This document shows, in pieces, positions 1 through 64,000 of a stretch of DNA of 64,000 nucleotides (the first letter of the stretch is position 1; the number at the start of each line of letters is the position of its first letter). The DNA comes from Synechococcus sp. PCC 6312 (GTDB lineage Bacteria > Cyanobacteriota > Cyanobacteriia > Thermosynechococcales > Thermosynechococcaceae). The notes beneath the pieces are model-generated. The model was given only the letters and a program-made list of their open reading frames with translations. It was not told where the DNA came from and did not search any database. The stretch covers positions 807,501-871,500 of the forward strand of contig NC_019680.1 of assembly GCF_000316685.1 (NCBI RefSeq), written 5' to 3'. The position numbers were made by a program, and so were the translations under genes.

Positions 1-1
1 G

Positions 2-733
2 TATCAAGTCCTCAATGGTGATGACCCCTATTTACGCCGAAATCTAGTTGAACGGTATCCCCAGGCCTGGTGGACCAGTACAAGGGGGGTAGGCGATTTA
101 CCCAATGGGGGAGAGCGGGGGGTTTATATCCAAGGGGGATGGGTGATGACAGGGAGCGAAAAACTATTCCCGGCGACTGCCCTGAAAATGCCTGGAGTTC
201 ACAATCAACAGAATTTATTATTAGCGGTTGCAGCGGCCCATTTGGCGGGTATTTCACCAGAAGCGATGTTGACGGGGATTAGTCATTTTCCTGGAGTCGC
301 CCATCGATTAGAGCATATTGTGACGTGGCAAGGGATTGAGTTTATTAATGACAGTAAAGCTACCAATTATGACGCTGCGGAAATTGGCTTAACGGCGGTT
401 TCTGGGCCAGTCATTTTGATTGCTGGAGGACAAAGTAAAAAAGGAGAAGCCCAGGCCTGGTTACAGTTAATTCAACAAAAAGTCGTCCAAGTGTTTTTGA
501 TTGGGGACGCAGCCAGAGAATTTAGCGAACTCTTAACAGGGGTTGGTTACGGGGCCTGGGAAAATGTGCAAACCTTGGATCAAGCCATGATCAAAGCCAA
601 GGAACTCGCTCCCCAAGTCAAGGCAAAAACGATTCTCTTTTCCCCGGCCTGTGCCAGCTTTGACCAATATCGAAACTTTGAAGAACGGGGCGACCATTTC
701 CGTCAGCTTTGCCCACATGAACGAACCCCATAG
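2..733 (+). CDS. murD: UDP-N-acetylmuramoylalanine--D-glutamate ligase, C-terminal part
   Basis: Cytoplasmic Mur ligase that adds D-glutamate to UDP-MurNAc-L-alanine in peptidoglycan synthesis. The reading frame is open from base 2, so the gene is cut by the window edge; about 243 residues are visible and roughly the first 200 are missing. Visible family marks are the NGDDP stretch at the left edge, the HNQQN segment that opens the C-terminal part of Mur ligases, DSKATN (a MurD signature), an AGGQSKKGE glycine loop and the closing SPACASFDQY...FEERGDHF block. The terminal block and DSKATN distinguish MurD from MurC, MurE and MurF. The gene converges on dcd. The frame carries two CCAGGCCTGG palindromes, typical of native genes here. 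Confidence 0.93.
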   Translation, partial: YQVLNGDDPYLRRNLVERYPQAWWTSTRGVGDLPNGGERGVYIQGGWVMTGSEKLFPATALKMPGVHNQQNLLLAVAAAHLAGISPEAMLTGISHFPGVAHRLEHIVTWQGIEFINDSKATNYDAAEIGLTAVSGPVILIAGGQSKKGEAQAWLQLIQQKVVQVFLIGDAAREFSELLTGVGYGAWENVQTLDQAMIKAKELAPQVKAKTILFSPACASFDQYRNFEERGDHFRQLCPHERTP

Positions 734-759
734 CTCGACTGTATTCTGATTAATTACAA

Positions 760-1356
760 CTAAACCTTAGCCAGCGTAACCCGACCGGATTGGTTTTGAT
801 ATTTGCCTTGACGGTCAGCATAGGTGGTTTCGCAAGGGTCACCCTCAAAAAAGAGTAACTGGGCGACTCCCTCATTGGCATAGACCCGACAGTCGGCACT
901 CGAGGCATTGGAAAACTCTAAGGTAATTCCCTCGCCGGCCCACCCTGCTTCTAGAGGTGTAATGTTGACGATCAGGCCAACCCGAGCATAGGTACTTTTC
1001 CCCAGGCAAATGGCTGTAACGTTTGGGGGCATCTGGATAGACTCTAAGCTAACTCCCAGGCCATAGGAATTGGCGGGAATAATGAAATAGCTGCCATACG
1101 GGTCTGTCTGTAATTCCACTGGCTCCAAATTGCCGGGATTAAAATTCTTCGGATTCACAACGGTTCCGGGAATATGCTTAAACACCAACATCTCTTGGGG
1201 CGATAGGCGAATATCATAGCCGTAACTGGAAACCCCATAGCTAATGACAGGGATTAAAGTCCCATCCTGATCAACTTTGCGAACTTGGGCCGCTTCAAAG
1301 GGTGTAATCATCCCCAAACGGGCCTGCTCAACAATCCAGCGGTCATTTTTAATCAT
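760..1356 (-). CDS. dcd: dCTP deaminase
   Basis: Deaminates dCTP to dUTP, feeding dTMP synthesis. The 198-residue product has the usual family length. It shows the SYGYDIRLS segment near the N terminus and the GKSTYARVGLIVN block followed by TPLEAGWAGEGITLEF, which holds the active-site region of dCTP deaminases and the related dUTPase fold. The C-terminal part (YADRQGKYQNQSG) is the nucleotide-covering tail. The ATG at 1356 gives the canonical MIKNDRWI start. It converges on murD with a short gap and is transcribed in the same direction as the hydrolase gene upstream, 45 bases away. Confidence 0.95.
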   Translation of the reverse strand: MIKNDRWIVEQARLGMITPFEAAQVRKVDQDGTLIPVISYGVSSYGYDIRLSPQEMLVFKHIPGTVVNPKNFNPGNLEPVELQTDPYGSYFIIPANSYGLGVSLESIQMPPNVTAICLGKSTYARVGLIVNITPLEAGWAGEGITLEFSNASSADCRVYANEGVAQLLFFEGDPCETTYADRQGKYQNQSGRVTLAKV

Positions 1357-1401
1357 GGGAGAATCACAATTTCTAAGGGGTTTGGAGGTGCATTTCCTAC
1401 T

Positions 1402-2178
1402 CTAGTTCAAGAATGCAGTCACTTCCGCAGCAACTTGGTCGCGATCATAGTCAAGAGTAACAATGTGATCAGAATTTTCGCACCAGGCCAGTTTTTTGAT
1501 TGTTGCCCCCAGCGTTTCATAGAGGTAAACCGCTCCTTGAGGATTCACAACCGTATCATGGCGGGCCTGGATAATCAGTGTCGGTACAGTAATTTCTGGA
1601 ATCAAGGGCTTGACTGTCTCAATTAGCTCCATTGCACTGCGAACCGCAACCAAGTTAAATGTCTTATAAAACTTCACTCGATTAACCTGTGCTTTCAAAG
1701 TTGGGTCTCGGAAAGGTAAGTCGAGACGGGGAACTTGGGGTAGGAGATAGCCAACGGATTTGATCAGAGATTCCAAAGGAACTGGAGAATACGGAGGTTG
1801 TTTTAAGGACAGATATGGACACAGACAGACTAATTTCCGGATCCGATAATGACTCGCTAGATATAACCCCAAGGGGCAGCCTGTGGAAAAGCCAATCACA
1901 TCAATTTCCGAGTAGGTCTCTTTTAACCCTAAATAGGCCGTTTCTACCGCTTTGTACCACTGTTGCCAGGTGGAGTTGGGCATATTGGCTTGGGGCTGAT
2001 CATGGCCGGGATAGAGAATAGCTTTGACGGTGTTCCCTTGTTGATGCAGATGTTCCGCCAGGATTTGCAGTTCATAGGTTCCAGCCCCCAGGCCATGGAG
2101 CATTAAACAGGCTCGGTTGAGATCGCGACCTGGCAGAAAAAACGGTTCATTCCTTAACTGGCTGGTAAACATACCCAT
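1402..2178 (-). CDS. alpha/beta hydrolase, carboxylesterase type
   Basis: A 258-residue single-domain serine hydrolase. The oxyanion-hole segment MLHGLGAGTYE lies near residue 28, the nucleophile elbow is GFSTG (GxSxG) near residue 97, an acid candidate sits in the ARHDTVV stretch near residue 207, and the catalytic His is in NSDHIVTLD near residue 238. The order matches small bacterial carboxylesterases of the Est30/monoglyceride lipase kind. There is no signal peptide, so it should be cytoplasmic. The substrate cannot be told from sequence. It lies between dcd and a conserved acidic protein, all on the minus strand. Confidence 0.85.
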   Translation of the reverse strand: MGMFTSQLRNEPFFLPGRDLNRACLMLHGLGAGTYELQILAEHLHQQGNTVKAILYPGHDQPQANMPNSTWQQWYKAVETAYLGLKETYSEIDVIGFSTGCPLGLYLASHYRIRKLVCLCPYLSLKQPPYSPVPLESLIKSVGYLLPQVPRLDLPFRDPTLKAQVNRVKFYKTFNLVAVRSAMELIETVKPLIPEITVPTLIIQARHDTVVNPQGAVYLYETLGATIKKLAWCENSDHIVTLDYDRDQVAAEVTAFLN

Positions 2179-2199
2179 AGATTATTCTCTAGCCCTAAA

Positions 2200-3405
2200 T
2201 CAAGATTCTGGTAGTTTTGACAGGGATTCCCTCGGCCAGGTTTCCCGCCAGGCCCGGCTTGCCTCTAAAACTAATCGCTGTCGGAATTTCTCGGCAATTT
2301 TTTCATGGAGTTGGGCGAGTTTAATTTTCAGTTGCCGAATTTGTTGCCGTTGACTACCCAGGCCGGGGTGGTTGAAATCTAGGTCTTCCAAATGTAAATA
2401 AATGGCAATCAGAGGAATTGGTCGATCATCCGCTGGGGGAACATCCATCTCATTTAACTGGGCTTGCAAGCGGGACACCTCTTCGGCCAATGTTGAGTCG
2501 CGCGTGGAAGTATCTTCGGCATCAAATTGATTTTCATCTTCTTCGTTCTCATCAGCTTGGTCTTCATCCTCTGCATCAGCCTCTTGAATACGCCGATTCA
2601 TCAGGGCCTGGAAAAATGCCGCAATATCAATGTTGTCTCGTTTTTCTGTTTCTTCGGCATCCTCTTGAGCTTCTGTATCCTGGCTGGGAGCCTCGGCCAA
2701 TTGACCAGATTCGCTATCGGAAGGGGGGTTATGGTTAGACTTTTGCGGGCGAGCAGTAGGGTGATCTTCAGACCGATCCTCCGGGCCTGCGACCATCACC
2801 ATCATGATGTTAGGGAGGCGACTGAGGGGGCGACCTTGGGCTTTTAAGGCAATTTCGAGAATCTGTTCCCAAGGAAACTCCGGTAAGATATCCACCTTTT
2901 GCAAGGCTCGATTGACTCCATAGGCGGCCTGGTGCAAAAGCTTGGCAATGGCCATCTCCAAATTCGGCTCTGACAATGATTTGGGACTTGGAGTAATGTC
3001 CTTGGCTTGATTGTCTTCTGTTTGGGGAGATTCTGGAGAGCTTTCTGGATTTTCATCTGCTTCAGTGCTGTTTTCTGCTCCTTGATCCTCTACTGTTGGA
3101 GTCTTGCTTTGTTCAAGCACCGGTTGTTCAGGGAGTAACTCCCCCAAGCTGAGGCGCAGGTCTTCCCCCAGTAAGTGGATTTTCCGCTGTAGTCTTTCCC
3201 GCGCTCCTGGCTCTAGCTTTAAAAATCGTTCTGGGACGATCTGCGTGCAAACTTGATAGGCAGCAGTGATCAGTTGTTGCTGGGCAATGGGGGCCAAGAG
3301 GGTAAGATAGCGGCGGTAAGCCTGATGCAGTTGTGCAAATCCCTGGCGGGCCTGGTCATGAAGCACCGTTAATTCCTGCTGGATTTGCTCTAAGTTAGCC
3401 ACCAC
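2200..3405 (-). CDS. conserved hypothetical acidic protein
   Basis: I do not recognise this 401-residue protein. The N-terminal 80 residues look helical and may form a coiled coil (EQIQQELTVLHDQARQGF). Two folded-looking blocks, near residues 150-205 and 345-401, are separated by long low-complexity stretches rich in Glu, Asp, Ser, Pro and Gln, including several acidic runs around residues 270-300. No membrane segment or signal peptide is seen. It carries CAGGCC/GGCCTGG motifs, which suggests a native gene. The gene lies 22 bases upstream of the hydrolase, so the two may be cotranscribed. It is separated from tsf by a terminator-like hairpin. Confidence 0.7.
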   Translation of the reverse strand: MVANLEQIQQELTVLHDQARQGFAQLHQAYRRYLTLLAPIAQQQLITAAYQVCTQIVPERFLKLEPGARERLQRKIHLLGEDLRLSLGELLPEQPVLEQSKTPTVEDQGAENSTEADENPESSPESPQTEDNQAKDITPSPKSLSEPNLEMAIAKLLHQAAYGVNRALQKVDILPEFPWEQILEIALKAQGRPLSRLPNIMMVMVAGPEDRSEDHPTARPQKSNHNPPSDSESGQLAEAPSQDTEAQEDAEETEKRDNIDIAAFFQALMNRRIQEADAEDEDQADENEEDENQFDAEDTSTRDSTLAEEVSRLQAQLNEMDVPPADDRPIPLIAIYLHLEDLDFNHPGLGSQRQQIRQLKIKLAQLHEKIAEKFRQRLVLEASRAWRETWPRESLSKLPES

Positions 3406-3472
3406 TTGTATCCTGTAACGTCACAACAATCCTGGTTCAACACTGGCTCAAGAAACATTTAGTCTAACTTCC

Positions 3473-3507
3473 AAAAACAAAAGACGGCCTACAGCAAGAC
3501 CGCCTCT
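3473..3507 (-). terminator. rho-independent terminator after rpsB-tsf
   Basis: On the minus strand a 7-base stem, GGCGGTC with GGCCGTC (two G-T wobbles), closes an 8-base loop and is followed by TTTTGTTTTT. It lies 60-100 bases past the tsf stop codon and ahead of the next minus-strand gene, which fits the end of the rpsB-tsf transcript. Confidence 0.6.
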
Positions 3508-3569
3508 TTACAACTTAACTTCGATTTCGACCCATCTTGACCCAATCTCCATCGAGTCTCCAAAACTGC

Positions 3570-4334
3570 CTATTTGGCCTTGCTCCGGCTGGAACGGGTT
3601 GTTTTGGCCTTCGTGGCTTTTGGGGCAGGTTCTGGAGTGGGTTCGGGTTCTGGAGTAGGAGCAGGGGCCGGTTCAGGCTTGGCCTGGGTTTGGGCAGCAA
3701 CTTCAGCGGCAAGGTTGGATTCGACTTTCTCAATCCCTTCTCCGAGGATAAAGCGTTGAAACCGGCGAATCTTGATGTTCTCACCCAACTGAGCAATGGA
3801 TTGAGTCACCAACTCGGCCACGCTGATGTTTTGATCCCGAATGTAGGCCTGGTCGAGGAGGCACATTTCCCGCAAGGTCTTATCCAATTTTCCTTGGACA
3901 ATTTTCGCTTTGACTTCCTCTTTTTTTCCGGCCAAGGCATCCGAGCCCATGGCAATTTTTCGCTCATTTTCTACTACGGCAGCGGGGATGTCCTCAATCG
4001 CTACATATTCCACATTCGGGCAAGCGGCAATTTGTTTAGCGATATTTTGGACTAACTCCTTAAAGGCTTCATTCCGGGCGACAAAGTCCGTTTCGCAGTT
4101 GACTTCGACCAAGACACCAATCCGACCACCGGTGTGAATATAGCTATCTACCAGGCCCTCGGCTGTCACCCGACCCGACTTTTTGCCCGCAGAGGCCAGG
4201 CCCTTTTGCCGCAGCCATTCAATCGCCTTTTCCATATCGGCATCGGACTCAGTGAGGGCCTTTTTACAGTCCATCATCCCCGCCCCGGTCTTATCCCGAA
4301 GTTCCTTAACTAGCTTTGCTGAAATTTCTGCCAT
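3570..4334 (-). CDS. tsf: translation elongation factor Ts with Pro/Ala/Glu-rich tail
   Basis: Guanine-nucleotide exchange factor for EF-Tu. The start [20 protein letters not shown] with DCKKAL following is the UBA-like N-terminal domain of EF-Ts; [20 protein letters not shown] and DFVARNEAF form the core exchange domain, ending with [15 protein letters not shown] near residue 205. Beyond that come about 50 residues of Pro, Ala, Glu and finally Lys/Arg/Ser, a low-complexity extension not needed for the core fold. It follows rpsB by 24 bases on the same strand, the conserved bacterial rpsB-tsf operon. Confidence 0.97.
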
Positions 4335-4358
4335 AATCTGCTGCCTCGTGTTAGTTCC

Positions 4359-5171
4359 TTAGTTCTCATCCTTGGAATCACCGTCTGCGTCTGACTCTTC
4401 CTCAACGTTGGGCAAGCTGTCAAGGGTTTCATCTTCAGCATCAGGATAGTCCTCCTCGGCCCCATCACCGAGATCTGCCTCTTCCACTTGCCCGTGCCGC
4501 CCTTCATAGATCGCATCGGCCAACTTGCCCACAATCAGCTTAATCGAACGAATGGCATCATCATTAGCCGGAACTGGAATATCCACTTGATCTGGATCGC
4601 AGTTGGTGTCGAGCAAGGCCACAATCGGAATCCCCAGTTTTTGGCATTCTTGGACGGCGTTATATTCCCGCTTCACATCCACAATCACAGCCACATCGGG
4701 TAAGCGGCGCATATTTTTAATCCCACCCAGATATTTCTGCAACCGGGCTAATTCCCGCCGGAGCACCGCTGCCTCTTGTTTGGGACGGAGGGCAATCTGG
4801 CCGGTTTCTTCCATCCGTTCCAGTTCCTTCAGGCGATCCACCCGCGTTTTAATCGTTGTCCAGTTGGTCAGCATTCCCCCTAACCAGCGTTGATTGATGA
4901 AATATCCCCCACAACGGGCGGCTTCTTGATGGACAATTCCAGCGGCTTGCCGTTTCGTACCCACAAACAAAAACTTCTTGCCAGATTCAGAGGCTTCCCG
5001 GACATAGTTATAGGCTTCATCCACCAGTTGGGCCGTTTGCACGAGGTCAATGATGTGAACCCCATTACGAACCGTGAAGATGTAGCGAGACATTTTGGGA
5101 TTCCAGCGGCGCGCTTGGTGGCCAAAGTGAACCCCGGCTTCTAAGAGTTGAGCCAGACTTAAAACAGACAT
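4359..5171 (-). CDS. rpsB: 30S ribosomal protein S2
   Basis: Small-subunit ribosomal protein. The 270-residue product opens with the S2 hallmark [19 protein letters not shown], continues with FVGTKRQA and [10 protein letters not shown], and closes the conserved core with [19 protein letters not shown]. The last 45 residues are strongly acidic (Glu, Asp), an extension past the usual core of about 225 residues. It heads the operon with tsf. The leader region is about 155 bases, between this start and the divergent small gene at 5327. Confidence 0.98.
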
Positions 5172-5326
5172 TCAGTTTTCTCCTGTGGGTTTAACCGCCA
5201 TCTAGGTGGATCTAAGGAACAAGCCTAGACACCCCAGGCCCTAGATGTGTGAATTTTTCAGCGTTCTCTATCCTATCATGAATGAATCGGTCTTTGAGTT
5301 TTTAAGCCGTCTAACTAGCCATTCTC

Positions 5327-5599
5327 ATGGAGAGAGTCGTTAAGAACGTTTCTATGGTTAACCCGCATCGGTATAAAGTTGAAGCTTTTTGGGATCAGGA
5401 TGCCGAAGTCTGGATCGCCCAAAGTGAGGATGTTGCTGGTTTAGTCACGGAGTCCCCAACCTTGGAGGAATTAACCCTCAAACTCAAGCAGATGATCCCG
5501 GAGTTACTGGTAGCAAATCATCTTATTACGCCGAATACCAGGCAGAGTATTACATTTGAACTCACAACCAGACGGGAAGAATACATCTCCGTAGCTTAA
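5327..5599 (+). CDS. HicB-like antitoxin, DUF1902 type
   Basis: A small protein of up to 90 residues with the DUF1902/HicB partial RNase H-like fold: YKVEAFWDQDAEVWIAQSEDVAGL, then TESPTLEELTLKLKQMIPELL. It is directly followed, 6 bases after its stop and in the same frame, by a HicA-like coding region, so it is read here as the antitoxin of a HicA/HicB-type pair. The ATG at 5354 (MVNPHRY) is an alternative start and fits family length better; neither start has a strong ribosome site. Confidence 0.72.
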   Translation: MERVVKNVSMVNPHRYKVEAFWDQDAEVWIAQSEDVAGLVTESPTLEELTLKLKQMIPELLVANHLITPNTRQSITFELTTRREEYISVA

Positions 5600-5605
5600 G
5601 TATTC

Positions 5606-5803
5606 ATAGCAAAATCCTTCACGCCTGAGGTTAAAAAACGATTACTTGCGGCTCACTGCCTCTTCGAGAGATCAGGGAAGGGAGATCATGAAATTTGGTA
5701 TAGTCCCATTACGAAACGTCGTTTTGTAGTTGATAACGCCATTAAATCGAGACACACAGCAAATGCTGTCTTGAAACAAGCTGGTTTAAGGAAAGCATTT
5801 TAA
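5606..5803 (+). CDS. HicA-like mRNA interferase toxin lacking a standard start codon
   Basis: The 65-residue frame reads IAKSFTPEVKKRLLAAH, then GKGDHEIWYSP and IKSRHTANAVLKQAGL, a close match to the double-stranded-RNA-binding-like HicA/YcfA toxins. The conserved His of GDHEIW, needed for RNA cleavage in the family, is present. No ATG, GTG or TTG occurs in this frame between the antitoxin stop (5597-5599) and the conserved FTPE segment. The codon where homologues begin is ATA at 5606, one base away from ATG. The toxin may therefore be translationally crippled, or may rely on rare ATA initiation coupled to the antitoxin. Confidence 0.65.
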   Translation: MAKSFTPEVKKRLLAAHCLFERSGKGDHEIWYSPITKRRFVVDNAIKSRHTANAVLKQAGLRKAF

Positions 5804-5834
5804 TACTCATCCACTTTCAGTCACCTCATGTTCT

Positions 5835-6788
5835 ATGGTTCCAATCACTGTTCAAGATGAGTTGCCCCACATTCTCACATTCCAGGCCCCAGCAGCTTTT
5901 TCCCGCTTAGATCAATGTCTTAGACAGGCCCAGCCTGAAATTTCCCGCTCTCGGTGGCAACAGCTAATTGAACAAGGCCAGGTGCAGGTTAATGGCGTTA
6001 CGACTTATCTGAAAAAGTTACCCATCAAAGTTGGGGATGTGATTGAAGCCGAGTTACCTAAACCCCAGGCCTGTGAATTAGTCCCAGAAGCGATTCCCCT
6101 TGATGTCTTATATGAAGATGACCAAATTATTCTAATTAACAAGCCCGTGGGATTAGTCGTTCATCCGGCCCCTGGCCATGATTCTGGCACGTTAGTTCAT
6201 GCATTGTTGGCCCATTGTCCAGACTTACCGGGAATTGGGGGGCAACTGCGGCCTGGAATTGTCCATCGCCTCGATAAAGATACCAGTGGCGTGATGATGG
6301 TGGCCAAGACCGAATCTGCCCTCCAACATCTCCAAGCCCAGATTAAAGCCAGAACGGCAAGGCGCGAGTATTTAGGCCTGGTGCAAGGTGTCCCCCCCAC
6401 TCCAATTGGGACGATTAATGCCCCCATTGGCCGCCATCCCACCCACCGCAAAAAAATGGCTGTGACTGAACTTGAGCGGGGGCGCGCGGCCATCACCCAT
6501 TGGTCAGTGCAAGAACGTTTGGGGCATTACACCCTAGTCTTATTTCAGTTGGACACTGGGCGTACCCATCAAATCCGTGTCCATGCGGCCCATGCGGGTT
6601 GGCCCATTGTTGGCGATCCGGTTTATGGCTCCACCGGGAAAGTTGTGGGTCGGGCCTTAACCGGACAACTGCTCCATGCCTACCAATTAACCCTCCATCA
6701 TCCGCTGACGAATAAGCAATTAACCCTAACAGCCCCCCTGCCACCTATTTTTGCCCAACTGCTCCAGGCCCTCCGCCGTCAGACATAA
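5835..6788 (+). CDS. RluA-family 23S rRNA pseudouridine synthase (RluD-like)
   Basis: Converts uridine to pseudouridine in rRNA. The first 85 residues form an S4 RNA-binding domain (SRLDQCL...RSRWQQLIEQGQVQVNG). The catalytic domain follows with INKPVGLVVHPAPGH, the active-site motif GIVHRLDKDTSGVMMVAKT (catalytic Asp in HRLDKDTSG), then DTGRTHQIRVH and GDPVYG. The order S4-RluA matches RluD and RluC; RluD is slightly favoured by length (317 residues). The gene stands alone on the plus strand. HIP-like CAGGCC motifs suggest it is native. Confidence 0.92.
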   Translation: MVPITVQDELPHILTFQAPAAFSRLDQCLRQAQPEISRSRWQQLIEQGQVQVNGVTTYLKKLPIKVGDVIEAELPKPQACELVPEAIPLDVLYEDDQIILINKPVGLVVHPAPGHDSGTLVHALLAHCPDLPGIGGQLRPGIVHRLDKDTSGVMMVAKTESALQHLQAQIKARTARREYLGLVQGVPPTPIGTINAPIGRHPTHRKKMAVTELERGRAAITHWSVQERLGHYTLVLFQLDTGRTHQIRVHAAHAGWPIVGDPVYGSTGKVVGRALTGQLLHAYQLTLHHPLTNKQLTLTAPLPPIFAQLLQALRRQT

Positions 6789-6916
6789 ATTCTGCTTTTC
6801 ATTCCCGTTGCTAAAGGAGCCCAATCCATCCTCTCAATCAAGGGCTGAAATTGAGGGGATATACTTGGAATGTGCAGCAAATCTGTGTCCAAGGCGCGGC
6901 GATCAAGCTCAGGCCG

Positions 6917-8545
6917 ATGAACCCCTCCCCGAAAACGACTCTTCCCCCAGTAGATGTTTTGAGCCATGATCCGCGGGGCCTGGTCACAGAACTTCTGGCC
7001 GTCGGTACAGCCCTATCCGCCACCGAGAATTTAAGCGACTTACTCACCCTCATTCTGACCAAAAGCCGAGAAATTACCTGTAGTGATGCCGGGAGCGTTT
7101 TTTTAGTCGATCGCCAGGCCCATCCCCCCAACCTCTGGTTTAAGACGGCCCAAAATGATACCCATCCGGAACTGTCTCTCCATGAGTTTTTCATTCCCTT
7201 AAATGCAGAAAGTTTAGTCGGCTATGTGGCCCTGACCGGAGAAATTCTCAACATCCCGGATGCCTATGAAATCCCCCAGGCCGAGACCTATCAATTTAAT
7301 CGTTCCTTTGATGACAATCTGGGCTATCGCACTCGCTCGGTTCTAGTGATTCCAATGCAAAATGCCGAGGGGGAGATTATTGGCGTGCTACAACTTCTGA
7401 ACCGAAAAATCCGTGCCGATATTAAAATTACGCCCGATAATGCCACAGACGTGACCGTTCCCTACAGTCATTGGGAAGAAGCCATTCTACGGTCTCTCGC
7501 CAGCCAGGCCGCTGTCTCCATTGAGCGTAATCATCTCTTAGAAAGTATTGAAAAGCTCTTTGAAGGCTTTGTCACGGCATCTGTCCAGGCCATTGAAGCT
7601 CGGGATAAAATCACCGCTGGACATTCGGAACGGGTTGCAGACTTAACCTTACGTTTGGCAGCCGAAGTCAATGATCAGGCAGGGATTGGGGCCTTTGTTG
7701 GGGTTGGCTTTGATCAGCGGCAATTGCAAGAACTGCGCTATGCGGCCCTACTGCATGATTTTGGCAAAGTTGGGGTTCCCGAAGTCATTTTAAGCAAGGA
7801 GAAAAAACTCTATCCCTTGCAACTGGAAATCATTCGCCAACGCTTTCATTTTGTTCGCCGCACCTTAGAGTTGGAATGTAACCAGGCCAAGCTGGACTAT
7901 CTTCAGGCCAATCCCCACCACGACCCTGACGCTGGGACTTGCGATCACTGCCAACAACTGCGGCAATTTGATTTACAACTACAAGCCCAACTCCAGAACC
8001 TAGATCGCTATTGGCAGGTGGTTGAGATTGCCAATGAACCCAAAGTCCTCGCTGAAGAACCCCTAGGGATTTTACAAGAACTGACCAGTTGGCATTACAA
8101 AGATATTAATGGCCACCTACAGCCCCTCGTGACGATAGCAGAACTGGAGCAACTCCTCGTCCGGCGCGGTAACCTCACCCCCCAAGAGCGGCTGGCGATT
8201 GAATCCCATGTCACCCATACCTATGAATTTCTGCGGCGGATTCCCTGGACGAGTTCCCTCAAAGACGTACCCATTATTGCCTATGGTCACCATGAACGTT
8301 TGAATGGCACAGGTTATCCCTTGGGAATTGCAGATATTCCATTACAGACTCAAATGTTGACCATCGCCGATATTTATGATGCTTTAACTGCGGCAGATCG
8401 CCCCTACAAAAAAAGCTTGCCTGTCCCGATTGCCCTGAAAATTCTGCACCAAGAGGCCGAATCCAACCAAATCAACCGAGATCTCGTCCTTCTCTTTGAA
8501 CAAAAGCAGGTTTTCCAAGTTCTTGGGCATGGCCTAGCAGATTAA
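6917..8545 (+). CDS. GAF and HD-GYP domain protein
   Basis: A likely cyclic-di-GMP phosphodiesterase or a signalling relative. With the ATG at 6917 (MNPSPKTTLPP) the product has 542 residues. A GAF sensor domain spans about residues 30-205. The HD-GYP domain follows with HSERVADLTLRLA, LHDFGKVGVP (the HD pair), GHHERLNGTGYPLG (the GYP motif) and ADIYDALTAADRPYK. Between HD and GYP there is an unusually long insertion of about 130 residues that includes NPHHDPDAGTCDHC, a possible metal site. An upstream frame extension to 6851 has no start better than the one chosen. Confidence 0.88.
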   Translation: MNPSPKTTLPPVDVLSHDPRGLVTELLAVGTALSATENLSDLLTLILTKSREITCSDAGSVFLVDRQAHPPNLWFKTAQNDTHPELSLHEFFIPLNAESLVGYVALTGEILNIPDAYEIPQAETYQFNRSFDDNLGYRTRSVLVIPMQNAEGEIIGVLQLLNRKIRADIKITPDNATDVTVPYSHWEEAILRSLASQAAVSIERNHLLESIEKLFEGFVTASVQAIEARDKITAGHSERVADLTLRLAAEVNDQAGIGAFVGVGFDQRQLQELRYAALLHDFGKVGVPEVILSKEKKLYPLQLEIIRQRFHFVRRTLELECNQAKLDYLQANPHHDPDAGTCDHCQQLRQFDLQLQAQLQNLDRYWQVVEIANEPKVLAEEPLGILQELTSWHYKDINGHLQPLVTIAELEQLLVRRGNLTPQERLAIESHVTHTYEFLRRIPWTSSLKDVPIIAYGHHERLNGTGYPLGIADIPLQTQMLTIADIYDALTAADRPYKKSLPVPIALKILHQEAESNQINRDLVLLFEQKQVFQVLGHGLAD

Positions 8546-8625
8546 TCTCCTAATTTCCGGTAGAGAACTGGGGTATCCGGTCTATAATTTAATGTAGAGA
8601 ACCCCCCCTTGAGCACCAAATTGGT

Positions 8626-9063
8626 ATGGAACTCTCCTGTAAAAGTGAATATGCGCTTCTAGCGGTCTTAGAGCTTGCAGCAGCCTACCGCGAACAAGAA
8701 CCGTTGCAAATTCGCCAAATTGCGGCCCTCCATGACATTCCTGATCGCTATTTAGAACAATTACTGGCAACTTTGCGGCGGCGGGGGATTATTCGCAGTA
8801 TTCGGGGGGCGAAGGGGGGATATATTTTGGCCAAAGAACCTTGGAAAACCTCCCTGTTTGAGGTCATGGATTGCATTGAGGGCCTAGAAAATCAAAATAA
8901 AGGCTCCAACGCAACCCCAGAAACCATAGATCAAGGCGTAGTCCGGGAAATTTGGCGCGAGGCCTGGGGGGCGGCGAATCAGGTACTACAGGACTATACT
9001 TTGCAAGATTTGTGTGAACGCCGTCTTGCTAAACGCCAACTTGACATCATGTACTACATCTAG
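8626..9063 (+). CDS. Rrf2-family transcriptional regulator
   Basis: A 145-residue winged-helix DNA-binding regulator. The N terminus MELSCKSEYALLAVLELA, the recognition region IPDRYLEQLLATLRRRGII and the wing SIRGAKGGYILAKEP are typical of Rrf2 proteins such as IscR and CymR. Only scattered cysteines (residue 5, MDCIEG, DLCERR) are present and the three-Cys iron-sulfur spacing of IscR is not obvious, so a cluster-free CymR-like function is more likely. The gene is monocistronic, 80 bases after the HD-GYP gene and convergent with the carboxypeptidase gene. Confidence 0.88.
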   Translation: MELSCKSEYALLAVLELAAAYREQEPLQIRQIAALHDIPDRYLEQLLATLRRRGIIRSIRGAKGGYILAKEPWKTSLFEVMDCIEGLENQNKGSNATPETIDQGVVREIWREAWGAANQVLQDYTLQDLCERRLAKRQLDIMYYI

Positions 9064-9074
9064 GGGCTGCTGAC

Positions 9075-9971
9075 CTAAAGCAGGGATAAGCGGGCCTGGT
9101 TGCCATCCAACTCCACCGGCACCCCCACGGGCAAAGCGGCATTTTCGCCATCATGGCCAAAGGGAAGGTCAGCCACCACCGGAATGCCTAGGTCACAGCA
9201 GCGATCCTTCAGAACATCTACCACGGCTAAACTCGGACTTGGGCCGGACGGATCACATTGGCTAAAGCGGCCCAAGGCCAGGCCAACCACCTGCTGAAAT
9301 GCTGGAGTTTGTCGCCATTGGGTCAACATTCGATCCAGCCGATAGGGGGCTTCTCCAACATCTTCTAGGGCTAAGATCACCCGCGACCAGGCCGGTAGTT
9401 GCGGAGTTCCCAATAAATGGGTGGTCACTGTCAAGTTACCCGGCCAAAGCATCCCCTGGACAACCCCACCCACCCAGGCCTCGCCCCGGAGGGGAGGAAC
9501 GGATTGATGTTGAACCAGGTTAAAGAGGCGCTGTTGTGTCCAAAGGGGTTCCGCCGCCAAGGTGGTTAAGACCGGCCCGTGAATTCCAACCACGCCATAA
9601 CTGGCATAGCTCCAGAGGAGAGCGGTAATATCCGAAAAGCCAATTAACCATTTGGGGGAATGTTCCGGCCAGGCCCAGGTTTCAAGTAACCGCGTCGCCC
9701 CAAAGCCGCCCCGCCCACAGAGAATCCCTTTAATGTCTGGATCGAGTAAAACCTCTCGTAACCCTGCCCGGCGTTGGATGTCGGTTCCGGCTAAATAGCC
9801 CCAGGTTTGTGCGCATTGCGAATGGAGATGGACTTGATACCCCTGTTGTTGCCAGAGTTCAATCCCGGCCTGGAATCCAGTTGTCTCCCGTAAGGCCCCA
9901 CTTGGGAGAATCACCGCTAATCTATCCCCAGGCCTTAAGGGGGGTGGAAGCATTGGGGATTGCCAGGCCAC
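9075..9971 (-). CDS. ldcA: LD-carboxypeptidase (peptidase family S66)
   Basis: Removes the terminal D-alanine from muropeptide tetrapeptides in murein recycling. The 298 residues show GDRLAVILPSGA at the N terminus, GRGGFGATRLLE, the serine-bearing IGFSDITALLW, the acidic ALEDVGEAPYRLDRML and the C-terminal PFGHDGENAALPVG with the catalytic His. This matches the Ser-Glu-His triad order of family S66. Translation starts at GTG; the upstream gene's stop TAG overlaps it by one base (TAGTG), suggesting translational coupling with the DUF2808 gene. Confidence 0.88.
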   Translation of the reverse strand: MAWQSPMLPPPLRPGDRLAVILPSGALRETTGFQAGIELWQQQGYQVHLHSQCAQTWGYLAGTDIQRRAGLREVLLDPDIKGILCGRGGFGATRLLETWAWPEHSPKWLIGFSDITALLWSYASYGVVGIHGPVLTTLAAEPLWTQQRLFNLVQHQSVPPLRGEAWVGGVVQGMLWPGNLTVTTHLLGTPQLPAWSRVILALEDVGEAPYRLDRMLTQWRQTPAFQQVVGLALGRFSQCDPSGPSPSLAVVDVLKDRCCDLGIPVVADLPFGHDGENAALPVGVPVELDGNQARLSLL

Positions 9972-10555
9972 TAGCGAGAATCTCCACCCCGATAAAACGT
10001 GAGACGGGCCGTGCCAATGTCTTGACCGATGGCCTGTTCCCCACCCACCGGAAACGCTGTTATCCCAAATTGATAGACTCCATCTAAGGCCGGGTTGCGG
10101 ATTGGGGACAGGGCCAAGGTGACGACTTCACCGGGAGGAATGGGCGGCTGAAAGTTTATCGTTAAATCGTAGGTATTGGGGTTTACGGTGACGGCTCCCA
10201 AGGAAAATTGCGGGCCACGGGGTTGTTTGCCAAAGGCCTGGGTGCGTTCGGGGACAAAGTAAATGGTTTCTTGATTAGTGAGGGGCTTAATCACAACCCG
10301 TTGGAGGGGTTCCCCGGCCTGGGGCGATAGGGACAGGACAAAATAATAGATCGGGTCGGGGTAAAAAACCGTTGGATAGGGGGTCGAAGCGTCATTAAAG
10401 TAGGGCGGCACATCAAAGGCAACACGACCATCGGGAAATTCCACAGCCCCAGCCCCCAATCGGATCAAGAGACTGCCAACTATTCCCAGGCCCAAAACCT
10501 GAGTCAAGGAGCCAATCCCGTTAATCCTGTTTGCGAGATCTGTAAATAGGCCCAT
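9971..10555 (-). CDS. DUF2808 domain protein, probably exported or membrane anchored
   Basis: A cyanobacterial family of unknown function. The N terminus has a hydrophobic helix (LTQVLGLGIVGSLLIRLGAGA) that could be a signal anchor. The conserved part starts VEFPDGRVAFDVPPYF and continues with YYFVLSLSPQAGEPLQRVVI and GEVVTLALSPIRNP. An ATG at 10555 overlaps the furA stop as TAATG, a classic coupling arrangement, so I prefer it to the ATG at 10579. The gene thus sits between furA and ldcA in a tightly packed minus-strand operon. Confidence 0.75.
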   Translation of the reverse strand: MGLFTDLANRINGIGSLTQVLGLGIVGSLLIRLGAGAVEFPDGRVAFDVPPYFNDASTPYPTVFYPDPIYYFVLSLSPQAGEPLQRVVIKPLTNQETIYFVPERTQAFGKQPRGPQFSLGAVTVNPNTYDLTINFQPPIPPGEVVTLALSPIRNPALDGVYQFGITAFPVGGEQAIGQDIGTARLTFYRGGDSR

Positions 10556-11007
10556 TAGGGAATCAAAGACCGTTGACATTGAGGGCAGATGGCATGAATA
10601 GACAACTGACAGTCGAGGAGATGATAGCCTTCTTTCTGAGCCACTTTGGCCCCAATTTTCAGGGCTGAGTCATTCTTAAATTCAATGGTACGACTACATT
10701 TAATGCAGATTAAGTGGTGATGATGGTGGGGATGGGGTTGGTTCAGTTCATAATGTTTGTGACCCTCGGCTAGCTCTAGTTCTCTGAGGATCCCCATTTG
10801 GGTCATGAGTTTGACGGTGCGGTAGATGGTCGAGAGGCTAATGGGGCTGTCTTCCTGTTGCAGGCGTTCGTACAAATCCTCTGCACTCAGGTGGGTTCCC
10901 TTGGGGAGGTTTTGAAAGACCGTGAGAATTGTTTCCCGCTGGGGAGTTAGCCGCCATCCTTTTTCGTTTAATTCGGCTTTGAGGGCAGTTGCGGTATAGG
11001 CAGCCAT
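10555..11007 (-). CDS. furA: Fur-family ferric uptake regulator, FurA type
   Basis: Iron-responsive repressor in cyanobacteria. The 150-residue protein has a winged helix (LNEKGWRLTPQRETIL, then SPISLSTIYRTVKLM) and a dimerisation domain with HPHHHHHLICIKCSRTIEF. Two CxxC pairs, CIKC and CPQC, are in place for structural metal. As I recall Anabaena FurA, the match is very close along the length, better than to the Zur or PerR paralogues. It is the first gene of a packed unit with the DUF2808 gene and ldcA. A Fur-box-like sequence lies 24 bases upstream. Confidence 0.93.
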   Translation of the reverse strand: MAAYTATALKAELNEKGWRLTPQRETILTVFQNLPKGTHLSAEDLYERLQQEDSPISLSTIYRTVKLMTQMGILRELELAEGHKHYELNQPHPHHHHHLICIKCSRTIEFKNDSALKIGAKVAQKEGYHLLDCQLSIHAICPQCQRSLIP

Positions 11008-11030
11008 TTTTTACCTCGCAATTAGCCAGG

Positions 11031-11049
11031 GTTATTGATAGTCATCTTA
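11031..11049. promoter_or_regulatory. candidate Fur box
   Basis: GTTATTGATAGTCATCTTA agrees with the 19-base Fur-box consensus GATAATGATAATCATTATC at 13 of 19 positions. It lies between furA (minus) and cobK (plus), 24-42 bases from the furA ATG, where autoregulation is expected in this family. By-eye assignment only. Confidence 0.42.
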
Positions 11050-11124
11050 CTAAATTTGTCAGCGAGTCGCAACAATCCAATTTATTGACAATTGCAGCCC
11101 CTAAGATACAGAGAAGTTACGGAT

Positions 11125-11907
11125 ATGGAGTTAGCCCAAAACTTGCTCAAGCGGATTTTAATTTTAGGTGGCACGGGTGAGGCCCGAGACTTAGCCGGGT
11201 TGCTGGTGACAAAGCCAGGCCTGGTGGTGATTTCCTCCTTGGCGGGCCGGACAGAAATGCCGCAGATGCCACTGGGCTTAGTGCGCTCTGGTGGGTTTGG
11301 GGGGATCTCGGGCCTGCGGGACTATCTAGGCCAGCAAAATATCTCAGCCGTGATTGATGCAACCCATCCCTTTGCCAGCACAATAACGGAGCATGGCATT
11401 CAGGCCTGTCAAGCTGCCCAGATTCCCTATCTCAGATTAACGCGCCCGGCCTGGCAACCTGAAGCAGAGGATCATTGGCTGGTTGCTCACAGTCACACCG
11501 AGGCCGCCCAACAAATCCCAGGCCGGGGGAATCGGATTTTTCTGACCATTGGCCGGCAAGAACTCCATCACTATCAGGCTGTGCCGGGTTGGTTTTTAAT
11601 GCGAATGATTGACCCACCGGCCGCCGGCTCTGAGATACCCAAGGGAGAATTACGGCTAGAACGGGGCCCCTTTGCCTTGGCGGATGAATTAGAGCTTTTG
11701 GCCGCATACCGTATTAACCTGATGGTGAGTAAAAACAGCGGTGGAGCAGCAACCTACAGCAAAATCATCGCCGCCCGCCAACTGCAACTGCCGGTGATTA
11801 TGATTCAACGTCCTGGCATTCCTGAATGCGAACAGGTCAACACCATTCACCAGGCCTGGGACTGGCTACACGACAAATTACAGCATTCATTAAGTGGGAA
11901 TGAGTGA
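11125..11907 (+). CDS. cobK: precorrin-6A reductase
   Basis: NAD(P)H-dependent reductase of the corrin ring pathway to cobalamin. The 260-residue product starts at ATG 11125 (MELAQNLLKRILILGGTGEA); an upstream TTG at 11092 is less likely. Family marks are ILGGTGEARDLAGLL, the block SAVIDATHPFAS, PYLRLTRPAW, FLTIGRQEL and the C-terminal MVSKNSGGAATYSKI with PVIMIQRPG. It is divergent from furA and overlaps the end of bioA tail to tail by 18 bases. Confidence 0.92.
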   Translation: MELAQNLLKRILILGGTGEARDLAGLLVTKPGLVVISSLAGRTEMPQMPLGLVRSGGFGGISGLRDYLGQQNISAVIDATHPFASTITEHGIQACQAAQIPYLRLTRPAWQPEAEDHWLVAHSHTEAAQQIPGRGNRIFLTIGRQELHHYQAVPGWFLMRMIDPPAAGSEIPKGELRLERGPFALADELELLAAYRINLMVSKNSGGAATYSKIIAARQLQLPVIMIQRPGIPECEQVNTIHQAWDWLHDKLQHSLSGNE

Positions 11908-13233
11908 GTGCAACTTTGCGAGTTTGGCTAAAACCTGTGGCAGGGTTTGATAAATTTTCTCCAGTTCCAATTCTGTAACGCAATAGGGCGGCAGTAAATA
12001 AATCGTCTTCCCCAAGGGACGTAACAGTAAGCCAGCCGCTAAAAACTCCTGTCGCAACCAAGGCCCCAAATCACTAAAATAGTCCTCCTGGGTGTTAGTT
12101 TTAAGGTCAAAAGCCATGATTGTCCCGCAAAATCGCAGCTTTTCCACTCCGGGTTGCTCCTGGAGATAATGGGCTGCCAACTGACGGTGGAGGGATTCCA
12201 AACGCTGATAGATCTGCGGCTGATGTTCTAACAGTTTTAGGGAGGCGACACCCGTTGCACAGGCCAAGGGATTGCCCGTGTAGGAATGGCTATGGAAAAA
12301 GGCTTTTTCGAGGGCATCATCATAAAAGGCCTGGTAAATCGCCTCGGTGGCAACGGTGACAGCCAAGGGTAAACAGCCCCCCGACAGGCCTTTGGAGAGG
12401 CAAATTAAATCGGGTTGAGTGGCAGATTTCAGGGTTGCAAAAAGTTCGCCAGTGCGTCCAAAACCCGTCATCACCTCGTCATAGACCAAGAGCACATGAA
12501 ACTCATGGACTAGGGCTTGTAAGCGTTGTAAAAACTCCGGGCGACACATCCGCATTCCGCCGGCCCCCTGCACCAGTGGTTCAATAAAAATAGCTGCATA
12601 CTCTTGGGGATGGGCCGTTAATCGTTGGGACAATATCTCAAGGGCCTGGTTTTCCTTGGTACTTACCTCTGGATCGTGATCAAATGTGGCCGGAAAAGGG
12701 ATCGTTTCTAAGGACATTAACAAGGGTTGAAAGGGGTGCCACCAAGGAGAACTTTGTCCCATGGCCATGGCCCCAAGGGTGTCGCCGTGATAACCGCCTG
12801 TAAAGCCCAGAAAGCGAGTGCGTTGGGGTTCTCCGAGTCGCTGCCAATATTGATAGGCCATTTTGAGGGCGACTTCAACGGCTGTGGAACCATTATCAGA
12901 AAAGAAGACCCGCCGCAAATGCTGGGGTAGATGATCTAACAGTTTTTGGGCTAGGGTTTCCGCTGGTTCATGGGTAAAGGCGGTAAAAATGACCTGTTCG
13001 AGTTGTTGGGCCTGTTCGGCAAGGGCCTGGGCCAGGACGGGATGGCTATGTCCATGAATCGTGACCCACCAACTGGAAATGCAATCTAAAATTTGCCGCC
13101 CATCTCCTAACTCTAAGGTCATCCCATCCCCTTTCTTGACGAGGAGGGGGGCATCTGCGGTTTTCATTTGGGTAAAGGGCCGCCAGATCGGGGAGTTGTC
13201 AATGGTTAGGATAGAGGCATCAATCACGGGCAA
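11890..13233 (-). CDS. bioA: adenosylmethionine-8-amino-7-oxononanoate aminotransferase
   Basis: PLP-dependent transamination of KAPA to DAPA in biotin synthesis, using SAM as amino donor. The 447-residue product shows WRPFTQM near residue 18 (a BioA signature), SWWVTIHGHSHP, DNGSTAVEVALKMA, the GYHGDTLGAM substrate loop, LLVYDEVMTGFGRTGE with the PLP-ring Asp, and the Schiff-base Lys in LICLSKGLSGGCLPL. Domains are type I aminotransferase throughout. It overlaps cobK at the 3' end. A biotin transporter gene lies elsewhere in the window (35764). Confidence 0.96.
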   Translation of the reverse strand: MPVIDASILTIDNSPIWRPFTQMKTADAPLLVKKGDGMTLELGDGRQILDCISSWWVTIHGHSHPVLAQALAEQAQQLEQVIFTAFTHEPAETLAQKLLDHLPQHLRRVFFSDNGSTAVEVALKMAYQYWQRLGEPQRTRFLGFTGGYHGDTLGAMAMGQSSPWWHPFQPLLMSLETIPFPATFDHDPEVSTKENQALEILSQRLTAHPQEYAAIFIEPLVQGAGGMRMCRPEFLQRLQALVHEFHVLLVYDEVMTGFGRTGELFATLKSATQPDLICLSKGLSGGCLPLAVTVATEAIYQAFYDDALEKAFFHSHSYTGNPLACATGVASLKLLEHQPQIYQRLESLHRQLAAHYLQEQPGVEKLRFCGTIMAFDLKTNTQEDYFSDLGPWLRQEFLAAGLLLRPLGKTIYLLPPYCVTELELEKIYQTLPQVLAKLAKLHSLIPT

Positions 13234-13297
13234 GTAAACAAGATATGATCGGCAATAGCCCTACGGTTGACTCTTATCTTAAGCCAGGCCAGGCCCT

Positions 13298-13759
13298 ATG
13301 ACTCCGACTGATGTTGCTCTTAATCTATATGGACAAGATTTAGATCTTTGGTATCAAGAAACTGCCACAACGCTCCAGAAACGCGATTTTAGACATTTAG
13401 ATGTGGATCATTTAATTGAGGAGATTCTCAGTTTGTCCAATCGAAATCGGCGGGAGGTATTAAGTCGATTAGATGTTCTCCTGTCCCACCTCCTGAAACG
13501 ACTTTATGTTCCTTCTACGCCTGATTATCGAGGGTGGGAAAATACAATTCGTGAACAACAAAAGCAACTCCGGCGTATTTTTCAAGACTCTCCTAGCTTA
13601 AAGGGGTATGCACGACAGATTTTTGACCAGGCCTGGAGCGATGCGATTGTTGACGTTAAAGCCAATTATCCTGATGTGGAGTTACCCCAGGCCTGGACAT
13701 TGACTGAAACCATTGATGAGTTAATCTCTCCAGAATTATGCCTGAAACTGAGTCCTTAA
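13298..13759 (+). CDS. DUF29 domain protein
   Basis: A 153-residue helical protein of the DUF29 family, abundant in cyanobacteria and without a known function. Typical segments are DLWYQETATTLQKRDF, VDHLIEEILSL, NRREVLSRLDVLLSHLLK and GWENTIREQQKQLRRIF. It contains two exact CCAGGCCTGG palindromes within its coding sequence. It stands 45 bases ahead of aat but the two need not be linked functionally. Confidence 0.85.
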   Translation: MTPTDVALNLYGQDLDLWYQETATTLQKRDFRHLDVDHLIEEILSLSNRNRREVLSRLDVLLSHLLKRLYVPSTPDYRGWENTIREQQKQLRRIFQDSPSLKGYARQIFDQAWSDAIVDVKANYPDVELPQAWTLTETIDELISPELCLKLSP

Positions 13760-13804
13760 ATTGCTAATTTGGCTTAAACCGAGAAACCATCCAATGATCT
13801 AAAC

Positions 13805-14395
13805 ATGACGGGAGACTCCCCACTCATTAAAAAAATTATTCAAGGATATGCTAGTGGTCATTTTCTCATGGATGAAGCGGGTGTCCTGGGATGGTACACA
13901 GCACCTCAACGTACCTTAATTCCCCTTGATGATCGGTTTCATTATCCACGTTCATTACAGCGGGTCTTAAATCGATGCCAGTTCCAGATCGCAATCAATC
14001 AAGATTTTGCCGGAGTGGTTTATGGGTGCGCAAATCGAGAGGTCACGTGGATTTCCTCAGAGTTAATTGAGATTTATTTTGCCCTCCATGATGCCGGTTG
14101 GGCCCATAGTTTCGAGGCCTGGGCAGGGGATGAACTAGCCGGGGGAATTTTGGGAATTGCGATTGGAGGAATCTTTATTGGGGAGTCTATGTTTTATCGG
14201 ATTACTGATGGCTCGAAGGTGGCCCTGGTTCAGCTAGTTAACCATCTCCGACAGCAGGGATTTATGCTCTTTGATGCCCAATTAAATAATCCGCACCTGG
14301 CTCGATTTGGCAGCTATACGATTAAGAATGACCAATATCAACGCCTACTTGCCCAGGCCCTCAGGTCTTCCTGTAGGTTTATCCCTGATCGTTAG
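13805..14395 (+). CDS. aat: leucyl/phenylalanyl-tRNA--protein transferase
   Basis: Attaches Leu or Phe to N-terminal Lys/Arg of proteins, marking them for Clp degradation. The 196-residue protein carries GWYTAPQRTLIPLDD, AINQDFAGVVYGCA, the block AGWAHSFEAWAGDELAGG and IGESMFYRI, followed by FDAQLNNPHLARFG, all characteristic of Aat. Length is near the usual cyanobacterial size, shorter than the E. coli enzyme at the N terminus. Confidence 0.95.
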   Translation: MTGDSPLIKKIIQGYASGHFLMDEAGVLGWYTAPQRTLIPLDDRFHYPRSLQRVLNRCQFQIAINQDFAGVVYGCANREVTWISSELIEIYFALHDAGWAHSFEAWAGDELAGGILGIAIGGIFIGESMFYRITDGSKVALVQLVNHLRQQGFMLFDAQLNNPHLARFGSYTIKNDQYQRLLAQALRSSCRFIPDR

Positions 14396-14571
14396 GAAAA
14401 TTAGTTTTTGCTTGACGACTGAATCCTATGGGGAGAGAACAATGGCAGAACTTTCAAGCTCTTCGGGCTTATTTTGCGGCTAAGTCGTTCCCTGTTTAAT
14501 CAGTTAGGCAGAGATTCAGGGTTCTCCATGGAAAACTACAATTAGGTCATTATCTAGAGTGATGCCCCGCT

Positions 14572-16311
14572 GTGGTTACGCCGACCTTGCCCCACCCAAC
14601 CCATTTGGAACAAAGCCTGTTAGCCGAAGCACTCAAATTAGCCAAAGCAGTCCCGACTGAGGCGGAATTAGCTGAAGACCCCCACCTATCCCAGGCCCGG
14701 CAGAAACGGCTCCTAGAAATTCGCTCCCAATTGAATCGGTTGGCCCATCCCCTCCAATCTCATCTCCCCAAGATGCAAGATATTCCCGTAGGGGTGCGCT
14801 TAACCTTCGCCCAGGCCTGTATTCTCCTGAGTCACTATCCTCATCTTGGGGCAGCCCAGTGGTATGGCACGATCATTCCCAAGACGCTGCAGCGATTTCA
14901 ACCGGAACCCATTCCGTCAGCCTTAACCAGGATTGATGGGATTACAGAACTCTGGGCCTGGTTTGACTTACCCGCAGAAACCTTGAAGGCGTTTAAACAG
15001 GAACTCAGTGAGTTAGAGAACCAATTTAGCCAACATCATCAAGTCATGAAACGACTCCGCCAGGCCATCCAGGAAACCTCGGTATTGAGGTTTTTTCAGG
15101 CCATTTTTGGTGAGTTACCCATTCCGGCGGAATGCTTGGCCTGGGGCAGTACCGATTGGCAACTCTATTTTTGTTTAAGTTACGAAAACAGTTGTCTCTG
15201 TACCTGGAACCAGCAAGGACATCCTAATTTCCAGGCCTGGAATCAACTCACTCCTGAGGCCCGGACTGAAATACAAACATTTTTGGACAAACTCAATCAA
15301 TTTAACTACGAAAAATTTGATCGCTTTCCAATTTTCGGGGCCTGTGAGGGCAGTCAAGTCAATTGGGCCTGGCTGCAAGAGTTCGCCGCAGATCTTGCCC
15401 TGCCACCGAGTCAAGTTGTCGGAATTTTAACCCGTTCCGTCAGCATCTTACCCACGGCTAAAGCAGAAGCCTTTTTAATTCATGATATTTGGGGACACCA
15501 TTGGCAACTTTGGCTGACCAGTTTCTTGAATGATTATGAATTTTTAAGTGATTGTGGCGCACCCCTCTGGCCTGGGGAAACAGCCTATACACCCTATGGC
15601 CCCCTGGCCTGTCGCGAGTTATTTCATTGGCATCAGGGGCAAGTCCATTTAGATCAGGAGCGGGCAAGGTTATTTTTTCATGGTGAAGTTCAACAACGCT
15701 TAGGCTTTCTCTTTACCCATTTGCTTGGTGAAATGCTAGCTGATGTGGCTGAATTTAAGTTCGCTTGTCATTTTCCCAATGAAGTAGATTGTTTACAAAG
15801 CTCATCGGTGTTTGCCAATAGCCCGACTAAGTTAGATTTATCCCTCTTAGATATTGACTTTCTCTTTTTGCGAGTATTGCAACCCCTCCTAGAGATCACC
15901 ATATCTATTTTTCAAACCAGTCTTTTGGAAACAGAACTATGGAAAGAATGGCAACAGTCTTCAAGCCCAGACCAGGCTGAATCTATCAATGAGCTAGCCC
16001 TTAAGTCAGCGATTGCAGAACTCTATCAACTTTTTTTTCAGGAGTTCCAGGCCTATGCTCCCAATCTTCACCAACCCACAGGGATATTTGCGGCCATGAT
16101 TTGTAATTTAGTCTATTTACAAAATGTGGTAAACAGTCTCTATCTTCATCCCATTGCCCAATCAGAAATTCCCCTGCGTGATCTACTGTTGATCTTTATT
16201 GGCTGTTACTGTTCTCAAAATTGTTATGAAGAGTTTTGGGCTATTGATGATGTTTTAGCTGCTTACTTTTTACCCTGTTGTCAACACTTAGGAGACTGGA
16301 TTAATGGATAA
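14572..16311 (+). CDS. conserved hypothetical protein, 579 residues
   Basis: I do not recognise this protein. It begins at GTG 14572. It is mostly helical, rich in Leu, Gln and Trp, with no signal peptide and no clear membrane helix until mildly hydrophobic stretches near the C terminus. A segment near residue 305 reads FLIHDIWGHHWQLW, followed about 75 residues later by GEMLADVAEFKFACHF; the HD, HH and Glu residues could bind metal. Several CAGGCC/GGCCTGG motifs suggest a native gene. The 176 bases before it hold no gene that I can see. Confidence 0.7.
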   Translation: MVTPTLPHPTHLEQSLLAEALKLAKAVPTEAELAEDPHLSQARQKRLLEIRSQLNRLAHPLQSHLPKMQDIPVGVRLTFAQACILLSHYPHLGAAQWYGTIIPKTLQRFQPEPIPSALTRIDGITELWAWFDLPAETLKAFKQELSELENQFSQHHQVMKRLRQAIQETSVLRFFQAIFGELPIPAECLAWGSTDWQLYFCLSYENSCLCTWNQQGHPNFQAWNQLTPEARTEIQTFLDKLNQFNYEKFDRFPIFGACEGSQVNWAWLQEFAADLALPPSQVVGILTRSVSILPTAKAEAFLIHDIWGHHWQLWLTSFLNDYEFLSDCGAPLWPGETAYTPYGPLACRELFHWHQGQVHLDQERARLFFHGEVQQRLGFLFTHLLGEMLADVAEFKFACHFPNEVDCLQSSSVFANSPTKLDLSLLDIDFLFLRVLQPLLEITISIFQTSLLETELWKEWQQSSSPDQAESINELALKSAIAELYQLFFQEFQAYAPNLHQPTGIFAAMICNLVYLQNVVNSLYLHPIAQSEIPLRDLLLIFIGCYCSQNCYEEFWAIDDVLAAYFLPCCQHLGDWING

Positions 16312-16531
16312 AACAGTGTTGCTTATATAGTGATCATGCTTGAAAACTATTATCTCCATCATTATGACTACAAAACTATAGTATCAACAAGAAGTTTATG
16401 AAGTAAAGTTACTCACTGACATCGACTTAAATTTTCATCCATATATGGGGGATATGCGAAAAACTTCGATATAATTACCTATTATTTGGTTTGAATTTGG
16501 GACAGAAGAGATGTCTGGAGGTTTTTTATAA

Positions 16532-17206
16532 ATGAAACTCGAAGAAGTTGTTCCTTGGGGCAGAACATTAGAAGAATATACGTTGATGTTTAATCTATCA
16601 GAAAGAGATTTAAACCTAAAAATTTTGGGGTGCGGCGATGGCCCAGCCAGTTTCAATGCTGAGATGACGGCTCTAGGTCACTCTGTTGTGTCTATTGATC
16701 CAATTTATCAATTTTCCACTGAAGAAATTGAGCAGCGTGTTCGAGCTACTTACGAGTTAGTTATTTCACAGGTGAAGCAAAACTCTGGTCACTACATCTG
16801 GAAGAACTTCCAAAATGCTGATGAGCTTGGCAAGTCCCGTCTCGGCGCAATGGAAAAGTTTTTATTAGACTATGAATCAGGAAGAGGTTCAGGGCGGTAT
16901 GTATGCCAATCCTTGCCAAACCTAGAATTTTCTGATGATCAATTTCAATTGTGTCTATGTTCTCATTTGCTCTTCTTATATTCAGAACAGTTATCCCTTG
17001 ATTTCCACTTAGCTTCGATTTATGAACTGATGCGAATTGCCCCAGAGACGAGAATTTTCCCATTGCTGAATCTTGCCGGTGAACTATCCTTATACCTTGA
17101 TCATGTTTTAGAAGATTTATCCAACAAAGGCTATGATGTGCAGGTTCAATTTGTAGCTTATGAGTTTCAAAAGGGTGGGAATCAAATGTTGAAAATTAGT
17201 CGGTAA
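16532..17206 (+). CDS. SAM-dependent methyltransferase-like protein
   Basis: A 224-residue protein with a methyltransferase motif I, NLKILGCGDGPASFNAEM near residue 29, and an acidic end of the next strand, HSVVSIDPIYQF. A later FQLCLCSHLLFLYS may be motif IV. A GG-rich ribosome site precedes the ATG. The coding sequence lacks the CAGGCC palindromes common in its neighbours and is AT-rich, so it may have been acquired. Substrate unknown. Confidence 0.6.
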   Translation: MKLEEVVPWGRTLEEYTLMFNLSERDLNLKILGCGDGPASFNAEMTALGHSVVSIDPIYQFSTEEIEQRVRATYELVISQVKQNSGHYIWKNFQNADELGKSRLGAMEKFLLDYESGRGSGRYVCQSLPNLEFSDDQFQLCLCSHLLFLYSEQLSLDFHLASIYELMRIAPETRIFPLLNLAGELSLYLDHVLEDLSNKGYDVQVQFVAYEFQKGGNQMLKISR

Positions 17207-17415
17207 TAGAGTGCTGCATAAAACCTTCCCATCGTGAATAATATGCAGTTAATTGTGACAATGGAAGAACATAATCACTTCTACTTGAGCAGCACATGAC
17301 GGGGATGAATTCAGGGAATTGATGAATCTGAAGGTTAAGTCGGTCAGGGAGGAATAAATTGGAACAAGCAACTATTTGCTATAGATCTAATTCAAGAGTC
17401 CTGATCAATTTTTGT

Positions 17416-17811
17416 TTAGTCTGGAGCAGAGCCTTCTTCTGACTGGGCCTGGAGTTCTTCAAGAATAGATTTTGTTAAGGCTGGGCAACGGAACACCATA
17501 TCTGTGTCTCCCATCATGATGATGTCCCCGTGATATAGACAGGCTGCTCCTTGACTTTTGACACCGTTGATTAAAGTGCCATTGCGACTAGAAATATCTT
17601 GAATGGTGTATGTTGGCAGTGGCTCTCCGGGAATACATTTCAGAACAGCTTGGATGCGAGAAACATATTGGTCAGGAACTGTAATGTCACACTCTTTACT
17701 GCGGCCAATATTCCAGGCCAGTTGACCCTCTAATGAATGTTTAGCAACCACCTCCCCTTTCTGGTACAAAACAAGCCAGGCCTGGTGTATTGAAGGCGCG
17801 TCCATAACCAA
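17416..17811 (-). CDS. FHA domain protein
   Basis: A 131-residue single-domain phosphothreonine-binding protein. The forkhead-associated fold is read from WNIGRSKECDITVPDQYVSR (conserved Gly, Arg, Ser), then ISSRNGTLING (conserved Asn-Gly) and YHGDIIMMGDTDMVF. No other domain is present, so it probably acts as an adaptor for Ser/Thr kinase signalling. It stands alone on the minus strand; 209 bases upstream of it, in plus orientation, lies the methyltransferase-like gene end. Confidence 0.88.
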   Translation of the reverse strand: MVMDAPSIHQAWLVLYQKGEVVAKHSLEGQLAWNIGRSKECDITVPDQYVSRIQAVLKCIPGEPLPTYTIQDISSRNGTLINGVKSQGAACLYHGDIIMMGDTDMVFRCPALTKSILEELQAQSEEGSAPD

Positions 17812-17983
17812 CCCGAAACTACTATACCCATCATAGATAAAAAATATTTATATTTTGGTAATTTTAAAACTTTATCTCCAGGCCGGCCATCTCCCAATCT
17901 CTGCGGATGATGACTTAGGTTGTTGCGGTGAGAATTGGGTGTGAAACAATGGGGAAAGTGGATCAGGAAAGGAAAACCAGGCT

Positions 17984-18394
17984 ATGACCGAATCGAGTGG
18001 TGTATTAGATGCTTTTTTGGCAGATTGCGAGTCTCTGGGGCGATTGCGTTTAGTCGTCACCAATGATGTAGCTGTTCTGGAAATCCAGTCTCCCCTGACC
18101 AAAGTATTTTACGCCGACCTCCCCCAAGGCCGATACGCCAATATGCATGCGGGTGATTTTGAATTTCATTTGAATTTGGATCAGGTGATCGGGGTTAAGT
18201 TTGAAGCAGGCCAGGCCAAGCGGGGCAACTTTCCCACCTATGCAATTCGCTTTATGAAAACCGAGGACAAACCGGCCTTAAGTGCGTTTTTACAGTGGGG
18301 CAAACCAGGGGAATATGCTCCGGGACAAGTCCAGGCCTGGGAAACGCTGCGGGAAAAATACGGGGACTATTGGCCCATCAACCACCCAGAGTAG
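17984..18394 (+). CDS. ChuX/HutX-like conserved cyanobacterial protein
   Basis: A 136-residue protein with LGRLRLVVTNDVAVLEI, then YADLPQGRYANMH, FEFHLNLDQVIGVKFE, RGNFPTYAIRFM and FLQWGKPGEYAPGQVQAW. I recall cyanobacterial proteins of this appearance annotated as ChuX/HutX-family heme-like substrate-binding proteins, but I cannot confirm the family here. The conserved His in FEFHLN could be a ligand. It is convergent with the VOC gene, one base apart. Confidence 0.6.
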   Translation: MTESSGVLDAFLADCESLGRLRLVVTNDVAVLEIQSPLTKVFYADLPQGRYANMHAGDFEFHLNLDQVIGVKFEAGQAKRGNFPTYAIRFMKTEDKPALSAFLQWGKPGEYAPGQVQAWETLREKYGDYWPINHPE

Positions 18395-18395
18395 T

Positions 18396-18833
18396 TTATA
18401 CAGGGGGAGATTTTTGCTCTAAGAATTCCAGAGGCAGGCCATCCCGATCTTGAATGAAGGCAACATCATAAACCTGATCCCCAATCACCTGTTCCGTAAT
18501 AGGTAATAGCAACTTCCAGACCAGGCCCTGCTCTTTCACCTTAATTTCCAAACTAGCTAACCAATCTCCCAAGGTTTGGCCGGGTTCCAAGTGATCCGTT
18601 AAATCAAAGGAAAGATGGTAGTAGCCGACATAATGGGGGTCAAAAAAAGCATCAGGCGGTGGCGCAGGTTTGGGAATTTGGATCAGTTCAAGCCGTGATC
18701 CGAATCCGGTTATCCAACAGGCCAAGGTTTCCCCCGTCGTGAATCGAACTTCTACCTCAAAGCCCAAGAGTTGATAAAACGCCAGGGCCTGGTGAATCTG
18801 GGCCGTCCGAATTGACACATGATGCAATCCCAT
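18396..18833 (-). CDS. VOC-superfamily (glyoxalase-like) protein
   Basis: A 145-residue single-repeat vicinal oxygen chelate protein. It opens with GLHHVSIRTAQIHQALAFYQ, has a central VGYYHLSFDL (putative metal His) and closes with VAFIQDRDGLPLEFLEQ, the usual Glu ligand position. Likely a dimeric metal-dependent lyase or dioxygenase; substrate unknown. It ends one base from the gene at 17984 and starts 7 bases from the stop of the P-type ATPase gene, so the ATPase and VOC genes may be cotranscribed. Confidence 0.77.
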   Translation of the reverse strand: MGLHHVSIRTAQIHQALAFYQLLGFEVEVRFTTGETLACWITGFGSRLELIQIPKPAPPPDAFFDPHYVGYYHLSFDLTDHLEPGQTLGDWLASLEIKVKEQGLVWKLLLPITEQVIGDQVYDVAFIQDRDGLPLEFLEQKSPPV

Positions 18834-18840
18834 ACCTGGT

Positions 18841-21210
18841 TTAAACCGCAGCAGGAGTCACTTCAATGGACGTTGAAGACTGTTCAGACTCATGATGGGA
18901 ATTATGATGCACGGGCTGGCTGGGGTGAATCGCTTCCCATTCCTCCAAGAATTGCTGGGGGTCTTTCGCCGCCGCCAAGGGTAATGCTCCTCCAGGGCCC
19001 ACCAGGGGACGCAAACCATTCAGTTCAGCTAAAATTGCCGTCCCGTTATTGATCACCACTGCCAGAATCGGATCCAAGGCGAAAACAACCCCGGACACCA
19101 TTGCCCCTAAGTTCGGAATCGCCACAATCGCTGTATTTTGCCAGACAATGTCCATGGCCTGTTTGGCAATCCGAATCGCTAAGGTTAAGCCCCGCAAATC
19201 ATCTTCCATCAGCACCACATCCGCCGTTTCACGGGCAATATCAGTCGCTCCGGCAAAGGAAATCGAAACATCCGCATAGGCCAAGGCTGCCGAGTCATTA
19301 ATGCCATCCCCACAAAAGGCCACAACCTTACCGGATTCATGCAACCCTTTGACCACTTCGACTTTGCGCTCGGGGAAGGCTTCGGCATAAATGTGGTTTT
19401 TATGGATGCCCAACTCTCCCGCCACGGCCTGGGCCACCCGACCGACATCACCACTGAGCATATAGGGGGTAATCCCGGCCCCTTGCAGTTCTTGGATGAT
19501 TGCTTTGCTTTCAGCCCGAATTGGATCACTGTAGAGAATCACCCCAATTAACTGCCCATCCCCAGCGACATAGACCAAGGAGTTCCGCCCTGTTTGTAGC
19601 TCTGGATGTTTTTGCTCTAGCTCCGTTAAATTAACCCCATATTCCTGCATCATCCGGCGGCTACCGACCAAGAGATTCACCCCGGCCACCCGTGTGACAA
19701 CCCCCAGGCCAACTTTATATTCCCAATCTTCACAGTCGGTTAATTCCAGATGATCATGCTGGGCCTGGCGGACAATGGCCGTGGCGACGGGATGGGTTAA
19801 CCCCTGTTCAGCACTGGCAGCCATGGCTAAAATTTGCGGCCCGGTATAGTCAGGATTCATAACGACAATATCGGTGACACCGGCATGACCTTGGGTCAGG
19901 GTTCCGGTTTTATCAAAGACGACCGTATCAATCCGAGCCAAGAGTTCAATCGCCCGGCCACTGCGAATTAAAACCCCATGTTGGGCTGCATAGGTTAAGG
20001 CCGAAAGAATGGTTGTTGGCACCGAAACCCGAATCCCAGTGCCCAAATCTAAAGTCAAAAGGGCAATGGCGCGGTTCAAATCCCCAGAGAGTAAGCCCAC
20101 CGCTGCCGAAATGCCTAAGGTTGGAATCACGGCCTGGTTGGCAATCATCCCGGCATAATTCTCAATCCGCGTATCATGGACGGGAGCAGCCTGCATTAAA
20201 CCGACAATCACCCCGGCCCGCGTTTGGTTGCCGACCCGTTCCGCCAAAATTACCATCTGCCCTTCAACTAAGAGCGTCGAAGCAAAGACCTCCATCCCCT
20301 CAGTCCGAGTTACCGGAACTGATTCCCCCGTCAGTTTGCATTGATCCACCAGGCCCATGCCTTTAATTACCATCCCATCCACCGGAATTTGATCGCCTGG
20401 ATAGACAACGACCCGATCCCCGACCACAACATCTTTAACCGGAATTTCGACTTCAATCCCATCCCGTTCCACAAAGGCGGTTTTACCCAGACAATCCAAT
20501 AAATCTAAAGAAGCCCGTTCTGAACCGCGGGCCGTCAAATCTCGAATCGCCTCGCCCCCTTCAATTAAGCCCAACATAAAGGCCGGCGCAAAATAATGAC
20601 CTTGGGCCGTGTGGAGTGAAATGGCCAGGGCATCGAGAAAATCAATGGTTAGCTCCCGATCATTGACCATCGAATCCCAGGCCCGCTTCATTGCTGGAAG
20701 GGCCGCTGCCATCACCACCCCACCAATGACAACCCCAGGAATAGGGACACCGACCAAGGCCGCCAAACTTAAACCTAAACTCAAGGCCGGTAATCCCATC
20801 CGTTCCCAAAGATTGACTGTTTCGGCTTCGGGTTGGCAACTATCGACTTCGGCCGCAAGGAGGGGAACATCGGGTAAAACAGCGGCTAATTCAATGGATT
20901 GATAGATCTCGGCCTGGATCACAGCCATGGAGTAGCCCAAAACTTTGAGATCATATTCCACAACTAGGGAACGAGCGGGAGGATTCACACGCACACGGGT
21001 AACGGCGTTAATTTGGCTGACAACGTGGAGCAATTTTTCCCCATATTCCACGTCATAGCCGAGGCGAGGAATCCGAATCCGAAAGCGGCCGGCAATCCAG
21101 TGAACAACTTGAAATTTAACTTGGGGAGCTTGACCAGCGAGGTGCGGATTGATGGGGGTAGTGGGGGCCTGGGAAGAAACTAGGGAATTGGGGGCAACGA
21201 CGTTCATCAA
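18841..21210 (-). CDS. P1B-type heavy-metal-transporting ATPase with non-CPC membrane motif
   Basis: A 789-residue P-type ATPase. An HMA-like N-terminal domain (residues 30-110, VHWIAGRFRIRIP) lacks a CxxC. The actuator loop has KLTGESVPV near 292, phosphorylation is at D433 in DKTGTLTQ, and the hinge is GDGINDSAAL. The membrane motif before the phosphorylation domain, normally CPC or SPC, reads GIRVSVPTT (S396-V-P398-T-T400). A His-rich tail (HHNSHHESE) ends the protein. It exports or imports a metal or other cation across a membrane; the ion cannot be assigned. The odd motif argues against a standard Cu or Zn/Cd pump. Confidence 0.92.
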   Translation of the reverse strand: MMNVVAPNSLVSSQAPTTPINPHLAGQAPQVKFQVVHWIAGRFRIRIPRLGYDVEYGEKLLHVVSQINAVTRVRVNPPARSLVVEYDLKVLGYSMAVIQAEIYQSIELAAVLPDVPLLAAEVDSCQPEAETVNLWERMGLPALSLGLSLAALVGVPIPGVVIGGVVMAAALPAMKRAWDSMVNDRELTIDFLDALAISLHTAQGHYFAPAFMLGLIEGGEAIRDLTARGSERASLDLLDCLGKTAFVERDGIEVEIPVKDVVVGDRVVVYPGDQIPVDGMVIKGMGLVDQCKLTGESVPVTRTEGMEVFASTLLVEGQMVILAERVGNQTRAGVIVGLMQAAPVHDTRIENYAGMIANQAVIPTLGISAAVGLLSGDLNRAIALLTLDLGTGIRVSVPTTILSALTYAAQHGVLIRSGRAIELLARIDTVVFDKTGTLTQGHAGVTDIVVMNPDYTGPQILAMAASAEQGLTHPVATAIVRQAQHDHLELTDCEDWEYKVGLGVVTRVAGVNLLVGSRRMMQEYGVNLTELEQKHPELQTGRNSLVYVAGDGQLIGVILYSDPIRAESKAIIQELQGAGITPYMLSGDVGRVAQAVAGELGIHKNHIYAEAFPERKVEVVKGLHESGKVVAFCGDGINDSAALAYADVSISFAGATDIARETADVVLMEDDLRGLTLAIRIAKQAMDIVWQNTAIVAIPNLGAMVSGVVFALDPILAVVINNGTAILAELNGLRPLVGPGGALPLAAAKDPQQFLEEWEAIHPSQPVHHNSHHESEQSSTSIEVTPAAV

Positions 21211-21393
21211 AACTTCCTATTGGGACAAATGCCTTATTGGATAGCTTAGACGATGCAACCTAAAAATCAAGGTAGTCAAGGGATCATTTCTAGCGAATGG
21301 GGTTTATCTGTTCAGCTTGATGGCCTGGGCAACTCCTGATTCCTAAACAATCGCGATAATTGAGGGGTCTAATGGGTGAGGACATCTTAAATC

Positions 21394-21906
21394 ATGAGCA
21401 ACCTAAAGATCATTGAAACACCAACAGGAAGAACCTCGGCAAGTCCGATGCTCACATCAACTGTATTGTTTCACCTGGCCTTCCCGGTCTCCAATATCAG
21501 CGATACCAAAGCCTATTATGTTGAGGGCCTGGGGTGTACCTCAGGTCGTGAGAATGCCCATTGTTTGATCCTGAATTTGTATGGTCATCAACTGGTTGCC
21601 CATGTTACTCACGATCTCCTTGAGCCGCCCAAAAGCATTTATCCCCGTCATTTTGGTTTGATTTTTAGTGCCGAAGCTGATTGGGAAAGACTGCGCAACC
21701 GGGTAGAACAGCAGCAATTAGGATTTTTTCACCCCCCCAAAAAACGCTTTCAGGATTCTCTGTTAGAGCACAAAACCTTTTTCCTAGCGGATCCATTTCA
21801 CAACCTAATTGAAATCAAATATTATCGACACCCTGAAGCAATCTTCGGGGCCCAAGATTATGATGCCGTTGGCGACCGTCCCGCTACGGAAGCATCCTCT
21901 GGATGA
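21394..21906 (+). CDS. VOC-superfamily (glyoxalase-like) protein
   Basis: A 170-residue protein with the VOC fold: FHLAFPVSNISDTKAYYVEGLGC, then YPRHFGLIF and FFLADPFHNLIEIKYYRH with the terminal Glu ligand. This variety is widespread in cyanobacteria. The gene contains GGCCTGG and is probably native; the first of the repeats that flank the cassette-like region begins about 110 bases after its stop. Confidence 0.85.
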   Translation: MSNLKIIETPTGRTSASPMLTSTVLFHLAFPVSNISDTKAYYVEGLGCTSGRENAHCLILNLYGHQLVAHVTHDLLEPPKSIYPRHFGLIFSAEADWERLRNRVEQQQLGFFHPPKKRFQDSLLEHKTFFLADPFHNLIEIKYYRHPEAIFGAQDYDAVGDRPATEASSG

Positions 21907-22014
21907 CTCAAAACACTGCGCCAACCCAAAACAGCCAATCCTGGGAAGGACGATTATCTAGAACCCCTCTTTCCAGAAATTGAGGGTTAAAAAATACTTT
22001 AACTTCTGACCCAG

Positions 22015-22158
22015 TAGCCAGGCCAAGTCCAGGTTGTGTGGAAACTTACTGGATTTCTCCCCTGTATAATCTATTGAGTGAAAACTTGACATTCAGCCTA
22101 AACACCTTATCGTATCGTTCTTTTAAACGGAAACTTTCTGTCTAATCCATAGTTAGGT
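22015..22158 (+). repeat. cassette-flanking repeat, copy A
   Basis: First of four related repeats. It contains the exact 17-mer AACTTGACATTCAGCCT (from 22083) shared by copies B, C and D, an attC-like inner part from GCCTAAAC (22096) and a terminal GTTAGGT (22152-22158). The hydrolase gene follows. Left of 22015 the 110 bases after the VOC gene hold no gene. The rest of the intergenic stretch to 22285 is a leader without further structure that I can see. Confidence 0.72.
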
Positions 22159-22285
22159 GGCTTAAATTTTCGGTGAGGGCACGGTTGAGAGATTCTCCGT
22201 TGGTGTTTGAGATTAAGACGATCTTGAGAAGATTCAGTAAAGGCGTACAATCGGGCTTGAGCGTTACAAGTTTGGCAGAGTCGAG

Positions 22286-23119
22286 ATGAATAGAAATGAG
22301 CAATTGCAAGATCAATATGTCAAGGTCGGTTCAGTTAATACCCGATATTGGCAAACTGGTGATTCAGGCAGCACAGTCATTTTGCTTCATGGTGGCGGCG
22401 GTTATATTGAGTTGTGGAAGCACAATATCTTTGAATTAGCCACACATCATCGTGTTTATGCGTTTGATATGGTTGGTGCGGGTCGCTCAGATAAAATCGA
22501 TGCGAATTATACCTTTGATTTTATGGCTCATTTCACGCGAGATTTCCTGAAGGCTTTAAACATCCCGAAAGCGAGTTTGATTGGAACTTCTGCGGGTGGT
22601 GGAGTAGCACTCACCTTTGCGCTGAACTTTCCAGAGCTAGTCGATCGACTGATTCTGGTTGGCAGTGCTGGCTTAGGTAAAGACATCAATTTTCTGCTGC
22701 GGATCACAACGCTTCCGGGTTTAGGCAAATTATTTAGTGCGCCAAGCAAATCGGGTGTGGCGATGTTGTGTAAACAGGCGGTTTATGACTCAAATCTCAT
22801 TACCGATGAAATTGTCGAGGAGTTTTATCAAATGGCGACACTTCCTGGTGCAGCAGAAGCAACATTGAACCTTGGTCGTTCAAACTTCAGTATTTGGGGA
22901 CAGTTTTATCAGCCGATTCTTAAGAGATTGCAGACCGTTACTGCTCCAACCTTAATCATCTGGGGCAGACAAGATACAATGGTTCCTGTAAGTCATGGTC
23001 AGAAGGCTGCTAAACTCATCCCCAATGCCCGACTGGAGATTTTTGATGAGTGTGGTCATTGGAGTCCAATCGAGCATCCACAAAAATTCAATCAGCTAGT
23101 TTTAGAGTTTTTGGCTTGA
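22286..23119 (+). CDS. alpha/beta hydrolase (cassette-like)
   Basis: A 277-residue hydrolase with VILLHGGGGYIELW (oxyanion hole), YAFDMVGAGRSDK, the nucleophile elbow GTSAGGG (GxSxG) near residue 107, TLIIWGRQDTMVP (acid) and DECGHWSPIEHP (His). It resembles C-C bond hydrolases and haloalkane-dehalogenase-like esterases; the Ser nucleophile excludes dehalogenase chemistry. Unlike its native neighbours the gene carries no CAGGCC palindromes. It lies between repeat A and an attC-like site, as expected of an integron cassette. Confidence 0.9.
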   Translation: MNRNEQLQDQYVKVGSVNTRYWQTGDSGSTVILLHGGGGYIELWKHNIFELATHHRVYAFDMVGAGRSDKIDANYTFDFMAHFTRDFLKALNIPKASLIGTSAGGGVALTFALNFPELVDRLILVGSAGLGKDINFLLRITTLPGLGKLFSAPSKSGVAMLCKQAVYDSNLITDEIVEEFYQMATLPGAAEATLNLGRSNFSIWGQFYQPILKRLQTVTAPTLIIWGRQDTMVPVSHGQKAAKLIPNARLEIFDECGHWSPIEHPQKFNQLVLEFLA

Positions 23120-23147
23120 GGATTAAACTTGTTGATAGTTACCAGCC

Positions 23148-23230
23148 ACCTAACACAGCACTTGAGCAGCTAGGAGACTCTTCTTGCTTCATTCGAGCTT
23201 ACTTGTCGCCACTAAGCACGACTGCTAGGT
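23148..23230 (+). other. attC-like recombination site
   Basis: Begins 28 bases after the hydrolase stop with ACCTAAC (fits RYYYAAC) and ends with GCTAGGT (23224-23230), its near-exact reverse complement; length 83 bases. The inner arms, GCACTTGAGCAGC and the reverse complement of the 3' side, match imperfectly. Read on the minus strand the terminal core is a perfect GTTAGGT, so the orientation is not certain. Confidence 0.5.
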
Positions 23231-23305
23231 GAAATAAACTCCGAGTAGTCAAAGCATGAAAGAAAAACTTTTCCGTGGCCAATTATCCAAGCTCCAAAGT
23301 TAATC
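23231..23305 (+). repeat. repeat flanking an attC-like site (copy 1)
   Basis: The sequence GAAATAAACTCCGAGTAGTC followed by AAAGCATGAA recurs, about 70 percent identical over some 65 bases, directly behind the attC at 29337, and a partial copy precedes repeat C near 27105. It may be a shared cassette end or the remains of a repeated noncoding cassette. Confidence 0.45.
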
Positions 23306-23346
23306 ACTCCCAATCATCCATCATAGATAACCTCATGAGCATTCTC

Positions 23347-24096
23347 TTATCGGGCTAAACGGGTCGCTGTGACCATGACAAGATGAACCATAATGTGAGA
23401 AATCATCGCAGCTTCAAGACCTTTACGCCAATAGAGATAACCTGCGATTAAACCAAAAACTGAATTAGCAACAAGCACATAGGCAATCACTGACCAAGTA
23501 ACTTGCGTTTTTAGGGCGAAGGCAAGGGGTAAATGCCCCAAGGCAAACAAGAAAGCTGAAAGGGCGATTGCAGCCACAAAGATAAATGCAGCGGGTTCAC
23601 CCTGCCCCTGTGAAAAAATGCGCCAACCTAGCCAGACGAAAAGCGTCATCATTCCCCATCTCAGCAATAACTCTTCAGTCATGCCTCCATAGAGAATGCG
23701 TGTGAAAAGTGAGGTATTGTTCGCTAGTGCATCCGCCTTCATGACAAAGTCTGAGGGTAGAAAGAACTTAGCCCTGAATTGAATAGCAGTCAGTACAATA
23801 CCGCCACCCAAACCGCCAATAATCCCTGGAAGCACCTGGGGTTGAATCGCTAGGCTGATTGAAGTTCCATTGGCGACTGCCTCAGCGAAAGGTGCGGATA
23901 ACCCAACTTTATCAGCCAGAATAACACCGATTAATACAGCAACAGATAAAAGCAAGGTTGGCTGAATCAAGGAAAGAAGCTTGATCCCCCAGGCCGAGAG
24001 TTGTGGTTTTTCACTTTCAGGAATAGGTAAGTTCATCCACAAAAGAGAGACAACACCTGTCATGCCTGTTAGCCACAAAATTGTAAACAACTTCAT
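23347..24096 (-). CDS. CPBP (CAAX/Abi-type) intramembrane protease
   Basis: A 249-residue membrane protein with about six hydrophobic segments. The CPBP motifs are present: GGMTEELLLRWGMM (EExxxR), FALGHLPLAF (FxxxH) and NSVFGLIAGYLYWRKGLEAAMISH ending in the second conserved His. Such proteins act in prenyl-protein processing, bacteriocin self-immunity or signalling. It is the only gene of this block on the minus strand. The 260 bases between its start and 24357 contain no gene or clear attC. Confidence 0.87.
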   Translation of the reverse strand: MKLFTILWLTGMTGVVSLLWMNLPIPESEKPQLSAWGIKLLSLIQPTLLLSVAVLIGVILADKVGLSAPFAEAVANGTSISLAIQPQVLPGIIGGLGGGIVLTAIQFRAKFFLPSDFVMKADALANNTSLFTRILYGGMTEELLLRWGMMTLFVWLGWRIFSQGQGEPAAFIFVAAIALSAFLFALGHLPLAFALKTQVTWSVIAYVLVANSVFGLIAGYLYWRKGLEAAMISHIMVHLVMVTATRLAR

Positions 24097-24397
24097 TGGT
24101 ATCAGATTGAACCCTAATTACAGAGCGATCTTACGTTTAAAACGACTAAATCAGGCATTACATATTTCAGAGATGAGCGAAAAAATGTGCTTGAAGCTGG
24201 CCACTTAAAGTTGCTGATTTTCTAAGGCTTTAAAAGGACAGACAATAGTGTAACTTTTCTCACCCATCTTCCAATTATGCAATGCCCTTTCAAGAAAAGT
24301 GAGTGATAACATAGAACTTAGAGCTAGATATCTAGCGTTTTGCTGTAGATGAACTTGTTGGGCATCACAGGAAACCCCACATTCAACGTAGCTGCTC

Positions 24398-24868
24398 ATG
24401 CTCACATCTCTTTCACTTCTTCTCTGCCTCGGGGCCGGGCTAATTGCGGGTGTGTTTCTGGCCTTCTCAAACTTTGTGATGAAAGCACTCACCGAGATAC
24501 CCGCCGAACAAGGCGCCGCCGCCATGCAACGTATCAACGTTGTTGTTCTCAATCCGCTGTTTCTCGGCATATTTGTCAGCGCGGCGATCCTCGCAGCGAT
24601 CTGCATCTTCGTTGCATTCTACCCCTGGGGCACAGTGAAGTCCCTGCTACTCCTCACAGCTGGCTTGAGCTATCTGATTGGGTCTTTCGGTGTCACAGCG
24701 GCGTTCAACGTACCGCTAAACGAACACTTGGCAGGCTTATCTCCCGAATCCGTTGAAACCGCTACATATTGGCCAGTTTACGTGCGGGAGTGGCTCATGT
24801 GGAATCATGTGCGTACCGTAGCCTCGGTCGTGTCGGCGGCGAGTGCTGCCCTAGCCCTAGCATACTGA
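24398..24868 (+). CDS. DUF1772 membrane protein in a gene cassette
   Basis: A 156-residue protein with four predicted membrane helices (LSLLLCLGAGLIAGVFLAFS, NPLFLGIFVSAAILAAICIF, LLLLTAGLSYLIGSFGVTAA and a C-terminal Ala-rich helix), the layout of DUF1772. Conserved NVPLNEHLAGL lies between helices three and four. Base composition is more GC-rich than the neighbours and the gene lacks CAGGCC repeats. It is bounded by GTTGGGC (24357-24363) on the left and an attC ending GTTGGGT (24943-24949) on the right, so it fits a single-gene integron cassette of about 590 bases. Confidence 0.86.
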   Translation: MLTSLSLLLCLGAGLIAGVFLAFSNFVMKALTEIPAEQGAAAMQRINVVVLNPLFLGIFVSAAILAAICIFVAFYPWGTVKSLLLLTAGLSYLIGSFGVTAAFNVPLNEHLAGLSPESVETATYWPVYVREWLMWNHVRTVASVVSAASAALALAY

Positions 24869-24894
24869 GCCGCAAGAGTGAAGCACTCAATGAT

Positions 24895-24949
24895 GCCTAA
24901 CCCCTCGCCCGAGCGAACCTCCACTGGCTGCTTATGTCAAACGTTGGGT
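24895..24949 (+). other. attC recombination site (59-base-element type)
   Basis: Starts with GCCTAAC (24895-24901) and ends with GTTGGGT (24943-24949), matching the R'' and R' consensus RYYYAAC and GTTRRRY and pairing with only G-T wobbles. Inside, TCGCCCGAGC and GCTTATGTCAAAC occupy the places of the L'' and L' arms of classical attC sites. Length 55 bases. It lies 26 bases after the DUF1772 stop codon. Confidence 0.75.
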
Positions 24950-24989
24950 TGCTAAAGTTGCGACTGATTCAGTAGGCGGTTGAGCTTGT

Positions 24990-25670
24990 ATGGAATTTGT
25001 ATTTAACACAAGGTCGGTAAACTCGTCTTTTGTCGAAATGATCTGGCAGACTACTAGCGATTGCGCTGGTACTTTTACTTCGGTAGCTGTCAGCAATTGG
25101 GAGATGGTGATCACGACCTTCAACGGCAAAACGAGGATCACCGCACGAGGTCCAGAGACGAAAGCATCGGAAGCTGATTTTCCCGCCAACGCTGAGTTCT
25201 TTGGCATCACTTTCAAACTTGGCACGTTCATGCCCCATCTCCCTGTAAAAACCCTTCTGGATAGACAGGATGTGACTTTTCCTAAAGCGTCAAGCAAGTC
25301 CTTCTGGCTACATGGCTTGGCGTGGGAGTTTCCGACTTTTGAAAACGCGGACGTGTTCGTCAACAGGCTTATCCATCAGAAGATGCTCGTGCGCGATTCA
25401 GTGGTCGCGGCAGCAATCCAGGGACATATGCCCGATCTGTCCAGACGTTCTCTACAGTATCGCTTCTTGCAGGCAACAGGATTAACCCACAAGACGATTC
25501 AGCAAATTGAACGCGCCCGCAGTGCCGTTTTGCTGCTTGAGCAAGGTACGCCTATTTGTGACACTGCCTTAGAGCTACGCTACTTCGATCAGGCACATCT
25601 AACCAATTCACTAAAACGCTTCATTGGAAAAACGCCTGCACAAGTTGCTCATAAACGTGCGGTTAAATAG
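24990..25670 (+). CDS. AraC-family transcriptional regulator
   Basis: A 226-residue regulator. The C-terminal 90 residues form the paired helix-turn-helix of AraC proteins: LSRRSLQYRFLQATGLTHKT, IERARSAVLLLEQG, then ELRYFDQAHLTNSLKRFIG with the usual TPAQ after it. The N-terminal domain is a ligand- or partner-binding region that I cannot assign. It starts 41 bases after an attC end and is followed, 81 bases on, by a RibD-like reductase gene in the same orientation; such pairs often form a regulator-target unit. Confidence 0.88.
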   Translation: MEFVFNTRSVNSSFVEMIWQTTSDCAGTFTSVAVSNWEMVITTFNGKTRITARGPETKASEADFPANAEFFGITFKLGTFMPHLPVKTLLDRQDVTFPKASSKSFWLHGLAWEFPTFENADVFVNRLIHQKMLVRDSVVAAAIQGHMPDLSRRSLQYRFLQATGLTHKTIQQIERARSAVLLLEQGTPICDTALELRYFDQAHLTNSLKRFIGKTPAQVAHKRAVK

Positions 25671-25751
25671 GTTGCGTTTTTTTCCAAGACTCTGCCCTTT
25701 TGCCGTACTAGAGTTGCAATTACAGACAGCGAGCGGCAAAAGGAGAACAAT

Positions 25752-26288
25752 ATGCGAAAAGTTGTCGTCACCGAATTCTTGTCCCTAGATGGCGTTATAG
25801 AAGAACCCGCCTGGACTGCCCCCTACTGGAATGATGAAATCGCGAAGTTTAAAGGCGAGGAGCAAGATACCAGCGATGCCTTGTTGTTGGGGCGTGTGAC
25901 CTATCAAGGGTTTGCAGCAGCCTGGCCAACGAGCAAGGATGAAGGGGCAGACTATATGAACAACGTACCCAAATACGTGGTGTCAACAACCCTAAGCATG
26001 TTGACGTGGAGCAACTCAACGCTGATTAAAGACAATGTTGTAGAGGAAATCGCCAAACTCAAGCAGCAGGACGGTCAGGACATTCTAGTTTACGGCAGTG
26101 CCACGCTTGTGCATATACTCATGCAACATGATCTTGTGGATCGCTACCGACTGCTGGTCTACCCGGTGGTGGTGGGCAAAGGTAAGCACTTGTTTAAAGA
26201 AAGCACTACCGTGTCTTTAAAGCTTTTGGAATCACAGCTATTCAGCTCAGGTGTTGTGGCACTGATCTATGAACCAGATCGCAAATAA
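25752..26288 (+). CDS. dihydrofolate reductase-family protein (RibD C-terminal domain)
   Basis: A 178-residue NADPH-binding reductase. It starts MRKVVVTEFLSLDGVIEEP, continues with LLLGRVTYQGFAAAWP, NVPKYVVSTTL and ILVYGSATLVHILMQHDLVD, and ends with the strand pair LVYPVVVGKGKHLF, all typical of the RibD_C/YwjB class. The substrate is unknown; these are common in integron cassettes and near AraC regulators. It follows the AraC gene in the same cassette-like unit, which ends at repeat B. Confidence 0.92.
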   Translation: MRKVVVTEFLSLDGVIEEPAWTAPYWNDEIAKFKGEEQDTSDALLLGRVTYQGFAAAWPTSKDEGADYMNNVPKYVVSTTLSMLTWSNSTLIKDNVVEEIAKLKQQDGQDILVYGSATLVHILMQHDLVDRYRLLVYPVVVGKGKHLFKESTTVSLKLLESQLFSSGVVALIYEPDRK

Positions 26289-26460
26289 TTAACAGGCCCA
26301 TTCAAATTTTGGGTAGAACATAGCAGCAATTTGCGGGGCAATCAGATTTGGCCAGGCCTGGTTATGGGCGTTGCATAGTTGGAGGGTGGATGAGAAAAAT
26401 TACAATATCGTCTATCCTTTCCTAAGGTCAATCATTCGAGGGTAGTACCTTAGATTGAAG

Positions 26461-26596
26461 TAGCCAGGCCAAGTCCAGACCAGGCAAAAACTTCCTTTAT
26501 TTTTCTGTGTAATTATTGACTGGAAACTTGACATTCAGCCTCAACGCCTTAGTAGTTCTTTGACACGGGAACCTTCTGCCCAATTCCTTGTTAGGC
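26461..26596 (+). repeat. cassette-flanking repeat, copy B
   Basis: Second copy of the repeat; shares TAGCCAGGCCAAGTCCAG with copy A and AACTTGACATTCAGCCT (from 26525) with all copies, and ends in GTTAGGC (26590-26596). A CCAGGCCTGG lies about 105 bases to its left. It separates the reductase gene from the small pair that follows. The bases 26289-26460 show no gene. Confidence 0.72.
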
Positions 26597-26633
26597 CATA
26601 AAATAAGTAGCAGTACAAAACGAGTGAGCGTCA

Positions 26634-26891
26634 GTGAAAGTCACCGAGTACTTTAAATCTGTTTGCCTCAGGCCTGATCGAGTGGAGCTCAAGATAGAGT
26701 GGATAGAAAGTACTATTGAAAGTCCGATAAAAAGAGAGATTCAATTAGATGGAAGGATCAAATGCTGGTCAAAAATAAGAGAGAAAGATAAGTATTTAAG
26801 GGTTATTTTGTTAAAAGATGGGGAAACAGTTCACAACGCTTTTTTTGATAGGGGATTTAAGGAAGAGAAAAATGAAAATTCAATACTTTGA
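26634..26891 (+). CDS. small DUF4258-like protein, candidate toxin of a pair
   Basis: An 85-residue protein starting at GTG 26634. It reads YFKSVCLRPDRVELKIEWIE, then REIQLDGRIKCWSKI, YLRVILLKDGETVHNAFFDR. I recall cyanobacterial proteins with this layout (RPDR..I..EWIE, then GETVHNAFFDRGFK) next to DUF2283 proteins, as here, where the two genes overlap by 20 bases. This arrangement resembles a toxin-antitoxin pair of the kind that stabilises integron arrays. The function is inferred from context only. Confidence 0.62.
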   Translation: MKVTEYFKSVCLRPDRVELKIEWIESTIESPIKREIQLDGRIKCWSKIREKDKYLRVILLKDGETVHNAFFDRGFKEEKNENSIL

Positions 26892-27069
26892 AGATACTGA
26901 CACGTTATACATAACCTTTTCTCAGAAGATTCCAAACGAGACAAGAGAAATTGACGAGAATACTCTACTAGATTTAGACGAAGGCGGACAACTTTGTGGA
27001 ATGACCATTGAACACGCCAAAGATAGAGTGGGTATTCCAGAGGTAAAGTATGAAAAAATTCCCACATAA
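26872..27069 (+). CDS. DUF2283 protein, candidate antitoxin
   Basis: A 65-residue protein starting at ATG 26872 (MKIQYFEDTDTLYITFS). The family signature continues with ENTLLDLDEGGQLCGMTIEHA. DUF2283 proteins often accompany small DUF4258-type partners. It overlaps the upstream gene by 20 bases, which suggests translational coupling. A frame extension upstream to 26818 overlaps the partner too much to be favoured. Confidence 0.8.
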   Translation: MKIQYFEDTDTLYITFSQKIPNETREIDENTLLDLDEGGQLCGMTIEHAKDRVGIPEVKYEKIPT

Positions 27070-27104
27070 CCCTTAGATGAAGTAAATCCTGAATACATAC
27101 AGCA

Positions 27105-27165
27105 TGAAATAAAAAACTTTCAGAGGTCAACTATTCAAGTTCATAGGTCGAACACTCGAAGGGTG
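27105..27165 (+). repeat. partial copy of the attC-flanking repeat
   Basis: GCATGAAATAAAAAACTTTC and the following AGAGGTCAACTATTC match the sequence behind the attC at 29337 (GCATGGAATAAAAATTC, then AGGTCAATTGCTC). Here it lies upstream of repeat C, suggesting both repeats once formed one longer unit of about 220 bases. Confidence 0.42.
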
Positions 27166-27196
27166 AGGATCAGATGAGTGTGGGATAAATAACCCT

Positions 27197-27325
27197 GCCA
27201 AATTCAAGCCGGGCCGAAACTTCCTTTATTTTTCCGTGCAACTATTGAGTGACAACTTGACATTCAGCCTAAAAACCTTAAGGATACTTTTAGACAGAAT
27301 TTTTCCACCTAATAGATAGTTAGAC
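27197..27325 (+). repeat. cassette-flanking repeat, copy C
   Basis: Third copy of the repeat. It shares GAAACTTCCTTTATTTTTC-like sequence with copy B and AACTTGACATTCAGCCT (from 27254) with all copies, and ends in GTTAGAC (27319-27325), which fits GTTRRRY. The nuclease-vWA gene starts 52 bases later. Confidence 0.72.
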
Positions 27326-27377
27326 AATTATTTTTTCAAAAAAACTACTTCCTTAATTAGAAGTCTATTTTTATTTC

Positions 27378-29177
27378 ATGCAGAGAAGCAATAGAATGAA
27401 ACCAATCGAAACTGCAAGTGAACTTTATCGCGAGATCAAGAAACGTGGGCTTCATCTTCGCAAAGAAAACGGACGGGACAACTCACTACTTCAGGAGCTT
27501 AAAAATAAGCTTGGGTGCGAAAATCTACGCTTACAGGAATTTTTCGATACAACAGATTTATCTGCTGAAGTCTTTCTGAAGAATTTTCTACAACTGTCTG
27601 CCCCATTTGCTTGCATGTTTAAGGAAATATGGCATTACTTGAACAGCCAATATGCACCGAATGCTACAGAAACTATTTCCGTTCGCTTTGGTTTTGAGGA
27701 CTCGGAAGACCAATGCTCGGTTGATCTAGAACAATTTCGTCGATATGTTGAGACTATTGAACGATTTTTATCCACTGTTACTACCCAACTTTGGCCCCGT
27801 GAAGCTCTCAATAGGCTATTCCATCTTGGTAATGTGTTGATTGATGAAGCAAATGAGCCAACACGGAAGCTTTATAATGAACATGGACGTTATGAGCCTG
27901 GAAAATCTTACAAATTGCCTATTGTAAGCTCCATTGATCATCCTTTTGACAAGATTATCAAGGACATCAGTGAGGTTTTCAAGTGCATCATCGACAGTTA
28001 TGTAGTTGAACAGGAACACCAACGGACAACAAGACAACTCCCAGAACTTAAAGGAAATACGAAAGAATCTGAGGAGCAGATGTCTTTAAGATTATCGACT
28101 TACTTGCTAACAGACTTACTTCCCGTATGGTTTTACATACTAGATAGATATCCTGAAATCAAAAGCAGTGCGAAAGATACTGCTCTTAAAGAATACAAAA
28201 ATAGCGTAGAACCACTCCTTTTATCGAAGGAGAGTATCACTGAATCTGTGCTTTGGGAAGCTCTCGACATTCTTGATCTTCCATTTTGGCGTCATCGGTG
28301 GCATACATACGAAGTTTGGGCTAGTGTGCTGACATTGCAGTCTCTCAAAGCTTACAGACCTACCCTGAGAATTGAAAAAGGGCATGTTGCTCTCGACGGA
28401 TTCTCAGCAGCAGTCGTTGCTGACCTAAAAGCTAGTGATCATAGTTCAGCGTGCCTAGCTGTTCAGGTTGAAACACCTTTCAAGCGGGGAAAACGAAAAG
28501 CAATCAAACCTGATCTAAGAGTTTGTTTCGACAATCCGAAATTGATAGACAATACTGCAGGCGTGGTCGAATTCAAGCAGAGATGGAAAATTAATAGAAA
28601 AGAATTAGAAGAAATGGCCATTGCTTACTCAAGAGGTTGCCCAAAGAGTGGAGGAGTCATAATCCTGAATTATGACAAGACAGACACACCTGTTTCCCTT
28701 CCGCCTAGAGCATATCTCATAGAAGGAGTGCATCCTCAAAACCCAAATAATGTAAAACAATTCCAGCAGCAGCTATTAAAAATCCTGGAGGACGCTGGTT
28801 TAATTCCCATGACTGAAGAGACTGTAGTTCTTCTAGATGTTTCATCAAGCATGGGATATTTGTACCAAGATAGTGAAGTCCAAAAGTACTTGTGCGAACT
28901 TCTAGCTATTCCTTGGATAAAGATTTTTCGTTTTAACGATGGTTTGATTGCGGGAGGAGATATTGATACAGCAATGGCACAAAACCTTACGACGAGTGGA
29001 GGAACACAACTTGGGAAGGCTCTGTTAGACATCGAATCGCTTTTCGGACTACCAACTAAGCTTTTGATCGTAACTGATGGCGAACACGACAACCCAAGGA
29101 AATTTCTGGATCGAATACAGAATGTAAAAGAGTGTTTACCAGGAGAAATCGGAAAAGAAATCCAATGGCTAAGATAG
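27378..29177 (+). CDS. PD-(D/E)XK nuclease-like and vWA domain protein, candidate defence gene
   Basis: I do not recognise this 599-residue protein as a named family, but two domains can be read. Near residues 310-435 there is a nuclease-like core: acidic E312, KPDLRV with D379, and VVEFKQ with E398 and K400, then a helix and GGVIILNYD, the order of PD-(D/E)XK enzymes. Residues 480-575 form a von Willebrand A domain with a full MIDAS: D487-x-S489-x-S491, T543 in SGGTQLG, D567 in VTDGE. The first 300 residues are helical and unassigned. The gene lacks native palindromes, follows repeat C and is followed by an attC, so it is carried as a cassette. Anti-phage or DNA-processing function is inferred only. 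Confidence 0.7.
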   Translation: MQRSNRMKPIETASELYREIKKRGLHLRKENGRDNSLLQELKNKLGCENLRLQEFFDTTDLSAEVFLKNFLQLSAPFACMFKEIWHYLNSQYAPNATETISVRFGFEDSEDQCSVDLEQFRRYVETIERFLSTVTTQLWPREALNRLFHLGNVLIDEANEPTRKLYNEHGRYEPGKSYKLPIVSSIDHPFDKIIKDISEVFKCIIDSYVVEQEHQRTTRQLPELKGNTKESEEQMSLRLSTYLLTDLLPVWFYILDRYPEIKSSAKDTALKEYKNSVEPLLLSKESITESVLWEALDILDLPFWRHRWHTYEVWASVLTLQSLKAYRPTLRIEKGHVALDGFSAAVVADLKASDHSSACLAVQVETPFKRGKRKAIKPDLRVCFDNPKLIDNTAGVVEFKQRWKINRKELEEMAIAYSRGCPKSGGVIILNYDKTDTPVSLPPRAYLIEGVHPQNPNNVKQFQQQLLKILEDAGLIPMTEETVVLLDVSSSMGYLYQDSEVQKYLCELLAIPWIKIFRFNDGLIAGGDIDTAMAQNLTTSGGTQLGKALLDIESLFGLPTKLLIVTDGEHDNPRKFLDRIQNVKECLPGEIGKEIQWLR

Positions 29178-29250
29178 AAATATAAAAAGTTGAGTAAAAA
29201 TTATTTTTGATTCTGTGCTGAATCCTGCTGTCAGGTGAGTATTGTGTTAG

Positions 29251-29337
29251 GTCTAACAATTTGGCTGGAGCGAACTAGCTAAGACCTCTAATGTGGATAT
29301 GTAGGCTACTTACGGCCGCTCAGCCGCAACGTTAGGA
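29251..29337 (+). other. attC recombination site
   Basis: Starts with GTCTAAC (29251-29257) and ends with GTTAGGA (29331-29337). The inner arms GGCTGGAGCG and CGCTCAGCC pair with one unpaired base, the extrahelical-base arrangement that orients attC sites for integron integrases. Length 87 bases. The terminal A departs from GTTRRRY. It lies 74 bases after the nuclease-vWA stop codon. Confidence 0.76.
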
Positions 29338-29410
29338 AAAATAAAATCTGAGTAGTCTAAGCATGGAATAAAAATTCTTAAAGGTCAATTGCTCTAGCTC
29401 AGAGGTCAGA
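29338..29410 (+). repeat. repeat flanking an attC site (copy 2)
   Basis: AAAATAAAATCTGAGTAGTC and TAAGCATGGAATAAAAATTC resemble the sequence behind the attC-like site at 23230. It marks the right end of the cassette-like region; the native methyltransferase gene follows at 29495. No gene is seen between. Confidence 0.45.
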
Positions 29411-29494
29411 ATTTCTAGTAAAACTCCTTGCCAAGAGTCATGATTTTCGGCAAGCTAGCTCATAATTAAGACCAAAGCGGGAGTGAAACCATCC

Positions 29495-30322
29495 ATGAGT
29501 AGCCAAAAAGAAGAGATGCTCACCAGGGCTAAAACGGTTTTTAATGCTGCCTCAGATTACTTTGATGCCCCGGCCTTATCCTTCTGGAACCGCTATGGCC
29601 AGCAAACCATTGATCACCTTTCTCTGCGGCCGGGCGATCAGGTTTTAGATGTCTGTTGTGGCAGTGGGGCTTCGGCGATTCCGGCGGCGATTAGGGTTGG
29701 CCCCACAGGCCGGGTCATGGGGGTTGATTTAGCGGAATCTCTGCTGGAACTAGCTCGGCAAAAATCCCAGGCGAAGGGGTTGAAGAATATTGAGTTTCGC
29801 TGTGGCGATTTTGAAAATCTGGGTTTGCCCGATGGCTGTTTTGATGCCATTGTCTGTGTCTTTGGGATTTTCTTTGTCCCGGATATGGAAGCAGCGATTC
29901 AAGAACTATGGCGGATGGTACGGCCTGGGGGAAAATTGGCAATTACGTCTTGGGGAGAGAAGGTTTTTGAACCCGCAAACGAGGCCTTCTGGGAGATACT
30001 GGCAGCGGAACGCCCAGATTTAGCCAAGACAGTTACACCCTGGGAACGAATTCGTCATCCCGAGACACTCCAGGCCTTGCTCGAAGCCGGGGGCGCAACT
30101 CAAGTGCAGGTTTTGACCGATATTGGCGGCCACGAACTGACCACACCGGAAGACTGGTGGACGATGATTTTGGGGGGTGGTCTCAGGGGTATCGTCAATC
30201 AACTAGAGCCAGAAGTCCAAGAACGGGTGCACCAGGCCAATGTAGATTTCCTCCGCAGCCATCAGACTCAGTCCCTCGATGTTGACGTGTTGTATGCTAT
30301 CGCTGAAAAATCAGGAACCTAA
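29495..30322 (+). CDS. class I SAM-dependent methyltransferase
   Basis: About 275 residues. Motif I is VLDVCCGSGASAIPAA near residue 50, followed by GRVMGVDLAESLLELAR, the motif II Asp region FRCGDFENLGLPDGCFDAIVCVFG and WRMVRPGGKLAITSWG, the layout of UbiE/Methyltransf_11-25 enzymes acting on small molecules. The ATG at 29495 is chosen; a GTG at 29483 is possible. The gene carries CAGGCC motifs and appears native. It converges on psb29, overlapping by 4 bases. Confidence 0.9.
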   Translation: MSSQKEEMLTRAKTVFNAASDYFDAPALSFWNRYGQQTIDHLSLRPGDQVLDVCCGSGASAIPAAIRVGPTGRVMGVDLAESLLELARQKSQAKGLKNIEFRCGDFENLGLPDGCFDAIVCVFGIFFVPDMEAAIQELWRMVRPGGKLAITSWGEKVFEPANEAFWEILAAERPDLAKTVTPWERIRHPETLQALLEAGGATQVQVLTDIGGHELTTPEDWWTMILGGGLRGIVNQLEPEVQERVHQANVDFLRSHQTQSLDVDVLYAIAEKSGT

Positions 30323-31074
30323 CTTGAGGCTTCGGCGGAGGTGGATTCTGGATTCGTTAGACTCTCACTCGCTGGGGGAGTAGGGGCATTGGCTTCATTG
30401 GCTGCTTGTTCCCGCCGTTTCCGTTCAACTTCAACTAATTCCGCCATGATCTTTTGGGCTTGGATCATCTTATCCAGATTGCTGCGGTAAAGTTCTAAAT
30501 CCTTTTTAACCTTATCCACAGGCAGATTCACCACAGGGGACAGTTGCTCAAGACTGGCCTCTAGGGTCGTTAACTCTTGGGTGAGATTACCCGCCGCTTG
30601 CTCTAAGAGATGATATAGCCCAATGGCCTGTAAGCGGCTGTACTTGGTCTGGGGATTATTCACCGCATCCCGGAGAGAATTGTGCCATGGGTCGCCCCCT
30701 TCACTAATCCAGGCCTGGAGCCGAGTTTGTAATTCCTCTAGTTCTAAGCCTGCCAATTCCTCCCAGCGAGCCGCATCGGCCTGGAGTTGTTGAGGATCAA
30801 ATTCCTCGGCAATCGCAAAGGAGGTAAAAATAGAGTTCCGGTCAGTTTCGGGGCGATACCCGGACATGAAGTGGTTATAGGCCGTGACAATTCCTAAGGC
30901 TAAGAGGGGGCTATAGACAAAATTGGTATTAACCCGCAGGAGATGCACTTCCACCAAAAGTTCTTCCACAAACCGCCGAAAAATTGAGTGGATGGGGCGA
31001 GTGTGGGCTGCGTAGAAGGCTTTTTTAGTGTCGGAAACGGTTCGGGTGATTTGCACGGTGAATAACTGAAACAA
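30319..31074 (-). CDS. psb29: photosystem II biogenesis protein Psb29/Thf1
   Basis: Protein needed for photosystem II assembly or repair and for thylakoid formation. The start region TRTVSDTKKAFYAAHTRPIH, then FRRFVEELLVEVHLLRVN, YSPLLALGIVTAYNHFMSGY and the later coiled coil VDKVKKDLELYRSNLDKM are typical. The last 40 residues are low-complexity (Ala, Pro, Ser, Glu). It is restricted to oxygenic phototrophs, supporting the cyanobacterial origin. An IS630 element is inserted 122 bases upstream of the start and could separate it from its original promoter. Confidence 0.93.
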   Translation of the reverse strand: MFQLFTVQITRTVSDTKKAFYAAHTRPIHSIFRRFVEELLVEVHLLRVNTNFVYSPLLALGIVTAYNHFMSGYRPETDRNSIFTSFAIAEEFDPQQLQADAARWEELAGLELEELQTRLQAWISEGGDPWHNSLRDAVNNPQTKYSRLQAIGLYHLLEQAAGNLTQELTTLEASLEQLSPVVNLPVDKVKKDLELYRSNLDKMIQAQKIMAELVEVERKRREQAANEANAPTPPASESLTNPESTSAEASS

Positions 31075-31214
31075 GTCCTTACCTATTGTCGCGGTTTGTT
31101 GATCTTTTGCCTAGAGAACCAGAAATTATCAAAGCTGGCCGGGAACTGAGGGACTCACCTATGGCAAACTAATCGCGCTCCTGTCCGATGAAATATAGTA
31201 ATTACAAATAAGTC

Positions 31215-31694
31215 TTAGAGATTGCGGTTGGCATAGTCTCGAATAATGTCATCAATGGCGGTGTCTGGCGTTGCATACTGTCTTCGTTTCTTCAAGGCAG
31301 CAAAATCGTGCTCAATCTTGTTAAAGTCTGGCGAGTATTTGGGTAGGAAGAGCACCTGATGCGCGCATTGGTGGGCAATGTCTCGAATCACATTTTTCCG
31401 GTGAATCGGGGCATTGTCTAAAATCAACACGGACGGGACTTGGAGGGTTGGTAATACCCACTCAGACAGCCATTTCTCAAAACATCCGGCATCAACGCTT
31501 CCCTCAACTACCATGGGGGCTAATAGAGCATCTTTGCATCTGGCCATGAGTAGATTTTCCCGTTTTTCTCGTTTTCCGGTTCTGTCTGCAAAAAGCTTGG
31601 TGCCTCGTTGGGCCCACCCCCAGGGTTGAGAGACTCGGTTGTCAAAGCCACTTTCATCGATGTAAACGAGATGTCTCGACCCCTGTCGCTTCAC
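31215..31694 (-). CDS. IS630 transposase, DDE part (second reading frame)
   Basis: Encodes the catalytic DDE domain: YIDESGFDNRVSQPWGWAQRG with the first Asp and Glu, VLILDNAPIHRK with the second Asp, and LPKYSPDFNKIEHDFAALK with the closing Glu. The real protein is made by joining to the upstream frame at the A8 run (minus strand, 31761-31768). Skipping one base there fuses the two frames and gives KKQQKYRERNPQERQVY between the two domains. Confidence 0.87.
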   Translation of the reverse strand: MKRQGSRHLVYIDESGFDNRVSQPWGWAQRGTKLFADRTGKREKRENLLMARCKDALLAPMVVEGSVDAGCFEKWLSEWVLPTLQVPSVLILDNAPIHRKNVIRDIAHQCAHQVLFLPKYSPDFNKIEHDFAALKKRRQYATPDTAIDDIIRDYANRNL

Positions 31695-32061
31695 AATCTC
31701 CTGTAATTGCTTGAGATAGACTTGACGTTCCTGAGGATTGCGTTCTCGATACTTTTGCTGTTTTTTTTCGGGTAATTTTCATCTGCTTCAGGGCATACCA
31801 AATGGCGTGAATGTTCACCCCGAAATGGGCTGCTCGGTCACAGAGGCGGGCATTGGGGTGGTCTTTAACGTGCTGTTCTAGAACCGCCCAATCGAGCTTG
31901 CGCTGACGACGTTTGACAACGGTGGGACGTAAATCCTCTCGGTTCAACCAGTTATAGACCGTTGCCGGACACACCTGAAACCGACGAGCTGCCTCTGCTT
32001 TGCTGCCACCCTCTTTTACAAAGGTCACGACTCGGGTGCGCAAATCCATGCTGTACGGCAT
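31654..32061 (-). CDS. IS630 transposase, DNA-binding part (first reading frame)
   Basis: Starts at ATG 32061 with MPYSMDLRTRVVTFV, followed by a helix-turn-helix GSKAEAARRFQVCPATVYNWL and a second DNA-binding segment DHPNARLCDRAAHFGVNIHA. After ITRKK the original frame runs out of family sequence; the continuation is in the other frame at a run of eight A. This can be programmed frameshifting or a single-base insertion that inactivates the copy. Confidence 0.83.
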   Translation of the reverse strand: MPYSMDLRTRVVTFVKEGGSKAEAARRFQVCPATVYNWLNREDLRPTVVKRRQRKLDWAVLEQHVKDHPNARLCDRAAHFGVNIHAIWYALKQMKITRKKTAKVSRTQSSGTSSLSQAITGDCEATGVETSRLHR

Positions 32062-32117
32062 TGACTTTTCATCTTTACTTCTTAATTGAAAGTACTATAG
32101 TCTTCTGAGGGTTAGGG

Positions 32118-33803
32118 TTAGGGTTTGGCCTGGTTAATGGGTTGCTGTAGCCAGGTTTCCCCACGGATGAGGGTGTGTTGTTGCCAGGCCGGGTTGGTTT
32201 CCGGGTAGTCTGAGCGAAAATGACCGCCGCGGCTTTCGGTGCGAAATAGGGCACTTTTGAGAATCAGGTAAGCAATATCCAAAAGATTTCGCAGTTCAAT
32301 CCATTGCTGTAAAGCCTTGGCCTGGTTTGGGTTGACCTTAATTCCCTGAGTGTGAGGTTGGCAGTGGACTAGATATTGACCGATGGGGAATTGATGCAGA
32401 GTAGCTCGCCAGGCCTGGACTTTCTCGATTGCGGCTGTCAATGGGGTTTCATGGCGGGAAATACCAGCACTTTGCCAAACTAATTGGGGGAGTTGGCGGC
32501 GAACGTCTTGGCACCAGTCAGCATCCACATGAGGAATTTCTAGGGGGTCTAAGGGAGGCCATTGGGGCAGACTATCGGGGTGAGTGGCAGCGGGAAGTTG
32601 GAGGGTGGCTAACTGCTCGGAAAAAACAAAGCATTCAAGCAAAGAATTACTGGCAAGACGATTGGCCCCATGCACCCCTGTACTGGCGGTTTCCCCAACA
32701 GCGGCCAGGCCGGGTAAGTCCGTTGCCCCGTAAAGATTGGTGACAACGCCTCCCATCCAATAGTGGGCTGCTGGGGAGACGGGAATCGGGGTTTGGCTAA
32801 CATCAATGCCCCAGGCCTGGCAGACCTGAATAATTTTTGGAAACCGATAGTGAAGACGTGCGGGCGGAATGGGGCGTAAATCTAACCAGACTTGTTCTGT
32901 TTTAGTGGCTTGGAGATGGTGGTAAATGGCCCGACTGACGACATCCCGGGGGGCCAGTTCTCCGGCTGGATCATAGTCAAAGACAAAGCGGCGACCCTCA
33001 GCATCGACCAAATGGGCCCCTTCCCCCCGGACTGCTTCGCTGATTAAAAATCGCGGGGCCTGAGGCAATTTTAAGGCCGTGGGATGAAATTGAATGAACT
33101 CCAAGTCGCGCACTGTCACCCCCGCCCGCCAGGCCATTGCCACCCCATCCCCGGTACTAATGGCTGGATTTGTGGTTTGGGCAAAGACTTGACCCCCGCC
33201 CCCAGTTGCTAAAACGACTAACCGCGCCGGTAGCCATTGCAGTTGGCCTGGCCCCAAGACACAGACCCCAATACAAGCGGTTCCCTCCGGATTTAACCAC
33301 AGATCTAAAACGTGCCAGGCTGGCAAGAGGGTAATGTTGGGGGAGTGGCGGACTTGTTTCAGGAGGGTTGTGACAAGGGCCTGGCCAGTGGTATCGGCGG
33401 CATGGAGGACGCGGGGATGGGAATGAGCAGCTTCTAGGGTGAGGGCCGGTTGCTGATTCGCATGATCAAAGGCGACCCCCATTGCTAAAAGTTTTGCGAC
33501 TTGGGCCGGGGCCTGGGAGACCAGAAAGTTAACAGATTCGGGATCACAAAGACCGGCCCCTGCTTTAAGAGTATCCCTAGCATGAAATTGGGGACAATCC
33601 TCAGCTGCAATCGCCGCCGCCATCCCGCCTTGGGCCCAAATGCTGGCCGATTGATCCAGGGTATCTTTGGTTAAAACCCCAACCCGATAGGCCTTAGATA
33701 GGGTTAATGCCGCGCTCAATCCGGCCGCCCCAGAGCCAATGATGAGGACATCAAAGATAAAAGGAACCGTAACGGGGACAGGAGGAATCGAGATAGAGGG
33801 CAT
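32118..33803 (-). CDS. nadB: L-aspartate oxidase
   Basis: FAD enzyme that oxidises L-aspartate to iminoaspartate, first step of de novo NAD synthesis. The 561 residues show the FAD-binding VLIIGSGAAGLSAALTLS at the N terminus, SASIWAQGGMAAAI, ATGGGGQVFAQTTNPAISTGDG, FIQFHPTALKLP, RGEGAHLVDAEGRRF and GGVVTNLYGATDLPGLAAVGE with SLLECFVF, the succinate dehydrogenase/fumarate reductase flavoprotein fold. It carries several CCAGGCCTGG copies. The stop lies 19 bases from the IS630 end, so the 3' untranslated region has been replaced. Confidence 0.97.
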   Translation of the reverse strand: MPSISIPPVPVTVPFIFDVLIIGSGAAGLSAALTLSKAYRVGVLTKDTLDQSASIWAQGGMAAAIAAEDCPQFHARDTLKAGAGLCDPESVNFLVSQAPAQVAKLLAMGVAFDHANQQPALTLEAAHSHPRVLHAADTTGQALVTTLLKQVRHSPNITLLPAWHVLDLWLNPEGTACIGVCVLGPGQLQWLPARLVVLATGGGGQVFAQTTNPAISTGDGVAMAWRAGVTVRDLEFIQFHPTALKLPQAPRFLISEAVRGEGAHLVDAEGRRFVFDYDPAGELAPRDVVSRAIYHHLQATKTEQVWLDLRPIPPARLHYRFPKIIQVCQAWGIDVSQTPIPVSPAAHYWMGGVVTNLYGATDLPGLAAVGETASTGVHGANRLASNSLLECFVFSEQLATLQLPAATHPDSLPQWPPLDPLEIPHVDADWCQDVRRQLPQLVWQSAGISRHETPLTAAIEKVQAWRATLHQFPIGQYLVHCQPHTQGIKVNPNQAKALQQWIELRNLLDIAYLILKSALFRTESRGGHFRSDYPETNPAWQQHTLIRGETWLQQPINQAKP

Positions 33804-33897
33804 GGTAGCTGGCCTGGAGTTGAGAGGAGGAACTGAGACTAAAAACTTGTGATTAGTCCATCGCGAAAAAGCCCAGGCCAGTCAAACCCAATCAGAC

Positions 33898-34296
33898 TTA
33901 TTTATACAGGCCGTTATTATAGCGATCTCCCCCTTCAACGAGGGCTGTCTCTACTTCTGTGACTGTAAAATTATCAAAATTAGCTTGTAATATTTCTTTT
34001 TGCCGTTCCGACAGGCCAGGAATATTCAAGACATCCTCTACCGACTGATAGGGAGCATACTGGATGATTTTCCGGGCCAAGGTGGGATACAAGCCCCGAT
34101 ATTCGATGAAGGCGGCGATGTTCGTGTTATTCAGGTCAATTTTCTGACCATAGGCACTGCCTAACTTTTCATCGACGACATTGACAATCGGTTCTGTAGA
34201 TTCCGCAGCCGTGACTGGCATCACCCAACCCATCCAGCCCAATGACAGGACGACAAGCAGACAGCCCAGACTGAACCAGCGGCCAAAGCGTTGCAT
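33898..34296 (-). CDS. psbU: photosystem II 12 kDa extrinsic protein
   Basis: Lumenal PSII subunit that stabilises the oxygen-evolving complex. With ATG 34296 ([18 protein letters not shown]) the product has 132 residues: a signal peptide ending near VTAAES, then the mature part with [20 protein letters not shown] and [17 protein letters not shown], a double helix-hairpin-helix fold. A GGGAGAG ribosome site lies just upstream of this ATG, so the longer frame to 34338 is not used. Export to the thylakoid lumen is expected. Confidence 0.95.
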
Positions 34297-34456
34297 AATT
34301 CTCTCCCTCTCAATATGTTTCATATAGATGCAGCACAATATGAAAATCAGCGATCAACGTCAAATGTGTTCAGTGGGTCATTAAATTGACAAATCAGCCC
34401 CAAAGACTCCCAGCAAGTCGCTAGAAATGGGAGATCGCCCCATTCAAAAACCCTCA

Positions 34457-35716
34457 TTAGTAGAGCGTATCATCTCGCTTGATCCTCATTGCGAGGAATT
34501 GTTGTAAATCTCCAAAGGTTCCGGTGTAGATGGGGACTGGGGCTTCGTAGCCTTTTAAATTAGCCAGTTGGAGACGAAATGGAATGACTTTGGGATCGCC
34601 ATCCCGCCCGGCAAGGTAGCCATAGGTGGTTGCTCCCAGAGCCACATCCACAGCCAGTTCTTTAGTGGCCGATTCTAAGCGAAAGGCGGCATTGACTGTA
34701 TCTCCCAAGGCCGTATAGTCTGGGCGATCCCCACTGCCTGTATTGCCGACCATGGCATAGCCTGTGTTTAATCCTGCCCCAACGCGAATCGGTTTATCCA
34801 GGCCATACTCAAGGTGGAGGCGACTCGTCATTTGGTGGAGATCATGGAGGGCCAGGAGCACCCGCTGCATATCCTGCTCTGAAATTTCTGTGCTGCTGTG
34901 GATCCAAACGGCCATGACCGCATCGCCAATGTATTTATCCACCCAACTTCCATACTGACGGATAATATTTCCGGCCTGGTGAAACCACGTGCCCATGACC
35001 TCCGAAAGCAGTGCCTCATCTAACTGGCGAGCTAACACCGTAAAGCCGCGAATATCCACGACTAAAACTGAGAGAAGACGGCGGACATGGAGTAAAACCG
35101 TTGCAGATCCTTCGTGCTTTTCGGGGGGATGATCGGGATTTAAGCCGAGGGTGGCACTATCTTCGTGGGGCTGGCTGACAGGGGCCTGGGCAAAAAATTC
35201 TAACTCCGTTTGTCCGAAAGTGATGTGATCCCCATGTCGTAACGAGACTGGGACATTCACCCGCCGACTGTTCAGAAAGGTGCCATTTCGACTCCCCAGA
35301 TCAATTAAATAAAACTCGTTGGGGGCCATCGCTTGGATCATGGCATGGTTGCGGGACATCCACCGATCCGGGAGGGGAATGGAATTATCGTCTCCACGGC
35401 CAATTGTCCAACAACTGCTATCGGTAAGGGTAAAGTAACAATTGCCGTCTTCGGTGCGCAGGAGCAGATAGGGACTTTTGGGGGGCGCAAGAGGGGGGGC
35501 GAGAACCTCAGCAGGAGTAACACCCTGATTTTGGAGGGCATTGAGCTTCTCTTGCTGTTTTAAGATAATCGCGACAAGTTCTGCGGCAGATAAGCCAGAC
35601 AACTGGTGTGGATCGTAGCTTGGAACTGGATTGAAAACCTGCTGGGGTGAGGGTTGTTGGCTCTGCATGGTGTTGGGACAGGCTGCACCCGATGTGTCGC
35701 TTTCTATTGTAGGCAT
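34457..35716 (-). CDS. FHA domain adenylate cyclase
   Basis: A 419-residue signalling protein. After a variable N terminus, an FHA domain spans about residues 95-180 (WTIGRGDDNSIPL, MSRNHA, GSRNGTFLNSRRV). The class III cyclase domain follows: VVDIRGFTVLARQLD with the first metal Asp, WVDKYIGDAVMAVW with the adenine-selecting Lys and second Asp, and DYTALGDTVNAAFRLE with the transition-state Asn and Arg. It should make cAMP, with activity tuned by phosphopeptide binding. No membrane segment is seen. Confidence 0.92.
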   Translation of the reverse strand: MPTIESDTSGAACPNTMQSQQPSPQQVFNPVPSYDPHQLSGLSAAELVAIILKQQEKLNALQNQGVTPAEVLAPPLAPPKSPYLLLRTEDGNCYFTLTDSSCWTIGRGDDNSIPLPDRWMSRNHAMIQAMAPNEFYLIDLGSRNGTFLNSRRVNVPVSLRHGDHITFGQTELEFFAQAPVSQPHEDSATLGLNPDHPPEKHEGSATVLLHVRRLLSVLVVDIRGFTVLARQLDEALLSEVMGTWFHQAGNIIRQYGSWVDKYIGDAVMAVWIHSSTEISEQDMQRVLLALHDLHQMTSRLHLEYGLDKPIRVGAGLNTGYAMVGNTGSGDRPDYTALGDTVNAAFRLESATKELAVDVALGATTYGYLAGRDGDPKVIPFRLQLANLKGYEAPVPIYTGTFGDLQQFLAMRIKRDDTLY

Positions 35717-35763
35717 CCAGGCCTGCGAGAATCGTTATAATTCATCCCAAACTGAGGCAGAAC

Positions 35764-36405
35764 ATGGCAACTAGCAAATCCAACAGTCCCAAGGGCAACA
35801 GTCTATCCCTCCTGGATCAGTTGATTTGGGCCGTGTTGGGCTTGATGCTGACGGTGGTGGGAACCTTTGTGGAAGCGGTGGTGGCTCTGCCCCAATTCTT
35901 TAATCGTCAGGGACAATGGCAACTTCCCACGGATTGGCAGGCTTTAGGTACGCACCCTCTTCCTGTTTCAATGCAGGTGGCGGCAGTGCTGTTGGTGGGC
36001 TGTATGGGGGGGCAGTATCCGGCCATGATTTCTCAGATCGCCTATTTGGGCCTGGGATTAGCTGGGTGGCAAATTTTCTCCCACGGCGGTGGATTGAATT
36101 ATTGGCAGGAGCCAACCTTTGGCTATTTGGCGGGGTTTATTCCGGCGGCTTGGGTCTGTGGGATGCTTGCGTTTTGCCAATCCCCCCGAATTGAGCAATT
36201 TTTTCTCAGTTGTCTGGCTGGACTAGGAATGATTCACACCTGTGGGCTGCTTTATTTGCTGGCCCTGGCCCTGGGCAACCGCTTACCCCTACCACTTTGG
36301 GCCTTAGTCCAGCAATATTCTCTTTATCCGTTACCTGGGCAAATTGTCATCGCCTGTCTAGTGGCCCTTGTGGCCAGAGTTTTGCGGTTTATCCTGATTT
36401 ACTGA
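35764..36405 (+). CDS. bioY: biotin transporter BioY
   Basis: A 213-residue integral membrane S component for biotin uptake. It has about six hydrophobic segments, with the family blocks PLPVSMQVAAVLLVGCMGGQ, AYLGLGLAGWQIFSHGGGL, PTFGYLAGFIPAAWVCG and a C-terminal PLPGQIVIACLVAL. It may act alone or with a shared ECF module; no ECF genes are in view. The presence of bioA in the window shows the cell also makes biotin. It carries GGCCTGG motifs. Confidence 0.88.
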   Translation: MATSKSNSPKGNSLSLLDQLIWAVLGLMLTVVGTFVEAVVALPQFFNRQGQWQLPTDWQALGTHPLPVSMQVAAVLLVGCMGGQYPAMISQIAYLGLGLAGWQIFSHGGGLNYWQEPTFGYLAGFIPAAWVCGMLAFCQSPRIEQFFLSCLAGLGMIHTCGLLYLLALALGNRLPLPLWALVQQYSLYPLPGQIVIACLVALVARVLRFILIY

Positions 36406-36508
36406 TTTGCCTGCTTTTTTGACGGGTTTGCAGGTGGCCTAACAAACCAATCTCTAGGCGGAATTTCCCGATTGATGGTAAAAACATGGGTGTGAGCAGG
36501 CATTAGTG

Positions 36509-37402
36509 ATGGTCAAGAAAATTTTACAGCTACAGTTTACGCGGTATCTTGTCTCTCTGGGATTGGCAGGCCTGGTGATTTTTGCGGCAATTCATTGGGT
36601 AAGAGTTTCTGCGTCCATGCCAACTCCCTCAGTTTCCGCAACATCTTCTTTATCCAGCTTGGCCGCCCTCAAGCCCGATCAGACCATTCCCAATTTGTCC
36701 CTCATTCCTCCCTCTCCAACCGCAAATGCCCCGGCCCTAATCAGCACCCAGGCCAATGTCACAGACCCCACTCCCGCAGTAGTCCAGGCCCCTACACCAT
36801 CTTCAAATTTGCCTCCTAGTTGTACTGCGACCTTACCGACCCCGCGCTGGTTCAATGTCCCGATTGATCCCAGTAATTATGGAGAACGCTTTCGTCAGGA
36901 TGCCCAGGGACGACCAGTCGCAAATCAATACCTGATTGTTTTACATGAAACCGTTAGCTCTGGGTTGGCCGCCATCAACACCTTTCGGACAAATCACCCC
37001 CGCGATGAGGATCAGCGTAGTTATCATGATCTGATCCTGTTAGACGGAACGATTGTGCATTTGTTGGACTGGGGAAAGCGGGCGTTTGGGGCGGGTAATT
37101 CTGAATTCCGGGGCGAGGCGGTGCAAACAAATCCCAACTTACCCTCATCAGTGAATAATTTTGCCCTGCATTTTAGTCTGGAAACTCCACCGGATGGCTA
37201 TAACAATGCTCCCCGTCATCGCGGTTATACAGATGCTCAGTATCGGTCTTTGGCCTGGTTGGTGGCTCAAACTCGCTTGGGGGATGACCGGATTACGACC
37301 CATAAAGCTGTGGATCGGGCCGCTGGTAAACAGGATCCGCGCAGTTTTGATCGTCGTCAGTTCCAGGCCTGGTTAACGGAATTTCGCAAAAGTTTGTGTT
37401 AG
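36509..37402 (+). CDS. N-acetylmuramoyl-L-alanine amidase, amidase_2 type
   Basis: A membrane-anchored or exported peptidoglycan hydrolase of 297 residues. An N-terminal hydrophobic helix (YLVSLGLAGLVIFAAIHW) is followed by a Ser/Pro/Ala-rich linker to about residue 110. The amidase domain has YLIVLHETVSSG with the first zinc His, SYHDLILLDGTIVHLLD, NNFALHFSLETPP, then YRSLAWLVAQT and ITTHKAVDRA with the second His. The native gene has CCAGGCCTGG near its 3' end. Repeat D begins 160 bases after the stop. Confidence 0.88.
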   Translation: MVKKILQLQFTRYLVSLGLAGLVIFAAIHWVRVSASMPTPSVSATSSLSSLAALKPDQTIPNLSLIPPSPTANAPALISTQANVTDPTPAVVQAPTPSSNLPPSCTATLPTPRWFNVPIDPSNYGERFRQDAQGRPVANQYLIVLHETVSSGLAAINTFRTNHPRDEDQRSYHDLILLDGTIVHLLDWGKRAFGAGNSEFRGEAVQTNPNLPSSVNNFALHFSLETPPDGYNNAPRHRGYTDAQYRSLAWLVAQTRLGDDRITTHKAVDRAAGKQDPRSFDRRQFQAWLTEFRKSLC

Positions 37403-37564
37403 GTCGCTGAGCTTTCTAGAGGAGATACACACTACCCCTAGCTTTCTGAGTTAATATCCTAATCGGATAAATTTACGGTGATCGATATGGAAGACTGTGA
37501 CTTAAACTAATTTGGGGTATTACGCGGAGATTTCTGCTTTTTAGTCCCTATAGGTAACTTAGGA

Positions 37565-37640
37565 AGAAACTTGACATTCAGCCTAAACACCTTAATAGTT
37601 CTTTTAGAAGGAAACTTTCTGTCTAATCCATTAGCTAGGC
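37565..37640 (+). repeat. cassette-flanking repeat, copy D
   Basis: Fourth copy, far from the others. AACTTGACATTCAGCCT (from 37568) is followed by AAACACCTTA, AGTTCTTTTAGAAGG and GTCTAATCCATTA as in copy A, and it ends in GCTAGGC (37634-37640), one base off GTTRRRY. The methyltransferase gene of an R-M system starts 59 bases later. The remaining intergenic stretch from 37403 holds no gene. Confidence 0.7.
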
Positions 37641-37699
37641 GGCACTAGGACGAAGAAACTGATACAGTCAACAACCATTACGAAGTAAAGGAGCACTAA

Positions 37700-38683
37700 A
37701 TGGCCAATAAATCGCATTTCAATAGTGGACACATGGCAATAAATCAATTGAAAAAGAATGGGGCTTTGCATAGTTCAACGATCACAGGAATTTCAACGCC
37801 ACACACGGTTCATGGTGTCTTTATTCAAGATGCAGTTGACTTTTTGAAAGCATTGCCTGATTCATCAGTTCAATTAATACTGATAGATCCGCCATATAAT
37901 CTTGACTTAGACAACTGGGATAGTTTCCATAACTATCTCGATTGGGCAAAAGGGTGGTTGGATCAAATCTGTCGTGTATTATCTGATTCAGGTAACTGTG
38001 TCATTTTTGGAGGCTTTCAATATCAAGATTTAAAGAAGGGAGACCTCCTTGAAGTCCTTCATTATACGCGCCATAAAACAGCTTTACGATTTGTCAACCT
38101 TATCATTTGGTACTACAAGAACGGTATGAGTGCGCATCGCTTTTTTGCCAACAGGCATGAAGAAGCAGTTTGGCTTTCCAAGACGAAGAAATACTATTTC
38201 GATCTGGACTCTGTTAGGGTTCCATTTGATGATGCGACAAAAGAGATGTACAAAAAAGACAAGCGTCTCAATCCCGAAAGTATTGACAAGGGGAAAAACC
38301 CTACAAATGTTTGGGAAATAGGGAGGCTAAATGGCAATTCAACCGAAAGAGTTGGCCATCTAACGCAAAAGCCAGTCGAACTTATCCGGCGTTTTGTTAA
38401 AGCTCTGTCCTTTGAAGGTTCGATAGTCCTTGATTTTTTTGCCGGTTCTGGAACAACAGGGCGTGTTTGCATAGAAGAACGACGGCATTCACTCTTGGTA
38501 GATTCAGATAATAAACTGTACGGTTATTTAGACAAACACATTAGTCAGATTCAACCGAATTTGTTTTTGCCCGAATATCGTCTGATGAAAGACACAAACA
38601 TTAATACCGTACTTGAAGAAATTTCTTGGGTGAATCAACAACTTCCGCAAAATATTCTTGATAAGGACTATTTAAATGAGTAA
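37700..38683 (+). CDS. N6-adenine DNA methyltransferase, M.RsrI-like
   Basis: The 327-residue enzyme is a beta-class methyltransferase: the catalytic motif IV DPPYNLDLDNWD comes before the SAM-binding motif I VLDFFAGSGTTGRV. As I recall M.RsrI, long identical stretches are present: ANRSHHNAGH-like start, NGMSAQRFFANRHEE-like block and KDKRLNPES...NPTNVW. M.RsrI protects GAATTC. The stop overlaps the start of the endonuclease gene by 8 bases, a standard R-M arrangement. The gene lacks native palindromes and lies directly behind repeat D. Confidence 0.95.
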   Translation: MANKSHFNSGHMAINQLKKNGALHSSTITGISTPHTVHGVFIQDAVDFLKALPDSSVQLILIDPPYNLDLDNWDSFHNYLDWAKGWLDQICRVLSDSGNCVIFGGFQYQDLKKGDLLEVLHYTRHKTALRFVNLIIWYYKNGMSAHRFFANRHEEAVWLSKTKKYYFDLDSVRVPFDDATKEMYKKDKRLNPESIDKGKNPTNVWEIGRLNGNSTERVGHLTQKPVELIRRFVKALSFEGSIVLDFFAGSGTTGRVCIEERRHSLLVDSDNKLYGYLDKHISQIQPNLFLPEYRLMKDTNINTVLEEISWVNQQLPQNILDKDYLNE

Positions 38684-39479
38684 AGGACAAGCAAAACGGC
38701 TAACCAAGCAGCACATATCCTCAGGAGGCGTAAGCGGCATCTTTGGCGAAGAGGCCCAGGTACATGATCAGTCTGTTGGTTGTGCAAGTACGAGTGTATT
38801 TGAGGAACTTAAGCGAGAATATCCAAGGTATCAATTTAGATTCAGACAAGCGATCAGCAAACAGGAAATAAATGAGAAGCTAAACTCAATTGACAAGCGA
38901 TTGGGAAAAACTCTCTTCGTAAAAGAGTCAAAAATCAAACCCGATGGAGGAATTATTGAGGTTCAGGACAAAGATAAAAGATGGAGGGTAGTTTTAGTTA
39001 GTGAAGCAAAGTTTCAAGGAAAAGACGTTGAAAATATTAAGGCAGGCGTACTTGTTGGGAAGAAGAAAGATCAAGAATTAATGGTAGCAGGAAACGCTAT
39101 CGAAAGAGTTTACAAAAACATTAATGAAATCAGGAACTTCATGCTCGACGAATATCATTTCCCGTATGCAGTATTCTTGCAAGGCTCAAACTTTGCAACC
39201 GAAACAGTTCAGGTATTTAAACCCGACGGTTCTTTCGTGGAAATTAGACATGATTCAGGTGCAATGAATAGAATTGACAGGGTAACAGCAGCAAATTATT
39301 GTATGAAGATTAATTGTAATTACTGTAAGAATTTTTTTATAGGTCATAAGAATTCGTCAATAATGCTTCAAGCCGCTTCCATTTATGCAAGATGCGAACC
39401 TTGGAAAGAGGATGAAATGCGGAAAATTATGATGGATATTGCAAACACATCCATAGGAATCTTAAATCAGTTGGGATAA
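38676..39479 (+). CDS. type II restriction endonuclease, EcoRI family
   Basis: The 267-residue protein aligns with R.EcoRI, as I remember it, over nearly its whole length: GIFGEEAQVHDQSVG, IKPDGGIIEVQDKD, WRVVLVSEAKFQGKD, GNAIERVYKNINEI, and HKNSSIMLQAASIY. The catalytic triad D90, E110 and K112 is intact, and the recognition segment GNAIER is conserved, so cleavage at GAATTC is predicted. With the upstream methyltransferase it forms a complete R-M system. A GAATTC site lies inside the gene at 39350. The region is AT-rich and free of CCAGGCCTGG. Confidence 0.95.
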   Translation: MSKGQAKRLTKQHISSGGVSGIFGEEAQVHDQSVGCASTSVFEELKREYPRYQFRFRQAISKQEINEKLNSIDKRLGKTLFVKESKIKPDGGIIEVQDKDKRWRVVLVSEAKFQGKDVENIKAGVLVGKKKDQELMVAGNAIERVYKNINEIRNFMLDEYHFPYAVFLQGSNFATETVQVFKPDGSFVEIRHDSGAMNRIDRVTAANYCMKINCNYCKNFFIGHKNSSIMLQAASIYARCEPWKEDEMRKIMMDIANTSIGILNQLG

Positions 39480-39536
39480 CACACAATAAAATGTATAAAC
39501 CAAAACGGAAGTGATCAAAAAAGTAGGAATTTTTCT

Positions 39537-41189
<1,653 letters not shown>

Positions 41190-41196
41190 TCAAATC

Positions 41197-41610
41197 CTAG
41201 AGCGGCCCTTTATAACCCGATAGTTGGGCCAGTTGTTGCAGGGTCAGCATTCCCGGATAGAGCTTACCATTGATTTCCCAGGTCGGGTAGCCTTTGATTT
41301 GGGCTTTTTGGCAGAGTGCGGGTTGGGGGTTTTGGCCAGCGGGGTCACATTCGATGTAGTTGACTTGTTTGGCGGCGGTTCCGAGGATTTCTTTTTGCTG
41401 TTTACAGAATTTGCACCAGTAGGCCCCATACATCTTTGCGCCAATTTTGTTCAGATGTTTGACGAGGTTGGTGGTGTTGGGATTGGCCTGGGCCTGGAGT
41501 TGGGAGATGACAGCGGGATTGGCCTGGGCTAAAGTGTGGCTGACAATAGCTCCAGGGATCCCAATTGAGAAGATGAGGAGGAGTTTCCCGGCCCGGTTGA
41601 GATGACGCAT
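41197..41610 (-). CDS. exported thioredoxin-fold protein
   Basis: A 137-residue protein with a signal peptide (LLLIFSIGIPGAIVSHTLAQA) and a thioredoxin/glutaredoxin-like domain: LNKIGAKMYGAYWCKFCKQQ with a CKFC active site, YIECDPAGQNPQPALC with two more Cys, and IKGYPTWEINGKLYPG with the cis-Pro. It resembles the C-terminal domain of cyanobacterial VKOR-like proteins and small disulfide isomerases. Lumenal or periplasmic disulfide exchange is likely. It starts upstream of pyrG on the same strand with 37 bases between. Confidence 0.85.
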   Translation of the reverse strand: MRHLNRAGKLLLIFSIGIPGAIVSHTLAQANPAVISQLQAQANPNTTNLVKHLNKIGAKMYGAYWCKFCKQQKEILGTAAKQVNYIECDPAGQNPQPALCQKAQIKGYPTWEINGKLYPGMLTLQQLAQLSGYKGPL

Positions 41611-41689
41611 GATAATGACTCGACTTAGATTGATTCTGATCCTAACTTAGCGGACACTTTTCTTTTGCAGGCTGAAGCTTGACTCCATC

Positions 41690-42112
41690 ATGGCCTACTT
41701 AGCAATTGCCCTTGATCCTGAATCCCAGGCCCGCCTCCATCCCCTGGCCATTTATCCAATAATCCGGGGGGATCATGTCACCTTGGCTTATCTGGATAGC
41801 TTAGAAACGGCTGTAGATGAAGTCCTTAATCCGGCCTGGCTTTATGGCTATGGGGTTGGGGATAGGGTGAACCTCCGGGCGGTGGGGTGGGTGGCGGATG
41901 GCCGAGTCCAGGCCATGCAGGTGGAAATTCAGGCTGCTTCTCCCAGTGGGCAAGGTTCTTCAGTCCGGGCCTGGGATGGGGGAATTTTGCATATCACTCT
42001 CAGTCGGCAACCCGAGGCCAAGTCTGCGGAGTCCAATGCATTGCTGGCAATCCGGTCTGTGGAGTACCCCCTAGATTTAGTCTTATCCGGGACGGTGGTT
42101 TGGCAACTGTAG
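41690..42112 (+). CDS. 2H phosphoesterase-like protein
   Basis: A 140-residue protein with two His-x-Thr-Leu motifs, GDHVTLAYLD near residue 29 and LHITLSRQ near residue 104. The pair is the signature of the 2H phosphoesterase superfamily (RNA ligase-like and cyclic phosphodiesterases), and the spacing of about 75 residues is plausible. Family assignment rests on these motifs alone. It ends 8 bases before the convergent mannosidase stop. Confidence 0.6.
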   Translation: MAYLAIALDPESQARLHPLAIYPIIRGDHVTLAYLDSLETAVDEVLNPAWLYGYGVGDRVNLRAVGWVADGRVQAMQVEIQAASPSGQGSSVRAWDGGILHITLSRQPEAKSAESNALLAIRSVEYPLDLVLSGTVVWQL

Positions 42113-42120
42113 GGGAGAAA

Positions 42121-45100
42121 TTATTTTGAAAACCGCCAAGAGGAAATTTCCCAGGCCCCGACTTGCTTAACCGGATTATTGTGGGTCTCGGAATCAGGAA
42201 CTTCCAGGAGATTAACTCGGCTTAGGTCAGCAGGAAATAGATCTAAATCAGATTGGAGGTTTAACTCTGTGGCCTGGCCTGTGGTTTCAAGGCAGCGCAA
42301 TATCCAGCCCGATTGATCTTGGGTTTGTTTAAGGGCCATGAGAATGAAGGTATCGGAGCCAAGGTCTAAAAGGCTGGCCTGGGTCGGTAAGGGGTGTTGC
42401 AGATCCCTCTGTTGCTGGGGGGTAATGATTCTTGCGATGAGGGGTTGGTTAAATTCGGCCGCCCTTTGCCAGGTTTTGGCCCCAATCCAGTTGTCATAGT
42501 GGGGGTAAAGGCCATAGCTAAATTGATGGTGGCCAAGATCAGCGTGGGGGTCGGGCCAGGTGGGAGAGCGCAAGAGGGTCAGGCGCAGTTGCTGCGGTTG
42601 GGTATCATACCCTTGTTTGCAGTTGTTGAGGAGGCTAACCCCATACTGGTTGTTGGATTCGCTTAGGTCGGCCCATTGCAAAGCCGGGACTTCCCATTTG
42701 GCCTGGTCGTGGGGGGTAAGATTGGGGTTTTCCGGGTTAGGTAAGGTGGGTCGTTCAGTTACACCAGCGGGGGTTTCATAGGTAACCACAGATGCACTCA
42801 GGGCTAGAGGGAAGGCGGCCTTCAATAAAACATGATGCTCTTGCCAATCCAGTTGAGTTTCAATTTTCAAAATCGGGGTATTCACCACGAGGCAATAGTC
42901 CTGTTGAATGGTCGAATTACGCCACTGCCAGCGGACACGGATACGTTGTTCAATATCGTTCCAGGCCTGCCATTTGATGTCTTTTAATTCTGGCTTGACC
43001 AGGAGATGATCTTGATAGTGGGGATCAATGTTCCAAGCATCCCAATATTGCCCCTGATCTCGAAACAGTTGCAGTTGGTTCCCCGGTGCATTAAACACAG
43101 CCCGTTGGTTTAACTTATCGTAGAGGTTATTAATTTCACCGGTTTGGGGATTGATCTCGGCCTGGAGAAAACCGTTTTCGATCACAAAACCGAGGGGAGG
43201 ATTAGCAGGGGGGGAGAACGATGCTTGGGGACAAAGCCAAACTACTTTATAACCAACACTGGGGACATCCCATAACCAAAAAGTGATCACGGTTTCGGCT
43301 TGGTGGCAACGGATCGGATAACCGGCGCTATCTTGAATCGTCCAGGCCTGGGTTCCTAATTCCCCTAGCTCTAATGTGACAACCTCAGAACGTGGCCAAT
43401 TCAAACTATTAAAAACAACAACTCCATAGGCTCCGGGAACAGGTGGTTCTGGCAGTTGAATCTGGTTAAGAATTTGCACTTGGGCGATTTCTAAGAGATG
43501 AGTTGCGGTTTCAATCACCTCTGTCCAGGCCTGGTTTGCCTCTTGATACACTTCGGGAATGGCCGAACCGGGTAAAATATCATGGAATTGATTAAAGAGC
43601 ATGAGTTTCCAAAGATGTTCTAACTCGGCCTGGGGATAATCTATATCTAAAATCAATGTGGCTAATGCTGACCAAAGCTCGGCCTGGTAAAGTTGGATTT
43701 CTGATTGCCGATTGGCCTGTTTTTGATCACTGTGGCTGGTGTAGCAACCCCGATGAAATTCTAGGTATAATTCCTCTGCCCAAACGGGTAATTCGGTTAA
43801 ATCAGAACTTGCTTTTAACTGATCTAAGTAATCAATGACAGAGCTAAATTTTAACTGGGGAGACACACCCGCCAACCGTTGCCACCGCCGCAAAATCTCT
43901 AACATATCCTCGGTTGGCCCACCGCCATGATCCCCGACACCTGGCAGCCATAAAGATTGTTTTAAGTTGGTTTTTTGCTCCCAGGCCTGGGCATAGTGGC
44001 TGATCTTGACGGGGTCTATGGCTTCTCCAATTGGGGCGGAAAAATAACTAAGGACTCGACTGCCATCGGGGGCCTGCCACCAAAACCACTCAAAGGGAAA
44101 CTCGGTCGTATCATTCCAGCGCAGTTTTTGCGTCACAAAGTAATCCATTCCCCCTTGTTTTAAGAGTTGGGGGAGTTGCTGACAAAAACCAAAGCTATCG
44201 GGCAACCAGGCCACGCGACTAATTTGGCCAAATTTTGATTGCACATAGGCTTGACCATAGAGGATTTGTCGGGCAATGGATTCACCACTAATTAAATTCA
44301 GCTCTGGCTCAACCCACATCCCGGCAGCCACTTCCCATTGTTGGGTCTGGATTTTTTCTTTAATTTGGGCAAACAACTCAGGGCGATGGGTTTCAATCCA
44401 CTCATATAAAGCAGGGCTGGAGTGACTAAAGATCAATTCTGGATATTGGCTTTGTAGTTTTAATACGGATTGAAATGTTCTCTCGGCCACCTCCCAAGTT
44501 TCAGTAATGGGCCACAACCAAGCCAAATCCAAATGGGCATGACCAGTGAGATTAATTTGATAAGTATGAATGGGTTGACTAATTCCAACTAACAGTTTAT
44601 GAAGAACATCTAATTGGGAGTCATATTCGCTTCGAGTTTTACAGTGATCTAATCGTTGTAAATAAGAGTTAATTTCTAGTAAACGATCCGGCTCTAGTTC
44701 TGAGGCAAAGAGACTCACAGTTTCTAACTCATCGGCAACAAATCCTGGGTCAATCTCGGTGGCAGATTCAAAAATCAAGTTAGATCTGACTAAAGCTCCT
44801 GGATCATGGCCGGGGCTAATTAAGTGCAATGTCACCCAAAACCGATTCCCGGCCTGGGCTGTTGGTGTTAATACTATCCGGGCAGAATGATCAAATAAAT
44901 CCCCGGCCTGGACAAGCTCCCCGTTGACATAAACCGAGGCCACTTCAGCCCACCAGGTCAGCCCCAACCGCACCACCAGGCCCGTTAGGTCATACTCTGA
45001 TTGTTCGGGTACCTGGATAACTTGTCCTAACCAGCGGGATTCTCGCCCCCCATCCCAGGCCAGATGGTTTTTTTCATTCAACGTTACTAGGGGTTGTGCT

Positions 45101-45255
45101 CTCCACTGAAGGGGATCATTAGCTTCCAAGGCAGACCAGGCCCCGTTCCCCATTTGCCACCCCGTTTGAACCGACTGCTGCACCAGGCCCCGTAAATTTT
45201 GAATCGAGTTTTGCCATCCCGAAGGATTGAATGAGTTGTGGGCAGGATCAGTCAT
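42121..45255 (-). CDS. alpha-mannosidase, glycoside hydrolase family 38
   Basis: A 1044-residue hydrolase. The GH38 catalytic domain starts after about 235 residues with LTGHAHLDLAWLWPITETWEV (zinc-binding His and Asp), SHSSPALYEWI, GMWVEPELNLISGES and VAWLPDSFGFCQQLP, where the Asp of LPDSFGF is the nucleophile. The helical and beta-sandwich C-terminal domains follow (LWKLMLFNQFHDILPGSA with the HDILPG motif, then EINPQTGEINNLYDK). There is no signal peptide, so turnover of mannosides in the cytoplasm is likely. Several CCAGGCCTGG copies are present. Confidence 0.95.
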   Translation of the reverse strand: MTDPAHNSFNPSGWQNSIQNLRGLVQQSVQTGWQMGNGAWSALEANDPLQWRAQPLVTLNEKNHLAWDGGRESRWLGQVIQVPEQSEYDLTGLVVRLGLTWWAEVASVYVNGELVQAGDLFDHSARIVLTPTAQAGNRFWVTLHLISPGHDPGALVRSNLIFESATEIDPGFVADELETVSLFASELEPDRLLEINSYLQRLDHCKTRSEYDSQLDVLHKLLVGISQPIHTYQINLTGHAHLDLAWLWPITETWEVAERTFQSVLKLQSQYPELIFSHSSPALYEWIETHRPELFAQIKEKIQTQQWEVAAGMWVEPELNLISGESIARQILYGQAYVQSKFGQISRVAWLPDSFGFCQQLPQLLKQGGMDYFVTQKLRWNDTTEFPFEWFWWQAPDGSRVLSYFSAPIGEAIDPVKISHYAQAWEQKTNLKQSLWLPGVGDHGGGPTEDMLEILRRWQRLAGVSPQLKFSSVIDYLDQLKASSDLTELPVWAEELYLEFHRGCYTSHSDQKQANRQSEIQLYQAELWSALATLILDIDYPQAELEHLWKLMLFNQFHDILPGSAIPEVYQEANQAWTEVIETATHLLEIAQVQILNQIQLPEPPVPGAYGVVVFNSLNWPRSEVVTLELGELGTQAWTIQDSAGYPIRCHQAETVITFWLWDVPSVGYKVVWLCPQASFSPPANPPLGFVIENGFLQAEINPQTGEINNLYDKLNQRAVFNAPGNQLQLFRDQGQYWDAWNIDPHYQDHLLVKPELKDIKWQAWNDIEQRIRVRWQWRNSTIQQDYCLVVNTPILKIETQLDWQEHHVLLKAAFPLALSASVVTYETPAGVTERPTLPNPENPNLTPHDQAKWEVPALQWADLSESNNQYGVSLLNNCKQGYDTQPQQLRLTLLRSPTWPDPHADLGHHQFSYGLYPHYDNWIGAKTWQRAAEFNQPLIARIITPQQQRDLQHPLPTQASLLDLGSDTFILMALKQTQDQSGWILRCLETTGQATELNLQSDLDLFPADLSRVNLLEVPDSETHNNPVKQVGAWEISSWRFSK

Positions 45256-45757
45256 GGGAGTTCTCGGATCGGGGCCTGGGCAACAGCGACCGCTGCATCA
45301 CCACCATAAACCGAGATATCCCCCCGTCTCAATCACCTAGGCAGTGTTGGCAAGTCCGAAAGAGGTCGTCACTGATAACAGTCGTGGAGAATAATAAATG
45401 GCAATATGACTCTAACTCTCTTCTTTTTGCCAAAGTGATCAGACATCAATCAAACAAAGAATTTAAGCCAGTAAGAACCATTCTCAGTAAATTGTATCCA
45501 GGGGGGCGATTGTTGCTGAATCAATCTATTTTTTTGAATTAATATTAGTTGTAGAACGTGTTAAGGCCACTCCCTCTGTTTATTCAACTCAAAATTTGCT
45601 ACTGCTCTAATTTCTTTGATACTTCTCCTTCAGAATCACCATTATGTCACGAAGACAGGGATAGTCCTATATCCTGGGTGATCCTTTTGGGCAGTTTAGA
45701 GATATAAACATAAGTTAATGACCTGCACATTCTCAACTACAGTCGTTCAGGGAAAAT
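45256..45757. other. intergenic region without recognised gene
   Basis: About 500 bases between the mannosidase start and the DUF4240 gene. I see no convincing open frame, RNA gene or repeat here; a 103-codon frame on the plus strand overlapping the mannosidase start has no family features. It likely holds the two divergent promoters. Confidence 0.5.
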
Positions 45758-46258
45758 ATGGAAGAACAAGAATTTTGGGCCATCATAGCAGCTAGTCAAA
45801 CTGAGTCGGGTGATTGCGAATCCCAGGCCCAACGATTAGAGGCTATCTTATCTGCATTACCCCCTTCGGACATCATTGAGTTTGATTTTCTCTTTCGTCA
45901 AAAGGTCATTGCCGCCTATCGTTGGGATTTATGGGGAATTGCCTATTTGGTCAATGGCGGTTGCTCCGATGACAGTTTTGACTATTTCCGGTATTGGTTA
46001 ATTGGCCAAGGGGTAGGGGCCTATGATCAAGTACTCGCCAACCCAGAAGCAATTCTGAATTATATTGATCAAGACACAGAGATTGAGTGTGAGTCTTTGA
46101 TCTATGCTAGTCACTCTGCCTATGAAGCCCTAGTCGGAGAGGCGATGCCTACCAAAGCCTTAACTTATCCCCGAGAACCCGCCGGACAGGCCTGGGAGGA
46201 AGAGACTTTAGCGGATTTATTTCCCCAAGTCGCCGCCCAAGTATCAACCTATGTGTGA
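45758..46258 (+). CDS. DUF4240 domain protein
   Basis: A 166-residue protein. MEEQEFWAIIAASQTESGD, then LPPSDIIEFDFLFRQKVIAAYRWDLWGIAYLVNGGCSDDSF with FRYWLIGQGVGAYDQVL match DUF4240, a family common in bacteria with unknown function and often scattered near polymorphic toxins. Its stop overlaps the first possible start (46251) of the DNA methyltransferase gene. Confidence 0.86.
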   Translation: MEEQEFWAIIAASQTESGDCESQAQRLEAILSALPPSDIIEFDFLFRQKVIAAYRWDLWGIAYLVNGGCSDDSFDYFRYWLIGQGVGAYDQVLANPEAILNYIDQDTEIECESLIYASHSAYEALVGEAMPTKALTYPREPAGQAWEEETLADLFPQVAAQVSTYV

Positions 46259-46277
46259 TCAGTATCGTTCAATAAAT

Positions 46278-47240
46278 ATGAATCAGGAACAAGATTATTT
46301 GATTAAGCACGGTGATAGTTTAACTGAACTAAAAAAGCTAGCTGATTCGACTTTTAAGCTAATTGTTTCCTCTCCTCCCTACAACATGGGCAAAGCCTAT
46401 GAACAACAAGTTGAATTGACCCAATACCTGGCCTGGCAAACAGAAGTTATTCAAGAGTTAGTTCGCCTCGTCCGAGAGGATGGGAGTATTGTTTGGCAAG
46501 TGGGAAACTATGTCGATCAAGGTGAAGTATTCCCCCTCGATATTTATCTCTATCCCATTTTTAAAACCCTCGGCTTACAACTGCGAAATCGAATTATTTG
46601 GCATTTTGATCATGGTTTACACGCCTCGAAGCGGTTTTCCGGTCGTTATGAGGTCTTGCTCTGGTTTACCAAAACAAAGGACTATACTTTTAATCTAGAT
46701 CCGGTGCGAGTTCCGGCTAAATATCCCGGCAAACGCCACTACAAAGGCAAAAAAATTGGCCAACTCAGTGGCAATCCCCTCGGCAAAAATCCATCGGATT
46801 ACTGGACATTGATCTGTCAGGAATGGGAGACAGGACGCATTGAAATCCCCAATGTCAAATCAAATCATCCCGAAAAAACCATTCACCCCTGTCAGTTCCC
46901 AATTGAACTGATTGAACGATGTGTGCTGGCATTAACCAATGTCGGGGATTGGGTCTTAGATCCCTTTGCTGGGGTTGGTTCCAGTTTAATTGCGGCCCTA
47001 AACCATCAACGGCGCGGGATGATTATTGATCGCGACTTAGACTATCTCACCATTGCCCAAGAACGCCTGGACGCTTTTGAATCCGGTACGCTAAAAATCC
47101 GTCCCCTTGGTAAGCCGATTCATCAGCCGAGTGGTCAAGAGAAAATTGCCCAAATTCCGGCAGAATGGTTAGAATCAGCCCAGGCCAAGCCCATCTCAGA
47201 GACTCAGCCCGCGATTTCAAGTTCTTACTCACCCCTCTAG
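46278..47240 (+). CDS. orphan DNA methyltransferase, SPPY type (probable N4-cytosine)
   Basis: A beta-class methyltransferase of about 320 residues. Motif IV is VSSPPYNMGKAYE near residue 30, where the Ser-Pro-Pro-Tyr form favours N4-cytosine, and motif I is VLDPFAGVGSSLIAAL near the C terminus. No endonuclease gene accompanies it. The ATG at 46278 (MNQEQDYLIKHGD) fits the motifs; 46251 is also possible. The gene carries GGCCTGG and seems native. Synechocystis has an orphan m4C enzyme acting on GGCC (M.Ssp6803II); whether this is its counterpart is not known. That would fit the GGCC-centred palindrome of this genome. Confidence 0.88.
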   Translation: MNQEQDYLIKHGDSLTELKKLADSTFKLIVSSPPYNMGKAYEQQVELTQYLAWQTEVIQELVRLVREDGSIVWQVGNYVDQGEVFPLDIYLYPIFKTLGLQLRNRIIWHFDHGLHASKRFSGRYEVLLWFTKTKDYTFNLDPVRVPAKYPGKRHYKGKKIGQLSGNPLGKNPSDYWTLICQEWETGRIEIPNVKSNHPEKTIHPCQFPIELIERCVLALTNVGDWVLDPFAGVGSSLIAALNHQRRGMIIDRDLDYLTIAQERLDAFESGTLKIRPLGKPIHQPSGQEKIAQIPAEWLESAQAKPISETQPAISSSYSPL

Positions 47241-47243
47241 ACT

Positions 47244-48530
47244 ATGACAGATTTAAAGGACGCGGATGTTATTGTCATTGGGGCAGGAGTGGCAGGTTTG
47301 GCAGCGGCCCAAAAATTACAAGGGGCTGGGCAACAGATTTTAATCTTAGAAGCACGACACAGGCCTGGGGGACGGGTTTGGACAGATACCGATTGGTTAG
47401 GGGTTCCGATTGAAAATGGGGCCGAATTTATTCATGGAGATCAAGCCATCACCTGGGATTGGATTACCCGATCAGAAACGATTCAAATTCCCCGTTATCA
47501 AACCTATGCCTTTGACGTTAATAACCAACTGTATCCCTACGAAACGATCAAGAACTGGCCAGGGTTTCAGCGATTCTTTGATTTAGAGTACCAAGATTTT
47601 CCCGAGTTGCCTTGGCCAGAACCCGATTGCTCCTTACGGGCCTGGTTAAATCAAATTAAAATGCCTCCAGTTGCCAAAGAATTTGCTGATCAATTTCAAG
47701 GGCATTTATATTTGACTTCGGCTGACAAACTCAGCTTACAAGAACTGATCCATGAATGTCGGGTGCATCATGCTGGAGATGATAATTTTCGGATTAAGGC
47801 GGGCTATCAAACTTTAATTCAGCAATTAACTCAAGGCTTGGATATTCATTACAACCAGGCCGTGGAAGCTATTACTTGGCGGCCCCATCACGTCACCATC
47901 CAAACCAACACCCAAACCTACCAGGCCCCGCACGTTATTATTACCATCCCCTTAGCTCTCCTCCAAAACGGTATTCCCCAGTTTCATCCTCCCTTGCCAC
48001 CGGACAAACAACGGGCCATTCAGTCCCTCTATGTTGGCCCAGCCATGAAGCTGCAAATGATCTTTCGAGAGATGTTTTGGGAACCTGAGACCAGTTTATT
48101 CATGTCCTTAGGGCCAATGATGGTTTGGTGGAGTTCAAGTTATCACCGGCCTGGGTTTCCGCCAGTTTTAACGGCATTTATTGGTGGAGAACGGGCGACT
48201 CATTTATTTAACCAAACTGAAGCCGAACTCATTGAACAGGGCCTGGTAGATTTATGTCGAATCTTTGGAAATGAGCAACCCCGCCACCTCTTTCAAAAAG
48301 CCCGCAACATCAACTGGACAACCGATCCCTGGGCCCGAGGCGGGTATAGTTCGGTTCCTCCCGGAGCCTTTGGCCTGCGCGATCACCTGGCTCAACCCCT
48401 GGAGAAAACCCTCTATTTTGCGGGCGAGGCAACCGTCACTCACAGTAATCCGGCCACCGTTCATGGAGCCATTGAAACTGGACAGCGGGCTGCTGGGGAA
48501 ATTCTCCAGGCCTTGACACCCTCGTTATGA
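47244..48530 (+). CDS. flavin-containing amine oxidase
   Basis: FAD-dependent oxidase of 428 residues. The N-terminal dinucleotide-binding site VIVIGAGVAGLAAAQKLQ is followed by LILEARHRPGGRVWTD and IENGAEFIHG. The C-terminal FAD contact is LYFAGEATVTHSNPATVHGAIETG. This is the monoamine/polyamine oxidase fold; the amine cannot be predicted. It begins 4 bases after the methyltransferase stop and ends 33 bases before bcp. Confidence 0.92.
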   Translation: MTDLKDADVIVIGAGVAGLAAAQKLQGAGQQILILEARHRPGGRVWTDTDWLGVPIENGAEFIHGDQAITWDWITRSETIQIPRYQTYAFDVNNQLYPYETIKNWPGFQRFFDLEYQDFPELPWPEPDCSLRAWLNQIKMPPVAKEFADQFQGHLYLTSADKLSLQELIHECRVHHAGDDNFRIKAGYQTLIQQLTQGLDIHYNQAVEAITWRPHHVTIQTNTQTYQAPHVIITIPLALLQNGIPQFHPPLPPDKQRAIQSLYVGPAMKLQMIFREMFWEPETSLFMSLGPMMVWWSSSYHRPGFPPVLTAFIGGERATHLFNQTEAELIEQGLVDLCRIFGNEQPRHLFQKARNINWTTDPWARGGYSSVPPGAFGLRDHLAQPLEKTLYFAGEATVTHSNPATVHGAIETGQRAAGEILQALTPSL

Positions 48531-48563
48531 TCTAGAGTAGTTCTTCCTTTGAATACCTGTTCT

Positions 48564-49034
48564 ATGGCTCTGGTAACTGCCCAACCCGCCCCTGACTTTA
48601 GTCTGATTGATACCGATGGCAACCTCGTCAAACTTGCAGATTTACGGGGAAGTTGGGTCGTGCTTTACTTTTATCCCCGTGATAACACCCCTGGCTGTAC
48701 CAAAGAAGCCTGTGGATTTCGAGATATTTTTGCCGAACTGAAACGCCGCAATGTGATCGTCTTAGGTGTTAGTGCTGATGATACAAAGTCCCACAAGAAA
48801 TTTTCAGAAAAGTTAAGTTTACCCTTCCCACTGCTATCAGATCCAGATGCCCAAGTTGCCACTGCCTACGAAAGCTTTGGACCCAAAAAATTCATGGGTA
48901 AAGAGTTCACTGGCATCTACCGAAATACATTTTTAATTGATCCTGAGGGCAACATTGCCAAAATTTATCAAAAGGTTAAACCGGAAACTCATCCAACTCA
49001 AATCCTGGCCGATATTAATTCCTTGAGTACCTAG
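48564..49034 (+). CDS. bcp: thioredoxin-dependent peroxiredoxin Bcp/PrxQ
   Basis: Reduces hydroperoxides using thioredoxin. Starting at ATG 48564 ([14 protein letters not shown]) the product has 156 residues, with the peroxidatic site [15 protein letters not shown] carrying two Cys five residues apart, the atypical 2-Cys PrxQ arrangement, and [19 protein letters not shown] at 48549 is an upstream alternative without support. This is the last native gene before the cassette-like minus-strand block. Confidence 0.95.
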
Positions 49035-49227
49035 CTTTGTCTCATTACCTAGGACTACCCCTCTTCGTTGCTCCTTTGCAGTCTTCTGACTTCTCCAAAT
49101 CATTTTTCCAGCCTTATCAATCCTTTCCACCATTCTTCTCGTGGGTATGCAGGAAATCAGCAATATCCCAAAATAAAATCCCTCACCAAAACAGCAGAAG
49201 TTCTCAAAGTTAGCAGCCGTTGACGAC

Positions 49228-49644
49228 TTACACAACAGGTATGCCAAGCTGAGAGTGCCATGTGTACTTGTCAATGTAGCCCCGCTGAAACTTGATTTTG
49301 CCGTTAATGACATGAAAGAAACCACAGCCTTGTAGGGTAAAACTTTTAGCATTTGGCGCATTATCGCCCAGTTGACCTATAAATGTGCCGCCTTGCCATT
49401 CGACAATCGCCCATTCGCCATCTTCAAATACATTCAGGGGGTGCGTATAGTTATCTGGAAATGCCGTGAAAAATGAAACGAAACTCTCTAACAAAGCCTC
49501 ACGGCCATAAAGTGGAGCACCAAAAGCGACTTGAAGATTTTCGGCATCATTGTGATAAAGCTCAATCAGGGCCTGTGGATCACGAGCGTTGTATGCCGCA
49601 ACCCAATCTTGCACAACTTCTTTCGGTGATTTCATATCCTTCAA
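49228..49644 (-). CDS. SnoaL-like/NTF2-like protein (cassette-like)
   Basis: A 138-residue NTF2-fold protein: WVAAYNARDPQALIELYHND, YGREALLESFVSFFTAFPD, EWAIVEWQGGTFIGQL and GYIDKYTWHSQLGIP are typical of the SnoaL-like group, which includes ester cyclases and many cassette-borne proteins of unknown function. The start lies 5 bases past an attC half-site. The 193 bases after its stop hold no gene and no clear attC end. Confidence 0.87.
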   Translation of the reverse strand: MKDMKSPKEVVQDWVAAYNARDPQALIELYHNDAENLQVAFGAPLYGREALLESFVSFFTAFPDNYTHPLNVFEDGEWAIVEWQGGTFIGQLGDNAPNAKSFTLQGCGFFHVINGKIKFQRGYIDKYTWHSQLGIPVV

Positions 49645-49649
49645 CCCTT

Positions 49650-49668
49650 CTCCAGCGATGTGTTAGGC
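49650..49668 (-). other. attC half-site (R'' and L'' only)
   Basis: On the minus strand GCCTAACACATCGCTGGAG follows the DUF1428 gene, whose TAA stop lies within GCCTAAC. It looks like the left half of a classical attC. The expected right half is missing and the SnoaL-like gene starts almost at once, so the site was probably truncated by a deletion. Confidence 0.5.
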
Positions 49669-50070
49669 CTCGCTCAACTCATTCAACATGGGCTTAAACC
49701 CTGATGCAATCAGTCGCTTACCATCGAAGACTGGCGGTCGATCTTGGAACTGCATGCGTGGATCACTTGTCACCTTTGCCATACCGATATCCCGCGTGGA
49801 TTTGTCTGGCCACTCGACGAAGGAGAGGACAACTGTTTCACCCTTACCGGCACCAGCAGCTCTCACAAAACTCCCATACTCCTCAGATTCCTGGCGTGCC
49901 CCCACACTGTGGTATGACGAGACATCAGGGCCAGATTCATCCAACCAACATTCAACAACACACAGCGCGCCATACTCTTTCACAACCTGTGCTGAGATTC
50001 TTGCTAATTCTTCATAGGCAGACTTGTTTTCACAGGGAACGGGTACCAGGTAAAAGTCAATATAGGTCAT
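49663..50070 (-). CDS. DUF1428 protein (cassette-like)
   Basis: A 135-residue protein with a dimeric alpha/beta barrel expected. IDFYLVPVPCENKSAYEELA, YGALCVVECWLDESGPDV, VVLSFVEWPDKSTRDIGMAKV and FDGKRLIASGFKPML match DUF1428, frequent in proteobacterial genomes and integron cassettes. Function unknown. It has no native palindromes. Confidence 0.9.
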   Translation of the reverse strand: MTYIDFYLVPVPCENKSAYEELARISAQVVKEYGALCVVECWLDESGPDVSSYHSVGARQESEEYGSFVRAAGAGKGETVVLSFVEWPDKSTRDIGMAKVTSDPRMQFQDRPPVFDGKRLIASGFKPMLNELSEA

Positions 50071-50092
50071 GTGATTCCCCTAGTTTGAGTCC

Positions 50093-50178
50093 TATCGTCA
50101 TTTTTGCCAAAATTGGGACATTCAACCCTACCACCCGTATTGGTTTCAAGTATTTTAATCTTAAGCGAAATGACGATA
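50093..50178. repeat. small inverted-repeat element
   Basis: TATCGTCATTT (50093-50103) and AAATGACGATA (50168-50178) form a perfect 11-base inverted pair around 64 bases. It may be a MITE-like element or a hairpin. It lies in the leader of the DUF1428 gene. No transposase is in view. Confidence 0.4.
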
Positions 50179-50306
50179 ATTCAAGGTTCTGGGGTTTGGA
50201 AATCAAAAGGATTGCCATATTATTCAACCAGTCTGAAGCCGCCGCCCGCTTCCAAACCCCGCTTTACTACCTAAGGAATAAGCTCCCTGTGCAGGTAAAC
50301 TTTGCG

Positions 50307-50353
50307 ACTCAACCAACCATATCGTGATGTTCGGTGTTGCACGATTGTTAGGC
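50307..50353 (-). other. attC-like site, short form
   Basis: On the minus strand GCCTAAC (50353-50347) and GTTGAGT (50313-50307) bound a hairpin in which ATCGTG pairs exactly with CACGAT. It lies 4 bases past the stop of the SEC-C gene. At 47 bases it is shorter than known attC sites, so it may be degenerate. Confidence 0.45.
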
Positions 50354-50357
50354 TACT

Positions 50358-50750
50358 TCACATTCTCCAAGCTTGCTTTAAACAACCCTTTTTGTACTTT
50401 TTCCCGCTCCCGCACGGACATATTTCATTTCGCCCTATCTTCTTTTTTGTTTTCTTCGTTATAGTAGCAGAGTTAATATTATTTTTCTCTTTGAAGGTCT
50501 GAGGTTTAAATAAATTTTCTAGCAGCTTATCCATTTCATCCGACTGAATCCATTCATATTCTTTATTCACTCCAAATCTCAAGCTTGGAACTACTTGTCC
50601 CAGACAAATACCAAACCACAAATTTGCTCTTTGTTCATATTTTCTAAGTTCACAATGTCGACTTAAGCGAGGAAATGAAATAGATTCATGATAATCATCA
50701 AAATGAATTGTTAAACCCGATCCAAAGTCACTAGTCATTACAAGAATCAA
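50358..50750 (-). CDS. SEC-C motif protein, probably the 3' end of a broken gene
   Basis: The 130-residue frame ends in the zinc-binding GRNEICPCGSGKKYKKGC, the SEC-C motif found at the C terminus of SecA and many small proteins. The upstream part (FGSGLTIHFDDYHES, LWFGICLGQVVPSLRFG) is an unknown domain. It starts with TTG at 50750 or ATG at 50738. A coding-like stretch in a shifted frame continues upstream to about 51079, so the visible frame is likely a remnant. Confidence 0.66.
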   Translation of the reverse strand: MILVMTSDFGSGLTIHFDDYHESISFPRLSRHCELRKYEQRANLWFGICLGQVVPSLRFGVNKEYEWIQSDEMDKLLENLFKPQTFKEKNNINSATITKKTKKKIGRNEICPCGSGKKYKKGCLKQAWRM

Positions 50751-51079
50751 ATCATGGGGCTGACGATTCTTACTTGCGCAATTAGTTTACTAATTCCAAT
50801 CTTTAATTCCTCAATAGTATCTGAACTGAGTGAAAGCAAAATGAAGCCTAAATCTATAGTCTCAGGCGACTCTAATTCTTCTATGTCTTTTATTATTCAG
50901 TCATATCCTGTATCTTTATACCTTGTTAATATACCTTCTGGAGTATCTGAGCCAAGAAAGTTATCTCGCCTTACAAGCATTGCAAGGTCAAGATATACAC
51001 CTATGTTATCCGCCACATAAATTAGCCCATATTCATCATCCCACCATAAATTGTGTTTTAAATGATAACTAGAGAATAT
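50751..51079 (-). pseudogene. 5' remnant of the SEC-C protein gene
   Basis: In another minus-strand frame one reads YHLKHNLWWDDEYGLIY, then NFLGSDTPEGILTRYKDTGYD, a TGA at 50897-50899, and IIKDIEELESPETIDLGFIL up to IAQVRIV near 50760. The sequence reads as one protein with a Trp-to-stop change and a frameshift into the SEC-C frame around 50755. The intact protein would be longer by about 110 residues. The stretch 51080-51239 holds nothing I recognise. Confidence 0.5.
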
Positions 51080-51239
51080 TTAATTCATGAGTGAAAAAAT
51101 CTTTTATTGTAAGATACACATCTATTTACATAACTCAAGAAATACAATGGCGATTGTAACATTTCTATCATTACATCTAACAAAAAGACATCCATTACAA
51201 ATGGAGCCTTTATAATGTCCTCTTCATCCTCTTGCAATT

Positions 51240-51551
51240 TCAGAAATTGTCGGAACTGGAAGGAATGCCTGAGTGATTACTGAGCAAATTCAATTCAGCA
51301 TAGAACCTCTCAATTCCCCATTGACGGGCGACCGGATCATCGAAGTTACAGGCTAAATCTTCTACCAGAATCCGAACAAACTTTTTAACCCTGGAGCTCG
51401 GATGCTTGATCAGATCTGGCTTTATCACACCTTTTTTCTCAAGGTACTTGAGTCCATCGGGTGACTTTAACCCAAGAATTTTAGCTGCCTCGTATTTATC
51501 TATAAGTTCAGTAATCATTTGTGATATTCCAAAACTTCTAGATACCTTCAC
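51240..51551 (-). CDS. small helix-turn-helix-like protein
   Basis: Up to 103 residues; the ATG at 51518 (MITELIDKYEAAKILG) is a likelier start. The segment DKYEAAKILGLKSPDGLKYLEKKGVI resembles the MerR/excisionase-type helix-turn-helix that reads short sites. It is the last of three small minus-strand genes lying behind the broken integrase gene. An excisionase or repressor role would fit a mobile element but is only inferred. Confidence 0.5.
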   Translation of the reverse strand: MKVSRSFGISQMITELIDKYEAAKILGLKSPDGLKYLEKKGVIKPDLIKHPSSRVKKFVRILVEDLACNFDDPVARQWGIERFYAELNLLSNHSGIPSSSDNF

Positions 51552-51572
51552 AATGAAACAGAAATCTTAGTT

Positions 51573-51896
51573 TTAAAACGTTGAAAAGTTATTTAAATTC
51601 AGTTCAAAACGTTGGCAGTTTGACTGCGGCTTGTCCCAGTAAGGCAAGAAAAATATAAACAGCTTGTATATTTTGCCATGGTCGCATAGTTTTTCCTTAT
51701 TCTTGTCTAGCCTATTAACCAGGCCAGCTTCTTCCAGACCTCGAATTGAGTTACTCTTGCAGTCTTTAGTCTGTGAAGTGAGGATATCCCTTCCCCTGAT
51801 TGGGGCGCCATTGGGAACATGATGGGCAAGTTGCTTCAAAATTTCTAGCTGATCTTTGTTGCGCCCTTTCAATGCATTTTCAACTTTCTGGCGCAA
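51573..51896 (-). CDS. small winged-helix-like protein
   Basis: A 107-residue protein. MRQKVENALKGRNKDQLEIL and PIRGRDILTSQTKDCKSNSIRGLEEAGLVNRL suggest a winged helix with a helix-turn-helix. The C-terminal 30 residues are unassigned. It lies between two other small minus-strand genes and could be a regulator of the element. No homologue is known to me. Confidence 0.5.
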   Translation of the reverse strand: MRQKVENALKGRNKDQLEILKQLAHHVPNGAPIRGRDILTSQTKDCKSNSIRGLEEAGLVNRLDKNKEKLCDHGKIYKLFIFFLPYWDKPQSNCQRFELNLNNFSTF

Positions 51897-51905
51897 ATGG
51901 TTTGC

Positions 51906-52133
51906 TTAGTATTGAGCTTCTAACTGTTGAATCCTCCATTCATTGCCCCGACTAGGTAGGAGTAAATCTAGCATCACGGACTGACTTTTCTGAATCAGCG
52001 GAATCAGATGGTCTAGCTTTTTTGCAGTCACATAGGCTTTGAATGTATTTAACTCCCTTTGTTGTGTTCTCTTTCGCCTTTGGGCTTCCAAATCAAATGC
52101 TTCAACTATGGGTGTCAAATCTAAATCAGACAT
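51906..52133 (-). CDS. small hypothetical protein
   Basis: A 75-residue, charged, helical protein (FDLEAQRRKRTQQRELNTFK). It starts 8 bases after the stop of the integrase pseudogene on the same strand, so both were probably in one transcript. I do not recognise the family. Confidence 0.52.
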   Translation of the reverse strand: MSDLDLTPIVEAFDLEAQRRKRTQQRELNTFKAYVTAKKLDHLIPLIQKSQSVMLDLLLPSRGNEWRIQQLEAQY

Positions 52134-52141
52134 GACTTCTC

Positions 52142-53213
52142 TTAGAAGAAACCTGGAACAACAGGCTTTGAATTAACGACTCTGGCATAATTCTTAAACA
52201 GCGTTTCTAAGTTATGTCCAGTAATTTGGGATACAACTGCCGGATTCATACCTGCTTCAAGGCAATGATTGATAAAGATGGGTCGGGTGTTGTAAGGTTT
52301 GCGGTATGGCACACCCACCTTTTTTAGAACCGATACCCAGGCCGGTTCCGAAAATTACGATCATCAATCGGCAAACCTTTGGGGCTGGGGAATATCAAAC
52401 TTCCTTGTTCTATCCTTGTTAGTCTTGGTAGTTTTCTCCACACCTCGACTGATAGACTCACCAATCCAAACATGGCTACAGCCCTCGGAAACGTGCTGCC
52501 ACTGTAGCCCAATCGCCTCTTCAGTTCTGACACCAGTACCAAACAGAAAACAGACAAAATCCGTGTAATGGGAGGAATAGGGGTCTGACCGAAACCCCTC
52601 AATAATCAGGACAATCTCATCTTTGGTGAACGGCTTAGAAGCAATCTTCACCTGTTTTTTCAGCCCAGGCCAGGGATTCAATTCAATCACACCATCGACA
52701 ATAGCAGCCTCCCAAATCGCCGCCGCACAAGTCAGTCGCTCTTTGTAGGTAATATCTGCCAAACGGCGTTTCGAGCCGGGCCGCAAATCCCTCAGCTTTC
52801 GTTATGTCAATCTGAGCAATGGCAATATTCCCAAAATACTCAAGAATTTGCTTACCAGTCGTCTCATATTTTTCTAGTGTCCGATGGTAAACCTGCCTTT
52901 GCTTGGCCTGGATGAATAGGTTTATCTGAGTACCAAGCAGCCGATTCGACTTATTAATGGAAGGGGGCTTATATTTCTCTAAGGTCGCATCAAATACCCC
53001 TGCTGCCATGTCTAGCTCAATCCGTTTGGCCAGGCCAGCCCCATGAGCAAGATTCGCCTTAGAAATGGGGAAGCTAGTCGCCAGACAGTATCGTTTACCC
53101 GCACAGAGCCAGCGTAATCACACCTATCCCTTAAAGTCCTCTACAGACACGATTCCTTTGGGGCTTCTTGCTTTCCTCTGAATTTGCGGCTCTACTTTCA
53201 CAGCTATGGACAC
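52142..53213 (-). pseudogene. tyrosine recombinase (phage integrase), frameshifted
   Basis: Reading three or more frames in turn gives one cyanobacterial-type integrase: VSIAVKVEPQIQRKAR at the start (GTG 53213), LRWLCAGKRYCLATSFPISK, a core-binding domain around INLFIQAKQRQVYHRTLEKY, the catalytic part with FGTGVRTEEAIGLQW and TRPIFINHCLEAG, and SQITGHNLETLFKNYAR with the nucleophile Tyr, ending at TAA 52142. Shifts lie near 53115, 52790 and 52370. The HxxR box is altered to NTRP. The gene cannot make an active enzyme as it stands. Confidence 0.82.
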
Positions 53214-53367
53214 TTTGGGTATGCAACTCCATCCCTAAAATGTACCTAAATTCATCAGAAATGTTTGGAAAAGTTCCGAAACTCCATACCTTATTGCAAC
53301 CAAACTCAGGCCTGGGAGTAAATTTTTCAATCCCTGAAAGCCTTGCCGAATAGGAGTTTTAGCTTTA

Positions 53368-53419
53368 TGGACACAACTGGACTCGAACCAGTGACCCCCA
53401 CGATGTCAACGTGGTGCTC
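53368..53419 (-). tRNA. tRNA-Val(GAC) 3' fragment, att-site scar
   Basis: On the minus strand the anticodon arm CCACG-TTGACAT-CGTGG (anticodon GAC at 53405-53407), the T arm ACTGG-TTCGAGT-CCAGT, the acceptor 3' strand TGTGTCC and discriminator A are complete. The D loop and 5' half (expected GGACACA start) are missing; upstream bases do not continue the tRNA. Such 3' fragments are left where an element integrates into a tRNA gene. CCA is not encoded. The surrounding bases 53214-53367 and 53420-53676 hold no gene that I can see. Confidence 0.78.
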
Positions 53420-53676
53420 GACCTAGTGTTTTCAATAGTTTCAAGGCTGTTTTTTGAGTCTTACACGGTAGTTGCACGGTATTGATTATCTAGCCATAGC
53501 TAATTAGACATGAGTTTTTAAGATACCGCCGGGGTTAAATTCCCTGTCATTGGCGTTTCATCTGCCAGCCTCAGAACTGGTATGGACAGTAAGATGTCAG
53601 CTTTTTTATTTAGTTTTGAGCACGTCTTTTCAAGTCATGGGACGATTACCAGTGAAGAAATTTAATTGATTGATTA

Positions 53677-53707
53677 ACCCAGGCCGGCCAGCTTGGGTCT
53701 TTTTTTT
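53677..53707 (+). terminator. terminator-like hairpin with T run
   Basis: ACCCA and TGGGT pair around GGCCGGCC and are followed by CTTTTTTTT on the plus strand. No plus-strand gene ends here; the two neighbours run on the minus strand. It could end a short unannotated transcript or block read-through. Confidence 0.5.
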
Positions 53708-53957
53708 ACACCTTGTCGAACAGAGTGAGCTTCACCAGGCCACCGGTGAGCAACAGAATTAAGGCCACAATGAAGCTCCATAGACGTTTATCGGTGTCCC
53801 GTTGCCTATCCCGAAGCTCATCTACTTTGTCATCAAGAGACTTTAGCTGTGCCTGTGTGACCTTTATCTCAATCGTTAGGGTCTGGATGTCAGACTGCAT
53901 GGATTTGAGGGTATCCAGTATCTCCTTAGCCTCTGACGCTGTAATCGGTTCACTCAT
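53706..53957 (-). CDS. small coiled-coil membrane protein
   Basis: An 83-residue protein with a heptad-like coiled coil (ILDTLKSMQSDIQTLTIEIK, then LKSLDDKVDELRDRQRDTDK) followed by one membrane helix, LWSFIVALILLLTGGLV. The layout resembles hemolysin XhlA-like and small phage proteins, but no family is assigned. It lies immediately after the M(A)NPNPV protein gene on the same strand, whose stop abuts its start. Confidence 0.65.
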   Translation of the reverse strand: MSEPITASEAKEILDTLKSMQSDIQTLTIEIKVTQAQLKSLDDKVDELRDRQRDTDKRLWSFIVALILLLTGGLVKLTLFDKV

Positions 53958-54290
53958 TTAGCTTTCACCTTTGGGTTTACGCCCTCTACGTTTCTGAACT
54001 GGGAGAGCTGCATCACCAGGCCCACTAGTGGCATCATCCAGTTCCGCTTTTCCGGAAATCTCCAGGCCGGCCTGGGGGGCATTGCCAAAATCACGCCTAA
54101 AGGCATCCAGAATCACACCCCGGAGCCATATCACCCGGTCTTTATCTGGTAGTTGCCTCAACTTTGTATCAACGTCCACAGGCAATTTAATCCCTGTCAC
54201 CTTGCGGGATAACTCACCTGGAACATCCCCGTAACGCTTTCGCATTGCCTCTATGAACTTGGGAGGCATCACCGGATTAGGATTAGCCAC
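53958..54290 (-). CDS. M(A/G)NPNPV-type protein, candidate DNA-binding regulator
   Basis: A 110-residue protein starting MANPNPVMPPKFIEAMRKRY. The middle, KVTGIKLPVDVDTKLRQLP with WLRGVILDAFRRDF, resembles a ribbon-helix-helix regulator; the tail PVQKRRGRKPKGES is basic. A shorter relative with the same MxNPNPV start, KLPV-like strand and WLRRVI helix lies at 56967. Repeated TTGTTAAC sites lie in the divergent leader between this gene and the SWIM-type gene. Binding is inferred. Confidence 0.68.
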   Translation of the reverse strand: MANPNPVMPPKFIEAMRKRYGDVPGELSRKVTGIKLPVDVDTKLRQLPDKDRVIWLRGVILDAFRRDFGNAPQAGLEISGKAELDDATSGPGDAALPVQKRRGRKPKGES

Positions 54291-54303
54291 AAATCACCTC
54301 TTA

Positions 54304-54417
54304 GCTTGTTAACCAAAATCATACACAGGTTAACAAGGATAAGCAAATCTTATCATCATTGCTTGTTAACTAGCAAAATACTAATCACAAAATGCTCGTG
54401 TTTGCTTGTTAACTAGC
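54304..54417. promoter_or_regulatory. cluster of TTGTTAAC operator-like repeats
   Basis: GCTTGTTAAC occurs at 54304, 54361 and 54404, the last two as GCTTGTTAACTAGC, a near-palindrome. An inverted GTTAACAAG lies at 54329. They occupy the divergent leader between the regulator-like gene (minus) and the SWIM-type gene (plus). Confidence 0.6.
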
Positions 54418-54492
54418 TTATATTGGAAATTGTAGAGGGAAGGAACACCGACTAAAGTAATCCTTCCCACACTCTCTAGGAGCATCCCTATT

Positions 54493-54912
54493 ATGACTAC
54501 CAAAACCGCTACTGACCTCATTTACACTGCCGCCAACGCCGCTCGTATCTTGGGTAAACGGTTCTCTAACTTGGTTATCGAAATCTGGGCTAACGTCGTC
54601 TATCTCCACGGTTCTAAAATTTCTCGCTTCGTTTCTAAAACTGCCTTTAAGCAAATGTTTGTAGAGTTCCGTAAAGCCGGAGCCAAGGCCTTAACCGTCA
54701 CTGCTAACTTATTCGTTCCCAATACCTACAAAGTACGGAATGAAACCAAAGGGACAGCCTACGATGTGTTGATCATTGACCGTCATATCACCTGTGGCTG
54801 TGAAGATTACACCGCCCAATATGATGCAATGGGTAAAGGAGTCTGTAAGCATGGCTACGCTGTCCTAAACCATCTCGGCTATAACTGCTTGGCGGATTAT
54901 CTAAGAGCCTAA
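54493..54912 (+). CDS. SWIM zinc finger-like protein
   Basis: A 139-residue protein. The C-terminal part reads HITCGCEDYTAQYDAMGKGVCKHGYAVLNHLG, with the CxC...CxH spacing of the SWIM zinc finger, a DNA- or protein-binding motif common in MuDR, Sws1 and bacterial proteins. The N-terminal part (TAANAARILGKRFSNLVIEI) is unassigned. It is the first plus-strand gene behind the operator-like cluster and may be repressed by the neighbour. Confidence 0.75.
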   Translation: MTTKTATDLIYTAANAARILGKRFSNLVIEIWANVVYLHGSKISRFVSKTAFKQMFVEFRKAGAKALTVTANLFVPNTYKVRNETKGTAYDVLIIDRHITCGCEDYTAQYDAMGKGVCKHGYAVLNHLGYNCLADYLRA

Positions 54913-54991
54913 ACGCTATACAGGATTGGTTTATAGCTTCTCTCAAGTAACAGTAATTAACGTTAGAATTAGATAGGAACGGTAACACAAA

Positions 54992-55150
54992 ATGGATAAC
55001 TATCAAGAATGGCTGTATGAGATTGAGAGTCGTGAACATTGCGATGATGACCGTGAGCAATGGGAGCTTAATCAACTCACTGAAGATGAGTATTGGGACT
55101 GTTTAGAAATTGATGCCCCTCGTGAAGTTTTAGAAGATTGCCCACAGTAA
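54992..55150 (+). CDS. small acidic protein, 52 residues
   Basis: ATG 54992 begins MDNYQEWLYEIESREHCD and the frame ends EVLEDCPQ at TAA 55148. Highly acidic, with Trp residues spread along it, unknown family. It lies between the SWIM-type and Rad52-like genes, all on the plus strand. A 60-base tail after it carries a CCAGGCCTGG palindrome. Confidence 0.55.
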   Translation: MDNYQEWLYEIESREHCDDDREQWELNQLTEDEYWDCLEIDAPREVLEDCPQ

Positions 55151-55211
55151 TTGCCAGGCCTGGGGGAGCCTCAATCCCCCGCCCATTGCCCCATTAACTG
55201 CCTGGAGAGAT

Positions 55212-56048
55212 ATGCCAACTGTTCACGAATTGATTTACGAAAAACCGTACTGGATGTTTGACTACGAAACCGGAGAAAACGAAATGAATGCAACAACAGC
55301 CACCGCCCCCATTCAGGCCCGTGTCGCCTATATCAGTGAGCCTAAGCCATCCAAATATGGGAATGGGCATTACAACGCTATCTTGTTTCAGGACTTAGCC
55401 ACGGCCGATGATGATGAGTCGGGAAAATATTGGAAGAATTTACCCAGTGTTGATGCCACCTGTTATCTAGTCGGGGACATTGTGAAATTAACGCCTTGCT
55501 TGGATGAGAAGGGCAAAGTTCACCACGACATCACGATTACGCAGCAAGTCAACTCCCCAGGCCCCGCCCCGATATCCGTCAAAAATACTGTTGTGGCCAC
55601 CACCACCGGCGATCAACTTGAGCCACCTACCCGGCCTGGGGAATGGAGCCTTAAACAAATCCAGGCTGCTTTATCTCGCCCATTGCCTCAGAGTTTATTA
55701 GCCACTAAAAAGCTAAAAGGGAACGACATTCTCTATATCCCTTGGTATGTGGCCAACCGGATTCTGGATAAATATTGCCCCGGATGGAATTGGCAGATTG
55801 TCCGCATGGAGTTGACGGCCAAACAACTGTTTTTAGTTGGGGAGCTATCCGTTTTAACCAGTGATGGCCTGGTAGTCCGTTCTGCCAGTGGGTGTGAGGA
55901 TTTGGACTGCTCATCCTATGGATATCCATCAAGCAATGCTGAGTCTATGGCTTTCCGCCGCTGTGCCGCTAAGTTTGGCCTGGGTTTGTACCTCTACGAT
56001 AAGCAGCCACATGGGGCCTGGGGGGTAACTAACCAGGCCATAATCTGA
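55212..56048 (+). CDS. Rad52-like single-strand annealing protein with N-terminal domain
   Basis: A 278-residue protein. Residues 145-270 resemble the Rad52/DdrA-like annealing fold: LSRPLPQSLLATKKLKGNDI, YIPWYVANRILDKYCPGWNWQIV, GELSVLTSDGLVVRSASGCE and the helix SNAESMAFRRCAAKFGLGLYLYD. Residues 30-115 (ARVAYISEPKPSKYGNGHYN) look beta-rich and could be an OB-like domain. Such proteins promote phage or plasmid recombination. The extreme C terminus, GAWGVTNQAII, is repeated as intergenic scraps downstream. Confidence 0.78.
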   Translation: MPTVHELIYEKPYWMFDYETGENEMNATTATAPIQARVAYISEPKPSKYGNGHYNAILFQDLATADDDESGKYWKNLPSVDATCYLVGDIVKLTPCLDEKGKVHHDITITQQVNSPGPAPISVKNTVVATTTGDQLEPPTRPGEWSLKQIQAALSRPLPQSLLATKKLKGNDILYIPWYVANRILDKYCPGWNWQIVRMELTAKQLFLVGELSVLTSDGLVVRSASGCEDLDCSSYGYPSSNAESMAFRRCAAKFGLGLYLYDKQPHGAWGVTNQAII

Positions 56049-56072
56049 GAACAACTATTTGAAGGTTGAGTA

Positions 56073-56507
56073 ATGGATAAGTTAATACAATTTCGAGAAT
56101 TTCTTTATGACAGTTATAGAACTTTTCTGGCTGTAGAAATAGATGACCTGGAGTCAATTAGATTAAGCTATTGTCCGACCAGGGTTGGTAAAACGGAGTT
56201 AGAACCTCATTATGAATGTGTTGGATATGGCTCTGATCATTCTGGCTATTTAGTCCAAATTGGTTGCTTTCTCGATCTCACGAAAAACGCCATTTTTTGT
56301 GTTAGCCATATTACTGAAGATAAACGGGTATGTGATTCCGATAAAAGATTCATGGATATCGAAGAACTTGGTCAACCCTTTTACGCCTCTATTGTAGAAG
56401 TGTCTTGGAATGAGCCATTGGAAATTATTGAACACCAATGCTTAGAATTTACAAAAAAACAATTAGCCGACCTACAGAAACAGATTCGGATATATCTGGA
56501 CAAATAA
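56073..56507 (+). CDS. hypothetical protein
   Basis: A 144-residue protein with no family I recognise. It has several Cys and His residues (CPTRVGKTELEPHYECVG), a beta-rich middle and a C-terminal helix (CLEFTKKQLADLQKQIRIYL). It is AT-rich and lacks the native palindrome, unlike its neighbours. It lies 24 bases behind the Rad52-like gene on the same strand. Confidence 0.58.
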   Translation: MDKLIQFREFLYDSYRTFLAVEIDDLESIRLSYCPTRVGKTELEPHYECVGYGSDHSGYLVQIGCFLDLTKNAIFCVSHITEDKRVCDSDKRFMDIEELGQPFYASIVEVSWNEPLEIIEHQCLEFTKKQLADLQKQIRIYLDK

Positions 56508-56531
56508 TGCCATGTTGTATGGAGAATCAAA

Positions 56532-56948
56532 ATGTCAGCACTCAGTCAGTTAATCCAGTTACGCCGTCAACAGGAGCAGCTTGCCACCCAAATCAAAGCT
56601 TTAGAACCCCAGGCCATAGATGAGGCAATGACTGCAATTTCTGAAACTGAGAGAAAGACCTTTGATGTGGATGGTGTTAAAGTTCAACTGCGATTTAAGA
56701 CCCTACCGGCCAAACCCAAAGATGATCCCGAATTGGAGTTTCTGGATTTGGAGATTAAGCGGTTACATGATGCCCAAGTTCAGAAATATCAGGCAGACAT
56801 TGAAGCCAAACAGGCCGCAATCAAAGCACTGCAAACTGAGCTTGAAGCCTTAACGAATACTGAACAAATACAACGGCTGCAACAGGAATTTAACGAACTG
56901 GCAGAAGCCAAGGCCATTCAGCAAACGATACTAGCTCTCTCGTTTTAA
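56532..56948 (+). CDS. coiled-coil protein
   Basis: A 138-residue protein. Residues 5-35 and 75-130 form heptads (LIQLRRQQEQLATQIKALE, AKQAAIKALQTELEALT), with a beta-type middle (ERKTFDVDGVKVQLRF). The architecture is that of phage or plasmid DNA-processing accessory proteins, but no family is assigned. It ends 18 bases before the stop of the convergent gene; a CCAGGCCTGG lies between. Confidence 0.63.
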   Translation: MSALSQLIQLRRQQEQLATQIKALEPQAIDEAMTAISETERKTFDVDGVKVQLRFKTLPAKPKDDPELEFLDLEIKRLHDAQVQKYQADIEAKQAAIKALQTELEALTNTEQIQRLQQEFNELAEAKAIQQTILALSF

Positions 56949-56966
56949 CCCCCAGGCCTGGGAGAC

Positions 56967-57170
56967 TTAGAACAATTCCCGTTTAGCGGCTTCCACAATC
57001 ACTCTCCTAAGCCAGGCCCCCTTATTTGGCAAGTTATAGACCTTCCAAAACACACTCACCGGGACGCGCACTGATAGCACCTTACTCGATAACATCTCTT
57101 CTGAATCATCTTGCCGTTTGTACTGCTTTGCCTTGAACTCTTGAGTCTGTACCGGATTAGGATTTCCCAT
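56967..57170 (-). CDS. M(A/G)NPNPV-type protein, short paralogue
   Basis: With ATG 57170 (MGNPNPVQTQEFKAKQY) it has 67 residues. KVLSVRVPVSVFWKVYNLP and WLRRVIVEAAKREL correspond to the 53958 protein segment by segment: the start, the (I/V)PV strand, the LPxK turn and the WLRxVI helix. A GTCAACAAGGATAG sequence (57207-57220) in its leader matches GTTAACAAGGATAAG at 54329, so both may bind related sites. Confidence 0.6.
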   Translation of the reverse strand: MGNPNPVQTQEFKAKQYKRQDDSEEMLSSKVLSVRVPVSVFWKVYNLPNKGAWLRRVIVEAAKRELF

Positions 57171-57462
57171 TTCATCACCTGCTATCACTATTCTCAACTT
57201 ATCACAGTCAACAAGGATAGAGTGATATTTATAGCTCACTGTGCAAATGGTTATGGAAATCAATCTTAAAAGAGTTGTAATCACGGGTTGACTCGGATAT
57301 AGTACCTAAAGAGGTGAGAACAAAACCGCCTCAATGCCCCCAAAGCTGGTAGCCAGGCCACTTGTAAAAGGCAGCAAAGCATTTCCGTAACAGGTTCATC
57401 CCCCTGCTTTCCAAGAAAACGGATGCCGCTACAGCACAAGGAATAAAAGGATTTTTAGCACT

Positions 57463-58050
57463 ATGAACGCTACAGTTTCTCTCATCAATGCTGGCTTAGA
57501 TGTTGCCGTCAACTCGGCCAAGTTATTCGTATCCGTTGCTCAATTTGCCTACTGTTTGGGTGTTGTAACCCGTCAAGCTGCTGAGGCTACCTATAACGCC
57601 GGAAAAGCCACCCGTCAGTGGATGGATGAAGTGATTGCCAATGCCGAAGCTCCCCAAGCTGAGACTGTCCAATCTGTCACCACTCCCACCGTTAACATTC
57701 CCGATCCTTGGGACGGTGAAGCTCCAGTAGCCAATAACATCATTCCTTATCCCGCTATGCCCCACTTATTAGCTCCTATGGCCATTGCGGGTTATTTGCC
57801 CCCAGGCCTGGATGTTTCTCCCACTCCCAAGACTGATGCTCTCAAGGAGTTATTGACCGCCCATCAAGCCAACATGGCCGAGTTAATCACCGTTACTGCC
57901 AATCTTGTAGCCGATAAAGAGGAGGATTTAACTGCTCAATACAACGACTTAGGGATTCGGGACTTACGGAATCTCGCCAAGTCTAAAGGCATTACTAAGT
58001 ATTCCCGCAAATCCAAAGCCGCTCTCTTGAAGGAGTTAGCCACTGTTTAA
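57463..58050 (+). CDS. SAP/Rho-N-like domain protein
   Basis: A 195-residue protein. The C-terminal 40 residues (YNDLGIRDLRNLAKSKGIT, then YSRKSKAALLKELATV) form a SAP/Rho N-terminal-type helix-extended loop-helix, a nucleic-acid binding motif. The N-terminal half has an Ala-rich helix and a Pro-rich linker (IPDPWDGEAPV). A CCAGGCCTGG lies in the frame. Leader sequence of 290 bases before it contains no gene. Confidence 0.7.
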   Translation: MNATVSLINAGLDVAVNSAKLFVSVAQFAYCLGVVTRQAAEATYNAGKATRQWMDEVIANAEAPQAETVQSVTTPTVNIPDPWDGEAPVANNIIPYPAMPHLLAPMAIAGYLPPGLDVSPTPKTDALKELLTAHQANMAELITVTANLVADKEEDLTAQYNDLGIRDLRNLAKSKGITKYSRKSKAALLKELATV

Positions 58051-58060
58051 GTTCACCCAG

Positions 58061-58081
58061 GCCTGGGAGGTAACTAACCGG
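58061..58081 (+). repeat. intergenic scrap resembling the Rad52-like gene end
   Basis: GCCTGGGAGGTAACTAACCG matches the GCCTGGGGGGTAACTAACCA at 56016-56036 that encodes AWGVTNQ at the end of the Rad52-like protein. A third copy, GCCTGGGGAGTGACTAACCA, is at 58338-58358. Confidence 0.6.
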
Positions 58082-58107
58082 GCTACCACCACCAAGAGGA
58101 TTATTTA

Positions 58108-58317
58108 ATGAACGCAACCTTACCGCGCACCACTGATAACACTGCATCAAAATTACTGAACACTGTTTATGCTCGATTGACGTTGTTGGAGTTGTCTGTA
58201 AATGCGATGGCTGATGATGAGTTGGATCCAAGCTGTCAGTATTTCAAAATCATCCACGCTGAGATTGCCCAAGCCATTGCTGAGTTAAGCAAAGCTCAAA
58301 AAGCCTTAAATGCTTGA
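58108..58317 (+). CDS. small helical protein
   Basis: A 69-residue protein (MNATLPRTTDNTASKLLNT, YFKIIHAEIAQAIAELSKAQ) that looks all-helical. I do not recognise it. It lies between two AWGVTNQ-like scraps and is probably transcribed with its neighbours. Confidence 0.52.
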   Translation: MNATLPRTTDNTASKLLNTVYARLTLLELSVNAMADDELDPSCQYFKIIHAEIAQAIAELSKAQKALNA

Positions 58318-58337
58318 TTAACTTGTTTCCCGTCATG

Positions 58338-58358
58338 GCCTGGGGAGTGACTAACCAG
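58338..58358 (+). repeat. second intergenic scrap resembling the Rad52-like gene end
   Basis: GCCTGGGGAGTGACTAACCA reads AWGVTNQ in frame, as at the end of the Rad52-like gene (56016-56036). It sits 26 bases ahead of the ribbon-helix-helix gene. Confidence 0.6.
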
Positions 58359-58383
58359 GTTCATTCATCACTTTGAGTACGTT

Positions 58384-58578
58384 ATGAGAATAAAAGATAA
58401 ACAGGAAAGGGGAAAAATCTCCATACTTTTGCCGATTGAATTGGATCGCCGCCTACGACATCAAGCGATAGATGAAAATTGTACTTGTTCTGAAGTAGTA
58501 GAAAATGCGTTAATTGCCTATTTTCAGCTACAAGACAATTCAATCAAAACCGAAGCGATAAACATGGAGGAAAGTTGA
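58384..58578 (+). CDS. ribbon-helix-helix (CopG-like) protein
   Basis: A 64-residue protein. KISILLPIELDRRLRHQAI, DENCTCSEVVENALIAYFQL form a strand and two helices, as in CopG/Arc regulators. It lies 9 bases before the zincin-like gene and may regulate the same operon or act as a plasmid-type copy or partition regulator. Confidence 0.62.
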   Translation: MRIKDKQERGKISILLPIELDRRLRHQAIDENCTCSEVVENALIAYFQLQDNSIKTEAINMEES

Positions 58579-58587
58579 GTAATTATT

Positions 58588-59619
58588 ATGACTAAAACAC
58601 TATGGAAAATTGGGAATGCTTATTATCGGATGGAGTGTGACTTAAATCTTCATAAAGTGGCAGAAGTTACAGGCCTGGAACTAACACCGAGACGATTAAG
58701 AAAAGTTGTAGAGCGTATCCCGGCCGGGACTGGTATCTATCAGAAATACAAAGCCAAGTATCCAATCCCCAAACAATACCGTCAGCAGTGGGAAGATGAA
58801 ACATTCCAAGAACGGGCAGAACGGGATGCCCAACTCGATGGCTACATTGGTCAAGTGGCCAACCTAGTTAAGCGGGAGCATGGTGTCATTGTCCCGACTA
58901 GCCACGAAACGCCCTATTGGATGAGTAAAGAAGCCCATGCGGGTTTTCTCAATCACTTCCGAGAGATTTTGGACAATGCCAAGGGCCTGGGAGTCACCAA
59001 CTTTGCCGCCCATCGTCACCGCAACATTGACCATGAATCGCCAGATTGGGGCAAACTCACTTTGTTGTCTAATCCCCAACCGCTAACGGTTAGTTTTAAG
59101 TGGCATCGTAACCCTGAAACGATGAAAGCCTCTGCGGTCTATGACAGTGATACCCACACTATCCATATCCACAATCCCAATTTGGCTTCTGGCGAGAAAC
59201 TGGAATCGTTTAAGGACTATGAAAACTCTCAGCTAGAAGCCAACAACCGCGTCACTATCAAAAAGAACCAGGCCAAGGTGATGCCCCGCAAAAGGGGATG
59301 GTTATCGTTACCAGAGGCTACGTTTGCCCACGAACTTGGCCATGCCCTTCATCACAAGTATGAGGTTGCAACCCGTCCCAGTATGGATGAGTCACAGTAT
59401 TGGCGTAAATTTACGACTGATGATAAGCCGACTCAACGCCATATCCGGCGCATCCTGAGCCAGTATGTAGCTTCTGACCCGTCTGAATTGGTGGCAGAAA
59501 CCACTGCTAAATTACTTCACCACTATCCGGTAAGTGCTGATGTGATGGACTTGTATCACCAGTTTGGCGGTCATCCTCTCCGCACTGACCGGATTCCTGA
59601 ACCCGCTTGGAGATTTTAA
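58588..59619 (+). CDS. HExxH zincin-like protein
   Basis: A 343-residue protein. Near residue 250 it has FAHELGHALHHKYE, the HExxH zinc-binding motif of metallopeptidases, and 45 residues later SDPSELVAETTAKLL, which could supply the third ligand of a gluzincin. The first 210 residues (KVAEVTGLELTPRRLRKVVE and KQYRQQWEDETFQERAE) are unassigned. No signal peptide is present. A processing or toxin role in the mobile element is possible. GGCCTGG in the frame suggests long residence in this genome. Confidence 0.72.
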   Translation: MTKTLWKIGNAYYRMECDLNLHKVAEVTGLELTPRRLRKVVERIPAGTGIYQKYKAKYPIPKQYRQQWEDETFQERAERDAQLDGYIGQVANLVKREHGVIVPTSHETPYWMSKEAHAGFLNHFREILDNAKGLGVTNFAAHRHRNIDHESPDWGKLTLLSNPQPLTVSFKWHRNPETMKASAVYDSDTHTIHIHNPNLASGEKLESFKDYENSQLEANNRVTIKKNQAKVMPRKRGWLSLPEATFAHELGHALHHKYEVATRPSMDESQYWRKFTTDDKPTQRHIRRILSQYVASDPSELVAETTAKLLHHYPVSADVMDLYHQFGGHPLRTDRIPEPAWRF

Positions 59620-59622
59620 TCT

Positions 59623-59910
59623 GTGAGCTACCCCATCCCCCCAGGCCCACTACCCCGCCGCTGTCCGACCCCCATCATCCCTGAACCGTTGCAAACTGCG
59701 ACCAGTGAAGTCGAGAAACGGGCCTGGTTGGAGCAAAAGACTGTAGAAGAATTATTCACCATCATGAAGCAGATGCAGCTTTACCACTTTGGTTACAAGG
59801 ACAAGGAATCGCTCGTCCAAATGATTTGTAATCAGCCACCAGGGACATTACTGCAAATGAAACGGGTGCCATGTGGACATCGCTTTCTTCGTCCTAAGTT
59901 CTACCGATAA
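59623..59910 (+). CDS. small hypothetical protein
   Basis: A 95-residue protein starting at GTG 59623 with a Pro-rich N terminus (IPPGPLPRRCPTPIIPEP), 3 bases behind the zincin-like gene. A helix (TVEELFTIMKQMQLYHFG) and C-terminal Cys and His (RVPCGHRF) are seen. Probably translated with the zincin-like gene. Function unknown. Confidence 0.55.
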   Translation: MSYPIPPGPLPRRCPTPIIPEPLQTATSEVEKRAWLEQKTVEELFTIMKQMQLYHFGYKDKESLVQMICNQPPGTLLQMKRVPCGHRFLRPKFYR

Positions 59911-60066
59911 CATTACTCATCCCCGACCGTCCAAAAACGGATGTTCGATAGTACGTAATCAGCAAATCTAACCCATTCAGAGCTTGAGCCGATTTTTAAT
60001 TCCAGTCTCTTCTCTATTCCCTCTGGTTAATATAATGTCTAATATTAGGAATCTTAGGCTTTTGTT

Positions 60067-60579
60067 ATGCGGAATTTAGGCATAATCACAACACTCACAA
60101 TTATCTTCAATAGTTTTGTAATGCAATCAGTCTTCGCTGAGGAAGCTGAGTTGATTCGGTTGCAGCATAGAAATAGAGTTTCTCGAAATTGTTTGATTGC
60201 CATTATGCGAGTGGAAGATGATTTAATTAACCGATTTGTCTTAAATCGAAGCTCTATACAACAGGAAAAACATTTTGAATACTTTAATAGCTATACGATT
60301 TTTTTTGTTTTATCTTATAGACAAGCCGGGAGAGATATTCTGTACTCTCCTAAGTTGATAACGGATTTAGCGAAAGATGTATTTATAAACTGCAAAGATA
60401 GCAACGTAAGCTCAGTAGTATTTGGAATGGATGCAAGTTCAATTCACGTTCAGTTTGGCGAGGTCAATGGTAAATTTAGTGCTTTTAAGTGTATTGAAGA
60501 TGTTGTACCTAAAAATTCAAATGATAGATATGAATATCCACGAATTATGCCTTGGGGCTATCAGGCTTGTGCCCTGTGA
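60067..60579 (+). CDS. small exported hypothetical protein
   Basis: A 170-residue protein with an N-terminal signal peptide (LGIITTLTIIFNSFVMQSVFA) and a predicted cut after VFAEE. The mature part has three Cys (RNCLIAI, INCKDS, FKCIED) and mixed helices and strands. I do not recognise the family. It is AT-rich and lacks palindromes. Confidence 0.52.
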   Translation: MRNLGIITTLTIIFNSFVMQSVFAEEAELIRLQHRNRVSRNCLIAIMRVEDDLINRFVLNRSSIQQEKHFEYFNSYTIFFVLSYRQAGRDILYSPKLITDLAKDVFINCKDSNVSSVVFGMDASSIHVQFGEVNGKFSAFKCIEDVVPKNSNDRYEYPRIMPWGYQACAL

Positions 60580-60609
60580 TTATAAGATTCAGAAGGAGGA
60601 TAGAAAAGA

Positions 60610-61218
60610 ATGAAATTCCAACCCACTCAGCGTTACTTTGATGCCCTAGAGTATGCGGCGACTCTACACAAAGCCCAAACTCGCAAAGGCACAGATATTC
60701 CCTACATTTCCCATTTAGCTGCTGTGGCTACGATTGCGATTCACTATGGAGCCGATGAGGATGAAGCCATTGCTGCCTTGCTCCATGATGCAGTGGAGGA
60801 TCAAGGCGGGTTACAGACTCTAGACTACATTCGCAATGAGTTTGGGGAACGGGTCGCTGAAATTGTCCAGGCCTGTTCAGATTCCATTGCCGATACTATC
60901 CAAGGGGAAGAGAAATTACCCTGGAAAGACCGAAAGCTAGCTTATCTTGACCACATCAAAACCGCCTCTCCCTCAGTCCGGCTCGTTTCAGCATCGGATA
61001 AGCTCCACAATGCCCAATCTATCCGCCGTGATTATCAAACCCTCGGTGATGAACTGTGGAACCGATTTAATGCGGGTAAAGAGGGAACCCTTTGGTATTA
61101 CCGCAGTCTAGTTGAAGCGTTCAGAGAACACGGTGATTCACCCCTTCTGCAAACCTTGGATGAGGTTGTGACTGAATTAGAGTCTGTGGTGACTCCATCT
61201 GGCAAAGTTGCTACCTAA
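60610..61218 (+). CDS. HD-domain hydrolase, SpoT/MESH1-like
   Basis: A 202-residue protein with the RelA/SpoT-type HD domain: AATLHKAQTRKGTDIPYISHLAAVA, AALLHDAVEDQGG (HD and ED pairs), LVSASDKLHNAQSI. Single-domain versions hydrolyse (p)ppGpp or related nucleotides. An AGGAGGA ribosome site precedes the ATG. In a mobile element it could modulate host stress or act in nucleotide-based defence; this is inference. It is convergent with hsdR. Confidence 0.85.
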   Translation: MKFQPTQRYFDALEYAATLHKAQTRKGTDIPYISHLAAVATIAIHYGADEDEAIAALLHDAVEDQGGLQTLDYIRNEFGERVAEIVQACSDSIADTIQGEEKLPWKDRKLAYLDHIKTASPSVRLVSASDKLHNAQSIRRDYQTLGDELWNRFNAGKEGTLWYYRSLVEAFREHGDSPLLQTLDEVVTELESVVTPSGKVAT

Positions 61219-61242
61219 TTTCCACTTGGCTAGAGAGTTAGG

Positions 61243-64000
61243 TTAAGCTCTGTCCCAATGGGCAGAAAGCGCTTCGGCCTGTTGGAGGACAGTTTGGACG
61301 GCCATTGCTTGCATATCTGGGGGATAACCATATTTTTTAAGGATACGTTTAACGATTGTCCGAAGCCTGGCCCTGGCACTTTCACGGTGGGCCCAGTCAA
61401 CCGTGACATTAGACTTCAAACTGACCAGCAACTCATGGGCGATGATCTTTAACTGTTCATTTCCCATGACTTCGACTGCACTTTGGTTTTCGGCTAGAGC
61501 GTCATAGAAGGCATACTCATCCGCTGATAGCCCTTGGTTTTCCCCTCGTGCTTTGGCTGCTTTGATGTCTTGGGCCAGATTAATTAACTCTTGGATCACT
61601 TCAACGGTACTGAGGGCATTGGTGTGATACCGGGCGATGGCTTGTTCTAACCGCTCTGAAAACTTTTTCTGCTGGGTAATATTGTTGGCACTGCGGGAGC
61701 GAACTTCATCATTGAGTAATCGTCTTAAGGCCTCAATCGCCAAGTTTTTTTTCTCCATTTGCCGCACTTCTAATAAAAAGTCATCGGATAGAATAGAAAT
61801 ATCAGGAGAAGAAAGCCCAGCGGCACTGAGAATATCAACAATTTCGGTAGAGACTACAGCCCGATCAATAATTTGTTGGACAGCAAATTCTCGCTCGGCG
61901 GCTGACTGCCCAGGCCCGGTTGTAGATTTCACTAAAGCTGCCCGAATGGTTTGGAATAGTCCCACTTCATCCCGAATTGACCGAGCTTCATCACTGGCGG
62001 CGGCTAAAGCAAAGGCTTTGGAGAGAGCTAAGACTGCATCCTGATAACGGCGGCGGGCCTGTTTTTGCTTGGTTGGTTCTGTTTCTTGGAGGGCAGCTTG
62101 GTGTTGCTGGTCTAATATCCACTCCATCGCCTCAGCCATAACCACCAATCGCTCTTGGGGTGTTCCATCCAGGCCCCGCTGGTAATTAAACCCATGAAAC
62201 ATAGCCCGGACAACATCGTATTTTTCCAGCATCAGGGCCACGGCTTCGGCTTCATCAATCCCGGTCTGGCGTTGGTCTTGGGCTGAATAATCACGGAGGG
62301 CTTCCCGCAACCGTTGACCAATGCCGATATAGTCCACCACCAGGCCAGCAGGCTTATCCCGAAAGACGCGGTTCACACGGGCAATGGCTTGCATCAGACC
62401 ATGGCCTTTCATCGGTTTATCCACATACATCGTGTGCAGGGCCGGGGCATCAAAGCCGGTTAGCCACATATCCCTGACAATCACCAGTTGCAAGGGGTCG
62501 GTGGGGTCTTTCAGCCGTTTAGCCATCAAATCCCGGCGAGCTTTATTGCCAATGTGGGGTTGCCACTCGGGAGGGTCGGACGCTGCCCCGGTCATCACAA
62601 TTTTGATGATTCCGGCTTGTTCATCGTCTGAGTGCCAATCGGGTCGCAGTTCAATAATATGGTTGTAGAGTTTGACGCAAATGGCCCGGCTCATGCAAAC
62701 GATCATGGCCTTACCCTTCAGGGCGGTGATTCGGTTTTCAAAATGAGTGACTAAATCTCTGGCGACTTGTTTTAACCGTTTTTCGGCTCCGACGAGGGCT
62801 TGCACGGTGGCCCATTTTTGACTGAGGCGGGCCTGGTCTGAATCCTCATCATCAATCAGGTCTTCAATTTCGGCATCAATTTTCGGTTTTTCATCCTCTG
62901 GTAGCTCAATCCGGGCTAAACGGCTTTCATAGTAGATTGGCACGGTTGCCCCATCTTCTACAGCCCGGCTGATGTCGTAAATATCAATGTAGTTCCCAAA
63001 GACAGCGGGCGTATTCACATCACTGGCTTCGATGGGGGTTCCAGTAAAGCCAATAAAGGAGGCATGGGGTAGGGCATCCCGCAAATATTTGGCAAAGCCA
63101 TAGGCAATCACCCCACTTTTTTGATCCACTTTGGCCTTAAATCCATACTGGCTTCTGTGGGCTTCATCTGCGATGACGATGACGTTGCGCCGCTCGGTTA
63201 AAACGGGGTAGCGGGTTTCTCCAGTGGGGGGAGCGAATTTTTGGATTGTGGTAAAGATGACGCCGCCGGATACCTGATTAAGAAGGGTTTGCAGGTCTTC
63301 CCGGCTATTGGCCTGTTGGGGTGTTTGGCGAATCAAATCCCGGCACATGGCAAAGGTGGCAAAGAGTTGATCGTCTAGATCATTGCGATCTGTAATCACG
63401 ACAATGGTGGGGTTTTCTAGCTCAGGACGGCGAACCAGTTGCCCCACATAGAAGGCCATCAGTAAACTTTTGCCTGACCCTTGGGTATGCCAGATGACCC
63501 CCGCTTTGCGATCTCCGGTTTGATGGGTAGCGGCTATGGTTTTGGCGATGGCTTTCTGGACACCGTGGAATTGGTGATAGCCCGCAATGATTTTGGTAAT
63601 GCCTGTGCCATCGTCGCCAAAGACGGTGAAATTTTGGATCAGGTTCAGGAGGTGGCGTTTGGTAAATACCCCTTCGACTAAGGTGGACATTTCCGGTGTG
63701 CCTTTGGGGGCAATGGTTTCGCCATCCGTGGTACGCCAGGGCATGAACCGTTCTAAGTCTGCGGTTAGGGAGCCAATGCGAGCCATGAGGCCATCGGTTG
63801 TGACCAGAACGGCGTTGGTTCTGAACAGGGAGCTAATTTGGGCTTTGTAGGTTTGCAGTTGGTTATAGGCGGCGGCGAGGGTGGCGGTTTCGGTGCCAGG
63901 ATTTTTAATTTCAATCACTGCCAGGGGCAAGCCATTCACAAAGACCACGACATCTGAGCGGCGGTTCTGGCCTGCTTCGATGACGGTAAATTGGTTTAGC
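61243..64000 (-). CDS. hsdR: type I restriction enzyme R subunit, 5' end beyond the window
   Basis: About 918 residues are visible; the frame stays open through the right edge, so the N-terminal part is missing. The nuclease domain end [11 protein letters not shown] carries the E-x-K of the PD-(D/E)XK site. The motor follows with Walker [51 protein letters not shown] and [21 protein letters not shown] with [10 protein letters not shown]. The helical C-terminal domain that binds the MTase ends at 61243. HsdM and HsdS should lie to the right. It translocates DNA and cuts away from unmodified sites. Confidence 0.95.

What the first reader, a model, noticed from the sequence alone, without database searches (positions are those of the whole stretch)
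22015..29410. Integron-style cassette array without a visible integrase
Between native backbone genes lie seven or more unrelated small genes (hydrolase, CPBP protease, DUF1772, AraC plus RibD-like, DUF4258/DUF2283-like pair, nuclease-vWA) that, apart from a CAGGCC in the CPBP gene and one CCAGGCCTGG in a spacer, lack the palindrome found in native genes. They are separated by attC-like sites. Two of these, at 24895 and 29251, fit classical R''/L''/L'/R' organisation. This fits a CALIN-type cluster (cassettes lacking an integrase). Integron structures in cyanobacteria are not widely described to my knowledge.
Basis: partly seen in the sequence, partly recalled or inferred. Interest (0 to 1): 0.86.

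Follow-up and report, generated by a model that had tools for sequence, protein, structure and literature searches.

The report
Scattered integron docking sites without integrase
This stretch of a cyanobacterial chromosome holds foreign genes captured the way integrons capture them, but they sit at several copies of the integron docking site, and such copies are scattered around the chromosome although the enzyme that uses them is gone.

Summary
A covariance model trained only on attC sites of other cyanobacteria confirms a classical attC at 29250-29338 (44.5 bits, E 6e-10) and a degenerate one at 23147-23231 (E 0.009); 24895 is not significant (E 1.1). No IntI over the cut-off exists in the genome. 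But the repeated spacers at 22013, 26459 and 27187 are not attC. They belong to a family of ~75-145 nt that ends at the integron core GTTRRRY, has an inverted core just before it, usually carries TTGACA, and in two other genomes lies, with strong scores, beside intI and divergent from it: attI. This genome has 15 attI-like places; 9 are followed within 2.2 kb on the same strand by an attC (random mean 0.07). The cassette's R'' complements the attI R' it sits on (46 of 50 variable positions, p 1e-5), the mark of cassette insertion there. Another genus of the family (G280) has its own attI in seven scattered copies, each followed by attC, two beside clear intI remnants. So these are dispersed integrase-less attI-cassette platforms, most likely decayed copies of an integron platform, not simply a CALIN. 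CALINs and cyanobacterial integrons are known; I found no account of scattered attI copies in cyanobacteria in the papers searched.

The parts
22013..22158 (+). attI-like site 1; R' GTTAGGT at 22152-22158, TTGACA at 22086-22091
   Evidence: Repeat family, aligned; model R2 80 bits
22286..23119 (+). alpha/beta hydrolase gene, cassette at attI 1
   Evidence: Pfam Abhydrolase_1 1.2e-35; 82% DNA identity of 22263-23155 to plasmids of Nostocales, homology ends at R'' of the attC
23147..23231 (+). degenerate attC of the hydrolase cassette; R'' ACCTAAC 23148-23154 is the exact complement of R' of attI 1; its own R' GCTAGGT 23224-23230 is off consensus
   Evidence: 18.2 bits, E 0.0093
23347..24096 (-). 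CPBP/Rce1-like protein gene, opposite strand, no supported att site of its own
   Evidence: Pfam Rce1-like 1.5e-10
24398..24868 (+). Anthrone_oxy (DUF1772) gene
   Evidence: Pfam 8.1e-17
24894..24950 (+). possible relic attC (R'' GCCTAAC, R' GTTGGGT), not significant
   Evidence: 10.7 bits, E 1.1
24990..25670 (+). AraC-type regulator gene
   Evidence: Pfam HTH_18 1.8e-10; with the next gene 81% DNA identity to Calothrix plasmids
25752..26288 (+). RibD_C (dihydrofolate reductase family) gene
   Evidence: Pfam 1.3e-25
26459..26596 (+). attI-like site 2; R' GTTAGGC 26590-26596; on the 3' side of the AraC-RibD pair, where an attC would be expected
   Evidence: R2 68.3 bits
26634..26891 (+). small ORF (GTG start), no Pfam hit
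26872..27069 (+). DUF2283 gene
   Evidence: Pfam 1.9e-18
27187..27325 (+). attI-like site 3; R' GTTAGAC 27319-27325
   Evidence: R2 72.3 bits
27396..29177 (+). large cassette ORF (reader: nuclease-vWA), no Pfam hit
29250..29338 (+). classical attC; R'' GTCTAAC is the complement of R' of attI 3 (GTTAGAC)
   Evidence: 44.5 bits, E 5.6e-10
37557..37639 (+). attI-like site 4, outside the finding; R' GCTAGGC 37633-37639
   Evidence: R2 81.8 bits
37700..39479 (+). type II methyltransferase and restriction enzyme genes starting about 60 nt after attI-like site 4; no attC found behind them
   Evidence: PADLOC MTase_II 348 bits, REase_II 389 bits

Best explanation
The stretch is part of a set of dispersed, integrase-less integron platforms. 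Each platform is a copy of an attI site with a conserved promoter-like sequence pointing at it. An integron integrase, now absent from this genome, inserted circular gene cassettes at the core G|TTRRRY of individual attI copies; most loaded copies hold one cassette whose gene starts about 40-140 nt behind the core and could be read from the attI-borne promoter. In the window three attI copies carry the hydrolase cassette with a degenerate attC, the DUF2283 unit which is bounded on both sides by attI instead of attC, and the 27396 cassette with a classical attC. SHOWN by sequence: attC sites, attI family, its place beside intI elsewhere, R'/R'' matching, same-strand order, no IntI here. INFERRED: that the copies arose as copies of a whole intI-attI platform whose intI genes then decayed (remnants seen in other genomes, not in this one), that the promoter works, and that the platforms could still be used by an IntI supplied in trans.
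For: attI identity: a model of the element built without any intI-linked sequence hits the non-coding stretch upstream of intI, pointing away from it, at E 3e-18 in G346, 2e-4 and 3e-4 in two more, and E 0.003-0.04 in three more of 16 intI loci; in G282 an R2 match of 62.8 bits lies 176 nt from a partial intI. Form: copies end at GTTRRRY-like cores preceded by YCTAAT plus 5 nt. Loading: 9 of 15 attI-like places are followed within 2.2 kb on the same strand by attC; random mean 0.072, maximum 3 in 20000 trials; 0 with either strand flipped. Insertion mark: R' of attI against R'' of the first cassette, 46 of 50 variable positions, shuffled mean 29.5, p 1e-5, whereas the same attC sites match their own R' at only 23 of 50. 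Second genus: G280 has a different attI in 7 places, 7 of 7 followed by same-strand attC, 32 of 35 positions, p 4e-4. Decay: intI remnants in the divergent position upstream of G280 copies L142 (76.9 bits) and L099 (E 2e-11) and of G413 copy 485543 (E 1e-13). The stretches behind the two window attC sites share 42 nt at 83%, as expected if cassettes were inserted into copies of one ancestral attI region.
Against: In the window's own genome 0 of 15 attI-like places have an intI remnant within 900 nt upstream at E 0.05, so decay there is inferred from relatives. 6 of 15 places have no attC behind them; in G346 (2 extra copies) and G413 (7 places) none do. 10 of 16 intI loci have no hit to the element near intI at E below 0.05, among them G193, which itself has four loaded copies; the two complete intI of G413 have none either. 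The promoter is not supported by a consensus scan (11 sites against 12.4 in shuffles; only copy 1 listed). The CPBP and Anthrone_oxy genes have no significant att site.
Confidence: 0.78

Rival explanations
1. Plain CALIN: the remains of one cassette array, from one lost integrase or from insertion of cassettes at non-attI sites, with a dispersed repeat of other origin in the spacers.
For: attC sites without IntI; an array of four attC at C1:1906553-1910142 with no attI-like hit in the fetched stretch is CALIN-like; CALINs are common (passages of PMC8618304).
Against: The spacer repeats end at the core, sit beside intI in other genomes and their R' matches the R'' of the cassette behind them; two supported attC 6 kb apart are hardly a cluster.
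Confidence: 0.12
2. The attI copies were spread one by one as part of attI-type cassettes (gene plus attI in place of attC), which IntI can excise and insert, into attI or into unspecific sites.
For: In the window attI-like sites 2 and 3 stand where attC is expected and bound the DUF2283 unit on both sides; for class 1 integrons such delta-attI cassettes are excised and inserted by IntI1 (passages of PMC12901181); at C1 1845292/1843727 and 2291130/2292619 an attI copy is repeated together with the 3' end of the gene before it.
Against: intI remnants beside copies in G280 and G413 point to whole platforms; left edges of the copies show no common core-like cut that I could define.
Confidence: 0.3
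3. A MITE-like or palindromic repeat that was spread by a transposase and only secondarily serves as an integration site.
For: Copies contain palindromes TTAGAC..GTCTAA, in tandem upstream in some; several stand directly behind native genes.
Against: Within the own genome R2 finds only partial palindromes apart from the attI-like places; conservation ends at the core; intI linkage.
Confidence: 0.1

Closest known systems
CALIN (cluster of attC sites lacking an integrase)
   Same: attC-bearing cassettes, no intI nearby or in the genome
   Different: Here attI copies lie between the cassettes, most loaded copies hold one attC, and the copies are spread over the chromosome
Sedentary chromosomal integron of cyanobacteria
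   Same: attC structure (model trained on intI-linked sites), attI with core, cassettes
   Different: No intI; many attI instead of 'typically one' (wording of PMC9024848, passage)
CALIN with its own attI in Shewanella prophage M16-3 (PMC9892861, passages)
   Same: an attI site at the start of an integrase-less array, identical in type to the attI of a complete integron
   Different: one extra copy in a prophage; here 15 places in one genome and 7 in another genus
delta-attI-type gene cassettes of class 1 integrons (PMC12901181, passages)
   Same: attI in the place of attC at the 3' side of a cassette, as at window sites 2 and 3
   Different: truncated attI inside one array of a mobile integron; here longer sites with conserved upstream sequence, chromosomal, dispersed

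Membership tests
CALIN | at least two attC sites (threshold as in a passage of PMC12444791) close together (IntegronFinder's 4 kb distance, recalled) | tested here: inconclusive
   Two significant attC in the stretch, 6 kb apart; a third candidate between them not significant
CALIN | no integron integrase nearby | tested here: met
   best match in the genome 22.4 bits, cut-off 265
Complete integron | intI gene | tested here: not met
Complete integron | attC with R''/L''/L'/R' fold | tested here: met
   29250-29338; structure of the model supported by covariation
attI site | core GTTRRRY with inverted L core | tested here: met
   alignments; exceptions: w37566 GCTAGGC, 1843727 ATTTAGA
attI site | lies beside intI in a complete integron | tested here: met
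   in relatives: E 3e-18 in G346, weaker in five more of 16 loci, G282; not in 10 of 16
attI site | receives cassettes at G|TTRRRY | tested here: met
   R'/R'' matching 46 of 50, p 1e-5; by sequence only
attI site | recombination by IntI | not testable with these tools
   needs an assay
delta-attI-type cassette | attI or part of it 3' of the cassette gene | tested here: met
   window 26459-26596 and 27187-27325
delta-attI-type cassette | excisable by IntI | not testable with these tools
   needs an assay

The most novel reading that the evidence does not exclude
A polycentric integron: instead of one attI with a long array, several cyanobacterial lineages keep many scattered attI-promoter docking sites per chromosome, each capturing and expressing its own cassette, to be served in trans by one integrase or by one that visits with plasmids, phages or DNA from neighbours. 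G193, with a complete intI elsewhere and four loaded scattered copies, would be the living form; this genome and G280 forms that have lost the enzyme.
Probability: 0.3. Interest if true: 0.8.

Novelty: new variant of a known kind. Interest (0 to 1): 0.63.

Why it matters
Integrons are described as having typically one attI next to the integrase, and current tools do not look for attI outside class 1 (passages of PMC9024848), so scattered platforms would be booked as single attC sites or CALINs. If right, many integrase-less cassettes were inserted on target at extra attI copies rather than off target, the first cassette of every platform keeps a potential promoter, and attC-bearing cyanobacterial genomes (89 of 386 at E 1e-4; by my comparison, 20 of these 89 have an IntI over the cut-off) hold more integron history than IntI counts suggest. 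It also gives attI sequences for a phylum with few described.

Tried and rejected
Tried without result: Rfam; tRNA as anchor (none); a strict motif scan that first missed 29251 because my R''/R' threshold was too tight, mended; conserved right-hand ends of the units (23 right flanks compared, one similar pair only); synteny through the right-hand backbone gene (22 loci, none with the left-hand glyoxalase gene, one with a relative of the 30319 ORF 4 kb away); defence functions for the window cassettes (none of the six window proteins from 22286-29174 that I gave; the CPBP was among them, the AraC and RibD genes were not given).

Considered and rejected: the spacer repeats as attC sites of a divergent kind (no L''/L' pairing in the DNA folds, single-copy core at one end, intI linkage). 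G241 as a third example: its shared repeats do not stand in a consistent place upstream of its arrays. The plasmid relatives of the hydrolase and AraC-RibD units as integrons: no attC hit in the five plasmid loci, although the hydrolase copies keep an R''-like AGCTAAC where homology ends.

Limits: the attC model is trained on 14 cyanobacterial sites and may miss attC of other bacteria (24895 may be one). Model R2 was trained on 14 sequences, 10 of them copies of this genome, so their own hits are no test; the five further places (1808440, 2292618, 1607379, 3132848, 939208) and the nhmmer test are. For the count of 9 of 15 I used 18 attC places and left out two weak ones (1513500, 877433), neither near an attI-like place. 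The 10 own units include 2292618 with a weak attC (16.6 bits, E 0.21) whose match is perfect. Numbers of attC per genome are capped at 11 scored candidates. A same-strand attC also lies within 2.2 kb UPSTREAM of 2 of 15 attI-like places, both second members of tandem units.
Full report
What the window is. The genome (G000) has 3,720,499 bases in two contigs, the larger 3,697,276; the window is C1:807501-871500. These sizes fit, from memory, Synechococcus sp. PCC 6312; no call names the organism.

I took 16 stretches, 15 around intI genes of 14 other cyanobacterial genomes and one adjoining, found attC sites with a motif scan, aligned 14 of them and checked the R''/L''/L'/R' structure: 87.7% of cells pair against 69.9% in shuffles, 43 two-sided changes against 15.5. 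The covariance model R1 built from them holds nothing from this genome. In the window it finds 29250-29338 (44.5 bits, E 5.6e-10), 23147-23231 (18.2 bits, E 0.0093) and then only noise, 24894-24950 among it (10.7 bits, E 1.1). In the whole genome 13 places reach E 1e-3, among them four close together at C1:1906553-1910142; one more (C1:1004602-1004691, 37.6 bits) came out when its stretch was searched alone. 297 of 386 cyanobacterial genomes have no hit at E 1e-4, among them three genomes of the same family, so the model does not ring everywhere.

No integrase. IntI (TIGR02249) has its best match in the genome at 22.4 bits against a cut-off of 265, the C-terminal part of a recombinase on the small contig.

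The spacers are attI-like. Three spacers of the stretch (22013, 26459, 27187) and one at 37557 belong to one repeat family with further copies elsewhere on the chromosome. Aligned, nearly all copies end at GTTRRRY-like cores with YCTAAT and five bases before; 10 of the 14 aligned rows have TTGACA 60-70 nt upstream. A profile of the family, built without any intI-linked sequence, hits the stretch upstream of intI, pointing away from it, in G346 (E 3.1e-18; intI complete, 331 aa), in L051 and L050 (2e-4, 3e-4) and in L053, L045 and L048 (0.003, 0.025, 0.043), that is 3 of 16 intI loci at E below 1e-3 and 6 of 16 below 0.05. In G282 a 62.8-bit match lies 176 nt from a partial intI. The other intI loci have other sequences there; attI is evidently lineage-specific. 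The attI beside intI in G346 obeys the same rule as below (GTTAGGCA against GTTGGGCA from the R'' of its cassette).

Dispersed and loaded. The sequence model R2 finds 15 places in the genome at E 0.01 or better, five of them not in its training set. 9 of 15 are followed by a same-strand attC within 2.2 kb; random placement gives 0.072 on average and at most 3 in 20,000 trials, flipped strands 0; the same count upstream is 2, both in tandem units. The cassettes between are unrelated: DUF6119, a short-chain dehydrogenase, Ribonuc_L-PSP, SnoaL, and ORFs without a Pfam hit; the fourth window copy stands about 60 nt before a type II restriction-modification pair, with no attC found behind it.

The insertion mark. 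When IntI inserts a circular cassette, the bases behind the G of the attI core come from the cassette and are complementary to the R'' of its attC (established knowledge of integrons). For ten units of this genome the five variable core positions match in 46 of 50 cases; shuffled pairings give 29.5 on average and reach 46 in 1 of 100,000; the same attC sites match their own R' in only 23 of 50. With four units of G193 and one of G282 it is 66 of 75. In the window 22152-22158 GTTAGGT answers to ACCTAAC at 23148-23154, and 27319-27325 GTTAGAC to GTCTAAC at 29251-29257. This speaks for cassettes inserted at each attI copy, not for one array that fell apart.

A second genus. G280, same family, another genus, without IntI over the cut-off, has attC sites in several places. 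Upstream of four of its arrays stands a repeat of different sequence that again ends in CTAATC[AG]ATA-GTTRKRC-like cores and contains TTGACA. A search finds seven copies in G280 and none in the other 57 genomes. All seven are followed by a same-strand attC, at up to about 3 kb, and 32 of 35 core positions match (shuffled mean 21.1, p 0.0004; the one poor pair is L142). G193, which has a complete intI (332 aa), has four loaded copies of the first type. G346 has two extra copies and G413 seven places, none with attC behind. G241, rich in attC, does not show the pattern.

Where the copies come from. Upstream of G280 copy L142, on the divergent strand as in a complete integron, lie 64 N-terminal residues of IntI (76.9 bits), upstream of L099 24 residues (E 2e-11), upstream of G413 copy 485543 about 40 residues (E 1e-13), with weaker traces at L143 (E 0.001) and at one G193 copy (E 0.02); the 15 places of the window's genome have none. 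So at least some copies are platforms whose intI has been cut away. The stretches behind the two window attC sites share 42 nt at 83%, as copies of one ancestral right flank would. Against whole platforms as the only road, window sites 2 and 3 look like attI-type cassettes, known for class 1 integrons to be excised and inserted by IntI1 (PMC12901181, passages), and two tandem cases repeat an attI copy with the 3' end of the gene before it.

Known or new. In print, from passages: integrons in cyanobacteria (PMC2426708; PMC8352920), CALINs and ideas about their origin (PMC8618304), attI 'typically one' and not searched for outside class 1 (PMC9024848), a Shewanella prophage with an attI before an integrase-less array (PMC9892861), off-target sites (PMC12444791; PMC10127599), archaeal integrons (PMC9668308). 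Searches for accounts of several or orphan attI or of this strain's integrons listed no paper that, by title or start of abstract, describes scattered attI copies in cyanobacteria; most subscription papers are not in that library. I therefore call it a new variant of a known kind.

Noticed in passing
window 37557-39479: An attI-like copy stands about 60 nt before a type II methyltransferase and restriction enzyme pair; no attC behind it.
   Followed up: partly
L067 (C1:2286000-2298000): The 3' end of a gene that I read from memory of the family as urease alpha (ureC) is repeated together with an attI-like copy: gene end, attI, cassette, attC, gene end again, attI again, weak attC.
   Followed up: partly
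L066 (C1:1838500-1850500): A similar tandem: two attI-like copies share 256 nt upstream at 77%, including an ORF end.
   Followed up: partly
L093 (C1:1906553-1910142): Four attC on one strand within 4 kb and a fifth weak one, no attI-like hit in the stretch: a more ordinary CALIN.
   Followed up: no
L142 1360-1551 (G280): N-terminal 64 residues of IntI, whose frame runs on into letters that look, from memory, like the C-terminal IntI motif: an intI with an internal deletion beside an attI copy.
   Followed up: partly
G413: Two complete intI genes and several N-terminal intI pieces in one genome, with seven attI-like places of this window's type not beside the complete ones.
   Followed up: partly
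window 22263-23155 and 24990-26289: 81-82% DNA identity to genes on plasmids of Nostocales (Calothrix, Tolypothrix, Nostoc), so these units travelled between distant cyanobacteria.
   Followed up: partly
window 1-64000: The genome lacks GCGATCGC in the window but is rich in GGCC-centred words (GGCCTGG about 2 per kb in backbone), useful to tell native from acquired DNA.
   Followed up: partly
L023 and L064 (G413): Two attI-like copies are interrupted or flanked by the same short palindrome-ended insert.
   Followed up: no

Follow-up and report, generated by a model that had tools for sequence, protein, structure and literature searches.

The 64-kb stretch of a cyanobacterial chromosome analyzed here (the window, to which coordinates refer; genome of 3.72 Mb in two contigs) contains a gene whose product combines a nuclease-type motif with a vWA domain and which stands alone between a repeat and an attC site. 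This arrangement raises the questions of whether the gene is an integron cassette and of whether its product may serve in defense, as proposed by the first-pass annotation. The reading frame on the forward strand is open from 27378 to 29177 and codes for 599 aa from the ATG at 27378. The alignments of two relatives, one from Verrucomicrobia (L001) and one from Chloroflexi (L002), begin at the second ATG, at 27396, and GAGAAG is found just 5' of it. Since both relatives align from the second methionine, we took 27396 as the start, which is probably the true one and gives a protein of 593 aa. Residue numbers follow the 599-aa count, and 6 is to be subtracted for the shorter form (D379, E398, and K400 become D373, E392, and K394). 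The features of the locus are compiled in Table 1.

Table 1. Features of the cassette locus, of the dispersed attI copies, and of family members with an alternative C-terminal domain (window positions unless a locus or contig is named)
Feature	Position	Strand	Remarks
attI-type repeat ("repeat C")	27187..27325	+	8-copy genomic repeat; TTGACA box 27257-27262, core GTTAGAC 27319-27325
Gene cassette, 2012 bp	27320..29331	+	attI core to attC core; boundaries G^TTAGAC, G^TTAGGA
Coding sequence	27396..29177	+	593 aa from likely start; L001, L002 start here
N-terminal region, residues 1-282	27396..28241	+	In all 11 full-length family members; no known family
Nuclease segment (probable fold), residues 283-465	28242..28790	+	LPxWxxRxxxYxxW, PD, ExK motifs invariant
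P-D motif, P378-D379	28509..28514	+	Invariant 11/11
E-x-K motif, E398-F-K400	28569..28577	+	Invariant 11/11
vWA domain	28788..29174	+	PHROG_5359 E 1.1e-4; DxSxS at 28836-28850, T543 and D567 downstream
attC, 87 nt	29251..29337	+	GTCTAAC ... TGGCTGGAGCG ... CGCTCAGCC ... GTTAGGA
attI copies in window	22013-22158, 26458-26596, 27187-27325, 37495-37640		
attI copies elsewhere	G000:C1 near 703728, 1005247, 1845288, 2291151		
DLDLHL-tailed members	L009:1483-3372, L014:1018-2952, L047:8911-10908		

The annotation had put the protein forward as a candidate undescribed defense system, and database searches agree with this: it matched no described defense family in Pfam, NCBIfam, or PADLOC. In Pfam there was no match at the gathering score, the only hit being a sub-threshold one to VWA_CoxE (13.1 bits, cut-off 26.4); NCBIfam gave no match, and no family of the PADLOC library of 2023 matched at E values up to 10. 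The PHROGs database yielded one unnamed family, PHROG_5359, over the vWA part, and Rfam had no match near the gene. Searches of PDB sequences with family profiles retrieved no credible relative. The sole PDB hit below 0.01, a prefoldin subunit found with a four-row profile (E 0.003), was gone with a seven-row profile and was taken as a chance match.

The analysis of the gene boundaries confirmed that this is the sole gene between the repeat and the attC and that the unit is a single-gene integron cassette: we observed one ORF only, core sites at both ends, an attC after the gene, and an attI-type site 5' of it. The recombination point of the latter falls after G27319. The attC lies 73 nt past the stop codon and ranks above every other attC-like site in the window, its L''/L' stem comprising 9 bp and one extrahelical base; in shuffled windows, a site of this quality turned up 0.125 times per window. 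An initial score with looser criteria was dropped because it did not discriminate real sequence from shuffles. Relatives of the 70-nt core of the 5' repeat were found in 26 of 194 cyanobacterial genomes, and in L050, L058, L059, and L061 they lie ~200 to 230 nt from a divergent integrase-like gene. The integrases of L050 and L061 are complete (TIGR02249, 470.4 and 458.6 bits; cut-off 265). Because the same element adjoins divergent integron integrase genes in other cyanobacteria, the upstream repeat is a true integron attachment site, attI. Its TTGACA box is very probably the cassette promoter, as judged from attI relatives such as L050, in which TATAGT is located 16 nt past the box; the -10 element is poor in the copy at 27257.

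A second copy of the gene is set in similar surroundings. The Verrucomicrobia relative adjoins a frame-shifted integron integrase gene (188 bits; L001:6817-8090, reverse strand) that lacks its C-terminal part, and has an attC-like site behind it (L001:9830-9956). Based on the attI and attC at the window copy and on the broken integrase and attC-like site at L001, the gene is firmly established as a genuine integron cassette in two phyla. No integron integrase was found in the genome under study, where the only hit was a partial match of 22 bits on contig C2.

The attI repeat is present in eight copies in this genome, all of which end in GTTAGRC or a close variant. Beyond this point their sequences diverge completely, and each copy precedes different, unrelated genes. 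To our knowledge, several attI copies scattered over an integrase-free chromosome are unusual, and a literature search on such copies returned nothing that clearly fitted. One copy is directly followed by genes for an EcoRI-family restriction enzyme (PF02963, 467 bits) and an adenine methyltransferase (37700-39476), which form a restriction-modification cassette. At another site, a ThsB/TIR protein (L031:336-827, reverse strand; PADLOC ThsB, 252 bits) is encoded by a second cassette, with a 10-bp-stem attC just upstream. Other genes at attI copies code for a DUF6119 protein, an alpha/beta hydrolase, and a short-chain dehydrogenase with a 13-bp-stem attC, among others. Between two attI copies, at 26634-27066, there is a small two-gene cassette for an 85-aa protein with no Pfam match and a DUF2283 protein, a pair that is possibly toxin-antitoxin-like. 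Elsewhere in the window, two ORFs that overlap in different frames (31215-32061) look, taken together, like an IS630-type transposase.

To the two relatives mentioned above, which share 57% (L001) and 48% (L002) identity with the window protein over the full length and both stem from metagenome-assembled genomes, a Lysinibacillus plasmid relative (L004; 30% identity) was added by tblastn. A four-sequence profile then retrieved the distant full-length relatives L009, L010 (phylum of L002), L014, and later L046/L047 (phylum of L001), and tblastn with L010 identified five Rhizobiaceae plasmids, three of which carry full-length copies. L011, L012, L013, and L015 were dropped as members, being generic vWA or unrelated proteins. 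The family occurs in five phyla, namely, Cyanobacteria, Verrucomicrobiota, Chloroflexota, Bacillota, and Pseudomonadota, and is rare and patchily distributed: it was present in 1 of 386 cyanobacterial genomes and, with unrelated matches removed, in 3 of 350 and 2 of 338 genomes of the other two phyla. No relative was detected in the viral contigs and phage genomes searched. The two main groups of the family share 15 to 19% identity, and 17 positions are invariant across the 11 aligned members. Among these are D28, P70, M74, L111, F114, and D240 of the N-terminal region, which is mostly helical according to a low-confidence prediction.

Further invariant positions were observed in the nuclease segment, in which a stretch of the form L-x-x-P-x-W-x-x-R-x-x-x-Y-x-x-W precedes PD...ExK in all 11 members. 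The catalytic motif of the PD-(D/E)XK superfamily is thereby conserved among the relatives, and the spacing of PD and ExK is as expected for a PD-(D/E)XK active site. E312, also put forward as an active-site residue by the annotation, was rejected, since it is replaced by S or A in 7 of the 11 members and hence not conserved. AlphaFold predictions from three sequences reached a pLDDT of 42.8 and a pTM of 0.27 for the full-length protein and, for the nuclease segment alone (183 residues), a low-confidence pLDDT of 46.6 and pTM of 0.52. This weak model of the segment shows a strand-strand-strand-helix-strand order around the motifs. Foldseek found no significant match to it (best E 0.16). Following re-alignment of 1000 Foldseek candidates with VIA-align 2, the best 16 rows had Z scores of 4.8 to 6.0 with this low-confidence query, a range that can mean a shared arrangement only. 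We take these 16 to be PD-(D/E)XK nucleases (Bax1, VC1899, Cdn1, Can2, BbvCI, EcoT38I, Avs3, and McrC). As Z scores of this size may reflect a shared arrangement and the model is poor, the PD-(D/E)XK (restriction-endonuclease core) fold of the segment is considered probable.

In the C-terminal domain of the window protein, the MIDAS residues D487, S489, S491, T543, and D567 are all present, so that a nuclease-type motif, with D379, E398, and K400 invariant in 11 of 11 members, and a MIDAS vWA domain are indeed united in one protein, as had been noted initially. DxSxS and the last D are kept in all eight vWA-type members (window, L001, L002, L004, L010, and three rhizobial proteins), and the T543 column in four of them (window, L001, L002, and L004), L010 having a T at an adjacent position. 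The best E value to VWA_CoxE among family members was 9.6e-5, and the L004 relative carries the annotation "vWA domain-containing protein." In L009, L014, and L047, the vWA domain is replaced by a mutually related domain of ~130 residues that starts with W-x-x-x-P-x-D-L-D-L-H-L. It was not recognized by Pfam, and segments of further proteins from Deinococcus and Arsenophonus match it as well; by eye, we presume a likeness to YfaP/DUF2135 domains. A constant core whose last domain is exchanged is a pattern typically seen with the sensors or adaptors of conflict systems. Because this domain is swapped for an unrelated one while the N-terminal region and the nuclease segment stay, it is best read as an exchangeable sensor.

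A survey of homolog neighborhoods, which the annotation had suggested as a check, revealed more than housekeeping contexts: five of the eight non-cassette loci (L004, L010, L014, L032/L033, and L036, with L032 and L033 counted as one) are in or beside recognizable defense genes, which lie no more than a few kb away. At L004, CBASS cyclase and E1-E2 genes are 4 to 7 kb away, whereas at the locus of L014 (L018) SIR2 and HerA are directly adjacent (320 and 597 bits). The locus of L010 (L017) has a gene for a DpdE-like helicase (812 bits) and one for a DrmMI or type IIG-like methylase on one side and, on the other, an adjacent divergent gene for an AAA_5 McrB-like ATPase and a further gene that, read by eye, presumably codes for McrC. 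L033 is flanked by IetA-IetS on one side and by Dsr1, a short Argonaute, and its TIR partner on the other, and the annotation of L032 indicates the same layout. L036 is accompanied by a DrmMI-like gene, DrmC (328 bits), and an IetS-like gene. At the remaining three loci, no recognized defense neighbor was found: L002 is flanked by a replication operon and a permease-like gene, L009 (L016) lies among transposases, and L047 near a contig end. Directly behind the relative in L002, at 9860-10540, there is an intergenic cluster of imperfect direct repeats (GTGTCTCATCCGCGCCGTG ... GTCACGATGATCGG). The three closest members (window, L001, and L002), from three phyla, are solo genes with unrelated neighbors. 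Since defense genes cluster together, these neighborhoods are an association and not proof.

We consider it fairly likely that the protein is a stand-alone defense nuclease, carried as an integron cassette and equipped with a sensor-type C-terminal domain. This reading is favored by the presence of PD and ExK among just 17 invariant positions, the C-terminal exchange (8 vWA versus 3 DLDLHL members), the defense neighborhoods, and the EcoRI-type pair and ThsB cassettes at the same attI repeat. Points against it are the pLDDT values of 43 to 47, the lack of a Foldseek match below E 0.16, the nonsignificant PDDEXK_7 comparison given below, and the three of eight loci that have no defense neighbor. 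We infer that D379/E398 and K400 would bind a divalent metal with which the PD-(D/E)XK-type segment cuts nucleic acid, DNA being the most likely target. The MIDAS metal site would allow the vWA domain to bind a protein ligand, and the N-terminal helical region may relay or assemble. The nuclease would be held silent until the C-terminal domain encounters a trigger, either a protein of the invader or a host protein altered by it; such control would be needed because a cassette without methyltransferase or antitoxin would otherwise damage its own host.

Alternatively, the protein may be half of a larger machine, in which the vWA domain docks on an AAA+ ATPase of the MoxR, McrB, or IetA type from elsewhere that loads or releases the nuclease; in that case, to regard it as a single-gene system would be mistaken. 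Classically, vWA domains pair with MoxR ATPases and feed effectors (PMC7159879); in addition, the Rhizobium plasmid gene follows IetA-IetS in the same direction, and the McrB-like gene of L017 is a direct neighbor. However, the family has no ATPase gene as a constant neighbor. None lies beside the window copy or L001, L002 has just a DnaC-like gene of the replication operon, L018 has the HerA of the SIR2-HerA pair, and the ATPases seen belong to different families. We regard this explanation as unlikely.

In a second alternative, the protein would act directly on phage DNA as a restriction nuclease, either modification-dependent (type IV-like) or sequence-specific, and would use its vWA domain for dimerization and not for sensing. 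By eye, the order LPxWxxRxxxYxxW ... PD ... ExK recalls PDDEXK_7/McrC-type motifs, McrC was among the structural matches of the low-confidence model, and a modification-dependent enzyme would be safe in a cassette without methyltransferase. But hhalign against PDDEXK_7 was not significant (probability 4.4%, small alignments), PF04411 (PDDEXK_7) matched none of the members scanned, no base-reading domain is recognizable, and the exchange of the C-terminal domain speaks for sensing. We regard the restriction reading as rather improbable. A cassette gene for a non-antiviral role, such as DNA repair, plasmid maintenance, or stress, appears quite improbable: most integron cassettes have unknown functions, the first cassettes at the repeat also include the hydrolase and dehydrogenase genes, and three loci are devoid of defense neighbors, but known defense genes lie close by at the other five, and the distribution is as patchy as one cyanobacterial genome in 386. 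We did not adopt a toxin-antitoxin reading, since the family has no conserved small partner gene.

Returning to the stand-alone defense nuclease, we propose a wider interpretation more tentatively, at somewhat less than even confidence. The protein would represent an undescribed family of one-gene antiviral nucleases that spans at least five phyla, keeps its N-terminal region and nuclease as a constant core, and has interchangeable C-terminal sensors (vWA or DLDLHL). The family would move as integron cassettes, and its member here would occupy one of several attI sites that are scattered, lack an integrase, and together act as a dispersed defense bank. If so, it would be a compact transferable effector whose nuclease appears to be gated by a metal-dependent protein-binding domain in the absence of the usual ATPase, and the swappable sensor would make the identity of the trigger directly testable. 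Integron-borne defense would then reach beyond Vibrio and mobile integrons into cyanobacteria, whose orphan attI copies seem to carry defense cassettes.

Closest among the described kinds are the MoxR-vWA ternary conflict systems, in which restriction-fold effectors are C-terminal to vWA and a MoxR ATPase with a third protein forms the core (Kaur et al. 2020, PMC7159879). Shared features are the union, in one protein, of a vWA domain with metal-binding aspartates and an effector, which in those systems can be a restriction-fold nuclease and here probably is one, as well as the swapping of domains on a conserved core; a vWA-nuclease fusion, which the annotation had called unusual in a cassette, thus has a precedent, in reversed order. 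In the present family, by contrast, the nuclease precedes the vWA domain, and neither a MoxR gene nor a third gene is a conserved neighbor: ORF translations revealed neither a MoxR-type AAA+ ATPase nor a third component beside the window copy, L001, or L002. Because of the reversed domain order and the MoxR partner not found beside these three copies, the protein was not filed as a MoxR-vWA system. With the McrC/PDDEXK_7 nucleases of type IV restriction it shares, by eye, a Y-x-x-W motif before a PD...K-type site, but it has a vWA or DLDLHL tail in place of DUF2357, and no McrB GTPase partner was found beside the window copy, L001, or L002. CoCoNuT type III-A loci with TerY-like vWA proteins (PMC11090510) also contain nuclease and MIDAS vWA domains in one defense locus, although on separate proteins of a multi-gene operon. 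By analogy, the nuclease-vWA protein may work like the effector-sensor proteins of conflict systems. As summarized in a review (PMC12409362), integrons are established as antiphage gene stores for Vibrio and mobile integrons. The single-gene defense cassettes of Darracq 2025, Kieffer 2025, and Getz 2025, as relayed in PMC12409362 and PMC12444791, resemble the present one in format; they belong to Vibrio and mobile integrons, whereas ours resides in a cyanobacterium, at an integrase-free attI copy, and its family is outside PADLOC, Pfam, and NCBIfam. The nuclease-vWA gene is a new family in the setting of an integron defense store.
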